Shown one piece after another: positions 1 to 38,485 of a stretch of DNA of 38,485 nucleotides; positions within the stretch are counted from its first letter, which is position 1, and each line of letters begins with the position of its first letter. The notes below the pieces were generated by a model. It saw only the letters and a list, made by a program, of their open reading frames with translations. It was not told the DNA's origin and searched no databases. This DNA is from Planctomycetes bacterium UBA2386 (GTDB taxonomy: Bacteria; Planctomycetota; UBA1135; UBA2386): NCBI GenBank assembly GCA_002343845.1, contig DDSQ01000122.1, forward strand, positions 1 to 38,485. Direction: 5' to 3'. Made by a program: the position numbers and the translations under genes.

Positions 1-719
1 TCGAACTTGTGGTCGTGGCACTGCGCACAGTGGAACGTGCTGCCGAGCCACACGGTCGCCGTCGTCGACGCGCGGTCGAGCAGGCGCTCCCACCGAGCTT
101 CCTCCAGGTCGACGCCGCCCTCGTCGTTCCACATCGTGTTGCGGTGGAAGCCGGCCGCGATGCGATCCTCGTCGGTGGCGTCCGGCAGCAGGTCGCCGGC
201 GAGCTGCTGGACGGTGAAGCGGTCGAACGGCACGTCGCGGTTCAGGGCGTCGATCACGAAGTCGCGCCACTTCCACATCGTGCGCGGGCGGTCGAAGTTG
301 AAGCCGTCGGTGTCGGCGTAGCGGGCGAGATCGAGCCACGGCACCGCGAACCGTTCGCCGTAGTGCGGCGAGGCGAGCAGCCGATCGACGACGCGCTCGT
401 AGGCGCCCGGCGCGTCGTCGGCGAGGAACGCGTCGAGTTCCGCGAGCGTCGGCGGCAGCCCGGTCAGGTCGAGGGTGACGCGCCGCAACCAGGTCGCCCG
501 GTCGGCGGCCGGCGATGGTGCGAGGCCGCGTGCCTGCATCGCCGCATGCACGAACGCATCGATCGGCTGGCGCCACGCCGCGTCGGGGACGGTCGGCGGC
601 TCGGGTCGCGCGATCGGCTGGTACGACCAGTGCTGCTGCGCCAGGGCGCCGCCAGAGACGGCGAGCATGGCGAGGGCAAGGCGGGGAGCGAGGCGCATGC
701 GACGCGGTCCGGCGATCAT
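1..719 (-). CDS. DUF1549 (PSCyt2-type) secreted protein, 3' part beyond the window
   Basis: The frame stays open to base 1, so only the first 239 residues are visible. An N-terminal signal peptide (hydrophobic [15 protein letters not shown]) is followed by the DUF1549 core: [51 protein letters not shown] and [20 protein letters not shown] motif sits at the cut edge; CxxCH is the covalent heme signature, so a cytochrome-like role outside the cytoplasm is plausible. The family normally continues into a DUF1553 domain, which should lie to the left. The ATG at 717-719 is chosen; the ATG at 696-698 also leaves a signal peptide. It lies 37 bases after the prenyltransferase-fold gene and is probably co-transcribed. 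The same architecture recurs at 15489-18155. The family is widespread in Planctomycetes and its substrate is unknown. Confidence 0.88.
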
Positions 720-756
720 GGCCTGCCGCGCACGCCCGACAACCCCGGGCCGGCGC

Positions 757-2103
757 CTACTTGCGCCGCTTGCCGGCCGCCTCGGCGGTCGCGAGCGAGA
801 GCGTGCACAGCGCCGTCGCGAACACGCGCCCGCCGGCCTCGTCCCAGACGCCGACGGGATCCCACGAGCCGGCGAAGTTGCCGCCGGTGCGCTGGTGATC
901 GACCAACGTGCCGAGCGCGCCGTTCCAGGTGCTCGCCCAGGGCTCGCCGAGGTTCGCCATGGCACAGGTGCCCCAGTACCAGTAGTAGGCGTCGACGTGC
1001 CCGGGCTCCCAACGCGGCGGCGCACTGGCGATCACGTGCGCCGCTGCCGCCAGGACCGGCTTGTCGACGGCTCGCTGCCCGAGCAGCAACCGTCCGGCGG
1101 CGGCGGCGGCCGTCATCGCCTCGCCGTTCGCGGGCGGGAACCGCGTCGCGTGGTCGCCCTGCAGCCGCGACGACGGCTCCCCCTGCTTGCTGTAGCCGTG
1201 ACGACCACTCGGGTCGCTGACCTGGTCGAACCACGCCGCGATCTGGGTCATCGCCTCGCGGTTGACGGTGAGGCCAAAGAACTCTGCCGACGCATACGCC
1301 GACAACGCCCACGACGTGACCGAGGTGTCGTTGTCGTTGTCGCGCGGCTGGTACCGCCACACCGAGTACGGGTTGCGATGCGACTCGAGGTAGTCGATGC
1401 CCTTCTGCGCGGACCCGCGCAGCATCTGGTAGTTCGACAGCCCGAACGCTTCGCACATCGCATACGCCGCGATCGCGTGGTCGTAGATGAAGTCGTGCGC
1501 GGCGGCCGTGCCGAACCGGCCGTTCGCATCCTGCTGGTCGCGCAGCCAGACCACGCCCCGCTTGACCACGTCGCGGTGCGGGCCGGCGCGCATCGTGTTG
1601 CCGCTGCCGAGGAAGGCCAGCAACGCCAGGCCCGTCACGCCGACGTCGTGTACCGGGCTGCCAGCACCATCACAGACTTCCCCTTCCTTGTCGTGGCGCA
1701 TGAACGCATCGCAGTCCCACTTGCCGTCCTCGTCCTGGTGCCGCGCCAACCAGGCGAGCCCGGCATCCACGGCGCGGCTGCGCGCCGATGGTTCTCGCAC
1801 CACCTCGGGGGCCGCGGTCGGCGCCCGCGCCGGCACCCGCAGTTCGGCGCGGTTCTTCGCCATCGGCCGCGACTCCTCGCCACCCGGGAAGCGGAAGGTG
1901 TGCCGCGGCGCCAACGAGTCGATGTCGAACTGCCACAGCTCGTCACCGCGCAGCACGAACAGGTAGCGCTCGGTCGCGAACAACGTCGAACCGCCTTGGC
2001 CCGGCGGAGGTGGCGGCAGCACCGACTGCGAACTCTGGGCGGGCAAGACGGCAACGACTGCGAGTGCAGCCGCGGCCACGACGGCGAGCGGGGACGTCGG
2101 CAT
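757..2103 (-). CDS. Secreted prenyltransferase/squalene-cyclase-fold protein
   Basis: 448 residues. A signal peptide ([13 protein letters not shown]) and a proline-rich stretch are followed, from about residue 105, by repeats typical of alpha/alpha-toroid proteins related to terpene cyclases and prenyltransferase beta subunits. Examples are [39 protein letters not shown] and [12 protein letters not shown], each with the LxxxQxxDGxF/W pattern. I do not see the DxDD motif of squalene-hopene cyclases or the zinc ligands of farnesyltransferases, so a binding or structural role is as likely as catalysis. Such proteins are numerous in Planctomycetes. GAGGAACCCG before the ATG is a good Shine-Dalgarno site. 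A 20-bp perfect palindrome lies 14 bases upstream. The DUF1549 gene follows directly. Confidence 0.85.
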
Positions 2104-2116
2104 CGGGTTCCTCGGC

Positions 2117-2136
2117 GCCGGATGGATCCATCCGGC
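2117..2136. promoter_or_regulatory. 20-bp perfect palindrome upstream of the prenyltransferase-fold gene
   Basis: GCCGGATGGATCCATCCGGC reads the same on both strands. It lies 14 bases before the start codon at 2103 and 56 bases after the stop of the upstream membrane protein gene. It could be a dimeric repressor site, or a hairpin in the message. No T-run follows, so it is a poor intrinsic terminator. Confidence 0.5.
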
Positions 2137-2191
2137 AAGGGCCGGGCGAACGGCGCGGGACGGTCAGCGGTTCATCGCCAGCGGTCTGGCA

Positions 2192-3004
2192 TCACGCCCT
2201 GGCGATTGCGATGCCCGCCAGCAACAGGCAGCCGCCGATCCCGACCGCCGCACCGAGGCGCGGCCGACGCGCGAACAGTCGCAGCAGGGCGAGACCGAGC
2301 GCCAGCGGCACCGCCGCGACCAGCACGAACGGCCACGACGGCAGCTGGCCTTGGCCGTGCGCCGTCAGCAGCGGACCCGTGTGCAACACCGTGATCGTGA
2401 GCGCCGCCCCGGTTCCGCACTGGAACGGCCGCCGCCACGTCGTGGTCGCGACCGCCATCAGCAGCGCGATGGCGCCGACACCGGCGAGCTGCCAGTGCAG
2501 CGTGACCCCGCGTTCGCGCAGGACCCACGCGTCGGTGGCCAGCGCGATCGCGCCGACCAGCGGCACGGTGAGCCCGGGCAGGATCTTGGCGACGCGCCGC
2601 AGCACCCACCACGCGGCGGCGAGCACGAGCCACGCCGCGGCGAGCCACAGGACTTGCGTCTCGAACTTCCACGCGCCGCGACCTTCGCCGGTGACGAGCA
2701 GCGGCATCGCCACCACCAGCACGACGTCGATCGCGAGCAGCAAGGGCTTCGGCAGCAACCGCGCGTCGTAGCCGACGCCGACCACGCCGGCGGCAGCGAA
2801 CGTCCACCACAGCCACGCCAAGGCCGCACCCTGCAGCGGCAGATGCCACGGCCACGCCGGCCAACCCGCCGCGATGCCGAACGGCACGCAGACGGCGACG
2901 GCGAGCGCTGCCGCCAGCCACCGCGGACCGAGCGTGCCGACGCCGACGAGCACCGCCGTGATCGCCGGCAGCACGCCGAACACCACCCACTGCAGCAGCT
3001 CCAC
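2192..3004 (-). CDS. Polytopic membrane protein of unknown function
   Basis: 270 residues, almost entirely hydrophobic, with about eight predicted membrane segments (for example FGVLPAITAVLVGVGTL, LLLAIDVVLVVAMPLLV, VLWLAAAWLVLAAAWWVL, WPFVLVAAVPLALGLALL). I recognise no catalytic motif. The start is a GTG at 3002-3004, immediately before MELLQWVVFGV. TAGACT sits six bases upstream of it, the spacing of a -10 box for a leaderless transcript. It is divergent from the gene at 3061 across 56 bases and is followed at 88 bases by the prenyltransferase-fold gene. Function is unknown. Confidence 0.75.
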   Translation of the reverse strand: MELLQWVVFGVLPAITAVLVGVGTLGPRWLAAALAVAVCVPFGIAAGWPAWPWHLPLQGAALAWLWWTFAAAGVVGVGYDARLLPKPLLLAIDVVLVVAMPLLVTGEGRGAWKFETQVLWLAAAWLVLAAAWWVLRRVAKILPGLTVPLVGAIALATDAWVLRERGVTLHWQLAGVGAIALLMAVATTTWRRPFQCGTGAALTITVLHTGPLLTAHGQGQLPSWPFVLVAAVPLALGLALLRLFARRPRLGAAVGIGGCLLLAGIAIARA

Positions 3005-3010
3005 GCCCGC

Positions 3011-3016
3011 AGTCTA
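3011..3016 (-). promoter_or_regulatory. Putative -10 box (TAGACT) for a leaderless transcript
   Basis: On the minus strand TAGACT is followed by six bases and then the GTG start at 3004. This matches the TANNNT-N6-7-start pattern also seen before 12073, 12449 and 35189. No clear -35 box is visible. Confidence 0.4.
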
Positions 3017-3060
3017 CGTTTCGGTCCCGCGCGCTTCGACGGTACTCTTCGCCGCTCGCG

Positions 3061-3888
3061 ATGAGCCACGCGATCCTCACCACGCTGCGCCGGCAACTCG
3101 GCGAATGGGCCGCACGGCCCGCGAACCGCAAGTTCCTGCAGCAGGACCAGGAGGCGCAGTTGCGCCGCGCGATCGACGACGATCGCCGCCGGCCGCAGGT
3201 TCACGTCGCGGCGTGGATGCTCGGCACCTGGCACCTCGGCCACGGCCTGCATCGCGTGCTGGAAGGTGACGGCGAGGGCTTCGACGAGGCGCGCATCGGC
3301 CAATCCCTGCGGCGCTGCTCGCTGCTGCTGCGCGCACAGAACGTCGGCACCGGCAGGAGCACCGGCCGCAACGGCTCGCGGCTGCCGTTCTCGCGACTGC
3401 ACGGCGCGTGGACCGCGATGCTCGGGCTCGCTCTGCACGATCCGGGCGCCGACCCGCTCTACGAACTGCTGCGCGACGAGCCCGAGACGTCGTTCGGCCC
3501 GGACGAGGCGATGCCGCTGTTCGCGCACGCCCTGCTGGTGCTGCACGCCGGGCAGCGGCCGACGTTGACGCCGCGGCTCGGACCGTACCACGAGGCGCTG
3601 ATGCACTGGAACGGTGAGGGCCGCGTGTTCGCGCAACAGCTCGCGGGCCTGCTCGACCTGCACCTCGAGGGAGCGGCTTCCGCCGGCAGTCCGTTCGACG
3701 ACCCGCCGCTGCGGGTGTTCCCGGTCGAAGTGCTCGCCGTGCGCGCCGTTCGCGAGTGGCTCGGCCTGTCGATGCCGAAGGTGGAGCATGCGCTGATGTT
3801 CACCAACCTCGTCACGATGGCCCCGCGCGGCCCGTGGCCGACGCACGAGCTCGTGCAACGGCTCGAACGCGGGCTGCAGCGGCGATGA
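3061..3888 (+). CDS. Conserved hypothetical protein, first gene of a four-gene operon
   Basis: 275 residues, soluble, mainly helical, no signal peptide. Visible landmarks are an N-terminal basic helix (LRRQLGEWAARPANRKFLQQDQ), a Trp/His-rich WMLGTWHLGHGLHRVL segment at 52-67, and a C-terminal region of mixed helices. I recognise no family. Its stop overlaps the start of the WaaP-like gene (ATGA, 3885-3888), so the two are translationally coupled. With a methyltransferase and a membrane protein downstream, a role in making or modifying a cell-surface glycolipid is possible. That is context only. Confidence 0.75.
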   Translation: MSHAILTTLRRQLGEWAARPANRKFLQQDQEAQLRRAIDDDRRRPQVHVAAWMLGTWHLGHGLHRVLEGDGEGFDEARIGQSLRRCSLLLRAQNVGTGRSTGRNGSRLPFSRLHGAWTAMLGLALHDPGADPLYELLRDEPETSFGPDEAMPLFAHALLVLHAGQRPTLTPRLGPYHEALMHWNGEGRVFAQQLAGLLDLHLEGAASAGSPFDDPPLRVFPVEVLAVRAVREWLGLSMPKVEHALMFTNLVTMAPRGPWPTHELVQRLERGLQRR

Positions 3889-4658
3889 GCGGCGACGCAG
3901 CCGACCTCGAGCGCCTGGCGCGGGAACGACGGGTCGTGCTGAAGGACGAGCTGCAGGCGCGGGTCGAACGGCTCGGCGACGGCGAGCACGCCGTCGTCCG
4001 CAAGACCTACCGCAACCGCGGCGTGCGCTGGCTGCAGAGTCTGTGGCGGCAGAGCCGCGCCCACCGTGAGCACGACCGCCTCGCCGCGATCGCCGCCGCC
4101 GGCGTGCCGTGCCTGCAGCCGCTCGCCTGGTCCGAGCAGCGGCGGTTCGGCGGCGTCGCCAACTCGACGTTGGTGACGCGCTGGCTGCCGGACGCGGTGG
4201 CGCTGAAGCAGGTGCTTCGCGACCTGCGTCCGACCGCGTTCCGCGGCCGAGCCGCGCTGGCCCGCGCGATGGGCGCCTTGGTCGGCGCGATGCACCACGC
4301 AGGGTTCTTGTGGAACACCCCGATGCCGCGCAACGCACTGGTCGTCGGCGATCCGGCCGACGCCCGCCTCGTGGTCTGCGACCCGCCGAGTTGCCTCGTG
4401 CTCGGTCGCGACCTGCACGGCAGGCGCCTGGCGTGCATCGACCTGTTCCTCGGCGCGTTCTCGCCGAGCCGCCGCGCCGACTGGTCGCGCAGCGAACGGC
4501 TGCGGTGGCTGCTCGGCTACACCGCCGGCGATCGCGACGCGGCCCGGGGTCTGTGGCGCCGCCTGGTCCGCCGGCGATCGCTGCAGAATGTCCTCGAGCG
4601 CGCGCTCGCGACGGCGGCGTTCACCTATATCGTTGGCCCGCGACGAACCCGCCCGTGA
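3885..4658 (+). CDS. WaaP/Kdo-kinase-fold protein, catalytic Asp apparently lost
   Basis: 257 residues from the ATG that overlaps the previous stop. The layout follows the lipopolysaccharide core kinase (Kdo/WaaP) family: an ATP-site lysine in VVRKTYRN (K40), a glutamate in REHDRL (E62), GVPCLQPLAW (73-82), then MHHAGFLWNTPMPRN (136-150). In WaaP the segment after MHxAG is HRD, with the catalytic aspartate. Here it reads WNT. The later metal-binding Asp seems kept in VCDPPSC (D166), where WaaP has VIDLHRA. The fold assignment is good, but activity is doubtful: it may be a pseudokinase or a divergent enzyme. It overlaps the next gene by GTGA. Confidence 0.7.
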   Translation: MSGDAADLERLARERRVVLKDELQARVERLGDGEHAVVRKTYRNRGVRWLQSLWRQSRAHREHDRLAAIAAAGVPCLQPLAWSEQRRFGGVANSTLVTRWLPDAVALKQVLRDLRPTAFRGRAALARAMGALVGAMHHAGFLWNTPMPRNALVVGDPADARLVVCDPPSCLVLGRDLHGRRLACIDLFLGAFSPSRRADWSRSERLRWLLGYTAGDRDAARGLWRRLVRRRSLQNVLERALATAAFTYIVGPRRTRP

Positions 4659-5332
4659 ACGACCCCCGCCCGACGACGACCGTGCACGCCCCGATGCAGC
4701 GCAGCAAGCTGCAGAACTACAACAGCACGCGCGGAGCGGAGGCCTACAAGGCCGACTACCGCAACAAGCTGCACCGCAAGTGGTCCGACAAGCGCGAGCG
4801 CGCGCTGCTGCACCGCTACTTCGCGCGCATCGGCCGCGTCGGCACGATCCTCGACCTGCCGTGCGGCCACGGCCGCCTCAGCGACCTGCTGCGGAGCCAC
4901 TGCGATCGGCTGATCGAAGGCGACTGGTCGTTCACGATGGTGTCGTTGAACCAGAAGGACCACGGCCTCGATCGGCGCCACTACGTGCGCGCTTCGGCCC
5001 TCGAGATCCCGCTGCCGGACCGCGCGGTCGACGTCGTCGTGTCGTTCCGGCTGTCGCACCACCTCGAGACGCAGGAACTGCGCGAGCGGCACCTGCGCGA
5101 ACTGTTCCGCGTCGCCGGCAAGGCCGTGATCGTCACCTGGTTCTCGGCGACTTCGCTGAAGAACCTGCTGCGCGAGGTGCGCGTGCGCATCGCCGGCAAG
5201 AAGCCGAAGAACGTGCTGCGCAACGAGCGCGTGCGCGCGATCGCGACCGAGTGCGGGTTCCGCCAGGAACTCGGCAAGCCGCTGTTCCTGATCGGCTCGG
5301 GCCACGTGCTCGGCCTGTTCAAGCGCCAATGA
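4655..5332 (+). CDS. Class I SAM-dependent methyltransferase
   Basis: 225 residues from the GTG at 4655, which overlaps the preceding stop as GTGA; the ATG at 4694 is an alternative start. The SAM-binding motif I is ILDLPCGHGRLSDLL (about 65-79). It is followed by an acidic turn (LIEGDWS), a motif around ASALEIPLPDRAVDVVVSFRL (probable motif II/III) and RVAGKAVIVTWF (strand 5). This is the methyltransferase-11/25-like pattern. The substrate cannot be told from the sequence. The operon with a WaaP-fold protein suggests modification of a lipid or cell-surface sugar, or of a signalling lipid (inference). The stop overlaps the next start by ATGA. Confidence 0.85.
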   Translation: MNDPRPTTTVHAPMQRSKLQNYNSTRGAEAYKADYRNKLHRKWSDKRERALLHRYFARIGRVGTILDLPCGHGRLSDLLRSHCDRLIEGDWSFTMVSLNQKDHGLDRRHYVRASALEIPLPDRAVDVVVSFRLSHHLETQELRERHLRELFRVAGKAVIVTWFSATSLKNLLREVRVRIAGKKPKNVLRNERVRAIATECGFRQELGKPLFLIGSGHVLGLFKRQ

Positions 5333-5763
5333 CCACGGAACGCCCGGCACCCTCGTTCGCGCAGCAGCGGATCATCTACTTCGCGATCCTGTTCAGCGTC
5401 GTGATGTTCATCGTCGCGGTCGCCGTGCTGCAGCAGGCGAACGAAGGCAGGGGCCTGGCCGTCGAGCCGATCCCGGCGCTCGACAGTGCCTCGATCGTTC
5501 TGGGCGCGGTCCTGGCGTCGGCGGCGTTCTTCGTGCGCGGACCGCTGCGGCGCCGCGCCGAACAGGCCACGGGGCCGGCCCGGGCGCAGGCGCGCTTCTT
5601 CGCGACGCTGGTGCCGCTCGCGCTCCTCGAAGGCGGCTGCCTGCTCGGCATCGTCACCTGGATGCTGAACGGCACCATGGTGCCGAGCCTGGTCGTGGCC
5701 CTGGTGCTGCTGGCCGGAGCGATCGCGATCGTGCCCTTCTCCGATCCCGACGCCGGCAACTGA
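5329..5763 (+). CDS. Small membrane protein with four predicted helices
   Basis: 144 residues. Four hydrophobic stretches are evident: IIYFAILFSVVMFIVAVAVL, IVLGAVLASAAFFV, FFATLVPLALLEGGCLLGIV and VPSLVVALVLLAGAIAIVPF. The intervening RGPLRRRAEQ loop is basic and probably cytoplasmic. No family is recognised with certainty. It ends the four-gene operon that starts at 3061, entered by an ATGA overlap with the methyltransferase. A short inverted repeat follows the stop, between it and the convergent AlkC gene. Confidence 0.75.
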   Translation: MTTERPAPSFAQQRIIYFAILFSVVMFIVAVAVLQQANEGRGLAVEPIPALDSASIVLGAVLASAAFFVRGPLRRRAEQATGPARAQARFFATLVPLALLEGGCLLGIVTWMLNGTMVPSLVVALVLLAGAIAIVPFSDPDAGN

Positions 5764-5776
5764 TCCCTCGGTGGGC

Positions 5777-5791
5777 TCGGCGGGCCGCCGA
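5777..5791. terminator. Hairpin between convergent genes
   Basis: TCGGCG-GGC-CGCCGA forms a 6-bp stem and 3-base loop between the stops at 5763 and 5796. There is no T-run, so only bidirectional hairpin termination is suggested. Confidence 0.4.
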
Positions 5792-5795
5792 TCGG

Positions 5796-6923
5796 CTACT
5801 GCAGCACGAACGACGTGCGCGCGGCGACGCGGCCGTTGACGAGCAGTTCGACGTCGTGCTGGCCGGGGTGGTCCTTGCGGATCGTCGTCGGCCGCCACGA
5901 GTGTTCCTTCTGCAGCATGCGCCGTTCCCCGGCCGCGAGGTCGACCGTCCAGCCCTTCCAGACCTTGCGCGAGCTGCGCCCGGTCGGCCGCAGGTGGTGC
6001 ACCGCGTAGTCGATCGCGAGCCGCTGCGACCCGCGGGACGTCGATCGCAGCTCGACGACGACCGTCATGGATCGCCCACGACGGACGACCGCCGGTTCGA
6101 CGCGCATGGCGGCGGTGCCGCGCAGAGCGCCAGCGACGCCCCACGCCGCGAGCACGCGGCGGTGGCCCTGCTTCACCAACGTTCGGCTCGCGTGCTTCAG
6201 CAGCGCCACCCGTTCGGCGGGCGCGTCGGGCAAGTGCCGTTCGAGCCAGTCCGCAACCACGTCGGGATGGTCCTTGGCGATGTCGTTGAGGTGGTTGGCG
6301 ACGCTGCGCCGGACGTACTCGCTCGGATCATCCTGCAAGGCCACGAGCAGCGGCAGCGTCGGCGTGGGGTCGGCAACGAACCTCTGCAGCCGGATCCCCC
6401 ATGGCAGGCGCGGCCGCGTGCCCTCGCTTACGAGGCGACGCACGTGCGCGCTCGGATCGCGCAGCCAGCCGCGCAGCGTGCGTAGCGTCAGCGCCTCGTG
6501 GGCGACCAGGAACGGCCGCACCGCGTACTCCGCCGTGGAGCGCTGCGTCAGCTCGCGCAGAGCCATGAGCGCGCGCTCGGGGTGATCGAGGCCACGCTGC
6601 GCGACGAACTCCGTCATCGGCCAGACGATCCACCCCGCGAGGCCATCGGCGCCCGGCACGAGTTTGCCGAGGTCCGTGTCATCGCGCGGCGGCGCCAACG
6701 AGCGCACGAGCACGGCGGCGGCCGCCGCGAAGTCCGTCGGCAGCGTCGCCGCGAACGCGGCGGCGACCTGCAGCACGCGCGCCTTCAGCTCGAGTTCGTC
6801 GAGGCCGCGCGTCGCCAACCGCACGAACGCCGCGGCCGGGAAGTCCGCCTGCACGCGCTGCAGGTGTCGGGCCGCGGTGCGCAGCAGCGGCGCCGAGATC
6901 AGGTTCTTGAACGGCTCGCCCAT
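5796..6923 (-). CDS. AlkC-type DNA alkylation-repair glycosylase
   Basis: 375 residues. The first about 270 residues are helical HEAT-like repeats of the AlkC/AlkD superfamily. Two family signatures are clear: TQRSTAEYAVRPFL (127-139) and SEYVRRSVANHLNDIAKDHP (201-220). Residues from about 274 (RVEPAVVRRGRSMTVVVEL to ARTSFVLQ) are beta-rich and fit the C-terminal immunoglobulin-like domain known in AlkC. These enzymes excise N3-alkylated bases such as 3-methyladenine without flipping the base out. The start is the ATG at 6921-6923. The gene is divergent from the MFS exporter at 7005 and convergent with the operon ending at 5763. It is monocistronic. Confidence 0.88.
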   Translation of the reverse strand: MGEPFKNLISAPLLRTAARHLQRVQADFPAAAFVRLATRGLDELELKARVLQVAAAFAATLPTDFAAAAAVLVRSLAPPRDDTDLGKLVPGADGLAGWIVWPMTEFVAQRGLDHPERALMALRELTQRSTAEYAVRPFLVAHEALTLRTLRGWLRDPSAHVRRLVSEGTRPRLPWGIRLQRFVADPTPTLPLLVALQDDPSEYVRRSVANHLNDIAKDHPDVVADWLERHLPDAPAERVALLKHASRTLVKQGHRRVLAAWGVAGALRGTAAMRVEPAVVRRGRSMTVVVELRSTSRGSQRLAIDYAVHHLRPTGRSSRKVWKGWTVDLAAGERRMLQKEHSWRPTTIRKDHPGQHDVELLVNGRVAARTSFVLQ

Positions 6924-7004
6924 CGCCGGCGCATCATGCAAGGCCGTGCAGTTGTCGCGCCACGATGTGGACGCGCGATCCTCCGCGCTCCACGATCCGG
7001 CCGC

Positions 7005-8228
7005 GTGACCGCCCGCCCCGCAGCGCTGCGTTTCGTCTTCTTCGTGGTGCTGATCGATCTGCTCGGCATCGGCTTGCTGATCCCGGTCGGGCCTCGACTC
7101 GTGACGGAGCTGACCGGCGGCGACGAGAGCAACGCCGCGCCGATGGTCGGCTGGCTCGGTGCCGTCTACTCGGCGATGGTGTTCCTGTGCGCCCCGCTGC
7201 TCGGCGCCTGGTCCGACCGCTTCGGCCGGCGTCCGGTGCTGCTGCTGTCGATGCTCGGCACGGGCCTCGACTACTTCGCGATGGCGCTGGCGCCGTCGAT
7301 CACGTGGCTGTTCGTCACGCGCATCGTCAACGGCCTCACCGGCGCGAGCGTCACCACGGCGGCCGCCTACATCGCGGACGTCACGCCGCCCGAGAAGCGG
7401 GCCGCCGGCTACGGCGTGTTCGGCGCAGCGGCGAGTCTCGGCTTCGTGCTCGGTCCGCTGCTCGGCGGCTACCTCGGCCAGATCGACGTCCGCCTGCCGT
7501 TCTGGATCGCCGGCGGACTGGCGCTGCTGAACGCGCTCTACGGCGCCTTCGTCATGCCGGAGTCGCTGCCGCTGGAGCGTCGCACCAAGCGCGCAGTCGG
7601 CAGCCCGTTCGCAGCGCTCGCCATCCTCCGCCAACAGACGGTGGTGCGGCGCCTCGCGCTCACGCTGCTCTTCGCCAACATGGCGCAGTTCATGCTGCAC
7701 TCGACCTGGGTGCTCTACACCGGGCATCGCTACGGCTGGGACAGCGCCGCGGTCGGGTGGTCGATGTTCGCGGTCGGCGTCAGCGGGGCCCTGGTCCAGG
7801 GCGGACTCGCGCGAACCCTCGTGCCGCGCCTCGGCGAACGCCGCGCCCTGTTCGCCGGACTGTCGCTCGCGATCGTCGCCTACTGCGGCTACGGCAGCGC
7901 GCCGGTCGGCTGGATGATCTACGTCGCGATCGCGATCGCGGCGCTCGGCGGCATCACGATGCCGGCGTGCCAGTCGATGATCACGAAGAGCGTGCGCCCG
8001 GACCAACAGGGTCTCGTGCAAGGCGCGCTCACGAGTGTGCAGAGCCTGGCGACGATCGCCGGATATCCGCTCGGCGCCTACGTCTTCCGCGCATCGATCC
8101 AGACCACCGACACTTCGCTTCCGCCCGGCACCGTCTACTACGTCAGTGCCGCCCTGTGCACGATCGGGCTGCTGCTGGCGACGCGGAACCTGCGCGCATC
8201 GATTCCCGAACCCGAGTCCCGACCATGA
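7005..8228 (+). CDS. MFS transporter, TetA-like drug:proton antiporter family
   Basis: 407 residues with 12 membrane segments. The start is GTG at 7005, giving MTARPAALRFVFFVVLIDLLGIG. The MFS motif A is GAWSDRFGRRPVLLLS between helices 2 and 3, and the antiporter motif C is present as GAAASLGFVLGPLLGG in helix 5. IDLLGIGLLIPVGP in helix 1 is typical of the tetracycline-resistance-like DHA1 group. Substrate is unknown; export of a drug-like or endogenous compound is expected. The stop overlaps the start of the secreted protein at 8225 (ATGA). Confidence 0.92.
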   Translation: MTARPAALRFVFFVVLIDLLGIGLLIPVGPRLVTELTGGDESNAAPMVGWLGAVYSAMVFLCAPLLGAWSDRFGRRPVLLLSMLGTGLDYFAMALAPSITWLFVTRIVNGLTGASVTTAAAYIADVTPPEKRAAGYGVFGAAASLGFVLGPLLGGYLGQIDVRLPFWIAGGLALLNALYGAFVMPESLPLERRTKRAVGSPFAALAILRQQTVVRRLALTLLFANMAQFMLHSTWVLYTGHRYGWDSAAVGWSMFAVGVSGALVQGGLARTLVPRLGERRALFAGLSLAIVAYCGYGSAPVGWMIYVAIAIAALGGITMPACQSMITKSVRPDQQGLVQGALTSVQSLATIAGYPLGAYVFRASIQTTDTSLPPGTVYYVSAALCTIGLLLATRNLRASIPEPESRP

Positions 8229-9868
8229 ACATCCGCTTCGTCCCGCCATTCCTGCTGCTCGCTGCGCTGCTGCCAGCGCAGACGACGGCAGCAGCCGCCG
8301 CCCCGGCCCCGCACCTGCGGATCGACACCGTCGGCCCCGACGGATGGCGCATGCGGCTCGGCCCGACCAACCTCGGCAGCCTGCTCGCTTCCGAGCAGGG
8401 CCAGGGCATGTGGCGGCCGATCCTGGCCCCGTTGCTCGGCGGTTGGGAACGCCTGGCCGGCGATGCCGCGGCGTTCGGAGCCCAGCGCGAACGGGTGCTC
8501 GGCTACAGCGGTGCCGTGCGCATCGGCCTGTGGTTCGGCAGCGGTGAGAACCGGACCGACGAAATCGGCAGCGCGATGTTGGTGCTCGAACCCGACGGGC
8601 GCACCGACATGGAAGCGCTCGTCGGCGACGTGCGGCAGCTGCAGAACACGGCCGGTGCGAAGGCGAGCACCGCGGAGATCGACGGCTTGGCCGTCGAGGT
8701 CCTGCGCGCCGGCCGCGACACGATGACGGCCGCGGCACTCGTCGATGGCTCGGTCGTCGTCGTGCTCGAGCACGGCGAGGACATCGCCCGGCCGTTCGTG
8801 GCTGCCCGCGCGCTGGCCCGCGCCGCCACCGGCAAGCCGCCGACGCCGACGACGCCGGCGTTCTCGCTCGACGCCAACATCCAGGCGATCGTCGCCAACG
8901 CCATGGGGGACATGCGGGAACACGACCGCAACGAGATGGCGTTCCTCGGCCTCGCCAGCCTGATTCGGGCGCAACTCGCGATCACGACGGCCGGACCGCA
9001 CCTGCAGGTCGAAGTCGCAGCGCGCTTCCTCCCGGACCCCCAGGGGCTGTTGGCCGTGTTCTGCCCGCCGACCACCGGCGTGTCGTCGCTGCAGCGCGCC
9101 GTGCCGGCCGGCAACGGCTCGTGGCGCGTCGGTCGCTTCGGGTTCCAAGCGCTCTTCGATGCCGTGCTGCGCATCGCCGACATGCGCGGGGCCGCCGAAC
9201 CGATCGACGTACGCGCCGAAATGAAGCAGAAACTCGGCGTCGACCTCGCCGACGACCTGATCGCGCACATGACCGACGAAGTGCTCGCGTTCGGTTCCCC
9301 GCTCGACGCGATCGAGCGACCCGAGGACTTCACGTGGGCAGTCGCGGTGGCGCTGCGTGACGAGAAGGCGTTCGCGAAGGGGCTCGACACCCTGCTCGAG
9401 GAGGCCAAGCCCAGCCTGACTCGCGCCGAGACGACGACGATCCACGGCGTCGAGTGCCACCGCTACGGCAACTTCCTGAACTACGCGGTGTGGTTCGCAG
9501 TCGGGCGCGGCACGTTCTTCGTCGCCGGCGGCGGCGAGGCCGAACAACGGCTCACGGACTTGCTCGCCGGGCTGCAGCAACCCGCCGACGCCAAGCCTGC
9601 CGAAGATGCGCTCGCGGACCTGCGCAAGTTCCTGCCGCCAGGCATGAACGCTGCGGCGCGCGGGGACGTCGGTTCGCTGTTCGCCGTCCCGCTCGAGTGG
9701 GTCGGCATGGCGGTCGGGGAGATCCTGCCGTTCGGCCGTGGTGCGCAAGAAGACGATCCCGAACTGCGCGAACGGATGCGCGCGCTGCTCACCGAACACC
9801 AGCTGGCGACGCTGCGTTCGGCGACCGGCTACGCCGACTCCACCTGGCGCTGGCGCCTCTACTGGTGA
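8225..9868 (+). CDS. Large secreted protein, unknown (DUF3352-like outline)
   Basis: 547 residues with a clear signal peptide (PPFLLLAALLPAQTTAAAAAP). The remainder is a mixed alpha/beta protein without membrane segments or cysteine-rich motifs. It alternates short strands with alanine-rich helices, such as MLVLEPDGRTDMEALVG, YAVWFAVGRGTFFVAGG and MTDEVLAFGSPLDAIE. This outline resembles the DUF3352-like secreted proteins of Planctomycetes, but I cannot confirm membership. It is translationally coupled to the MFS gene. The stop codon forms one arm of a hairpin with the stop of the convergent gene. Confidence 0.72.
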   Translation: MNIRFVPPFLLLAALLPAQTTAAAAAPAPHLRIDTVGPDGWRMRLGPTNLGSLLASEQGQGMWRPILAPLLGGWERLAGDAAAFGAQRERVLGYSGAVRIGLWFGSGENRTDEIGSAMLVLEPDGRTDMEALVGDVRQLQNTAGAKASTAEIDGLAVEVLRAGRDTMTAAALVDGSVVVVLEHGEDIARPFVAARALARAATGKPPTPTTPAFSLDANIQAIVANAMGDMREHDRNEMAFLGLASLIRAQLAITTAGPHLQVEVAARFLPDPQGLLAVFCPPTTGVSSLQRAVPAGNGSWRVGRFGFQALFDAVLRIADMRGAAEPIDVRAEMKQKLGVDLADDLIAHMTDEVLAFGSPLDAIERPEDFTWAVAVALRDEKAFAKGLDTLLEEAKPSLTRAETTTIHGVECHRYGNFLNYAVWFAVGRGTFFVAGGGEAEQRLTDLLAGLQQPADAKPAEDALADLRKFLPPGMNAAARGDVGSLFAVPLEWVGMAVGEILPFGRGAQEDDPELRERMRALLTEHQLATLRSATGYADSTWRWRLYW

Positions 9869-9884
9869 CGCGCCGCGCGCGTCA
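9866..9884. terminator. Stop-codon hairpin between convergent genes
   Basis: TGACGCGC-CGC-GCGCGTCA is a perfect 8-bp stem. Its outer three pairs are the TGA stop of the gene ending at 9868 and the TGA stop of the opposite gene ending at 9882. Confidence 0.45.
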
Positions 9885-11765
9885 GCGCGCCGGCAGATCG
9901 CGGAAGAACGCGAGGATCGCCGCGCTGGCGTCGAACGGGAACGGCGTGTCGGCGAGCAACCTCGCCGATGACCCTGGCCACGCATGGCCGCCGCCGTCGA
10001 GCGTGATGACGCGCACGGGTTGCGGAGTGCCGGGCCGCGCGCCGACCGACCACGTCTCGGTGCGCACCTTGCCCTCGACGACCTTCTCGAACGCCGCGGT
10101 CAGTTCGTTGCGGGCGCAGTAGTACTCGACCGCCGCTGCGAGCGAAGTGTCGGTGCGATCCCCCGCACGGCCGATGGCCGCCCGCGGCCGGCCGCCTTCG
10201 ATGCGAACGTGGTCGTCGGCGCTGCCGTGCACGAGCAGCACGGCGATCGGGCGGTCGGCGGCCGTGGCCGTGAAGTTCATCGCGCCGGCGACGACGGCGA
10301 TGCCCGCGAACACGTCCGCTGCCTGCCGCGCGAGGCGATGGCACATCATGCCGCCGTTGCTGTGCCCGGCCGCGAACACGCGCGCGAGGTCGATCGGCGC
10401 GCGGCGCGCGACGTCGGCGACCACCGCCCGCAAGAAGCCGACGTCGTCGACGTCGTGCTCCTGCGCGTAGACCGCAATGCCGCCCGAGTTCCAGGTCAGC
10501 AACTTGCCGCGCAGCGGCCCGGTGCCGTCCGGGAACACGACCACGAAGCCGGCCCGCACGCCGGCCGCGGCCAGTCCCGTCGCTTCGCGCACCTGCTCGC
10601 CATTGCCGCCGCCGCCATGCAGCACGAGCAGCAGCGGCAACCCGGGGTGACCCTGCGGATGCGGCGGCACGTGCAGGTGGTAGCGCCGATCGCGACCACC
10701 GTGCTCCAGCGCGACCGTCGTCGTCGAGCCCGCGACGGCCGGCGAACGCACGGCATCGCGCACCACGGCCTGCACGCGCTCGAGCTTCGGCATCACGCGT
10801 CCGACGCGATCGCGCACCGCGAACACCCCGCCGATGCCGAGATCGACATCGAGCCATGGCGTGAAGCCGAAGGCCCCAGGATCGCTCGCCCGCGGCACGC
10901 CTTCGCCCGGGATCGGCACGATCCACGTGCCGAGTCCGTAGCGCACGCCATCGGCCTCGAAGCCGACGGCATCGACCGCGACGTTCTCGGGCACCTGATC
11001 GCGCAGCATCGCCGCGACGCTGGCTTCACTCAGCACACGGCGCTCGCCGACCCGGCCCTTCGCGAGCAGCATGCCGACGAAGGCCGCGTAGTCGTCGAGC
11101 GTCGACACCGCGCCGCCAGCGACCCACGGCAGCCTGGCCGTGCCGGCCTCGCCGCCGGGCGGCAGCAGCGTGCCGAACTTCGTCTTCGTCATGCCGAGCG
11201 GACCGGCGATGCGTTCGGCGAACAGTGTGTGCCAGTTCTTTCCGCTCACGCGCTCGGCGGCCACGGCCGCGACCTGGAACCCCACGCCGCCGTAGCGGAA
11301 CGAAGCGCCCGGCGGGCTGCGCAGTCCGACGTCGGCAGCCGCCGCGGCAAACGCCGCCATGTCGGCGTCGCGCAGGTCGCCGAGGCGCGCCGGCAGCCCC
11401 GTGGTGTTGGCCAGGCACTGGCGCAGGGTCATCCCCTGGCGATCGGGGCGATCGAACTCGGCCACGTAGCGACCGACCGGCAGGTCGAGGTCCAGTTCGC
11501 CGGCGTCGACCATCGCCAGCACCGTCGCGACCGCCAGCCACTTGCTCGCCGACGCGATCGGCAGCGCGGCATCCGCGGTGAGATTGCCGTGCAGCGACGT
11601 GTGCAGCCGTTCGCCGGCGCGCACCACGGCGAGACCAGCCCCGCGCAACCCGAGCTGCTGCACCGCCTCCGCGGTGGCGGCTCGCACTCCCGGCAGTTCC
11701 CCGGCCTGCGCGGCAAGCCCGGCGAGCCACGATGCGGCGAACAGCAGGTGCGGTAGCTCGTGCAT
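9882..11765 (-). CDS. Secreted fusion: beta-lactamase-fold serine hydrolase plus PHB-depolymerase-type esterase
   Basis: 627 residues from the ATG at 11763-11765, which gives a signal peptide (LLFAASWLAGLAAQAG). Residues 25-340 are a class C beta-lactamase/EstB-like domain with the SxxK motif SASK (S72, K75). The usual YxN is YGG (Y158), and a GIGG motif (310-313) follows. Residues 345-627 are a CE1/LpqC-type esterase: oxyanion loop LHGGGGNG (382-389), nucleophile GHSNGG (S469), an acid in HGSADDHV (near D518), and histidine in GGGHAWPG (H594). Both halves look catalytically intact apart from YGG. It probably cleaves an ester-bearing polymer or phenolic ester outside the cytoplasm. The fusion is unusual. 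The reading frame continues upstream to 11912, but that part overlaps the opposite lipoprotein gene. Confidence 0.88.
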   Translation of the reverse strand: MHELPHLLFAASWLAGLAAQAGELPGVRAATAEAVQQLGLRGAGLAVVRAGERLHTSLHGNLTADAALPIASASKWLAVATVLAMVDAGELDLDLPVGRYVAEFDRPDRQGMTLRQCLANTTGLPARLGDLRDADMAAFAAAAADVGLRSPPGASFRYGGVGFQVAAVAAERVSGKNWHTLFAERIAGPLGMTKTKFGTLLPPGGEAGTARLPWVAGGAVSTLDDYAAFVGMLLAKGRVGERRVLSEASVAAMLRDQVPENVAVDAVGFEADGVRYGLGTWIVPIPGEGVPRASDPGAFGFTPWLDVDLGIGGVFAVRDRVGRVMPKLERVQAVVRDAVRSPAVAGSTTTVALEHGGRDRRYHLHVPPHPQGHPGLPLLLVLHGGGGNGEQVREATGLAAAGVRAGFVVVFPDGTGPLRGKLLTWNSGGIAVYAQEHDVDDVGFLRAVVADVARRAPIDLARVFAAGHSNGGMMCHRLARQAADVFAGIAVVAGAMNFTATAADRPIAVLLVHGSADDHVRIEGGRPRAAIGRAGDRTDTSLAAAVEYYCARNELTAAFEKVVEGKVRTETWSVGARPGTPQPVRVITLDGGGHAWPGSSARLLADTPFPFDASAAILAFFRDLPAR

Positions 11766-11870
11766 GGTCCGTGTTATCGGACCGGCACGTCGCGGGGACG
11801 GTGCGGAAGGGTCCAACTTCGCACTGCTCGTCACGTTCCCGGGACGAACGCGCTGGGGGCGGCCTTTTCC

Positions 11871-11875
11871 GGAGG
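11871..11875 (+). promoter_or_regulatory. Shine-Dalgarno site GGAGG of the small lipoprotein
   Basis: GGAGG followed by a five-base spacer and ATG at 11881. It supports this very short gene as real. Confidence 0.6.
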
Positions 11876-11880
11876 CTGCC

Positions 11881-12030
11881 ATGAACCTGCGCAAGATCGC
11901 CCGCGTCGTCATCCTCGTCGTCCTCGCCGCCTGCTTCGCCGGCTGCCACTTCCACGGCGGCTACGACGACTGCGACGACGGGTGGGGCCTGAGCTGGAGC
12001 TACTGCCGCCCACACCGTCACTGCCGCTGA
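11881..12030 (+). CDS. Small His/Cys/Asp-rich lipoprotein
   Basis: 49 residues. GGAGG lies five bases before the ATG. The N-terminus is a lipoprotein signal (RKIARVVILVVLAACFAGC) with the lipobox CFAGC. The mature peptide is only about 30 residues and rich in His, Cys, Asp, Trp and Tyr: HFHGG, DDCDDGW and CRPHRHC. It could bind metal, but nothing more can be claimed. It stands alone, divergent from the hydrolase fusion and 42 bases before the DUF423 gene, with a 10-bp hairpin between. Confidence 0.7.
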   Translation: MNLRKIARVVILVVLAACFAGCHFHGGYDDCDDGWGLSWSYCRPHRHCR

Positions 12031-12049
12031 CGGAACTCGACCAGGTCCA

Positions 12050-12072
12050 CGCGCCACCGCTACGGTGGCGCG
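12050..12072. promoter_or_regulatory. 10-bp stem hairpin abutting the DUF423-selenoprotein-senB operon
   Basis: CGCGCCACCG-CTA-CGGTGGCGCG is a perfect dyad that ends on the base before the ATG at 12073. It also contains TACGGT (12061-12066), which sits six bases before the start and could be a -10 box. It could be an operator over a leaderless promoter or the terminator of the lipoprotein gene. Confidence 0.5.
12061..12066 (+). promoter_or_regulatory. Putative -10 box (TACGGT) of the selenium operon
   Basis: TACGGT followed by six bases and ATG. It fits the TANNNT pattern for leaderless genes in this window and lies inside the 12050-12072 dyad. Confidence 0.35.
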
Positions 12073-12438
12073 ATGCGTTCCACGACCTGCATCCGCGCCG
12101 GCGCGCTGCTCGCCGGCATCGCCGTGGCTCTCGGCGCCTTCGCCGCGCACGCCATGCGGGACCGCTACGAAGCGACCGCACTGCAGACGTTCGAGACAGC
12201 CGTGCGGTACCAGCTCGTGCACGCGCTGGCGATCGTGCTGTGCGGCGCGCTGCCGGCGACCACGCGTCGCGTCGGCGCTGCGGCAATCGCGTTCACGGTC
12301 GGCGTGATCCTGTTCTCGGGCTCGCTCTACGCGCTGGTGTGGTTCGACCTGCGAGCGCTGGGCATGGTGACGCCAGCGGGCGGCGTGGCGTTCCTGGTCG
12401 GCTGGGCGCTGCTCGCGACCCCATCGCGCGCAGCCTAG
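12073..12438 (+). CDS. DUF423 family membrane protein (YgdD/TMEM256-like)
   Basis: 121 residues with four predicted helices. The family hallmarks are present: an N-terminal GALLAGIAVALGAFAAHAM, then FETAVRYQLVHALAIVLCG, a third helix VGVILFSGSLYALV, and TPAGGVAFLVGWALLA at the end. DUF423 proteins are small inner-membrane proteins of unknown function. The stop is ten bases before the ATG of the UGA-containing Rdx gene, so all three genes to 13637 are probably one transcript. A link to selenium metabolism is not known for this family. It may simply be a neighbour. Confidence 0.9.
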   Translation: MRSTTCIRAGALLAGIAVALGAFAAHAMRDRYEATALQTFETAVRYQLVHALAIVLCGALPATTRRVGAAAIAFTVGVILFSGSLYALVWFDLRALGMVTPAGGVAFLVGWALLATPSRAA

Positions 12439-12441
12439 ACT
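12436..12441 (+). promoter_or_regulatory. Putative internal -10 box (TAGACT) before the selenoprotein gene
   Basis: TAGACT overlaps the last codon and TAG stop of the DUF423 gene and lies seven bases before the ATG at 12449. No Shine-Dalgarno site is present there. A leaderless transcript starting at the selenoprotein gene is possible. Confidence 0.35.
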
Positions 12442-12448
12442 CGCCCCC

Positions 12449-12679
12449 ATGCACATCACGATCGACTACTGCGTCGTTTGAAACTACCTGCCGAAGGCGG
12501 CCAGTCTGGCCGCCGCGATCCAGAAGGCGCACCCGCGGGCGAAGGTCGAGACCCGACCCGGGGGCCGCGGCGACTTCCTGGTCAAGGCCGACAGCAAGAC
12601 GCTGTGGGACAAGCGGCGGCGCGACGACGACCGCTTCCCCGACGAACGCGAGATCCTGAGCCAGCTCGGCAAGGGCTGA
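12449..12679 (+). CDS. SelT/SelW/SelH (Rdx) family selenoprotein with in-frame UGA (Sec11)
   Basis: 77 codons including the stop, with a TGA at 12479-12481 read as selenocysteine. The product starts MHITIDYCVV-U-NYLPKAASLAAAIQ. YCxxU/C-NYLPKAASLA is the Rdx signature and the UGA falls exactly on its redox position (C8-x-x-U11). Downstream, VETRPGGRGDFLV (about 33-45), TLWDKRR and RFPDEREILSQL match the family's remaining core, and the frame ends at a second TGA (12677-12679). Rdx proteins have a thioredoxin-like fold and act as thiol/selenol redox proteins. A perfect hairpin 14 bases after the UGA fits a bacterial SECIS element. The gene is flanked at ten bases on each side by DUF423 and senB. 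A cysteine-to-TGA sequencing error is the main alternative. Standard gene calling misses it. Confidence 0.9.
12496..12514 (+). promoter_or_regulatory. Putative bacterial SECIS element
   Basis: GGCGGCC-AGUCU-GGCCGCC: a perfect 7-bp stem and 5-base loop with G as the second loop base, inside the coding sequence. The loop begins 22 bases after the UGA. From memory, bacterial SECIS models require a G in the first two loop positions and roughly 16-37 bases from UGA to loop; both are met. SelB would bind here to insert selenocysteine. Confidence 0.75.
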
Positions 12680-12689
12680 CCGGGCGCCG

Positions 12690-13637
12690 ATGCGTGCCCT
12701 GATCGTGACGCCGGCGGCACGCGGCAGCCGCAGCGGCAACCGCGTCACCGCCCTGCGACTGGCGGCGCACCTGCGCTCGCGCGGCGCGACCGTGCGCGTC
12801 GCCGAGCGCTGGCAGGGGCAGCCGTGCGACCTGCTCGTCGCCGTGCACGCGAAGAAGTCCGCTGCAACCGCGCTCGACGCGGCGCGCGCCCTGCCGAAGC
12901 TGCGGCTCGTCGTGCTGCTGGCCGGCACCGACATCTACCCGCGGTTCCAACCCGATGCCGAGACGCTGGCCGTGCTGGATCGCGCCGACGCGCTCGTGGC
13001 GCTGCAACGCCGCGGCATCGAGTCGCTGCCCGCCGGAATGCGTGGCAAGGCGCGCACGATCGAGCAGTCCGCGACGGCGATCGCCGCCGTGCGAGCGCCC
13101 ACCTTCCGCGCCTGCGTGCTGGCGCACCTGCGGCCGATCAAGGATCCGCTGCTGGCGTTCGAAGCACTCGCGCACGTGCCGCGCGACCTGCCGATCGAAG
13201 TCTGGCTGGCCGGCAGGGCGCTGACTCCCGAACTCGCCGCCGCAGCGAACGCCGCCGCCGCGACGGATGCGCGCGCGCGCTGGCTCGGGGAACTGCCACG
13301 TCGGGCCGCCAAGACGATGCTCGCCTCGAGCCACGCCTGCATCGTCACGTCGGCTGCCGAGGGCGGCTCCAACGTCGTGTGCGAGGCGATCGCCGCCGGT
13401 ACGCCGGTCCTGTGCACCGCGATCCCCGGCAACCTCGGGCTGCTCGGCGACGACTGGCCGGCGACGTTCCCGGCCGGCGACGCGGCAGCACTCGGCGCCC
13501 TGCTGCGGCGGACGGCGTCGGACGCGACGTTCCGTTCGGAACTGCAGCGCCGCATCCACACGCTGCAGCCGATGGTCGCGCCGGAACGCGAACGCGCCCG
13601 CTGGTTCGAGCTGCTCGGCACGCTCGGCCTCGCCTGA
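12690..13637 (+). CDS. senB: Selenosugar synthase SenB-type glycosyltransferase (TIGR04348-like)
   Basis: 315 residues, GT-B fold. The N-terminus carries the family block VTPAARGSRSGNRVTALR (6-23), then AERWQGQPCDLLVAVHAKKSA (38-58) and LAGTDIY (78-83). These are characteristic of the TIGR04348 group to which SenB belongs. The C-terminal half has the donor-binding EGGSNVVCEA (E224 and E232, E-x7-E), then GTPVLCTAIPGNLGLLGDD and FPAGDAAALGALLRR. SenB joins selenophosphate to a UDP-sugar, forming a selenosugar used in selenoneine synthesis. SenA and SenC normally accompany it, but neither is in this window. Instead it lies ten bases after a UGA-containing Rdx selenoprotein. Family assignment is strong; the selenium role here is inferred from family and neighbour. 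No Shine-Dalgarno site is evident, so coupling to the preceding gene is likely. Confidence 0.88.
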   Translation: MRALIVTPAARGSRSGNRVTALRLAAHLRSRGATVRVAERWQGQPCDLLVAVHAKKSAATALDAARALPKLRLVVLLAGTDIYPRFQPDAETLAVLDRADALVALQRRGIESLPAGMRGKARTIEQSATAIAAVRAPTFRACVLAHLRPIKDPLLAFEALAHVPRDLPIEVWLAGRALTPELAAAANAAAATDARARWLGELPRRAAKTMLASSHACIVTSAAEGGSNVVCEAIAAGTPVLCTAIPGNLGLLGDDWPATFPAGDAAALGALLRRTASDATFRSELQRRIHTLQPMVAPERERARWFELLGTLGLA

Positions 13638-13749
13638 ACACGCCGCGCGGCGGCCGCCCCCCCGATGGCCGCACCCGGGTCGCCGCGCGAATCGACCCGA
13701 ACGCGTCGCCCCCGGTCGCGCACCTAGTCGATGCGGCTCGACCCGCCGC

Positions 13750-13754
13750 AGGAG
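13750..13754 (+). promoter_or_regulatory. Shine-Dalgarno site AGGAG deciding the start at 13764
   Basis: AGGAG nine bases before ATG 13764 favours this start over the upstream ATG at 13731, which has no such site. Confidence 0.45.
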
Positions 13755-13763
13755 ACCGCCCCC

Positions 13764-14027
13764 ATGCGTCCGCCCGTTCCTTCCCTCAGCGCCAGCGCGT
13801 ACCTGCGCCGCCTGCTGACCCCGCACGCCCTCGACTTCGGCGCCCGCCTGCTGCGCGCCGGCAACGGTGGCACCATCCACTTCCGCGAGTTCCTCGCCGT
13901 CGCCCGCGACTTCGTGCGCGAGCGGCCCGAGCAGAGCGCCGTCTACCTGGCGACGCTGGTCGCGCTCGACATGCACGTGCAGGACGGCGACGCGCGCGAC
14001 GTGCCGTCGCGGCCGTCGGTCAACTGA
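13764..14027 (+). CDS. Small hypothetical protein
   Basis: 87 residues from the ATG at 13764, chosen because AGGAG (13750-13754) lies nine bases upstream; the same frame also has an ATG at 13731. The protein is helical and basic at the N-terminus (SASAYLRRLLTPHALDFGARLLR) with a central GGTIHFREFLAVARDFVRERPEQ and a polar tail. No family is recognised. It is 126 bases after senB and may be transcribed separately. Its TGA is in a hairpin with the stop of the convergent DUF1501 gene. Confidence 0.6.
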   Translation: MRPPVPSLSASAYLRRLLTPHALDFGARLLRAGNGGTIHFREFLAVARDFVRERPEQSAVYLATLVALDMHVQDGDARDVPSRPSVN

Positions 14028-14043
14028 GCGACGATCGCGTCAG
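14024..14043. terminator. Stop-codon hairpin between convergent genes
   Basis: CTGAGCGA pairs with TCGC(G)TCAG around a CGA loop, with one bulged G. Both arms contain a TGA stop, of the genes ending at 14027 and 14040. Weak as a terminator because no T-run follows. Confidence 0.3.
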
Positions 14044-15485
14044 GCGATCAGCTCGCGCACGGGCTGCGCCCCTTCGGTGCCGACGAGCCGCTGCGCGAGT
14101 CCGGCGTGGAAGAACGACAGCCGGTTCGGGTCGAGCCCCATCTGCTGCAGGATCGTCGCGTGCAGATGCTTGACGTGCAGCGGCCGTTCGACGGCCTGGT
14201 AGCCGAGTTCGTCGGTGGCGCCGAGCGCCATGCCGCCGCGAATGCCTCCACCCGCGAGCCACATCGTGAACCCCGCCGAATCGTGGTCGCGGCCGGTACC
14301 TTCAGCGTACTCCGCCGTCGGCTGGCGGCCGAACTCACCGCCCCACACGACGATCGTCGACTCGAGCAATCCGCGCTGCTTCAGGTCCTGCAGCAACGCG
14401 GCGATCGGCCGATCGGTCGCACCGGCGTGCTTCTCGTGGTTGATCACGAGGTCGCCGTGCGCGTCCCAGTTGTAGTCGTTGTGGTTGCCACCCGAGTAGA
14501 TCTGGATGAACCGCACGCCGCGTTCGACCAGCCGGCGCGCCAGCAGGCACTTGCGCCCGAAGTCCTCGGTGCGCGGGTCGTCGAGGCCGTAGAGCGTGCG
14601 CGTCGCCGCGCTCTCGTTGGCGAGATCGATCGCTTCCGGCGCATGCGCCTGCATGCGGAACGCCAGCTCGTAGCTCTGGATGCGCGCCGCGAGGTTGCTG
14701 TCGTCGCTGCGCGGGGCCAGGTGCGCGTCGTTCTGTTCGCGCAGCGCGTCGAGCAGTCGCCGCTGCTCGCGCACCGTCATGCCGGCCGGGATCGCGAGAT
14801 CGAGGATCGGCTCGCCGTGCGGCCGCAGGACCGTGCCCTGGTAGACCGCGGGCATGAAGCCGCTGTTCCAGTTCTTCGCGCCCGAGATCGGGCCGCCCGA
14901 CGGATCGAGCATCACCACGAAGCCTGGCAGATCCTGGTTCTCGGTGCCGAGTCCGTAGTTGACCCACGAACCGAGGCACGGCGCGCCCGACAGGATGCGG
15001 CCGCTGTTCATCATCAGCATCGCCGAACCGTGCAGCGGCGACTCCGCGTACATGCTGTGCACGAACGCGAGGTCGTCGACGCAACGACCGACGTGCGGGA
15101 ACAGGTCGCTCACCCACCGCCCGCACTGGCCGTACTGCTTGAAGTTCCACTTCGGGCCGACGACGCGGCCCTGGTTCTTGCTGCCGCCGCGGCCCTTGGT
15201 CTTGATGTCGATCGTCTTGCCGTCGAGCGGGTAGAGCTTCGGCTTGTAGTCGAACGTGTCGACCTGGCTCGGGCCGCCGTACATGAACAGGAAGATGCAG
15301 GCGCGGGCCTTCGGCGCGTGGTGCGGCGGTTTGGGCGCGAGCGGACCTGCGGCCTTGCGGTCGTCGCCGAAGAAGCCGTCGCGCGACAACGCGTCGGTCA
15401 GCCCGAGCGCCGTGAACCCGGCACCTGCCTGCCACAGGAACTCGCGCCGCGTGCGACCGCAGAAGGTGTTGGTCGGGTCGTTCAT
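14040..15485 (-). CDS. DUF1501 family protein with Tat signal
   Basis: 481 residues. The N-terminus is a twin-arginine signal, TRREFLWQAGAGFTALGL (12-29). The body has the standard DUF1501 blocks: ARACIFLFMYGGPSQVDTFDYKP, RVVGPKWNFKQYGQCG, LVERGVRFIQIYSGGNHNDYNWDAHGDL, TIVVWGGEFGRQPTAE, GRDHDSAGFTMWLAGGG and HLHATILQQMGLD. The fold belongs to the alkaline phosphatase/sulfatase-like superfamily, but its reaction is unknown. It is nearly always encoded beside a DUF1549/DUF1553 protein in Planctomycetes, as here: only three bases separate its ATG from the upstream stop. The pair presumably works together outside the cytoplasm. Confidence 0.93.
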   Translation of the reverse strand: MNDPTNTFCGRTRREFLWQAGAGFTALGLTDALSRDGFFGDDRKAAGPLAPKPPHHAPKARACIFLFMYGGPSQVDTFDYKPKLYPLDGKTIDIKTKGRGGSKNQGRVVGPKWNFKQYGQCGRWVSDLFPHVGRCVDDLAFVHSMYAESPLHGSAMLMMNSGRILSGAPCLGSWVNYGLGTENQDLPGFVVMLDPSGGPISGAKNWNSGFMPAVYQGTVLRPHGEPILDLAIPAGMTVREQRRLLDALREQNDAHLAPRSDDSNLAARIQSYELAFRMQAHAPEAIDLANESAATRTLYGLDDPRTEDFGRKCLLARRLVERGVRFIQIYSGGNHNDYNWDAHGDLVINHEKHAGATDRPIAALLQDLKQRGLLESTIVVWGGEFGRQPTAEYAEGTGRDHDSAGFTMWLAGGGIRGGMALGATDELGYQAVERPLHVKHLHATILQQMGLDPNRLSFFHAGLAQRLVGTEGAQPVRELIA

Positions 15486-15488
15486 GGG

Positions 15489-18155
15489 TCAGTCGAGGAA
15501 CACGAACTCGTTGGCGTTCAGCAGCACGAGGCAGCAGCGCTGCAGCGCCTGCGCCTCGTCGCGGCCGTGGTCGGCCCGCAGCTCCCGCGCCAGCAGCACG
15601 AGCCGGTCGACATCGGCCGCGCGCGCCGGACGCTGCGTGACCAGTTCGAGGCCGCGGGTCAGCTGTGCGCGCAGTCCCGAGGTTTCGCGCAGCAGGCGCG
15701 CCGCGAACGCCGCAGCGTGCGCCTGCGCGAAGTCGCCGTTCAGCATCGTCAGCGCCTGCGTCGGCTGCACGGTCGCGAAGCGCACCGGGCAACTCGCGTC
15801 GGTGTCGGCGCGGTCGAACGACGCCAGCAGCGGCTCGGCGAGCGAACGCTTCACGTGCACGAAGAGGCTGCGGCGCGCGGCCTGCTCGGGCGTCGCTTCG
15901 CCCCAGGCTTCGTCGGGCCGAGACGACGTCGCCAGCACCTCGGGCGGCAGCGGCGGATAGACGCTCGGGCCGCCGCGTTCGAGGTTGAGCACGCCGGCCA
16001 TCGCCAGGACGGAGTCGCGCACCTCTTCGGCCGTCAGTCGCCGGCGATCGAAACGCCAGAACGCGTCGTTGAGCGGATCGGCAGCGAGAGCCTTGGGCTC
16101 CGCGTCGCTGCCCATGCGGAACGCCGCCGAGTGCACGATCAGACGGTGCATCGCCTTCAGGCTCTGGCCACGCGCGAGCACTTCGCAGGCCAGCCAGTCG
16201 AGCAACTCCGGATGCGTCGGCACGTCGCCGAGCCGGCCGAAGTCGTTGGTCGAACGCGACAGCCCGCGGCCGAAGTGGTGTTGCCAGAGGCGATTCGCCA
16301 GCACGCGCCACGTCAGCACGTGGTCCGGCCGCGTGATCCACTGCGCCAACGCCGTACGTCGACCGGCCGACTGCGGCGTCGCGCGCACTGGCCCGACGCC
16401 CTCGCCGCCGAGCATCGACGGAACGCCGGGTTCGACCTGCGGCCCCTTGCTGTGCACGTTGCCGCGCAACCGCACGAACGCGGCCGGCGGCTCGCTGCCG
16501 AACTCGGTCACCGCCAGCACTTCGGTGGTCTCGAGATCCGGGCGGCGCAGCGCGGCAAGCCGCGCGAACGCCGGCGACGCGGCGATCGCCTCGGCCGCCG
16601 CGAACCCGCCCGGCAGGTCGAAGGCGAGCGCCGCCACTTCCGGACCGCTCAGCGCGCGGTCATGGAACGCGAGTTCGTCGAGATCGCCGCGGAAGCCACG
16701 GCCGCCGGGCCGCATCCTGCCGACGACGAGATGCGGCGGCGCGGTCAGCGCCGCCTTCGAACCGGTGGCTTCCCCGACGAGCACGCCGTCGACGTACAAC
16801 GCGATGCGGCCGCTGTCCCGGTCGCGCGTGAACGCGACGTGATGCCACTGGCCGTCGTGGTGGCCGGGCCCCGACGCGAGGAACGTCTCCGGATCGCCGC
16901 TGCCCGCGACGATGCGGCCGTCGCTGTGCCAGGCGATGCCCCAATCGCGCACGATGCCCGACACTTCGCCATCGACGAGCCCGGTGCCGGTGAACCAACG
17001 GGTGTCGTTGCCATTGCCAGCACCGGGCCGGTCGCTGCGCACGAAGAACGACACCGTGAACGAGTCCTCGACCAGCCGCGGCAGCTCGGCGTGGTCGTCG
17101 CCGTCGAAGCGCAGCGCCTGCCCGCGATGGCCGGGCACCTGCACGATCTGGCCGCGCATCGCGCCGTGCCGTTCGCCGACCGCATCCAGCAGTTCGGTGG
17201 CGCTGCCGCGATCGCCCGGGTAGGCGGCCACGAGCTTCGGCGCGTTCGCAGCCTCGCCCGGCACCACCGCGGCCGCCGCCATGCGCAGCGCCGCCACCGC
17301 GTCGCTGCGCGCGGTCGTGTAGTCGGCGAGCGAACGCTCGAACTGCGCACGTGCGCCATCGACCGGCACGGTGCGCGCCGCCAGGTCGTAGGGCCGCACG
17401 TTCTCGAAGAACGCCAGGAAGGCGTGGTACTCCTTCTGCGAAAGCGGATCCTTCTTGTGGTCGTGGCAACGCGCGCAGCCCATCGAGATCGCGAGCAGCG
17501 AACGCGCCGTGGTGTCGGCGATGCTGTCGAGATCGTCGTAACGATGCTGCTCGGGATCGGTCGGTTCGTCGTCCCAGATGCCCAGGCGATAGAACCCCGT
17601 CGCGACGAGGTCGGCGACCCTGGGCTCCGGCTTCTCGTCACCGGCGAGCTGCGTCTGCACGAACTCGTGCCACGGCATGTCGGCGTTCAACGCGTCGACG
17701 ACCCAGTCGCGGTAGCGCCACACGAAGGGCTTCTTGCGGTCGCGTTCGTAGCCGTCGGTCTCGGCGTAGCGGACGAGGTCGAGCCAGTGCTGCGCCCACT
17801 TCACGCCGTACTGCGGCGAGGCGAGCAGCCGATCGACGACACGCTCGTAGGCGTCGGGCGCATCGTCGGCGACGAACGCGGCGATCTCCTCGGGCGTCGG
17901 CGGCAGACCCGTGAGGCCGTAGGTGACACGTCGCAGCAGAGCATGGCGGTCGGCGGCGGCGGCCGGCGTGAAGCCGCGCGCCTCGAGGCCCGCGAGCACG
18001 AACGCATCGATCGGGTTCTGCACCCAAGCGGCGTTCTGCACCGCGGGAACGGGCGGCCGCTGCAGCGGGCGGTAGGCCCACCAGGCATCTTCCTGGGCAA
18101 CGCCGGCCACCACGAAAGCGGAGACGGCGAAGGCGCTGCGGAATGCGTGAGGCAT
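15489..18155 (-). CDS. DUF1549-LamG-DUF1553 secreted cytochrome-like protein
   Basis: 888 residues. A signal peptide (AFAVSAFVVAGVAQE) is followed by DUF1549 from about 30 to 240, with [33 protein letters not shown] and the heme-type motif CARCH (C227, C230, H231). Residues of about 305-510 form a LamG/concanavalin-like domain (RFDGDDHAELPRL, WHHVAFTRDRDSGRIALYVDGVLVG, GDLDELAFHDRALS). DUF1553 follows at about 570-880: ALAQWITRPDHVLTWRVLANRLWQ, FGRGLSRSTNDFGRLGD, TAEEVRDSVLAMAG and LVLLNANEFVFLD. The LamG insertion suggests binding of a polysaccharide or glycoprotein. It shares an operon with the DUF1501 gene. Family function is undetermined. Confidence 0.93.
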   Translation of the reverse strand: MPHAFRSAFAVSAFVVAGVAQEDAWWAYRPLQRPPVPAVQNAAWVQNPIDAFVLAGLEARGFTPAAAADRHALLRRVTYGLTGLPPTPEEIAAFVADDAPDAYERVVDRLLASPQYGVKWAQHWLDLVRYAETDGYERDRKKPFVWRYRDWVVDALNADMPWHEFVQTQLAGDEKPEPRVADLVATGFYRLGIWDDEPTDPEQHRYDDLDSIADTTARSLLAISMGCARCHDHKKDPLSQKEYHAFLAFFENVRPYDLAARTVPVDGARAQFERSLADYTTARSDAVAALRMAAAAVVPGEAANAPKLVAAYPGDRGSATELLDAVGERHGAMRGQIVQVPGHRGQALRFDGDDHAELPRLVEDSFTVSFFVRSDRPGAGNGNDTRWFTGTGLVDGEVSGIVRDWGIAWHSDGRIVAGSGDPETFLASGPGHHDGQWHHVAFTRDRDSGRIALYVDGVLVGEATGSKAALTAPPHLVVGRMRPGGRGFRGDLDELAFHDRALSGPEVAALAFDLPGGFAAAEAIAASPAFARLAALRRPDLETTEVLAVTEFGSEPPAAFVRLRGNVHSKGPQVEPGVPSMLGGEGVGPVRATPQSAGRRTALAQWITRPDHVLTWRVLANRLWQHHFGRGLSRSTNDFGRLGDVPTHPELLDWLACEVLARGQSLKAMHRLIVHSAAFRMGSDAEPKALAADPLNDAFWRFDRRRLTAEEVRDSVLAMAGVLNLERGGPSVYPPLPPEVLATSSRPDEAWGEATPEQAARRSLFVHVKRSLAEPLLASFDRADTDASCPVRFATVQPTQALTMLNGDFAQAHAAAFAARLLRETSGLRAQLTRGLELVTQRPARAADVDRLVLLARELRADHGRDEAQALQRCCLVLLNANEFVFLD

Positions 18156-18302
18156 GGGCGGCCGACGAGCTGGTCACCCTAGCCCGCTCTTGGGCGACCA
18201 ACAAGGCGCCCCGCGGAGCCCTTTCGACTCGTGGGCGCCCGGTGCGCGCAAGGGTCCGCCTATCCGCCCACCACGCTCCGCGCGACCGCCTTGGCGTCGG
18301 CT

Positions 18303-18332
18303 TCCCGCACGTCAAGCGTGCCGCTTGCGGGA
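18303..18332. terminator. Nested inverted repeat after the AAA ATPase gene
   Basis: Outer arms TCCCGCA/TGCGGGA (18303-18309, 18326-18332) enclose inner arms AAGCG/CGCTT. It lies 76 bases past the ATPase stop and 148 bases before the DUF1549/1553 start, so it may end the ATPase transcript. The remainder of this 252-base gap shows no gene. Confidence 0.3.
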
Positions 18333-18407
18333 GTCTCGTCGCCTGCGCCGTGCGTCGAACGCCGACATCCGGTCACGCCACCATCGCGCGCCGGCACTCC
18401 CTGACTC

Positions 18408-19778
18408 TCACCCAGCGATCTCGCGCACGAGTCGCGGAATCTCGCTGACCATCGCCAACGGCACCGACAGCAGACGGAACGTGCGCGCCGGACCGACCGG
18501 CAGCGCCGTCGTCACCTCGCGCAACTGCAACGGCTCCGGTCCGACTCGCACGGCGATGTCGAGTTCCCTCTCCTGCACCATCATGTGCAGGCTGCGGAGC
18601 CGCCCCGGCGCTCCGGCCTTCACTTCCACCGGCACGACGCGGCCGCCGACCTGGATCACGTAGTCGACCTCGGCGTTCGAACTCCTCGCGTCGCGAACCC
18701 AGGTGAACAGCGCCGGCTCCTGGTCGAACGGCCGGCACGCGCGCAGTTCTTGCCCCACGTACTGCTCGGCGAGCTGGCCACGGTTGCTGAACAGCGTCTC
18801 GCCGTCGGGCGGCAGCGATGCCGCATCCAGGCCCGACATGGTCGCCAGCAGCCCGACGTCCAGCATGCAGACCTTGTCGTAGCGCTCGTCGATCGTCGCA
18901 CCGAGAGGGATGCCGGTGCACGCACTGCGTCGCACCGGCGTCGCCACGCGCGCCAAGCACAGCAGGCGGAACGCCTCCTTGATCCCGCGCCCACTCTCCT
19001 CGCGATCGACCTGGGTTGCCTGGAACTTGCGGCCGACGAGTCGTGGCAGTGCTGCGAACACCTTCTCGATGCGCCGGGGCTCGGTGCGGCGGCGGTACTT
19101 GGCGAAGTCGTCGCGCATCGAAGTGAGGATGTCGCGGTGGCGCGTGGCGACGGTGAGCAGCGAGCCGGTCTGGGTCCACTCCACCACCGCCGCCGGCATG
19201 CCGCCGACGAGCATGTAGGTGCGCTGCAGTTCGGCAGCACGGGCGTGCAGCATCGGCGGCAGCGATGCGGTGACCGTCGCGGCACCGATCGCCTCGCCCA
19301 AGCGGCGTTCGCCGACCGCATCCAGGAACTCGCCAAACGTCAGCGGCTCCAGGTGGCCGTAGGTGACGCGCCCCACCGGCATCGAGAACTCCGGTTGCTC
19401 GAGCGCGAAGTCCAGCAGCGACCCGGTCGCCACGACGTGCAGCTCGGGCATCTCTTCGCCAAACCACCTCAGCTTCGCGAGCAGTTCGGGAGCCGCCTGG
19501 ATCTCGTCGAGCAGCAGCACCGTGCGCCCCGGTTCGATCGATCGGCGAAGGGCCACTTCGAGGAGACCGACGATCGCCTTGGGGTCATTGGACGCGAAGG
19601 CCCGGGCGAGGCCGGGATCACGATCGAAGTTGGCCGTGACGACGACTTTGTCGGTCGGTCGTCGGAGGTTCTCGATCAGCCACGTCTTGCCAACCTGCCT
19701 GGCGCCTCGAAGGACGAGCGGTCGCGCGGAACGGGCCGCCGCCCACTCCGCGTATGCGTTGCTGTATCGCCGATCCAT
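18408..19778 (-). CDS. AAA ATPase with C-terminal DUF4143 domain
   Basis: 456 residues. Walker A is GARQVGKT (25-32), Walker B is TVLLLDEIQ (86-94), and ATGSLLDFAL supplies a sensor-like Thr/Ser. This is the AAA_14 layout. The C-terminal half is DUF4143, ending with the nuclease-like NAEVDYVI...VVPVEVKAG pattern (D-x-ExK type). Proteins of this architecture are common as isolated, mobile genes in bacteria and archaea. Their role is unresolved; some resemble toxin or selfish modules. The start ATG is at 19776-19778. An AT-rich palindrome at 19784-19799 lies just before it, unusual in this G+C background. No partner gene overlaps. Confidence 0.92.
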   Translation of the reverse strand: MDRRYSNAYAEWAAARSARPLVLRGARQVGKTWLIENLRRPTDKVVVTANFDRDPGLARAFASNDPKAIVGLLEVALRRSIEPGRTVLLLDEIQAAPELLAKLRWFGEEMPELHVVATGSLLDFALEQPEFSMPVGRVTYGHLEPLTFGEFLDAVGERRLGEAIGAATVTASLPPMLHARAAELQRTYMLVGGMPAAVVEWTQTGSLLTVATRHRDILTSMRDDFAKYRRRTEPRRIEKVFAALPRLVGRKFQATQVDREESGRGIKEAFRLLCLARVATPVRRSACTGIPLGATIDERYDKVCMLDVGLLATMSGLDAASLPPDGETLFSNRGQLAEQYVGQELRACRPFDQEPALFTWVRDARSSNAEVDYVIQVGGRVVPVEVKAGAPGRLRSLHMMVQERELDIAVRVGPEPLQLREVTTALPVGPARTFRLLSVPLAMVSEIPRLVREIAG

Positions 19779-19783
19779 GCCGT

Positions 19784-19799
19784 AAATACTACTGTATTT
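19784..19799 (-). promoter_or_regulatory. Operator-like palindrome over a -10 box of the AAA/DUF4143 gene
   Basis: AAATAC-TACT-GTATTT (plus strand) has perfect 6-bp arms in an otherwise 70% G+C region. On the minus strand it contains TAGTAT seven bases before the ATG at 19778. The arrangement suggests autoregulation by a dimeric repressor. Confidence 0.5.
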
Positions 19800-19819
19800 T
19801 CGGCTCCTAAGGCGAGCAA

Positions 19820-19867
19820 CTCCAGGTTTTCCCCTGGCCGCGGCGAGGCAGGGCTGCCCCCCGCCGC
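19820..19867 (-). terminator. Tandem hairpins after the secretin gene
   Basis: GCGGCG/CGCCGC (19840-19867, with inner GGCAG/CTGCC) is followed on the minus strand by CCAGG/CCTGG (19822-19837). They lie within 62 bases of the secretin stop and could end the secretion operon. No U-tract is present. Confidence 0.4.
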
Positions 19868-19881
19868 CAAGTGAGCGAGCC

Positions 19882-22089
19882 CTACGGCTGAGCCGGCGGC
19901 GCCTTCTCGGCGTCCGTGATCAGCCGCTCGAGCGCGACGAGCCGCGGGTTGCGCGGATCGGCGCCGCTGACCAACGCCTGGCGAAGGCTCTCGCGGGCGA
20001 GATCGACGGCACCCGTCTGCAGTTCGGCGTACGCGAGGTTCGCGTGCAGTTCGGGCGACCCGCCGGGCGCCGCCCGCGCGGTCAGCAGTTCGCGCGCCGC
20101 GGCGTGCTCGCCGAGCGCGAGCAATGCCGCCGCGAGGTTCGACGCCGTCGCCGCGCTGTTGCCGAGTTCGTGGGCCCGCTGCAGGTGGCGCCGGCTCGCG
20201 TGGGGCGAGCCCGCATCGAGTTCGAGCGCGCCGCGCGCCGTCAGGGCCATGACGTCGTCGGTCTTCAGGTCCAGCGCCCGGTCGAGCAGCGCGCGGGCGC
20301 GGCCACGATCACCGCGCCGCTCGTGCAACACCGCCGCCGCGACCAGGGCCTCCATCGACGTCGGCTCGAGCTGCAACGCACGTTCGATCGCTGCCAACGC
20401 GGTGCGTGGATCGCCTTGGGCCAGGGCGACATCGGCGCGCGCGAGATGGTGCGCGGCGAGCCCCTTGCGGGTCACGGTCGTGCCACGATCGGTCGGCGGT
20501 GCCGGCGTGCGTTCCGGCGATCGCACGCCCGGATCGGCCACCGATTGCGCCGTGCCCTGCAGGCTGCCGCCCGACCAGTCCTCGGGGCGGTAGCCGTCGA
20601 GCCGGATCGGATTCCACTGGAAGGCGTGGCGCAGCTGCACGAGGCGATGCGCGCCGCGCTGGATCTCCTCGGCGATCCAGGTGTCGTCGAGCACGCGCGG
20701 CACCAGCACGATCATCAGTTCGATCTCGTCGCGCTGCTGCACCGTGCTGGAGAACACCTGGCCCACCCACGGAACGTCCATCAAGAACGGGACGCCGGCG
20801 CGCTGTTCGCTCTTGCGCGTGCTGCGCAGACCGCCGAGCGCGATCGCCTGGCCGTCGGCGACGCGCACGGTCGTCGACGCCTGCCGTTCGCTGATGACCG
20901 GAACACTGACCAGACCGTCGGGCGTCACGGCCGTGCCGATCTGCTCGCGCACGGACGGCGACACGGTGACCGACAGAAGCCCGTCCTCGCCGATCAGCGG
21001 CCGCACGGCCAGCAGGACGCCGGTCTGCGCAAACTCGACGCTGAACTCGGTGCGGGCGATGCCCTCCTCGGTGATGACCTCGCGGGTGATGAACGGCACC
21101 TGGTCGGTGACCGCGATCGTCGCCGTCTGGTTGTTCAGCGTGGAGACGCGCGGGCTGCTCAGCACGCGCACCTGGCCCTGCGACTGCAGTGCATCGACGA
21201 ACACCGAGAAGTCGTTGGTGTCGAGGATGCCGAACGTCAGCGCCGTGCCACCAGCACCCGCCGCCTGCGCAACGACGGCGCCGCCGGTCGTCAGGCCGGT
21301 CTTGTTGCTGTTGAAGAGGCCCGGCAGGGCCCCCCAGTTCACGCCGAGGCTGTACTCGTTCTCGAGCCGCACCTCGAGCACGCGGGCCTCGAGCGAGACC
21401 TGCTTGTTGGCACGCCCCATCGTCGTGCCGATCATCGCCTGCACGCGGCGCAGGCCGCTCGGCCGCCCGCGCAAGTGGATCGTCGACGCGGTCCGGTTGA
21501 GCACGAAGGAGCCCTCTTCGCCGAGTACGTTCGGCAGACTCTCCTCGAGTTCGTCCCAGAGACTCGCGGAGCCACCGCCGCCGCCACCACCGCCGCCGGA
21601 GCCCCCGGAGCCACCCGAGCCGCCGCCGCCGCCACCACCACCGCCGCCCGAGCCGCCGGACATCAGATCGACCATCACCGTCGCTTCGACGGTCGGCAGG
21701 ATGCGGAGGAAGCTGCCATCCCACTCGTAGCCGAGGTCGAGCCCGTCGAGCAGCGCCTCGAACGTCTCCTCGACCGTCGAGCGCTTGATGTCGAACGTGC
21801 ACTCGCGCGCCTGCACCGCCGGATCGATCACCAGGTTGATGTCGGAGTCGCGGAACAGGGTCAGCAGCACTTCGGACAGCGGCGTGGCGTTCGCCTGCAT
21901 CGCGTCCATCGCGCGCCCGGCCCGCGCCGGCGCCTGCAGGGGCGGCAGCGGAACCACCAGCAGCGGCTGGAACGACGGCGCAGCGTTGCCGTCCTCGTGA
22001 TCCAACCGCGGCAGCGACGCGCCGCCAGGAACGGCGCACGACGCGAACAGGGCCGCGGCGCCGACAACGAAATGGGATGACGTCTTCAT
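19882..22089 (-). CDS. Secretin (GspD/PilQ/MshL-like) with polyglycine linker and C-terminal TPR
   Basis: 735 residues from the ATG at 22087-22089, with AGGAG/GAGG upstream. The N-terminus is a lipoprotein signal (lipobox FASC, C18). Residues of about 68-135 form a small N-domain (ANATPLSEVLLTLFRDSDINLVID). Residues 144-174 are almost only Gly and Ser. The secretin core follows at about 230-520: VRVLSSPRVSTLNNQTATI, GVLLAVRPLIGEDG, VISERQASTTVRVADGQAIALGGL and GVPFLMDVPWVGQVFSS. Residues from about 565 are TPR repeats (LAAIERALQLEPTSMEALVAAAVLHERRGD). It forms the outer-membrane channel of the machine encoded upstream. The TPR tail may replace a separate pilotin or scaffold. Last gene of the operon. 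Confidence 0.92.
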   Translation of the reverse strand: MKTSSHFVVGAAALFASCAVPGGASLPRLDHEDGNAAPSFQPLLVVPLPPLQAPARAGRAMDAMQANATPLSEVLLTLFRDSDINLVIDPAVQARECTFDIKRSTVEETFEALLDGLDLGYEWDGSFLRILPTVEATVMVDLMSGGSGGGGGGGGGGSGGSGGSGGGGGGGGGSASLWDELEESLPNVLGEEGSFVLNRTASTIHLRGRPSGLRRVQAMIGTTMGRANKQVSLEARVLEVRLENEYSLGVNWGALPGLFNSNKTGLTTGGAVVAQAAGAGGTALTFGILDTNDFSVFVDALQSQGQVRVLSSPRVSTLNNQTATIAVTDQVPFITREVITEEGIARTEFSVEFAQTGVLLAVRPLIGEDGLLSVTVSPSVREQIGTAVTPDGLVSVPVISERQASTTVRVADGQAIALGGLRSTRKSEQRAGVPFLMDVPWVGQVFSSTVQQRDEIELMIVLVPRVLDDTWIAEEIQRGAHRLVQLRHAFQWNPIRLDGYRPEDWSGGSLQGTAQSVADPGVRSPERTPAPPTDRGTTVTRKGLAAHHLARADVALAQGDPRTALAAIERALQLEPTSMEALVAAAVLHERRGDRGRARALLDRALDLKTDDVMALTARGALELDAGSPHASRRHLQRAHELGNSAATASNLAAALLALGEHAAARELLTARAAPGGSPELHANLAYAELQTGAVDLARESLRQALVSGADPRNPRLVALERLITDAEKAPPAQP

Positions 22090-22094
22090 CTGCC

Positions 22095-22790
22095 TCACTC
22101 CTGCTTCTGCGGTTTCTGGTCCTTGCCTCCGCCCTGCGGGGCGGTGGTCGACGGCTCGGTGGCCGGCTCGCCGGCGGGTGTCGAGTCGTCGGCCGCCACG
22201 GCAACACGCGCCGCCTGCTTGGCGGCCTCGCGCCGCGTTTGTTCGGCGCGGAACTCGAGCGGCACGTCGCCGCCCAGGGCGTAGGTCAGGGGGCGGCCGC
22301 GCCACAGCACTTGCACGTGGCCGCGCTCGATCCTGCGCACGGTGGCTTCGCCGAGACGGTCGCCGACACCGACGATGCGTCCTCCCAGCGAGGCACGGCG
22401 GGCTTCACTGCTCACCATCACGACGCCGAGTCGCAACTGCGGCGGCTCGAGGCCTTCCCACTCCCCGGCGGGGACAGGCGCGGTCTCGGCCAATGGTGCT
22501 GCGGCGTTCGCCGGCGTGACATCGGCGACCGCGTGGAACGGCATCCGCAGCGGAAGCCTGAGGTCGTGCGAACCGTGCACGACCAGCAAGTCCTGCCCCA
22601 GGCCCCCGGCAGTCTCGGCCGCGCCGGGCTCGCCGGCGATCTCGGTCGAGAACGTCGGCTCGGGCCCCGAGGGCTTCGCCGGCGCGAGCGTGCCGAGCAG
22701 AGACTTCGCGGCGAACCCGCCGCCCAGGACCAGCAACCCGATGGCCACGCCCGGGTGCATGCCCTTCTTCGCCTTCTTCTTGCGGCTCAT
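22095..22790 (-). CDS. PilP/GspC-like periplasmic linker protein
   Basis: 231 residues. GGAGGTGG precedes the ATG by three bases, and the ATG overlaps the stop of the PilO-like gene (ATGA). The layout is a basic cytoplasmic start (SRKKKAKKG), one membrane helix (VAIGLLVLGGGFAAKSLLG), a low-complexity linker, then a beta domain (LRLGVVMVSSEARRASLGGRIVGVGDRLGEATV...VQVLWRGRPLTYALGG) like the homology region of GspC or PilP. A charged, Pro/Thr-rich tail (140-231) is unusual. It presumably connects the inner-membrane PilM/N/O complex to the secretin encoded next, five bases downstream. Confidence 0.75.
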   Translation of the reverse strand: MSRKKKAKKGMHPGVAIGLLVLGGGFAAKSLLGTLAPAKPSGPEPTFSTEIAGEPGAAETAGGLGQDLLVVHGSHDLRLPLRMPFHAVADVTPANAAAPLAETAPVPAGEWEGLEPPQLRLGVVMVSSEARRASLGGRIVGVGDRLGEATVRRIERGHVQVLWRGRPLTYALGGDVPLEFRAEQTRREAAKQAARVAVAADDSTPAGEPATEPSTTAPQGGGKDQKPQKQE

Positions 22791-23284
22791 CGGCCACCTC
22801 CCTGGTGGATCGCAGCGACGCCGAGTTCCGCCGTCACCGTGCCCTCGGGACCCGGACGCACGCGCCCGGTCTCGACCACCAACAGGCGTTCGTGCCTCTC
22901 GAACGCCACCAGCAGCGCGCACAGCGCCTGGGGCGCCCCACGCACGGCGAGCACGAACGACTGGCGCCCGGGCGAGTTCGTGGTCGCGGCCTTGATGCCG
23001 TCGACGGTGACGCCTTCGCCGTCGCACATCGACTCCAGGAGCTGCATCGTCGCGGGCACGTCGTTGCTCTCGGGCAGCACCCAACGCGGCGGCGGCGTAG
23101 CCACCTCGACGCTCGGAGCCGCAGGCACCTCTTCGGCCCTACGCCGCAGGTCGACGTTGTTCGCCGTGGCCCGGGAGAGTGCGCCATCGGCGTCCTCACG
23201 CAGCCACCAGCTGACGCCTGCGGCCGACGCCTGCGCCAACACCAGGACGACCGTCATGCCGGTCACGAGACGCGTCTTGCTCAT
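22787..23284 (-). CDS. PilO/GspM-like inner-membrane assembly protein
   Basis: 165 residues. The ATG at 23284 overlaps the preceding stop (ATGA) and is preceded by GGAGGAA. One N-terminal membrane helix (LVTGMTVVLVLAQASAAGVSWWL) is followed by a short coiled-coil (ALSRATANNVDLRRRAEEV) and a compact domain with SFVLAVRGAPQALCALLVAFERHERLLVVE, the ferredoxin-like core of PilO/GspM. Sequence identity to either family is low, and position in the operon carries most of the assignment. Confidence 0.75.
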   Translation of the reverse strand: MSKTRLVTGMTVVLVLAQASAAGVSWWLREDADGALSRATANNVDLRRRAEEVPAAPSVEVATPPPRWVLPESNDVPATMQLLESMCDGEGVTVDGIKAATTNSPGRQSFVLAVRGAPQALCALLVAFERHERLLVVETGRVRPGPEGTVTAELGVAAIHQGGGR

Positions 23285-24699
23285 GGGTTCCTCCACGCCA
23301 GACCGAGCTTGAAGCGGAAGCGGGTGCGTTGGCCCGCGACCTCGGAGACGTCGTCCTGGCCATCGGGCTTGACGAACGGGATGTCGCGCAGCCGCTTGCC
23401 GAAGGTCGCGAGGACGGCGAGCGCTTCACGGCGCGACTCGCCGGTCACGCTCCCCGACACGATGATGCGGTCGGCGCTCGCGAACTTCAGTTCCTCGAGG
23501 TTCACCGACGGCTCCGCGGCGTTGCTGACCTGGGCGAACAGCAGACTCACCGGGCGTCGCATCGCACACGCTGCCGCGACCACGGCGTCGTCGGTCGACG
23601 GCGCCGAAGGCGGCGGCGCCTGCACCTTCTGGTCGGCGATCTGCTGCTGCAGCTTCCCGAACTCCAACTCTGCCTGGGCGATCGCGTAGCGCAGGGAGCG
23701 TTGCCCTTCGAAGTCGACCCAAGCACTCCACGACATCGCGCCGCCGGCGATCAATGCGGCGGCGATGGTGACGAGCCGACCGGCGCCGACCGGCAACACG
23801 ACGCGCGGCGGCGACAGCAGCGACGTCGGCGCCTCGCCGAGGGCGAGCGCCCGCAGCAGCATCGACGCCCCGAGGCTCGGCGGCTGCGCCTCGGCATCGA
23901 TAGCGAGGCCAGGCTGGGCGCGCCCGATGTGCTGGAACTCGTCGCCCTTCAACATCGCCAGCGAGTCGTCCTCGATCGCGACGCGCGTGCCGAGCAGCAT
24001 CGTCCGCGGCAGCTCCTGACCGATCTCGCGCAACCAGTCGAAGGTGCGCGGCAGCTCCATCGCCAACTGCGTCGCGAGCATGTCGCCGCCGGCCTCGCCG
24101 GCCCCGCTGATCACGAAGCGCCGGACCTGGACGGGGCTCGGGCCATCGCAGAGCACGAAGCGCGCACGACCGGCGTTGCACTCGAGCAGTGCCAACGGTT
24201 GGCTGCCGCGCGGCGGCGCCGCCAACGCCATGCAGGTCTCGGTCGAGTACAGGCCGAGCACCTGGAACTGGTTCTGTTCGAAAGCCGCGAGGATCGGTTC
24301 GGCGACGGCCCGCGCGACCGCCGTCGTCGCCAGCACGTGCCGATGTCCGGGCAACGACCGCACCAGCCGCGTCGTCGCGAGCACCTCGTCGGGGCTCTTC
24401 AGGCTGGTGAGGCGCAGCGCCTCACGCACGACGAAGCTGGCCATCTCGGTGGCGCCCATCTTCGGCACCGTGCTCGAGAAGTGCAGGACGCGACGTTCGC
24501 CGAGGATCACGTGCACGCCGCGCGCGCCTTGCAGCACGTCGCCGGCGAGCGAACGCAGCGCCTGGGTCACGGCCTCGCGATTCAGGTCCGCGAGCGCAAC
24601 GCGCTGCGACTTCAGCACGCGTGTCGCCTTGCCGACGCGCGCGCCGACGACGACGCTCAGCGAGCCTTCCTCGATCTCGACGATGGCATGGGTTTGCAT
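23281..24699 (-). CDS. PilM-PilN (GspL-type) fusion, assembly platform protein
   Basis: 472 residues from the ATG at 24697-24699, preferred because GAGGA lies six bases upstream; the ATG at 24705 has no room for one. Residues 1-300 are actin-like PilM/GspL cytoplasmic domain (VEIEEGSLSVVVG, LALLECNAGRARFVLCDG, VISGAGEAGGDMLATQLAMELPRT). A membrane helix near 315-335 (LVTIAAALIAGGAMSWSAWV) precedes a coiled-coil (YAIAQAELEFGKLQQQIADQ) and a PilN-like periplasmic domain (VNLEELKFASADRIIVSGSV). The fused form resembles GspL of type II secretion. Its stop overlaps the PilO-like start. Confidence 0.85.
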   Translation of the reverse strand: MQTHAIVEIEEGSLSVVVGARVGKATRVLKSQRVALADLNREAVTQALRSLAGDVLQGARGVHVILGERRVLHFSSTVPKMGATEMASFVVREALRLTSLKSPDEVLATTRLVRSLPGHRHVLATTAVARAVAEPILAAFEQNQFQVLGLYSTETCMALAAPPRGSQPLALLECNAGRARFVLCDGPSPVQVRRFVISGAGEAGGDMLATQLAMELPRTFDWLREIGQELPRTMLLGTRVAIEDDSLAMLKGDEFQHIGRAQPGLAIDAEAQPPSLGASMLLRALALGEAPTSLLSPPRVVLPVGAGRLVTIAAALIAGGAMSWSAWVDFEGQRSLRYAIAQAELEFGKLQQQIADQKVQAPPPSAPSTDDAVVAAACAMRRPVSLLFAQVSNAAEPSVNLEELKFASADRIIVSGSVTGESRREALAVLATFGKRLRDIPFVKPDGQDDVSEVAGQRTRFRFKLGLAWRNP

Positions 24700-24708
24700 G
24701 GGCATTCC

Positions 24709-25380
24709 TCAGAGAGTGATGTCGTCGGCCGTGCCGAAGGCGCGATCGGCGCCCGCACTGAGCAACGTGTGGGTCGCCGCGGTCCACTGCAGCGTGGTGC
24801 CGAACCCGTCGGCGTCGAACGACGCCGGCAGGCCGCAGGCGGCTCGCACGACGGGCCAGGTACCGGCGACCGAACCGCCGGTCTCGATGTGGTTGGCGAG
24901 CACCTCGACGACGAGCCGCAGGCGCATCCAGGTCTTCTTCGTGCCCGGCACGGCACGGTCGACGCGAACGACCAGTTCTTCGCTGGCAACGCCGTCGTCG
25001 ACGCCGTTCTCGCCGCGGCTGTGCACGCTCGCGACGCCGGCGGCGCTGACGGCGTAGATGTAGCCCTGGCCGGCGCCGAACGGGTCCTCCGCCGCGGTGC
25101 CGTTCACGCCCGGCAGCAGGTGCACGCCGAGGAAGTCGGTCGCCGTCAGGCTGGCCGGGAACGCCGCGCGCTGGAACCAGTACGACGACAGCGCTTCGGC
25201 GATGGCGTCGAGTTCTTGCTTGGCCTCCTGCCGGCGATCGGCCTGGACGACCGCGCCCGCGAGCGGCACGGCGGTGCCGACCACGATGCCGAGCACGGCG
25301 AGCACGACGATCAACTCGATCAGAGTGAAGCCGGCCTGGGCCACGGGCCGCGGCGCGGCATGGCGATCACATGTCGTCAT
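24709..25380 (-). CDS. Pseudopilin with two GspG-like modules
   Basis: 223 residues. A short leader ends at the prepilin cleavage site AG/FTLIELIVVLAVLG with Glu at +5. The body has FPASLTATDFLG...DPFGAGQGYIYAVSAAG...SRGENG, then a second similar block DADGFGTTLQW...LLSAGADRAFGTADDITL. Both endings echo the S-x-G-x-D calcium-site loop of GspG, so the gene looks like an internal duplication. GGAGG six bases before the ATG is a good Shine-Dalgarno site. It overlaps the end of the preceding pseudopilin gene by 14 bases. Confidence 0.85.
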   Translation of the reverse strand: MTTCDRHAAPRPVAQAGFTLIELIVVLAVLGIVVGTAVPLAGAVVQADRRQEAKQELDAIAEALSSYWFQRAAFPASLTATDFLGVHLLPGVNGTAAEDPFGAGQGYIYAVSAAGVASVHSRGENGVDDGVASEELVVRVDRAVPGTKKTWMRLRLVVEVLANHIETGGSVAGTWPVVRAACGLPASFDADGFGTTLQWTAATHTLLSAGADRAFGTADDITL

Positions 25381-26176
25381 CGGTGCCTCCGGTGAGGTCT
25401 GCGCCGCGCGCTGCCATGCCGAGGTTGGTGTCGGTGCGCAACGCGTTGCCCGCGCCGTCGACGGCGCGGTTGTCGCTGGTGCCGAGCATCTGCATCAGGC
25501 CGCCGGCGCCGGTCAGCGACGGCGGCAACGGAGGCAGGGACCACGTGGTGGCCAACGACGCGATGGTCGCGGCGGCCGCACTGGTCTGCGTGCCGAGCAC
25601 GGTGCGCTCGGCCGCCGTGGCAGTGAGCCAACGCCGCGTGTTGACGGCGACCGTGCGCATCGCCGTGCGCATCTGCGCACGCGCCGGCGCGGTCATCGCC
25701 ACGGCATCGCGATACGGGCTGCGCAGGAGCTGCGCCCGCAGCAAGCGGAGTCGTCCGCGCTGCCGCGCCCGCAACTGCGCTTCGGCCGGCACGGCGAACG
25801 TGACGTCGTCGGCGGTGTTCAGGGCCGTGTCGTCGCCGCGCGATCGCAGCGTGACGCCCGCCGCCGTGACGACGTACCCGAAGTCCTGCGCATGGCCGAA
25901 CGGATCGAGACGCCAGGAATCCTGCAGCGGCAGGCTGCCCGCCGTCGCCGCCGCGTCGAGCGACGCCGGGAAGGCGCCCTGCCGCCGGTAGCCGACCCGC
26001 ACCGCGGACTGCGCGATCGCCAGGCGTTCGTCGAGCGCAACGGCGCGTTCGGCGGCCGGCGCCACGAACGCCTGCACGGCGAGCACGATCGAGAGACTGC
26101 CCATGCCGAGCACGCCGAGCATCACCAGCAGGGCGAAGCCGCCTTCGGCGCGATGCGATGCGGGGAACGCGTTCAC
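25367..26176 (-). CDS. Pseudopilin lacking Glu+5, GTG start
   Basis: 269 residues. The GTG start overlaps the GspF stop (GTGA), giving VNAFPASHRAEGG/FALLVMLGVLGMGSLSIVLAVQAF. This is a prepilin-type N-terminus, but position +5 is Val instead of Glu, as in GspK-type minor pseudopilins. The body contains FPASLDAAA...LDPFGHAQDFGYVVTAAGVTLRSRGDDTALNTADDVTF, close to the first module of the next gene, and ends with GADLTGGTDDDM. The middle is Arg/Ala-rich. It is probably a tip-complex or minor pseudopilin and a divergent paralogue of its neighbour. Confidence 0.8.
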   Translation of the reverse strand: MNAFPASHRAEGGFALLVMLGVLGMGSLSIVLAVQAFVAPAAERAVALDERLAIAQSAVRVGYRRQGAFPASLDAAATAGSLPLQDSWRLDPFGHAQDFGYVVTAAGVTLRSRGDDTALNTADDVTFAVPAEAQLRARQRGRLRLLRAQLLRSPYRDAVAMTAPARAQMRTAMRTVAVNTRRWLTATAAERTVLGTQTSAAAATIASLATTWSLPPLPPSLTGAGGLMQMLGTSDNRAVDGAGNALRTDTNLGMAARGADLTGGTDDDM

Positions 26177-27390
26177 TTGCCGATCCCCTTCATCGCCGAG
26201 TAGATCGTGCCGACGACCAGGACGGCGACGCCGCCGACGACGATGCCGAGCACGACGGTGACGATGGGCTCGAGCATGCCGAGCGCCTTCTTCACCGCGG
26301 CCTTGACTTCGCGGTCGTAGAGCTTGCTGAGCCGCTCGAACGTCACTGGCAGGCGGCCGGCCTCTTCGCCGACCATCACCATGCTGAGCGCCACGGGCGG
26401 CAGCACTTCTTCCTCGCGCAGGGCCTCGCCGAGGCGCGAGCCGCCGAGGATCCGTTCGCGCGTGCCGTCGAGACGGTTGCGCACGGCCGGCAGCGAGACC
26501 GCGGAGCCGCCGAGGTCGAGCGCCTGCGTCATCGTCAGGCCGGCGTGCAGCAGCACGCTGAACGTGCGGGCGAACTGGGCGATGGCGAGCGTGCGCACGA
26601 CGTTGCGCACCACCGGCAGCTTGCCCAGGCCATCGAGCAGCAGGCCCTGCACGAGCGGCGTGCCCGCCAGGATCTTGAAGGCGATCGCCCCGGCGATCGT
26701 GCCGCCGAGGATGTACCAGACGTTGGCGGCGACGAAGTCCGAGGCGCTGATCAGCACCAGGCTCGCGGCCGGCAGTTCGCCGCCCATCTTGCTCAGCACC
26801 GAGCCGAGCCGCGGGATCACGAACGACAGCATGAACAGCACCATGCCGTAGCCCGCGGCGGCCACGATCATCGGATAGATCATCGCCTGCTTGACCGTCG
26901 ACGCGATCTCGATGCGCCACTCGAGGAAGCCGACGATCGACAGCAGGACTTCCGGCAGGCTGCCGGACTGTTCGCCGGCGCGCACCAGCGAGCAGTAGAT
27001 GCCCGGGAACGCGCGCGGGTGTTCGGCCATCGCGTCGGACAGCATCTGCCCGGCCGCGACGCGGTCGCCGAGGTGCTCGAGCAACGCGGCGATCTTGGGG
27101 TCTTCTTCCTGCTCCGCCACCGCCTGGAACGTGCCGAGCAGCGGCACGCCGGCGTCGAGAGCTTCGTACAGCGCCTGCGTCAGCAGCAGCAGCCGGCGCG
27201 GCGGGATGTGCACGACCCCGAGTTCGTGCGCATCGAGATCGGTCGGTGCCGCGCGATCGAGCGACTGCGCGCGCACGAGCGTGCGACCCTCGCCGTGCAG
27301 ACGAGCGTGCAACTCCTGCTCGTCGGCAGCCTCGAGCACGGCTTGGCTCTGCGAGCCGTCGGCATCGAGGATCGTCGATCGGAAACGCAT
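26173..27390 (-). CDS. gspF: GspF/PilC-type inner-membrane platform protein
   Basis: 405 residues with two T2SSF domains. The first, at about 70-190, includes LTQALYEALDAGVPLLGTFQAV and GIYCSLVRAGEQSGSLPEVL. The second, at about 275-400, includes FARTFSVLLHAGLTMTQALDLGG and VALSMVMVGEEAGRLPVTFERLSKLYDREV. Three membrane helices are visible (MIVAAAGYGMVLFMLSFVIP, ILGGTIAGAIAFKILAG, IVTVVLGIVVGGVAVLVVG). It is the scaffold that meets the assembly ATPase. A short N-terminal extension of about 65 residues precedes the first domain, as in PilC/GspF. GAGGAA lies about ten bases upstream of the ATG. Confidence 0.95.
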   Translation of the reverse strand: MRFRSTILDADGSQSQAVLEAADEQELHARLHGEGRTLVRAQSLDRAAPTDLDAHELGVVHIPPRRLLLLTQALYEALDAGVPLLGTFQAVAEQEEDPKIAALLEHLGDRVAAGQMLSDAMAEHPRAFPGIYCSLVRAGEQSGSLPEVLLSIVGFLEWRIEIASTVKQAMIYPMIVAAAGYGMVLFMLSFVIPRLGSVLSKMGGELPAASLVLISASDFVAANVWYILGGTIAGAIAFKILAGTPLVQGLLLDGLGKLPVVRNVVRTLAIAQFARTFSVLLHAGLTMTQALDLGGSAVSLPAVRNRLDGTRERILGGSRLGEALREEEVLPPVALSMVMVGEEAGRLPVTFERLSKLYDREVKAAVKKALGMLEPIVTVVLGIVVGGVAVLVVGTIYSAMKGIGK

Positions 27391-27429
27391 GGGGGACGTT
27401 CCTCGGGGGGCATGGCGATCCGGAGGAGA

Positions 27430-27454
27430 CGCGGGAGCCTCGGGCGCTCCCGCG
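27430..27454 (-). other. Intercistronic hairpin between gspG and gspF
   Basis: CGCGGGAGC and GCTCCCGCG form a perfect 9-bp stem with a 7-base loop. It lies 17 bases after the gspG stop and 39 bases before gspF. It has no T-run on the minus strand, so it may stabilise the abundant pilin message or attenuate rather than stop transcription. Confidence 0.55.
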
Positions 27455-27471
27455 TGTTCGCTACCCGCGAA

Positions 27472-28122
27472 TCACTGCACCTGGTTGACCAGGTAACCGA
27501 TGTCGTCGCCGGCGATGTCCGTCGTCGCGGTGGCGTTGGCGTTGGTGTCGAACGTGCCGTTCGGACCAGCCGAGATCACCCAGAGGCGCTTGTAGTTGGT
27601 CGCGTTGGCGAGGTGGCCCGACACGACGTTGATGACGTACGGACGGCCCCACGGATCGAGGGGCGTGTTGCCGTTCGAGTACGGACCGCGCCAGCGGATG
27701 TTGCCGGTGGTCGTGTAGGCAGCGCCGGTCGTGGCCTGCGGCGTGTTGACGGTCAGGTGGTAGTTGGCGAGGTCACCGCGCGCGGTGCTCATGCCCCAGG
27801 TGATCCACTGGTGGCCGGCCGTGAACGGGTTCGTGGTCGGCATCGTGTTGCCCGTGAGCAGCACATAGATCTGGTTGTTGCTGGCGGCGCTGTTGCGGGC
27901 CGGCCAGACGCCGAGGTCCTTGTAGAAGGACGACACGGAAGCGCCGATCACCTTGCACTCGGCTTCGGCGCGAGCGCGGCGGCCGTCTTCCATGTAGCTC
28001 GAGAGCATCGGCACCGCGATGCCCGTCAGCAGCAGCACGACGGACAGCACGACGATGACTTCGACGAGCGTGAAGCCGCGTTCGGCGCGGCGGTGGGACT
28101 GAGGTTGACGAGTTTCGTTCAT
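27472..28122 (-). CDS. gspG: Major pseudopilin, GspG type
   Basis: 216 residues from the ATG at 28120-28122. The leader ends RAERG/FTLVEVIVVLSVVLLLTGIAVP: a consensus prepilin peptidase site with Phe+1 and Glu+5. The globular part has DLGVWPARNSA, IRWRGPYSNGNTPLDPWGRPYVINV and LWVISAGPNGTFDTN, the DPWGxPY and S-A-G-P-N-G landmarks of GspG. The protein is longer than the roughly 140-residue classical GspG. It is first in the minus-strand operon and divergent from the ATPase gene. The Asn/Thr-rich middle suggests a surface-exposed fibre subunit. Confidence 0.93.
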   Translation of the reverse strand: MNETRQPQSHRRAERGFTLVEVIVVLSVVLLLTGIAVPMLSSYMEDGRRARAEAECKVIGASVSSFYKDLGVWPARNSAASNNQIYVLLTGNTMPTTNPFTAGHQWITWGMSTARGDLANYHLTVNTPQATTGAAYTTTGNIRWRGPYSNGNTPLDPWGRPYVINVVSGHLANATNYKRLWVISAGPNGTFDTNANATATTDIAGDDIGYLVNQVQ

Positions 28123-28159
28123 GGTGCGCCGGCATCGGCAATCCACCGCCTCGGACTGT

Positions 28160-28181
28160 TGTCGATCCTCGCTGTCGATCC
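28160..28181. repeat. Direct repeat TGTCGATCC in the gspG-gspE divergent promoter region
   Basis: TGTCGATCC occurs at 28160-28168 and 28173-28181, 13 bases apart start to start. The 124-base intergenic region must hold both divergent promoters. The repeats may bind a regulator; nothing else marks them. Confidence 0.3.
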
Positions 28182-28246
28182 GGTCGCATGGACTGGCAAC
28201 TCTCGCCTCATGGCGCTGCCCGCGGGCTGCCGATCACCGACTACCG

Positions 28247-29923
28247 ATGCCGCAACCGAAGTCCGAGCTGCTGAACGCGATCGCTGCAAGCCTCGATCGC
28301 GCGCCGACTTCGTTGCAGGGCCTCCTCAACGACTGCGGGCCGGGCGAGGTCGCCTGGATCGAGCGGCTGTCGGCGCTGGGCATGATCAGCGTCGAGCGCG
28401 GCTATCGGCTGTGGGCGGAAGTGCTCGGGTTGCCGTTCCACACGCTCGAAGAACGTGGTCTCGACCACAAGGTGCGCCACGCGATCCCGCTCGACCTCGC
28501 GACACGCCACTCGGCCGTCGCGATCGCCGAGGAGGACGACGTGCTTTCGGTGGCGCTCAAGAACCCGTTCGACCTGCTCGCGGTCGACGAGATCCAGGAG
28601 GTCACCGGCAAGTCGGTGCAGGTCGTGCTGTCGACGCCGCAGGCGATCGCCGAGGCGCTCGCGCGGCTGCAGCGCGGGGCGGCCGGCATCGAAGGCCTGA
28701 TCCAGCGCATGCTCGCGTCGGACGACGGCGCGGATGGCGGCGATGCCGAACGGCTGCGGCGACTGGGCGGCGACGACGCCGTCGTGCAACTCGTCGACCA
28801 CCTGATCGAAGAGGGAATGCGCGCGCGCGCGAGCGACATCCACATCGAGCCGCAGCGCGATGGCCTGCGCGTGCGCATCCGCGTCGACGGCGAACTCGAC
28901 ACGCTCTACACGCTGCCGGCGGGTCTGCACCGCGCCGTCGCCGCGCGCATCAAGGTCGCCGGCAGCATGGACCTCGGCGAGTGCCGCAAGCCCCAGGACG
29001 GGCGCATCGCCGTCTCCGACAAGGTCGAGTTGCGCGTCTCGATGCTGCCGAGCACGCTCGGCGAGAAGGCGGTCATGCGCGTGCTGGACCGACGCGGCGT
29101 GGCGCTGGATCCGGCCAAGCTCGAGATGAACGCGCACAACCTCGAGCTGTTCAAGCGCGGCTACACCTCGCCGAACGGCATCGTGCTGCTGACCGGCCCC
29201 ACCGGCTCGGGCAAGACCACGACGCTCTACACGGCGATGTCCGAGCTCAACCAGCCGGAGTGCAACCTCGTGACCGTCGAGGACCCGGTCGAGTACGAAC
29301 TCGCAGGAACGACGCAGGTCCAGGTCGACGTCAAGGCGGAGCGCACGTTCGCCAGCGCGCTGCGGTCGATCCTCCGCCAGGATCCGGACGTCGTGATGGT
29401 CGGCGAGATCCGCGACCCCGAGACCGCCGGCATCGCGGTGCAGGCTGCCCTGACCGGCCACGTGGTGCTGAGCACCGCGCACACCAACGACGCGCTGTCG
29501 ACGGTGCACCGGCTGTGCGACATGGGCGTCGCCCCGTACCTGCTCGGCCCTGCCCTGCGGTGCGTCGTCGGCCAGCGCCTCGTCTCCCGCATCTGCACGG
29601 GCTGCGCACGCCCTGCCCGTCCAAAGCCGGAGCTGCTGCGCGAGTTCGGAGTCGGCAGCGACATCGATCTCTCGGGTTTCCGCGAAGGTGCGGGGTGCCA
29701 GCAGTGCCGCAACCGCGGCAAGCGCGGCCGCATCGGCATGCACGAAGTGCTCTACGTCTCGCCGGCGCTGGCGTCCGCGATCTCGCGACGCGCGCCCGAC
29801 ACCGAACTCGAGAAGCTCGCGGTCGAAGCCGGGTATCGACGCCTGCTGCACGACGGTTTCGAGAAGGCGAAGCGCGGCCTGGTCACGCTCGAGGACGTGC
29901 TCGCCGTCGCGCGGACCGAGTAG
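28247..29923 (+). CDS. gspE: GspE/PilB-type assembly ATPase
   Basis: 558 residues. An N-terminal MshEN/GspE-N domain occupies about 30-140. The catalytic core has IHIEPQRDGLRVRIRVDGE (199-216), Walker A GPTGSGKTTT (317-326), Asp box TVEDPVEY (343-350), Walker B PDVVMVGEIRD (380-390) and His box STAHTNDA (409-416). A tetracysteine zinc site is CTGC (450, 453) plus CQQC (484, 487), as in GspE/PilB and not in retraction ATPases. It powers pseudopilus growth. It is transcribed alone, divergent from the operon that supplies the rest of the machine. Confidence 0.96.
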   Translation: MPQPKSELLNAIAASLDRAPTSLQGLLNDCGPGEVAWIERLSALGMISVERGYRLWAEVLGLPFHTLEERGLDHKVRHAIPLDLATRHSAVAIAEEDDVLSVALKNPFDLLAVDEIQEVTGKSVQVVLSTPQAIAEALARLQRGAAGIEGLIQRMLASDDGADGGDAERLRRLGGDDAVVQLVDHLIEEGMRARASDIHIEPQRDGLRVRIRVDGELDTLYTLPAGLHRAVAARIKVAGSMDLGECRKPQDGRIAVSDKVELRVSMLPSTLGEKAVMRVLDRRGVALDPAKLEMNAHNLELFKRGYTSPNGIVLLTGPTGSGKTTTLYTAMSELNQPECNLVTVEDPVEYELAGTTQVQVDVKAERTFASALRSILRQDPDVVMVGEIRDPETAGIAVQAALTGHVVLSTAHTNDALSTVHRLCDMGVAPYLLGPALRCVVGQRLVSRICTGCARPARPKPELLREFGVGSDIDLSGFREGAGCQQCRNRGKRGRIGMHEVLYVSPALASAISRRAPDTELEKLAVEAGYRRLLHDGFEKAKRGLVTLEDVLAVARTE

Positions 29924-29953
29924 CGACCGCGGACGCGCCCCGGCGAACCGACA

Positions 29954-29973
29954 GCGGCCTTCACGGCGGCCGC
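29954..29973 (+). terminator. Hairpin after gspE
   Basis: GCGGCC and GGCCGC are separated by an 8-base loop, 31 bases after the gspE stop. No T-run follows. It may separate gspE from the antiporter gene. Confidence 0.3.
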
Positions 29974-30002
29974 ACCGGGTCTAAGCTGCGCAGTCCGCCG
30001 GC

Positions 30003-31316
30003 ATGACCAACCTGCAGCTCGCCATCCACTTCTTCCTGCAGATCGCAGTGATCCTGCTGGTCTGCCGAGCCGTTGGCCTCGTCGCGAAGCGCTTCGGCCA
30101 GCCGCAGGTCGTCGCCGAGATGATCGCCGGCGTGCTGCTCGGGCCGTCGCTGTTCGGGCTGCTCGCGCCCGAACTCCAGGGCGCCCTGTTCCCGTGGGAT
30201 CCGACGCAGCGCACGCGCGACACGCAGAGCTACCTGTTCCCGGCCTCGCAGCTCGGGCTCGCGCTCTACATGTTCATCGTCGGCATGGAGTTCCGCGTCG
30301 ACATCGTGCGGCGCCACTTCAAGAGCTCGGTCGCGGTGTCGCTCGCCGGCATCGCCACGCCGTTCCTGCTCGGCGGCCTGCTCGGCTGGGCGATGTTCGC
30401 GTGGACCGACCTGTTCCCGGCGAAGACCGGGCTGTTCGAGGCGGTGCTGTTCCTCGGCGCCTCGATGTCGATCACGGCGTTCCCGATGCTGGCGCGCATC
30501 ATCCACTTCAAGGGACTGGCCGGCACCCGCATGGGCACGATCGCGCTGGGTGCTGGCGCCCTCGACGACGCGGCGGCGTGGTGCCTGCTGGCGCTCGTGC
30601 TCGCGAGCTTCGACGGCGACTTCGCGCACGCGGTCTGGAACGTCGGCGGCGGTGGCTGCTTCGTCCTGGTGATGCTGCTCGTCGTGCGGCCGCTGCTGCA
30701 GTGGCTGTCGCAGTGGCTGTTCGACAAGGGCTCGTTGACCGAGACCGGGCTGGTGGTCGCGCTGGCGACGATGGCGATCGCCGCCTGGTTCACGGACCTG
30801 ATCGGCCTGCACGCCGTGTTCGGCGCCTTCGTCGCCGGCGCGGTGATGCCGCGCGGCGTCGCCCGCGACGTGGTCCAGCGCGTGCAGCCGCTCGCGGTGT
30901 CGCTGCTGCTGCCGTTGTTCTTCACCTACTCGGGGCTCAACACCAAGATCAGCCTGATCGACACGCCGTTCCTGTGGCTGATGTGCGGTGCGGTGCTGTT
31001 CGCCGCGATCGCCGGCAAGGGCATCGCCTGCTGGCTCGCCGCCCGCGCGACCGGCGTGCCCAACCGCGAGGCGCTCGGCATCGGCATCCTGATGAACGCG
31101 CGCGGGCTGATGGAGCTCATCATCATCAACATCGGCCTGCAGCGCGGGATCATCGGCGAGGGCCTGTTCGCGACGTTGGTGATCATGGCGATCGTCACCA
31201 CGCTGATGGCGAGCCCGATCTTCGACCGGCTGGTCGGCAAGGGCTTCACCGGCGAACCGCGGCCCGATGGGCCGTCGAGCGATGCCGGACCGGCCGGTGC
31301 TCGCGCTCATCCGTGA
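30003..31316 (+). CDS. CPA2-family cation:proton antiporter
   Basis: 437 residues with about 12-13 membrane helices of the Na+/H+ exchanger (KefB/GerN-like) fold. The discontinuous helix signature is FGQPQVVAEMIAGVLLGPSLFG (31-52). The core ion-binding motif is GALDDAAAWCLLALVLA, with two adjacent aspartates typical of electrogenic members. FLGASMSITAFPMLARII is another conserved block. There is no TrkA-N domain, so this is the short form. It exchanges Na+ or K+ for protons across the cytoplasmic membrane. TAAGCT lies 15 bases before the ATG. Confidence 0.9.
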   Translation: MTNLQLAIHFFLQIAVILLVCRAVGLVAKRFGQPQVVAEMIAGVLLGPSLFGLLAPELQGALFPWDPTQRTRDTQSYLFPASQLGLALYMFIVGMEFRVDIVRRHFKSSVAVSLAGIATPFLLGGLLGWAMFAWTDLFPAKTGLFEAVLFLGASMSITAFPMLARIIHFKGLAGTRMGTIALGAGALDDAAAWCLLALVLASFDGDFAHAVWNVGGGGCFVLVMLLVVRPLLQWLSQWLFDKGSLTETGLVVALATMAIAAWFTDLIGLHAVFGAFVAGAVMPRGVARDVVQRVQPLAVSLLLPLFFTYSGLNTKISLIDTPFLWLMCGAVLFAAIAGKGIACWLAARATGVPNREALGIGILMNARGLMELIIINIGLQRGIIGEGLFATLVIMAIVTTLMASPIFDRLVGKGFTGEPRPDGPSSDAGPAGARAHP

Positions 31317-31318
31317 GC
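31305..31318 (+). terminator. Hairpin containing the antiporter stop codon
   Basis: GCTCA-TCCG-TGAGC pairs across the last codons and the TGA (31314-31316). It is one of several stop-codon hairpins at convergent gene ends here. It is short and could be chance at this G+C. Confidence 0.25.
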
Positions 31319-31382
31319 CGTACGATGCGCCGACCGCGCCCGCCGCAGGCGAGTCACGGAGTTCGCTTCCCTCGGCCGACGG

Positions 31383-31826
31383 TCAGCCGCGCCAGGCCAG
31401 CGCCAGCAGGTAGATCCCGAGCGGGGCAGCCACGCTGACGGCAACCGACATCACGTTCCCGAGCAGCGATGCGCACCAGGCGCGCGGCCAGGACAGCGGC
31501 GCGCAGGGCAGCCCCCGGCTGAACACGCGGCCGCGCGTCGCGGCGTGGAGGAGCACGGCCTCGACCGCCACGACCAGGCCCTCCAAGCCAGCGATGGCCA
31601 GCCACGTCGGCAGGGGCCAACGTTCGACGCCATCGACCAGGACCAGGAAAGGCAGCCACGTCGTCAGGTTCACGGCGAACAACGTCGCGTCGAGCCCACG
31701 AGCGTCGCTGCCCCACTTCCGCAGCAGCCAGACGACCGTCCGCACCTCGACCCACATCGCGATCAGCGCGACGCCCCAGACGAACGGATCGCTGTACAGC
31801 CGCCCGATGATCGGGTTGGCGAGCAT
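31383..31826 (-). CDS. Small membrane protein downstream of leuS
   Basis: 147 residues with four predicted helices (FVWGVALIAMWVEVRTVVWLL, LFAVNLTTWLPFLVLVDGV, WLAIAGLEGLVVAVEAVLL, GNVMSVAVSVAAPLGIYLLAL). A basic loop (RKWGSDARG) lies after the first helix and ATRGRVFSRGLP before the last. No family is recognised. The start ATG at 31824-31826 is five bases after the leuS stop, so it is almost certainly co-transcribed with leuS. The annotation as a gene rests on this spacing and on its clean membrane topology. Confidence 0.72.
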   Translation of the reverse strand: MLANPIIGRLYSDPFVWGVALIAMWVEVRTVVWLLRKWGSDARGLDATLFAVNLTTWLPFLVLVDGVERWPLPTWLAIAGLEGLVVAVEAVLLHAATRGRVFSRGLPCAPLSWPRAWCASLLGNVMSVAVSVAAPLGIYLLALAWRG

Positions 31827-31831
31827 CGCCG

Positions 31832-34465
31832 CTACTTCACGACGAAGTTGACGAGCTTGCCCGGCACGACGATCTCCTTGACCACCGTCTTGCCGTCGAG
31901 GAACGACGCCACCGCCGCACGCGCCGCCGCCAGCGCCACGTCGTTGCCGCAGCCGTTCGGCACCATCGCGCGACCGCGCAGCTTGCCGAGCACCTGCACC
32001 GCGATCTCGACTTCGTCGTCGACGAGCAGCTTGGCGTCGACCGTGGGCCAGCTCGCGTAGCTCAGCAGCCCCTGGCCGCCGAGACGCTCCCACAGTTCCT
32101 CGGCGAGGTGCGGCGCGAACGGCTGCAGGATCTGCGCGAAGCGCCGCAGCTGGCCGCGGCCCAGCCGTTCGACGCCCTTCGTCGCCTCGTTGACGAAGAT
32201 CATCATCGCCGCGATCGCGGTGTTGAACGCGAGCCGCTCGATGTCGCCGTCGACCTTGTGGATCGTGCGGTGCAGCGCCTTCTCGAGCTCGGGATCGTCG
32301 GCGCGATCGCTGCGCAGCCACTCGTGCACGGTGCCCTTCTCGGCGAACTCCGGCACCACCAGCCGCCAGCTCCGCTGCAGGAAGCGGAACACGCCGGGCA
32401 CGTCCTTGGGGTTCCACGGCTTGCTGTCGGCGAGCGGCCCCATGTACATCTCGTACAGCCGCAGCGTGTCGGCGCCGTACTCGGCGACCACGTCGTCGGG
32501 GTTGACGACGTTGCCGTAGCGCTTGCTCATCTTGGTGACGATGGCCTTGAGCTTCTCGCCGGTCGTGGCGTGCACGACGTCGTCGCCCTGCTCCTTGGTC
32601 TGCGCCTTCGGCACGATCGCGCCGCGCGCATCCTCGTAGGCGAACGCCTGGATCATCCCCTGGTTGTAGAGCTTGTGGAACGGCTCGCGGACGCGCACGA
32701 GCCCTTGGTCGTGCAGCACCTTCGTCCAGAACCGCGAGTAGAGCAGGTGCCCGACTGCGTGCTCGGTGCCGCCGACGTAGAGGTCGACCGGCAGCCAGTA
32801 GTCGCTCGCCTGCTTGCTGCAGAACTCGCGGTCGTTCTTCGGGTCGCAGAACCGCAGGAAGTACCAGCTCGAGCCGGCAGCGCCCGGCATCGTGTTGATC
32901 TCGCGCTGCGCCGGGCGGCCCTTGCCGTCCTTCGTCTCCACCCACTGCCGCGCACGGATCAGCGGCGACTCCGGCGTGCCGCCGGGCTGGAAGTCGTCCA
33001 TGTGCGGCAGCAGCACCGGCAGCTGCGCGTCGGGCACCAGTTCGGCGCCGTCCTGCGTGTGCAGCACCGGGAACGGCTCGCCCCAGTAGCGCTGCCGCGA
33101 GAACAGCCAATCGCGCAGCTTGTAGGTGACCTTCGCGGCGCCATGCCCGTTCGCGACGAGCCAGTCGATCGTGGCGCGCTTGGCCTGCGCCAACGACGAC
33201 CCGGCCAGCCGCAACGACTCGTCGACGGTGCGGCAGTGCTCCGCATACGGCATCTCGTCGCTGCAGCACTCCTTGCCGTCGGCGATGCGGGCATCGCGCG
33301 CCTCATCGCCGGTCTGCGGCGCGAAGATGCCCGGGATCGGCAGGCGGAACTTCGTCGCGAACTCGAAGTCGCGCTCGTCACCGGCGGGCACGGCCATGAT
33401 CGCGCCGGTGCCGTAGGTGACGATGACGTAGTCCGCGACCCACACCTGCAGCCAGCCGCGCGGGTCGCCGATCGGGAACACCGGGTTGCGGGCCAGAGCA
33501 CCGGTCCACACGCCGGTCTTCTCCTTCGCCAGATCGGTGCGCTCGAGTTCGCTCTTCTGCGCCGCCGCCTTCACGTAGGCGTCGACGGCCGCCCGTTGCT
33601 TCTCCGTCGTGATCTTCGCGACCAGCGGGTGCTCGGGCGCCAACACCACGAACGACGCGCCGAACAGCGTGTCGGGGCGCGTCGTGAACACGCGGATCTT
33701 GCCGTGGCTCGCCTGGTCGCACTCGAAGTCGATCTCGGCGCCCTCGCTCTTGCCGATCCACTCGCGCTGCATGGTCTTGAGCGACTCGCTCCAGTCCAGC
33801 CCGTCGAGATCCGCGAGCAGGCGCTCCGCGTACTCGGTGATCTTCAGCACCCACTGGCGCAGCGGCCGCCGTTCGCACGGATGGTCGCCGCGCTCGCTCT
33901 TGCCGTTGATGACCTCGTCGTTGGCGAGCACGGTGCCGAGCGCCTCGCACCACCACACCGGCGCGTTGCTCTCGTAGGCCAGACCACGCGCGTGCAGCTG
34001 CTTCCAGATCCATTGCGTCCAGCGGAAGTAGCTCGGGTCGGCGGTGCTGAGCTCGCGGTCCCAGTCGTACGAGAAGCCCAGCCGCTGCAGCTGCGCCCGG
34101 AACGTCGCGATGTTGGCGGCCGTAGTCTTCGCCGGATGGGTGTTGGTCTGGATCGCGTACTGCTCCGCGGGCAGGCCGAACGCGTCCCACCCCATCGGGT
34201 GCAGCACGTTGCAGCCCTTCGCCCGCTTCCAGCGCGACACGATGTCGGTCGCGGTGTAGCCCTCGGGGTGGCCGACGTGCAGGCCCGCCGCCGACGGGTA
34301 GGGGAACATGTCGAGCGCGTAGAACTTCGGCTGCCGCGCGTCGAAGTCCGGGTCGCCGGGGTTCTTGGCCCGGAACACCTTGTGCTCGCGCCAGAACCGC
34401 TGCCACTTCGGTTCGATCGCCGCGGGTTCGTACGTCTGCTTCGGCTCGTGTCTCGGCTCGGCCAT
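31832..34465 (-). CDS. leuS: Leucyl-tRNA synthetase
   Basis: 877 residues, the usual bacterial LeuS size. The HIGH signature is PYPSAAGLHVGHPEGYTATD and the KMSKS motif is KMSKRYGNVVNPDDVV. Other landmarks are GWDAFGLPAEQYAI, the CP1 editing domain with its threonine-rich TRPDTLFGASFVVLAPEHP, and PGAAGSSWYFLRF near the catalytic core, then the C-terminal anticodon-binding helices. It charges tRNA-Leu and edits mischarged isoleucine and valine. The ATG at 34463-34465 is followed by the family's typical YEPAAIEPKWQRFW. No Shine-Dalgarno site is seen. Confidence 0.98.
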   Translation of the reverse strand: MAEPRHEPKQTYEPAAIEPKWQRFWREHKVFRAKNPGDPDFDARQPKFYALDMFPYPSAAGLHVGHPEGYTATDIVSRWKRAKGCNVLHPMGWDAFGLPAEQYAIQTNTHPAKTTAANIATFRAQLQRLGFSYDWDRELSTADPSYFRWTQWIWKQLHARGLAYESNAPVWWCEALGTVLANDEVINGKSERGDHPCERRPLRQWVLKITEYAERLLADLDGLDWSESLKTMQREWIGKSEGAEIDFECDQASHGKIRVFTTRPDTLFGASFVVLAPEHPLVAKITTEKQRAAVDAYVKAAAQKSELERTDLAKEKTGVWTGALARNPVFPIGDPRGWLQVWVADYVIVTYGTGAIMAVPAGDERDFEFATKFRLPIPGIFAPQTGDEARDARIADGKECCSDEMPYAEHCRTVDESLRLAGSSLAQAKRATIDWLVANGHGAAKVTYKLRDWLFSRQRYWGEPFPVLHTQDGAELVPDAQLPVLLPHMDDFQPGGTPESPLIRARQWVETKDGKGRPAQREINTMPGAAGSSWYFLRFCDPKNDREFCSKQASDYWLPVDLYVGGTEHAVGHLLYSRFWTKVLHDQGLVRVREPFHKLYNQGMIQAFAYEDARGAIVPKAQTKEQGDDVVHATTGEKLKAIVTKMSKRYGNVVNPDDVVAEYGADTLRLYEMYMGPLADSKPWNPKDVPGVFRFLQRSWRLVVPEFAEKGTVHEWLRSDRADDPELEKALHRTIHKVDGDIERLAFNTAIAAMMIFVNEATKGVERLGRGQLRRFAQILQPFAPHLAEELWERLGGQGLLSYASWPTVDAKLLVDDEVEIAVQVLGKLRGRAMVPNGCGNDVALAAARAAVASFLDGKTVVKEIVVPGKLVNFVVK

Positions 34466-34521
34466 GGTCGGAGGGCGAGCAGTATGCCCAGGCCCGACTG
34501 GGCGCGGAACGTCGAAGACGG

Positions 34522-35100
34522 TCAGCCCGCCGCCGGCGGCCATTCGCGGGCCAGCAGCCCGTAGACGAACTCGTCGCGCCAACGACCGCCGAGCCGGCAG
34601 TACTCGCGCAGGCAGGCCTCACGCCGCATGCCGAGCTTCTCCATCAGTCGCCACGAGGGTTCGTTGTCGGCGACGCAGTAGGCGACCAGCTTGTGCACGC
34701 GCACGACCTCGAACAGGTACGTGCAGAGCCGGGCGCACGCCTCGCGCGTGTAGCCGCGCCGGTGCACGTTGGCGTCGATCCGGTAGCCGATCTCCATCGT
34801 CTCGTTCGCCGCTGCGGTCAGCCGGAACACCACGATGCCGACGGCGCGGCGCTCGGCGTGCGGCACGATCGTGAGGCACAGCCACTCCCCGTCCCGCCCC
34901 TGCCACGGCGACGCCATCTGCTCGCCGCGCGCGCGCACGGCCTCGCTGGATTCCGGATCGCGGATCCAACGCATCAGCTCCCGGTCGTTCTCCTGGGCCG
35001 TCACCATCGGGACGTCCGCGGCGGTGAACCGCCGGAGCACGAGGCGCGAGCTCGCGAGTTCGAGACCAGGAGCGCTCGCGATCAGCTGGGCCAGATCCAT
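34522..35100 (-). CDS. GNAT acetyltransferase, RimJ/RimL-like
   Basis: 192 residues from the ATG at 35098-35100. The pattern is the RimJ/RimL-type N-acetyltransferase: SRLVLRRFTAADVPMVTA, GIVVFRLTAAANETMEIGYRIDANVHRRGYTREACARLC with the acetyl-CoA loop R-R-G-Y-T, then VAYCVADNEPSWRLMEKLGMRREACLREY. It probably acetylates a protein N-terminus or a small amine; the substrate is unknown. It lies 56 bases upstream of leuS on the same strand, so the two could share a transcript. The small membrane gene at 35189 is divergent. Confidence 0.92.
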   Translation of the reverse strand: MDLAQLIASAPGLELASSRLVLRRFTAADVPMVTAQENDRELMRWIRDPESSEAVRARGEQMASPWQGRDGEWLCLTIVPHAERRAVGIVVFRLTAAANETMEIGYRIDANVHRRGYTREACARLCTYLFEVVRVHKLVAYCVADNEPSWRLMEKLGMRREACLREYCRLGGRWRDEFVYGLLAREWPPAAG

Positions 35101-35176
35101 GGCGCGTTTCGTAGCACCACCCGGGGTGTCGTGCACGAGTCCGCACACGGCGCTGCCGTGCCCGACCGCGCCGGCC

Positions 35177-35182
35177 TACGCT
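35177..35182 (+). promoter_or_regulatory. Putative -10 box (TACGCT) for a leaderless transcript
   Basis: TACGCT is six bases before the ATG at 35189. It has the same TANNNT-to-start spacing as the boxes before 3004, 12073 and 12449. There is no Shine-Dalgarno site. Confidence 0.4.
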
Positions 35183-35188
35183 GCTCGC

Positions 35189-35479
35189 ATGCGCTTCCCG
35201 AACGACACGAACTTCCACCTGCGCATGGCCGCGCTGCTCGTCGCGGCGTTGTTCCTCGAACACCTGGCTGCGACGCACGTCCCCCACTGGTCCTCGCCGC
35301 GCATCGGCATCGTGACGTTCGTGCTCGGCCTCGCGTGGGTCGCGCTCGCCGCGTTCTGGCACGCCAAGGCGACGCAGGATCGCATCCGCGTGCTCGAAGC
35401 GAAGCTCGAGCAGCTGTCGGCGACCACCGACGCGCTCGTCGACGACCAACGCGCGCGACGTTCGTTGCCGCGCCTCTGA
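35189..35479 (+). CDS. Small membrane protein with a C-terminal coiled-coil
   Basis: 96 residues. Two membrane helices (LRMAALLVAALFLEHLAA and RIGIVTFVLGLAWVALAAFW) are followed by a heptad-rich cytoplasmic tail (KATQDRIRVLEAKLEQLSATTDALVDDQRARR). This resembles small membrane-anchored scaffolds, but no named family is recognised. It stands alone, divergent from the GNAT gene. Its stop is one base from the stop of the convergent membrane glycosyltransferase. Confidence 0.7.
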   Translation: MRFPNDTNFHLRMAALLVAALFLEHLAATHVPHWSSPRIGIVTFVLGLAWVALAAFWHAKATQDRIRVLEAKLEQLSATTDALVDDQRARRSLPRL

Positions 35480-35480
35480 G

Positions 35481-37592
35481 TCAGCGCCGCACGGCGAGCA
35501 CGAAGGCGCCGTCGCTCTCGTGCACCACTTCGAACCGGCCGGGATGCGCGGCCAGCAGTGCGGGCGCGATCGACGGCACGAACTCGAACGTGCGCGAGCC
35601 GGTGCGTTGCGCCCGGTCCTGGCAGCACACCAGGAAGTCGAGGGCCTCCGCCTCGCTCCACGCCGCGACTTCTTCCACGGACTTCGGCGTGCCCGGCACC
35701 AGCGGCTGGTCGGCGATGCGCACGACGTTGCGCCACGGCTCGCCGAGCAGCGGGAAGAGGAAGTGGCTGCCGTGCACGCCGACGCGTTTGCCGGCGACCT
35801 GCCGGTGCACGAAGGACACGCAGCCAGCCCACCCGCGTTCGCTGCGCCCGTCGCGCCAGCCGAGGGCGGCGTCGTACTGCCAACGTTGCCGTGCGCTGGC
35901 GACGAGCAGCGCGCCGACGACGAGCACCAGCCCGACGATCGCCGCGGTCGCCCGTGACGACGCCGCGCGCAGCCCGAGCGCCCCGACGTCGTTCAGTCGA
36001 CGGCGCCACGCCGGCACGGCGAGCGCCGCGCCGCCGACGACCGCGGCCGCGAACGCCGGCCAGGCCAGACGGGTCAGCGGCGCAATTCCGTTCGCCGCAG
36101 CGCCGGCGAAGGCGGCGACGACGAGCCAGGAGGCACGGGCCGGCAGCAGGGCGCTCACGGCCGCAGCGGCCCCCGCGAAGCCGACGCTCGCCCAGGCCAG
36201 CAGGTAACGATGCGAGTACTGCGCGTCGAACGACGGCTGGTTGAACGGGTGCTTCAGGAACGTCGCGAACAGCAGCAGCGGCAGCACCGCGCCGACCGCC
36301 GCCGTCCGCCACGGCAGTCGACGCGCGACGGCGGCGAGCAGCAGCAGCACCGGTGCGCCGGCGACGACCGGCGCGGCCACGCCGTGCGCCTCGACGAATT
36401 GCGGCAGACGTTCGAGCAGCGGCCGCAGGTTCCAGCCGAGCGTGCGTTCGGCGAACCACGCGGCGTCGATCGGACCGTCGAACACGACGCTGCCCGCGAC
36501 CTTCACCTGCGCCGGCCACAGCGGATTGCCGAGTGCCAGCAGGTTGCGCAGGTACCACGGCGCTGCGACCAGCATCGGGCCTACGGCGAGCAGGCCGAGC
36601 GTTCGTGGCGCGAGGAGCGCCCGCCAGTGCACGAACGCCGTCGCCGCGACGATCAGCGCCGCGTAGCCGGGGCCTGAGAACTTCGTCGCCATCACGGCGC
36701 CGAGCGCCAAGCCCGCCAGCAGTCCGTCGCCAGCGCCCCGTTGCGCGAAGTGGCGGCGACAGAAGACGACGGCGGCGACGACGACGATCGCGAGCAGCAG
36801 GTCGTTCCCCTGCGTGGTGGTCGCTCCCAGCGCGACCGGCGTGGTCGCTGCCGCGAGCGCGCCGGCGAAGGCGACGGGACGCGTGCCGCCGAACGACCGC
36901 GCCAGCGTGTAGACCGCCACGACCAGCAGCGGGAATTCGAACACCGACAGCAGCGCCAGGTGTTCGTTGCCGGCCGGCAACGACAGCCAGGCGATCACCG
37001 CCTGCCGGAATCCCGGGTAGGCGCGCGCCAGGTCGGGCACCGTGTCGCTGATCGCGACGCTGCCGGTCCGCACCCACTCGGCCGGCATCACGAGGTGGTA
37101 CCACATGCTGTCGGCATCCTGCACGGTGAAGCGCAGGCAGTTGCCGGCGACGAACAGCCACGCCGCGGCGAGCAGCAACGCGCCGGCCGCGGTCGCAGCG
37201 TCGAACCGCGCGCTTGGCAACAGGCTGCCAACGGTGCGGCCCGGCGGCGCCTGCACGTGCACGAGCAGCGACACGACGGCGCCGAGCACGCCGACCGCGA
37301 CCAGACCGAACGCGCCGCAGAGGCCGGTCGCGACGACGAACCCGCCCGGCACGACCAGCGTGAGCAGGCCGACGGCGAGCAGGAACACCGAACCCTCGGC
37401 CTCCGGCAGCAGCGCCGAGGCCGTGCGCCACGCGACGACTGCCGGCAGCGCGACGAACCAGGCGAACACCGCAGCGGTGACGAATGGACCCGCGAGCAGG
37501 TTCGGCGTGAACGCCGCCAGCCCCGCGATCACGACACCAGCCAGGGCGAGCAGCGGCAGACCGGACGAGCGACGATCGGCAGGGCCGCTCAT
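35481..37592 (-). CDS. GT39/ArnT-like polytopic membrane glycosyltransferase
   Basis: 703 residues with about 12 or more membrane helices. An acidic loop motif DADSMWYHLVMPAEWVRTG sits after the third or fourth helix. Helix-capping blocks follow: GFRQAVIAWLSLPAGNEHLALLSVFEFPLL, TTQGNDLLLAIVVVAAVVFC, and APWYLRNLLALGNPLWPAQ. WYLRN-x-GNPLWP is typical of dolichyl- or polyprenyl-phosphate-linked sugar transferases. A soluble C-terminal domain (about 600-703) ends the protein. It would move a sugar from a lipid carrier to an acceptor outside the membrane. Acceptor and sugar are unknown. The methyltransferase gene lies 12 bases upstream on the same strand. Confidence 0.82.
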   Translation of the reverse strand: MSGPADRRSSGLPLLALAGVVIAGLAAFTPNLLAGPFVTAAVFAWFVALPAVVAWRTASALLPEAEGSVFLLAVGLLTLVVPGGFVVATGLCGAFGLVAVGVLGAVVSLLVHVQAPPGRTVGSLLPSARFDAATAAGALLLAAAWLFVAGNCLRFTVQDADSMWYHLVMPAEWVRTGSVAISDTVPDLARAYPGFRQAVIAWLSLPAGNEHLALLSVFEFPLLVVAVYTLARSFGGTRPVAFAGALAAATTPVALGATTTQGNDLLLAIVVVAAVVFCRRHFAQRGAGDGLLAGLALGAVMATKFSGPGYAALIVAATAFVHWRALLAPRTLGLLAVGPMLVAAPWYLRNLLALGNPLWPAQVKVAGSVVFDGPIDAAWFAERTLGWNLRPLLERLPQFVEAHGVAAPVVAGAPVLLLLAAVARRLPWRTAAVGAVLPLLLFATFLKHPFNQPSFDAQYSHRYLLAWASVGFAGAAAAVSALLPARASWLVVAAFAGAAANGIAPLTRLAWPAFAAAVVGGAALAVPAWRRRLNDVGALGLRAASSRATAAIVGLVLVVGALLVASARQRWQYDAALGWRDGRSERGWAGCVSFVHRQVAGKRVGVHGSHFLFPLLGEPWRNVVRIADQPLVPGTPKSVEEVAAWSEAEALDFLVCCQDRAQRTGSRTFEFVPSIAPALLAAHPGRFEVVHESDGAFVLAVRR

Positions 37593-37604
37593 GGCGCGCC
37601 GGCG

Positions 37605-38231
37605 CTACTTCGCGTCCCAGTAGCGCAGCACGAACGCCGGCGGCACGTTCCGCACGATCGGACCGATGCGCTCGAAGCCCGCGAACCGCTCCTGCATGAG
37701 CGCGCGGAAGCGTCGCGCCGCGCGCAGTCCGTAGGCGTGCACGTACTGGAAGGTGCGGAAGTCGCCGCCGCCCTCGCGCAACGCCCACACCAGTCCGTCG
37801 ACGACGCCGTCCTGCACGGCGGGCGGCAGGCTCGCGAACGGCAGCCCCGAGATGATGCGGCGCGGCGGTGGCAGGCCTTGGTCGGTGAGGATCTGCCGAA
37901 GGTCCGCCGCCGAGCCGAGGTGGAACGCCATCGTCGGGAACCGCTCGGTCAGCAGGCGGTGGAAGCGCTTCTCGAGCTCGATGCCGAGGTAGCGCGCGCC
38001 CTTCGGCAAGCGCTCGCGCACGACCGCCGTCGCCGGGCCAGTGCCGGGACCAAACTCGACGATCAGCTCGCCGGGCCGCAGGTCGAGATGTCCGACCAAT
38101 GCGCGCGACAGGTAGCGCGAACTCGGCAGCACGGCGCCGACCGTCGTCGGGTTGCGGAGGAAGCGACCAAAGAAGCCGAGACCGTCGCGGATCGGTCGCC
38201 GCGGGATGTCGGCAGGTTCGCCCGCGGGCAT
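37605..38231 (-). CDS. Phospholipid N-methyltransferase-like SAM enzyme
   Basis: 208 residues from the ATG at 38229-38231. The upstream ATG at 38294 would add 21 residues and overlap the preceding gene, and relatives begin near FLRNPTTVGAVLPSSRYLSRAL. The SAM motif I is LIVEFGPGTGPATAVVRERL, followed by YLGIELEKRFHRLLTERFP and the post-motif ISGLPFASLP. GLPF in place of NLPY is typical of the COG3963 group related to KsgA and to PmtA-type phosphatidylethanolamine methyltransferases. It may methylate a lipid head group. Downstream lies the GT39-like gene; upstream is a ferredoxin-like gene. Confidence 0.8.
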   Translation of the reverse strand: MPAGEPADIPRRPIRDGLGFFGRFLRNPTTVGAVLPSSRYLSRALVGHLDLRPGELIVEFGPGTGPATAVVRERLPKGARYLGIELEKRFHRLLTERFPTMAFHLGSAADLRQILTDQGLPPPRRIISGLPFASLPPAVQDGVVDGLVWALREGGGDFRTFQYVHAYGLRAARRFRALMQERFAGFERIGPIVRNVPPAFVLRYWDAK

Positions 38232-38286
38232 CGTGGAAGCCACGGCGGAACAGTGCCCCGAGCCCGCGCCGCGGGCAAGCGCCCCG

Positions 38287-38485
38287 TCACCCATCGACGA
38301 GCGCGTCGCCCAGCACGGCGACGCGGCCGACGCGCACTCGGGCCGAACACAGCAGACGGCAGCCGTCGCCGAGGCCCATGCGAGCGAGGGTCGAGCGCTC
38401 CGGTTCGGCGGCGGGCTCGAGCGCAGCGTCGGCCCCCGCGGCGAGCCGCGCCGCGTCGGTGCCGCACATGCCGCGCGTGCAGCCG
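38287..38485 (-). CDS. 2Fe-2S ferredoxin-like protein, C-terminal part (5' end beyond the window)
   Basis: About 65 residues are visible, running to the TGA at 38287-38289; the frame is open at the window edge. Visible features are GCTRGMCGTDAARLAAGADAAL, ERSTLARMGLGDGCRLLCSARV and VGRVAVLGD. The C-x4-C followed by G-T-D and a late LLC resemble the beta-grasp 2Fe-2S ferredoxin fold of the CGTD subtype, though the usual C-x2-C third ligand is not at its plant-type position. The upstream part should hold the remaining ligand. Family call is tentative. The methyltransferase gene follows. Confidence 0.5.
   Translation of the reverse strand, partial: GCTRGMCGTDAARLAAGADAALEPAAEPERSTLARMGLGDGCRLLCSARVRVGRVAVLGDALVDG

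Follow-up and report, generated by a model that had tools for sequence, protein, structure and literature searches.

A UGA-containing Rdx gene next to senB in a single planctomycete clade: a probable two-locus selenoneine pathway adjoining an older selenoprotein gene

Introduction

As far as the available text of its descriptions goes, the dedicated route to selenoneine is encoded by a compact three-gene cluster (PMC9814287; PMC10702425), the sen cluster (senA, senB and senC) of Variovorax paradoxus. The functional residues of V. paradoxus SenB are given as N20, T23, R155, K158 and E231 in the accessible part of PMC10891094, and N20, R155 and E231 are named in that of PMC10702425 as well. Ovoselenol, a second selenometabolite (PMC13188914, available portion), is likewise a dedicated bacterial selenium metabolite and is compared here by name only. 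The other relevant group is that of the SelW-like (Rdx) bacterial selenoproteins (PMC1794560), which are marked by a CxxU motif, an Rdx domain and a UGA codon with a downstream hairpin.

The locus reported here lies on contig DDSQ01000122.1 (assembly GCA_002343845.1) of Planctomycetes bacterium UBA2386, in a stretch of 38,485 nucleotides that was analysed whole and is called the window. Its SenB shares family and functional residues with that of the V. paradoxus sen cluster (PMC9814287; PMC10702425; PMC10891094; available parts), and the SelD-type selenophosphate supply and the SenA of that cluster are matched in kin genomes. Unlike in V. paradoxus, the window SenB does not stand beside SenA or SenC and instead follows a DUF423-Rdx pair, the egtD and senA genes of its kin being found at another locus. 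The window Rdx is like the SelW-like selenoproteins in all three of their marks, and differs from them in adjoining SenB in one planctomycete clade, on evidence at the level of genes. Among open-access titles and abstract openings we found no SenB-Rdx pairing, no split sen pathway and no selenocysteine-containing SenB; the last is also not mentioned in the available portions of PMC9814287, PMC10891094, PMC10702425, PMC13188914 and PMC12013277.

Results

Gene layout of the window locus

Three genes read on the plus strand make up the locus (Rdx and SenB each start ten bases behind the gene before), and position 12073 is the ATG of the first:

12073..12438, plus strand: DUF423 membrane-protein-like gene (PF04241, 91.6 bits)
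12449..12679, plus strand: SelW-like Rdx gene with an in-frame UGA, predicted selenoprotein (PF10262, TIGR02174)
12479..12481, plus strand: UGA, codon 11, in a CVVU (CxxU) motif, predicted selenocysteine (frame reading)
12496..12514, plus strand: SECIS-like hairpin GGCGGCCA-GUC-UGGCCGCC, 14 bases past the UGA (fold, covariation)
12690..13637, plus strand: SenB, selenosugar synthase family, GT4-like glycosyltransferase (TIGR04348, functional residues)
13113..13115, plus strand: Cys142 codon TGC, in the column of the in-frame UGA of three Poribacteria SenB
13140..13142, plus strand: Lys151 codon AAG, corresponding to catalytic K158 of V. paradoxus SenB

Searched with our own profiles for SenA, for SelD/SenC and for the methyltransferase that kin loci carry, the 38,485 bases yielded nothing, so that the adjacent senA and senC/selD of a sen cluster are absent from the window locus; in kin, SenA is unlinked. 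An Rfam search of the window gave no match, tRNA genes were not found in it, and neither a sigma-70-like promoter nor a terminator was found at 11850-13800. Elsewhere in the window, on the minus strand, at 9882-11912 a beta-lactamase-family domain and an esterase-like domain share one frame, and at 14040-18155 lies a pair of DUF1501 and DUF1549/DUF1553 genes, a pairing that is common in planctomycetes.

The SenB frame opens at ATG 12690 and encodes 315 amino acids, which score 304.7 bits against TIGR04348, just above the cut-off of 300. All four solved chains with a match to it (E 1e-43 to 1e-44) belong to the SenB family. Alignment to one of them, chain 8jjn, whose numbering agrees with that of the papers (PMC10891094; PMC10702425), shows that all five functional residues are kept as N17, T20, R148, K151 and E224, and the five are invariant across 21 aligned proteins. 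The window SenB is likely to join selenium to a sugar.

A predicted Rdx selenoprotein

The Rdx gene has 76 codons between its ATG at 12449 and the stop at 12677-12679, and its product scores 60.3 bits against PF10262 (cut-off 22.6) and 45 bits against TIGR02174 (cut-off 34.2); with its CxxU motif and Rdx domain it falls among the SelW-like Rdx selenoproteins. All ten kin loci that have Rdx share the UGA in this CxxU motif, and TGA occurs within 141 of the 145 Rdx matches of the order, a count made over the whole match and not site by site. Folding places an eight-pair hairpin behind the UGA. The 60-base fold after the UGA is unremarkable on its own (z -1.2), and the evidence from pair counts was weak with 11 sequences (81 of 500 shuffles paired as well) and clear with 27, where 93.1% of pairs are standard against at most 61.1% for slid structures, 11 hairpin cells have changed on both sides, and 0 of 500 shuffles come up to the alignment in pairing, in double changes or in covariation score. 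The loop-side Ser codon is AGT in 10 of 11 Rdx loci (GGT, Gly, in the remaining one), a codon used for only 9 of 143 serines across the SenB genes of these loci. Each of the 11 kin genomes searched encodes SelD (with a TGA in every case), SelB and tRNA-Sec, and selenocysteine would be inserted into Rdx at the UGA. A second UGA-containing Rdx gene was seen in one kin genome (G003, C4:84864-88276), with an EgtB-like gene some 2 kb away.

Rdx-SenB pairing across genomes

More than 80 SenB loci matched in a genome collection, and among the best 80, which were examined, ten carry a UGA-containing Rdx gene within about 1 kb upstream of SenB (L001-L005, L007-L010 and L012; SenB 52-70% identical to that of the window), while the contig of L006 ends there. 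No Rdx pairing was seen in the 69 of these 80 loci that lie outside the clade; the fetched flanks of 49 of the 69 hold a SenA-like gene, and the neighbour at one of the non-clade loci, L066, is SenA at 501 bits. From a phylum sample of 294 genomes, 30 SenB loci were retrieved together with up to 1.5 kb of flank; only two of them, both of the clade, adjoin Rdx.

The order of the nearest kin was surveyed in 154 genomes, which like the others are assemblies of unknown completeness. SenB, counted at E 1e-40 or better, is present in 75 and Rdx in 122. Rdx and SenB are no more than 2 kb apart in 14 of the 15 genomes of a single clade, the contig ending at this point in the fifteenth (G006), and in none of the 49 remaining genomes in which both genes occur. 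Rdx was found in 63 of the 75 SenB genomes and in 59 of the 79 that have no SenB (Fisher p 0.17), and the two genes are distributed independently within the order. The pair itself is real and is conserved within a single clade; in the genomes surveyed it does not recur in unrelated lineages.

SenA and EgtD at a second locus

SenA was called at 370 bits, a threshold of our own choice below the curated cut-off of 420. Nine of the 11 kin genomes searched first have SenA (381-446 bits), in no case beside SenB: it lies on other contigs or, where the contig is shared, about 93 and 109 kb away. With G413 (410 bits) and G415 (424 bits), SenA is found in 11 of the 15 clade genomes, five of the 11 passing the curated cut-off (G009, G001, G005, G004 and G415). 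SenA of at least 370 bits was absent from the other four (G010, G011, G410 and G423), and EgtD was also not found in G010 and G011. All 11 clade proteins fall inside the SenA clade of a tree (support 99/97), where they stand apart from two EgtB-like groups and share a long stem (1.26), the program warning of long-branch attraction among the EgtB-like rows; two of the 11 were checked against the signature TIGR04373 and score 79.1 and 75.8 bits (cut-off 71).

EgtD lies directly upstream of SenA in all nine SenA-containing genomes searched for it, and was found in 9 of the 11 genomes searched overall. An unlinked SenA with EgtD beside it points to a selenoneine pathway divided between two loci, which is most likely the arrangement in these kin. 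Sulfate-activation genes lie near the EgtD-SenA pair in several of the nine kin genomes (L094-L102); one such neighbour was checked and is an adenylyl-sulfate kinase, with homologues at five more of these loci.

History of the tandem

The spacing between Rdx and SenB differs within the clade. A methyltransferase gene read from the opposite strand (71.4 bits against PF08241) lies between the two at L002, L004, L007, L008, L009, L010 and L208, the start of one stands beside SenB at the contig end in L006, and a remnant is left in L012; it is missing between Rdx and SenB in the window and at L001, L003, L005, L206, L207 and L209. Sister loci that differ in it are joined with support of 99-100 (L001/L002, L005/L009 and L012/L010), in a clade tree whose deep forks are weakly supported. 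Four genomes with no methyltransferase beside SenB have an orthologue elsewhere (G005, G410, G413 and G423); in G001 and G003 a search at E 1e-20 gave none.

Outside the clade, 14 Rdx loci had long flanks. DUF423 adjoins Rdx in four of them (G135, G405, G406 and G412), and two (G411 and G412) have the methyltransferase next to Rdx, none of these loci having SenB beside it; in G405 and G411 SenB is on a different contig from Rdx. DUF423 did not adjoin Rdx at any of 30 more loci, for which the flanks were short. The methyltransferase of kin loci, together with DUF423-Rdx loci that have no SenB, indicates that the tight Rdx-SenB tandem is most likely a derived state, and both observations weigh against an ancestral, conserved Rdx-SenB operon, which we reject. 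Open frames on the plus strand between Rdx and SenB were rejected as genes, being antisense to the methyltransferase. A role for the methyltransferase as a putative selenosugar Se-methylase was considered and left, given its lipoprotein-like start (judged by eye) and its location elsewhere in four genomes. The repeated origin of the tandem and the adjacency in all 14 testable genomes could reflect selection for co-expression.

SenB without SenA

Of the 75 genomes in the order that have SenB, 40 gave no SenA of at least 370 bits; an EgtB-like match of 234-335 bits is present in five of the 40 (G165, G269, G336, G410 and G423). SelD was recovered in 37 of the 40 (36 above cut-off), so incomplete assemblies are not an easy cause of the missing SenA. 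No SenA-like gene was found in the flanks fetched with SenB from 36 SenA-less genomes. Residues were counted in these SenB proteins with the window as a 37th row: the catalytic Lys (35 rows), Arg (34), Glu (36) and Asn (30) are kept wherever a letter is present, Thr stands in 29 of 30, and the His of the HLR motif varies. In a tree of 68 SenB proteins, from which 8 of 76 rows were left out as short, cut by an in-frame UGA, the presence or absence of SenA needs 13 changes, at least eight of them on well-supported branches, gains and losses being counted alike. Several SenA-less SenB proteins score below the SenB cut-off, and for these another acceptor is possible; a use of the selenosugar without SenA is likewise possible. 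Three SenA-less genomes (L249, L237 and L242) have a selA gene some 2.7 kb away from SenB, scoring 497 bits in L249.

In-frame UGA codons inside SenB

The 191 SenB loci reduce to 168 distinct frames, 165 of which enter the column count, three having no motif match. One interior stop is held by 12 of the 168 frames; it is TGA in every case and falls at one of two sites in 11. No interior TAG or TAA was found in the 168 end-trimmed frames, a TAG being present only in the wider SenB match of G250 and G380 before trimming (the G250 frame is unbroken). Eight of the TGA codons lie in planctomycetes of this order, at QSAPxU or a close variant, and three in Poribacteria, four residues before the His of HLR (FEVUV):

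L126/L160/L267, L155/L265 and L156/L266: SenB with in-frame TGA directly after QSA
L235 521-523, L241 4730-4732 and L245 4689-4691: SenB with QSA-site TGA
L148 2053-2055 (minus strand) and L263 190-192 (minus strand): SenB with QSA-site TGA
L011 1115-1117, L043 6433-6435 and L061 6421-6423: Poribacteria SenB with TGA

Five other Poribacteria SenB have Cys (three) or Ala (two) at the FEVUV column, where Cys stands in 84 of the 165 distinct loci. The window is one of these: its SenB has Cys142 (TGC) and no in-frame UGA, and is thus not itself a candidate selenoprotein. Chain 8jjn has Val in this column, so that the residue is unneeded for catalysis there. Going by the GT-B fold, the UGA site of SenB would be in the hinge between the domains, close to the selenophosphate pocket. 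The remaining TGA (L161/L268, in G165) stands alone elsewhere in the frame, in RWARULRSLG, and could represent either an error or a third such site.

Codon differences past the TGA are mostly synonymous in the three Poribacteria genes, whose proteins are 73-81% identical (64-69 synonymous versus 31-39 other differences over 160 codons). The planctomycete genes give 18-30 synonymous versus 19-48 other differences over 100 codons, and these less one-sided counts are as expected from more distant proteins. Of the eight planctomycete genomes seven were searched for SelD, and all seven have it with a TGA; a similar GC-rich hairpin follows the TGA in seven of the eight genes, by eye only. The hairpin behind the UGA of the Poribacteria genes was rejected as evidence for selenocysteine because their Cys-containing kin have it too. 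The QSA-site TGA genes of the eight planctomycetes likely encode selenocysteine-containing SenB, and the recurrent in-frame UGA suggests that SenB, the enzyme predicted to build the C-Se bond, can itself be a selenoprotein.

At five of the loci with a TGA-containing SenB and no SenA (L241, L245, L265, L266 and L267), SenB starts at the end of moaA, with a gap of -8 to 57 bases. Two of the five neighbours were checked as MoaA (about 355 bits), and the adjacency hints at a link with the molybdenum cofactor.

Discussion

We think it probable that the window SenB makes a selenosugar for selenoneine, with egtD and senA elsewhere in the genome as in most of its kin, and that Rdx is a neighbour by ancestry and not a dedicated enzyme of the pathway. 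SelD would make selenophosphate, SenB would join its selenium to a UDP-sugar, and the unlinked SenA would transfer the selenium to hercynine made by EgtD. DUF423-Rdx and the oppositely read methyltransferase would have formed the older block, next to which SenB became placed, and departure of the methyltransferase in several lineages would have left SenB close behind Rdx, where co-transcription is possible. Should Rdx act on the pathway after all, its likeliest job would be to reduce an oxidised selenium intermediate, as the selenoneine pathway ends with a reduction in the available account of PMC10702425.

The first-pass annotation of this DNA had read the locus as an Rdx selenoprotein gene next to senB, without SenA or SenC, that could define a different selenium metabolite or a carrier route. 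Its reading of the genes holds: the Rdx protein passes both profiles, the ten-base gap is as described above, the SenB call clears its family cut-off with the functional residues kept, and neither SenA nor SenC lies in the 38 kb. 'Without SenA' is right for the locus only, as 11 of 15 clade genomes encode it elsewhere. The survey of senB neighbourhoods that the annotation had called for gave a similarly divided answer, with the UGA-Rdx pairing kept in 14 of 15 clade genomes and seen at none of the other loci surveyed. The step from pairing to a separate route is not borne out, since Rdx is independent of SenB within the order, adjacency is restricted to the clade, DUF423-Rdx exists without SenB, and the tight tandem probably arose from departure of the methyltransferase. 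Rather than a new pathway, the pair most likely reflects a selenoneine pathway divided between loci, with a selenoprotein gene as its older neighbour.

Other readings give Rdx or SenB a different part. SenB might be redox-active through a hinge Cys or Sec, the selenosugar of this order serving as a SenA-free carrier or end product and the adjacent Rdx keeping enzyme or selenosugar reduced; we regard this as unlikely, though with some chance of being right. A dedicated Rdx-SenB route, in which Rdx would reduce or carry the SenB selenosugar or its diselenide without SenA, could draw on the adjacency in 14 of 15 clade genomes, on the repeated arrival at the tandem form, on the four clade genomes without SenA (two of them, G010 and G011, also without EgtD) and on the 40 genomes of the order, out of 75 with SenB, in which SenA was not detected while 37 of the 40 have SelD; but SenA is present in most of the clade (11 of 15), Rdx is independent of SenB and outside the clade never within 2 kb of it in the order, and DUF423-Rdx occurs without SenB, which together make this route quite doubtful. 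That the window SenB is a glycosyltransferase with a non-selenium acceptor is improbable: its score is barely above the cut-off (304.7 vs 300) and the model SenB discriminates only 10-20-fold against thiophosphate (PMC10702425, available text), yet all five published functional residues are retained, SelD is found in 11 of 11 kin genomes and SenA in 11 of 15 clade genomes. It is most improbable that the UGA, a standard stop codon in a gene whose selenocysteine is predicted from sequence only, is a true stop and Rdx broken in the window, as UGA recurs at the CxxU site in all ten kin Rdx loci and TGA in 141 of 145 matches of the order, the hairpin covaries, and all 11 kin genomes encode SelD, SelB and tRNA-Sec.

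On the preferred reading, of a selenoneine pathway whose enzymes are apparently split over two loci, searches keyed to the sen cluster would miss likely producers. SenA changes often on the SenB tree of the order while SelD mostly stays, which makes a role of the selenosugar besides selenoneine directly testable. SenB without SenA and SenB with an in-frame UGA form a wider pattern that deserves specialist attention.
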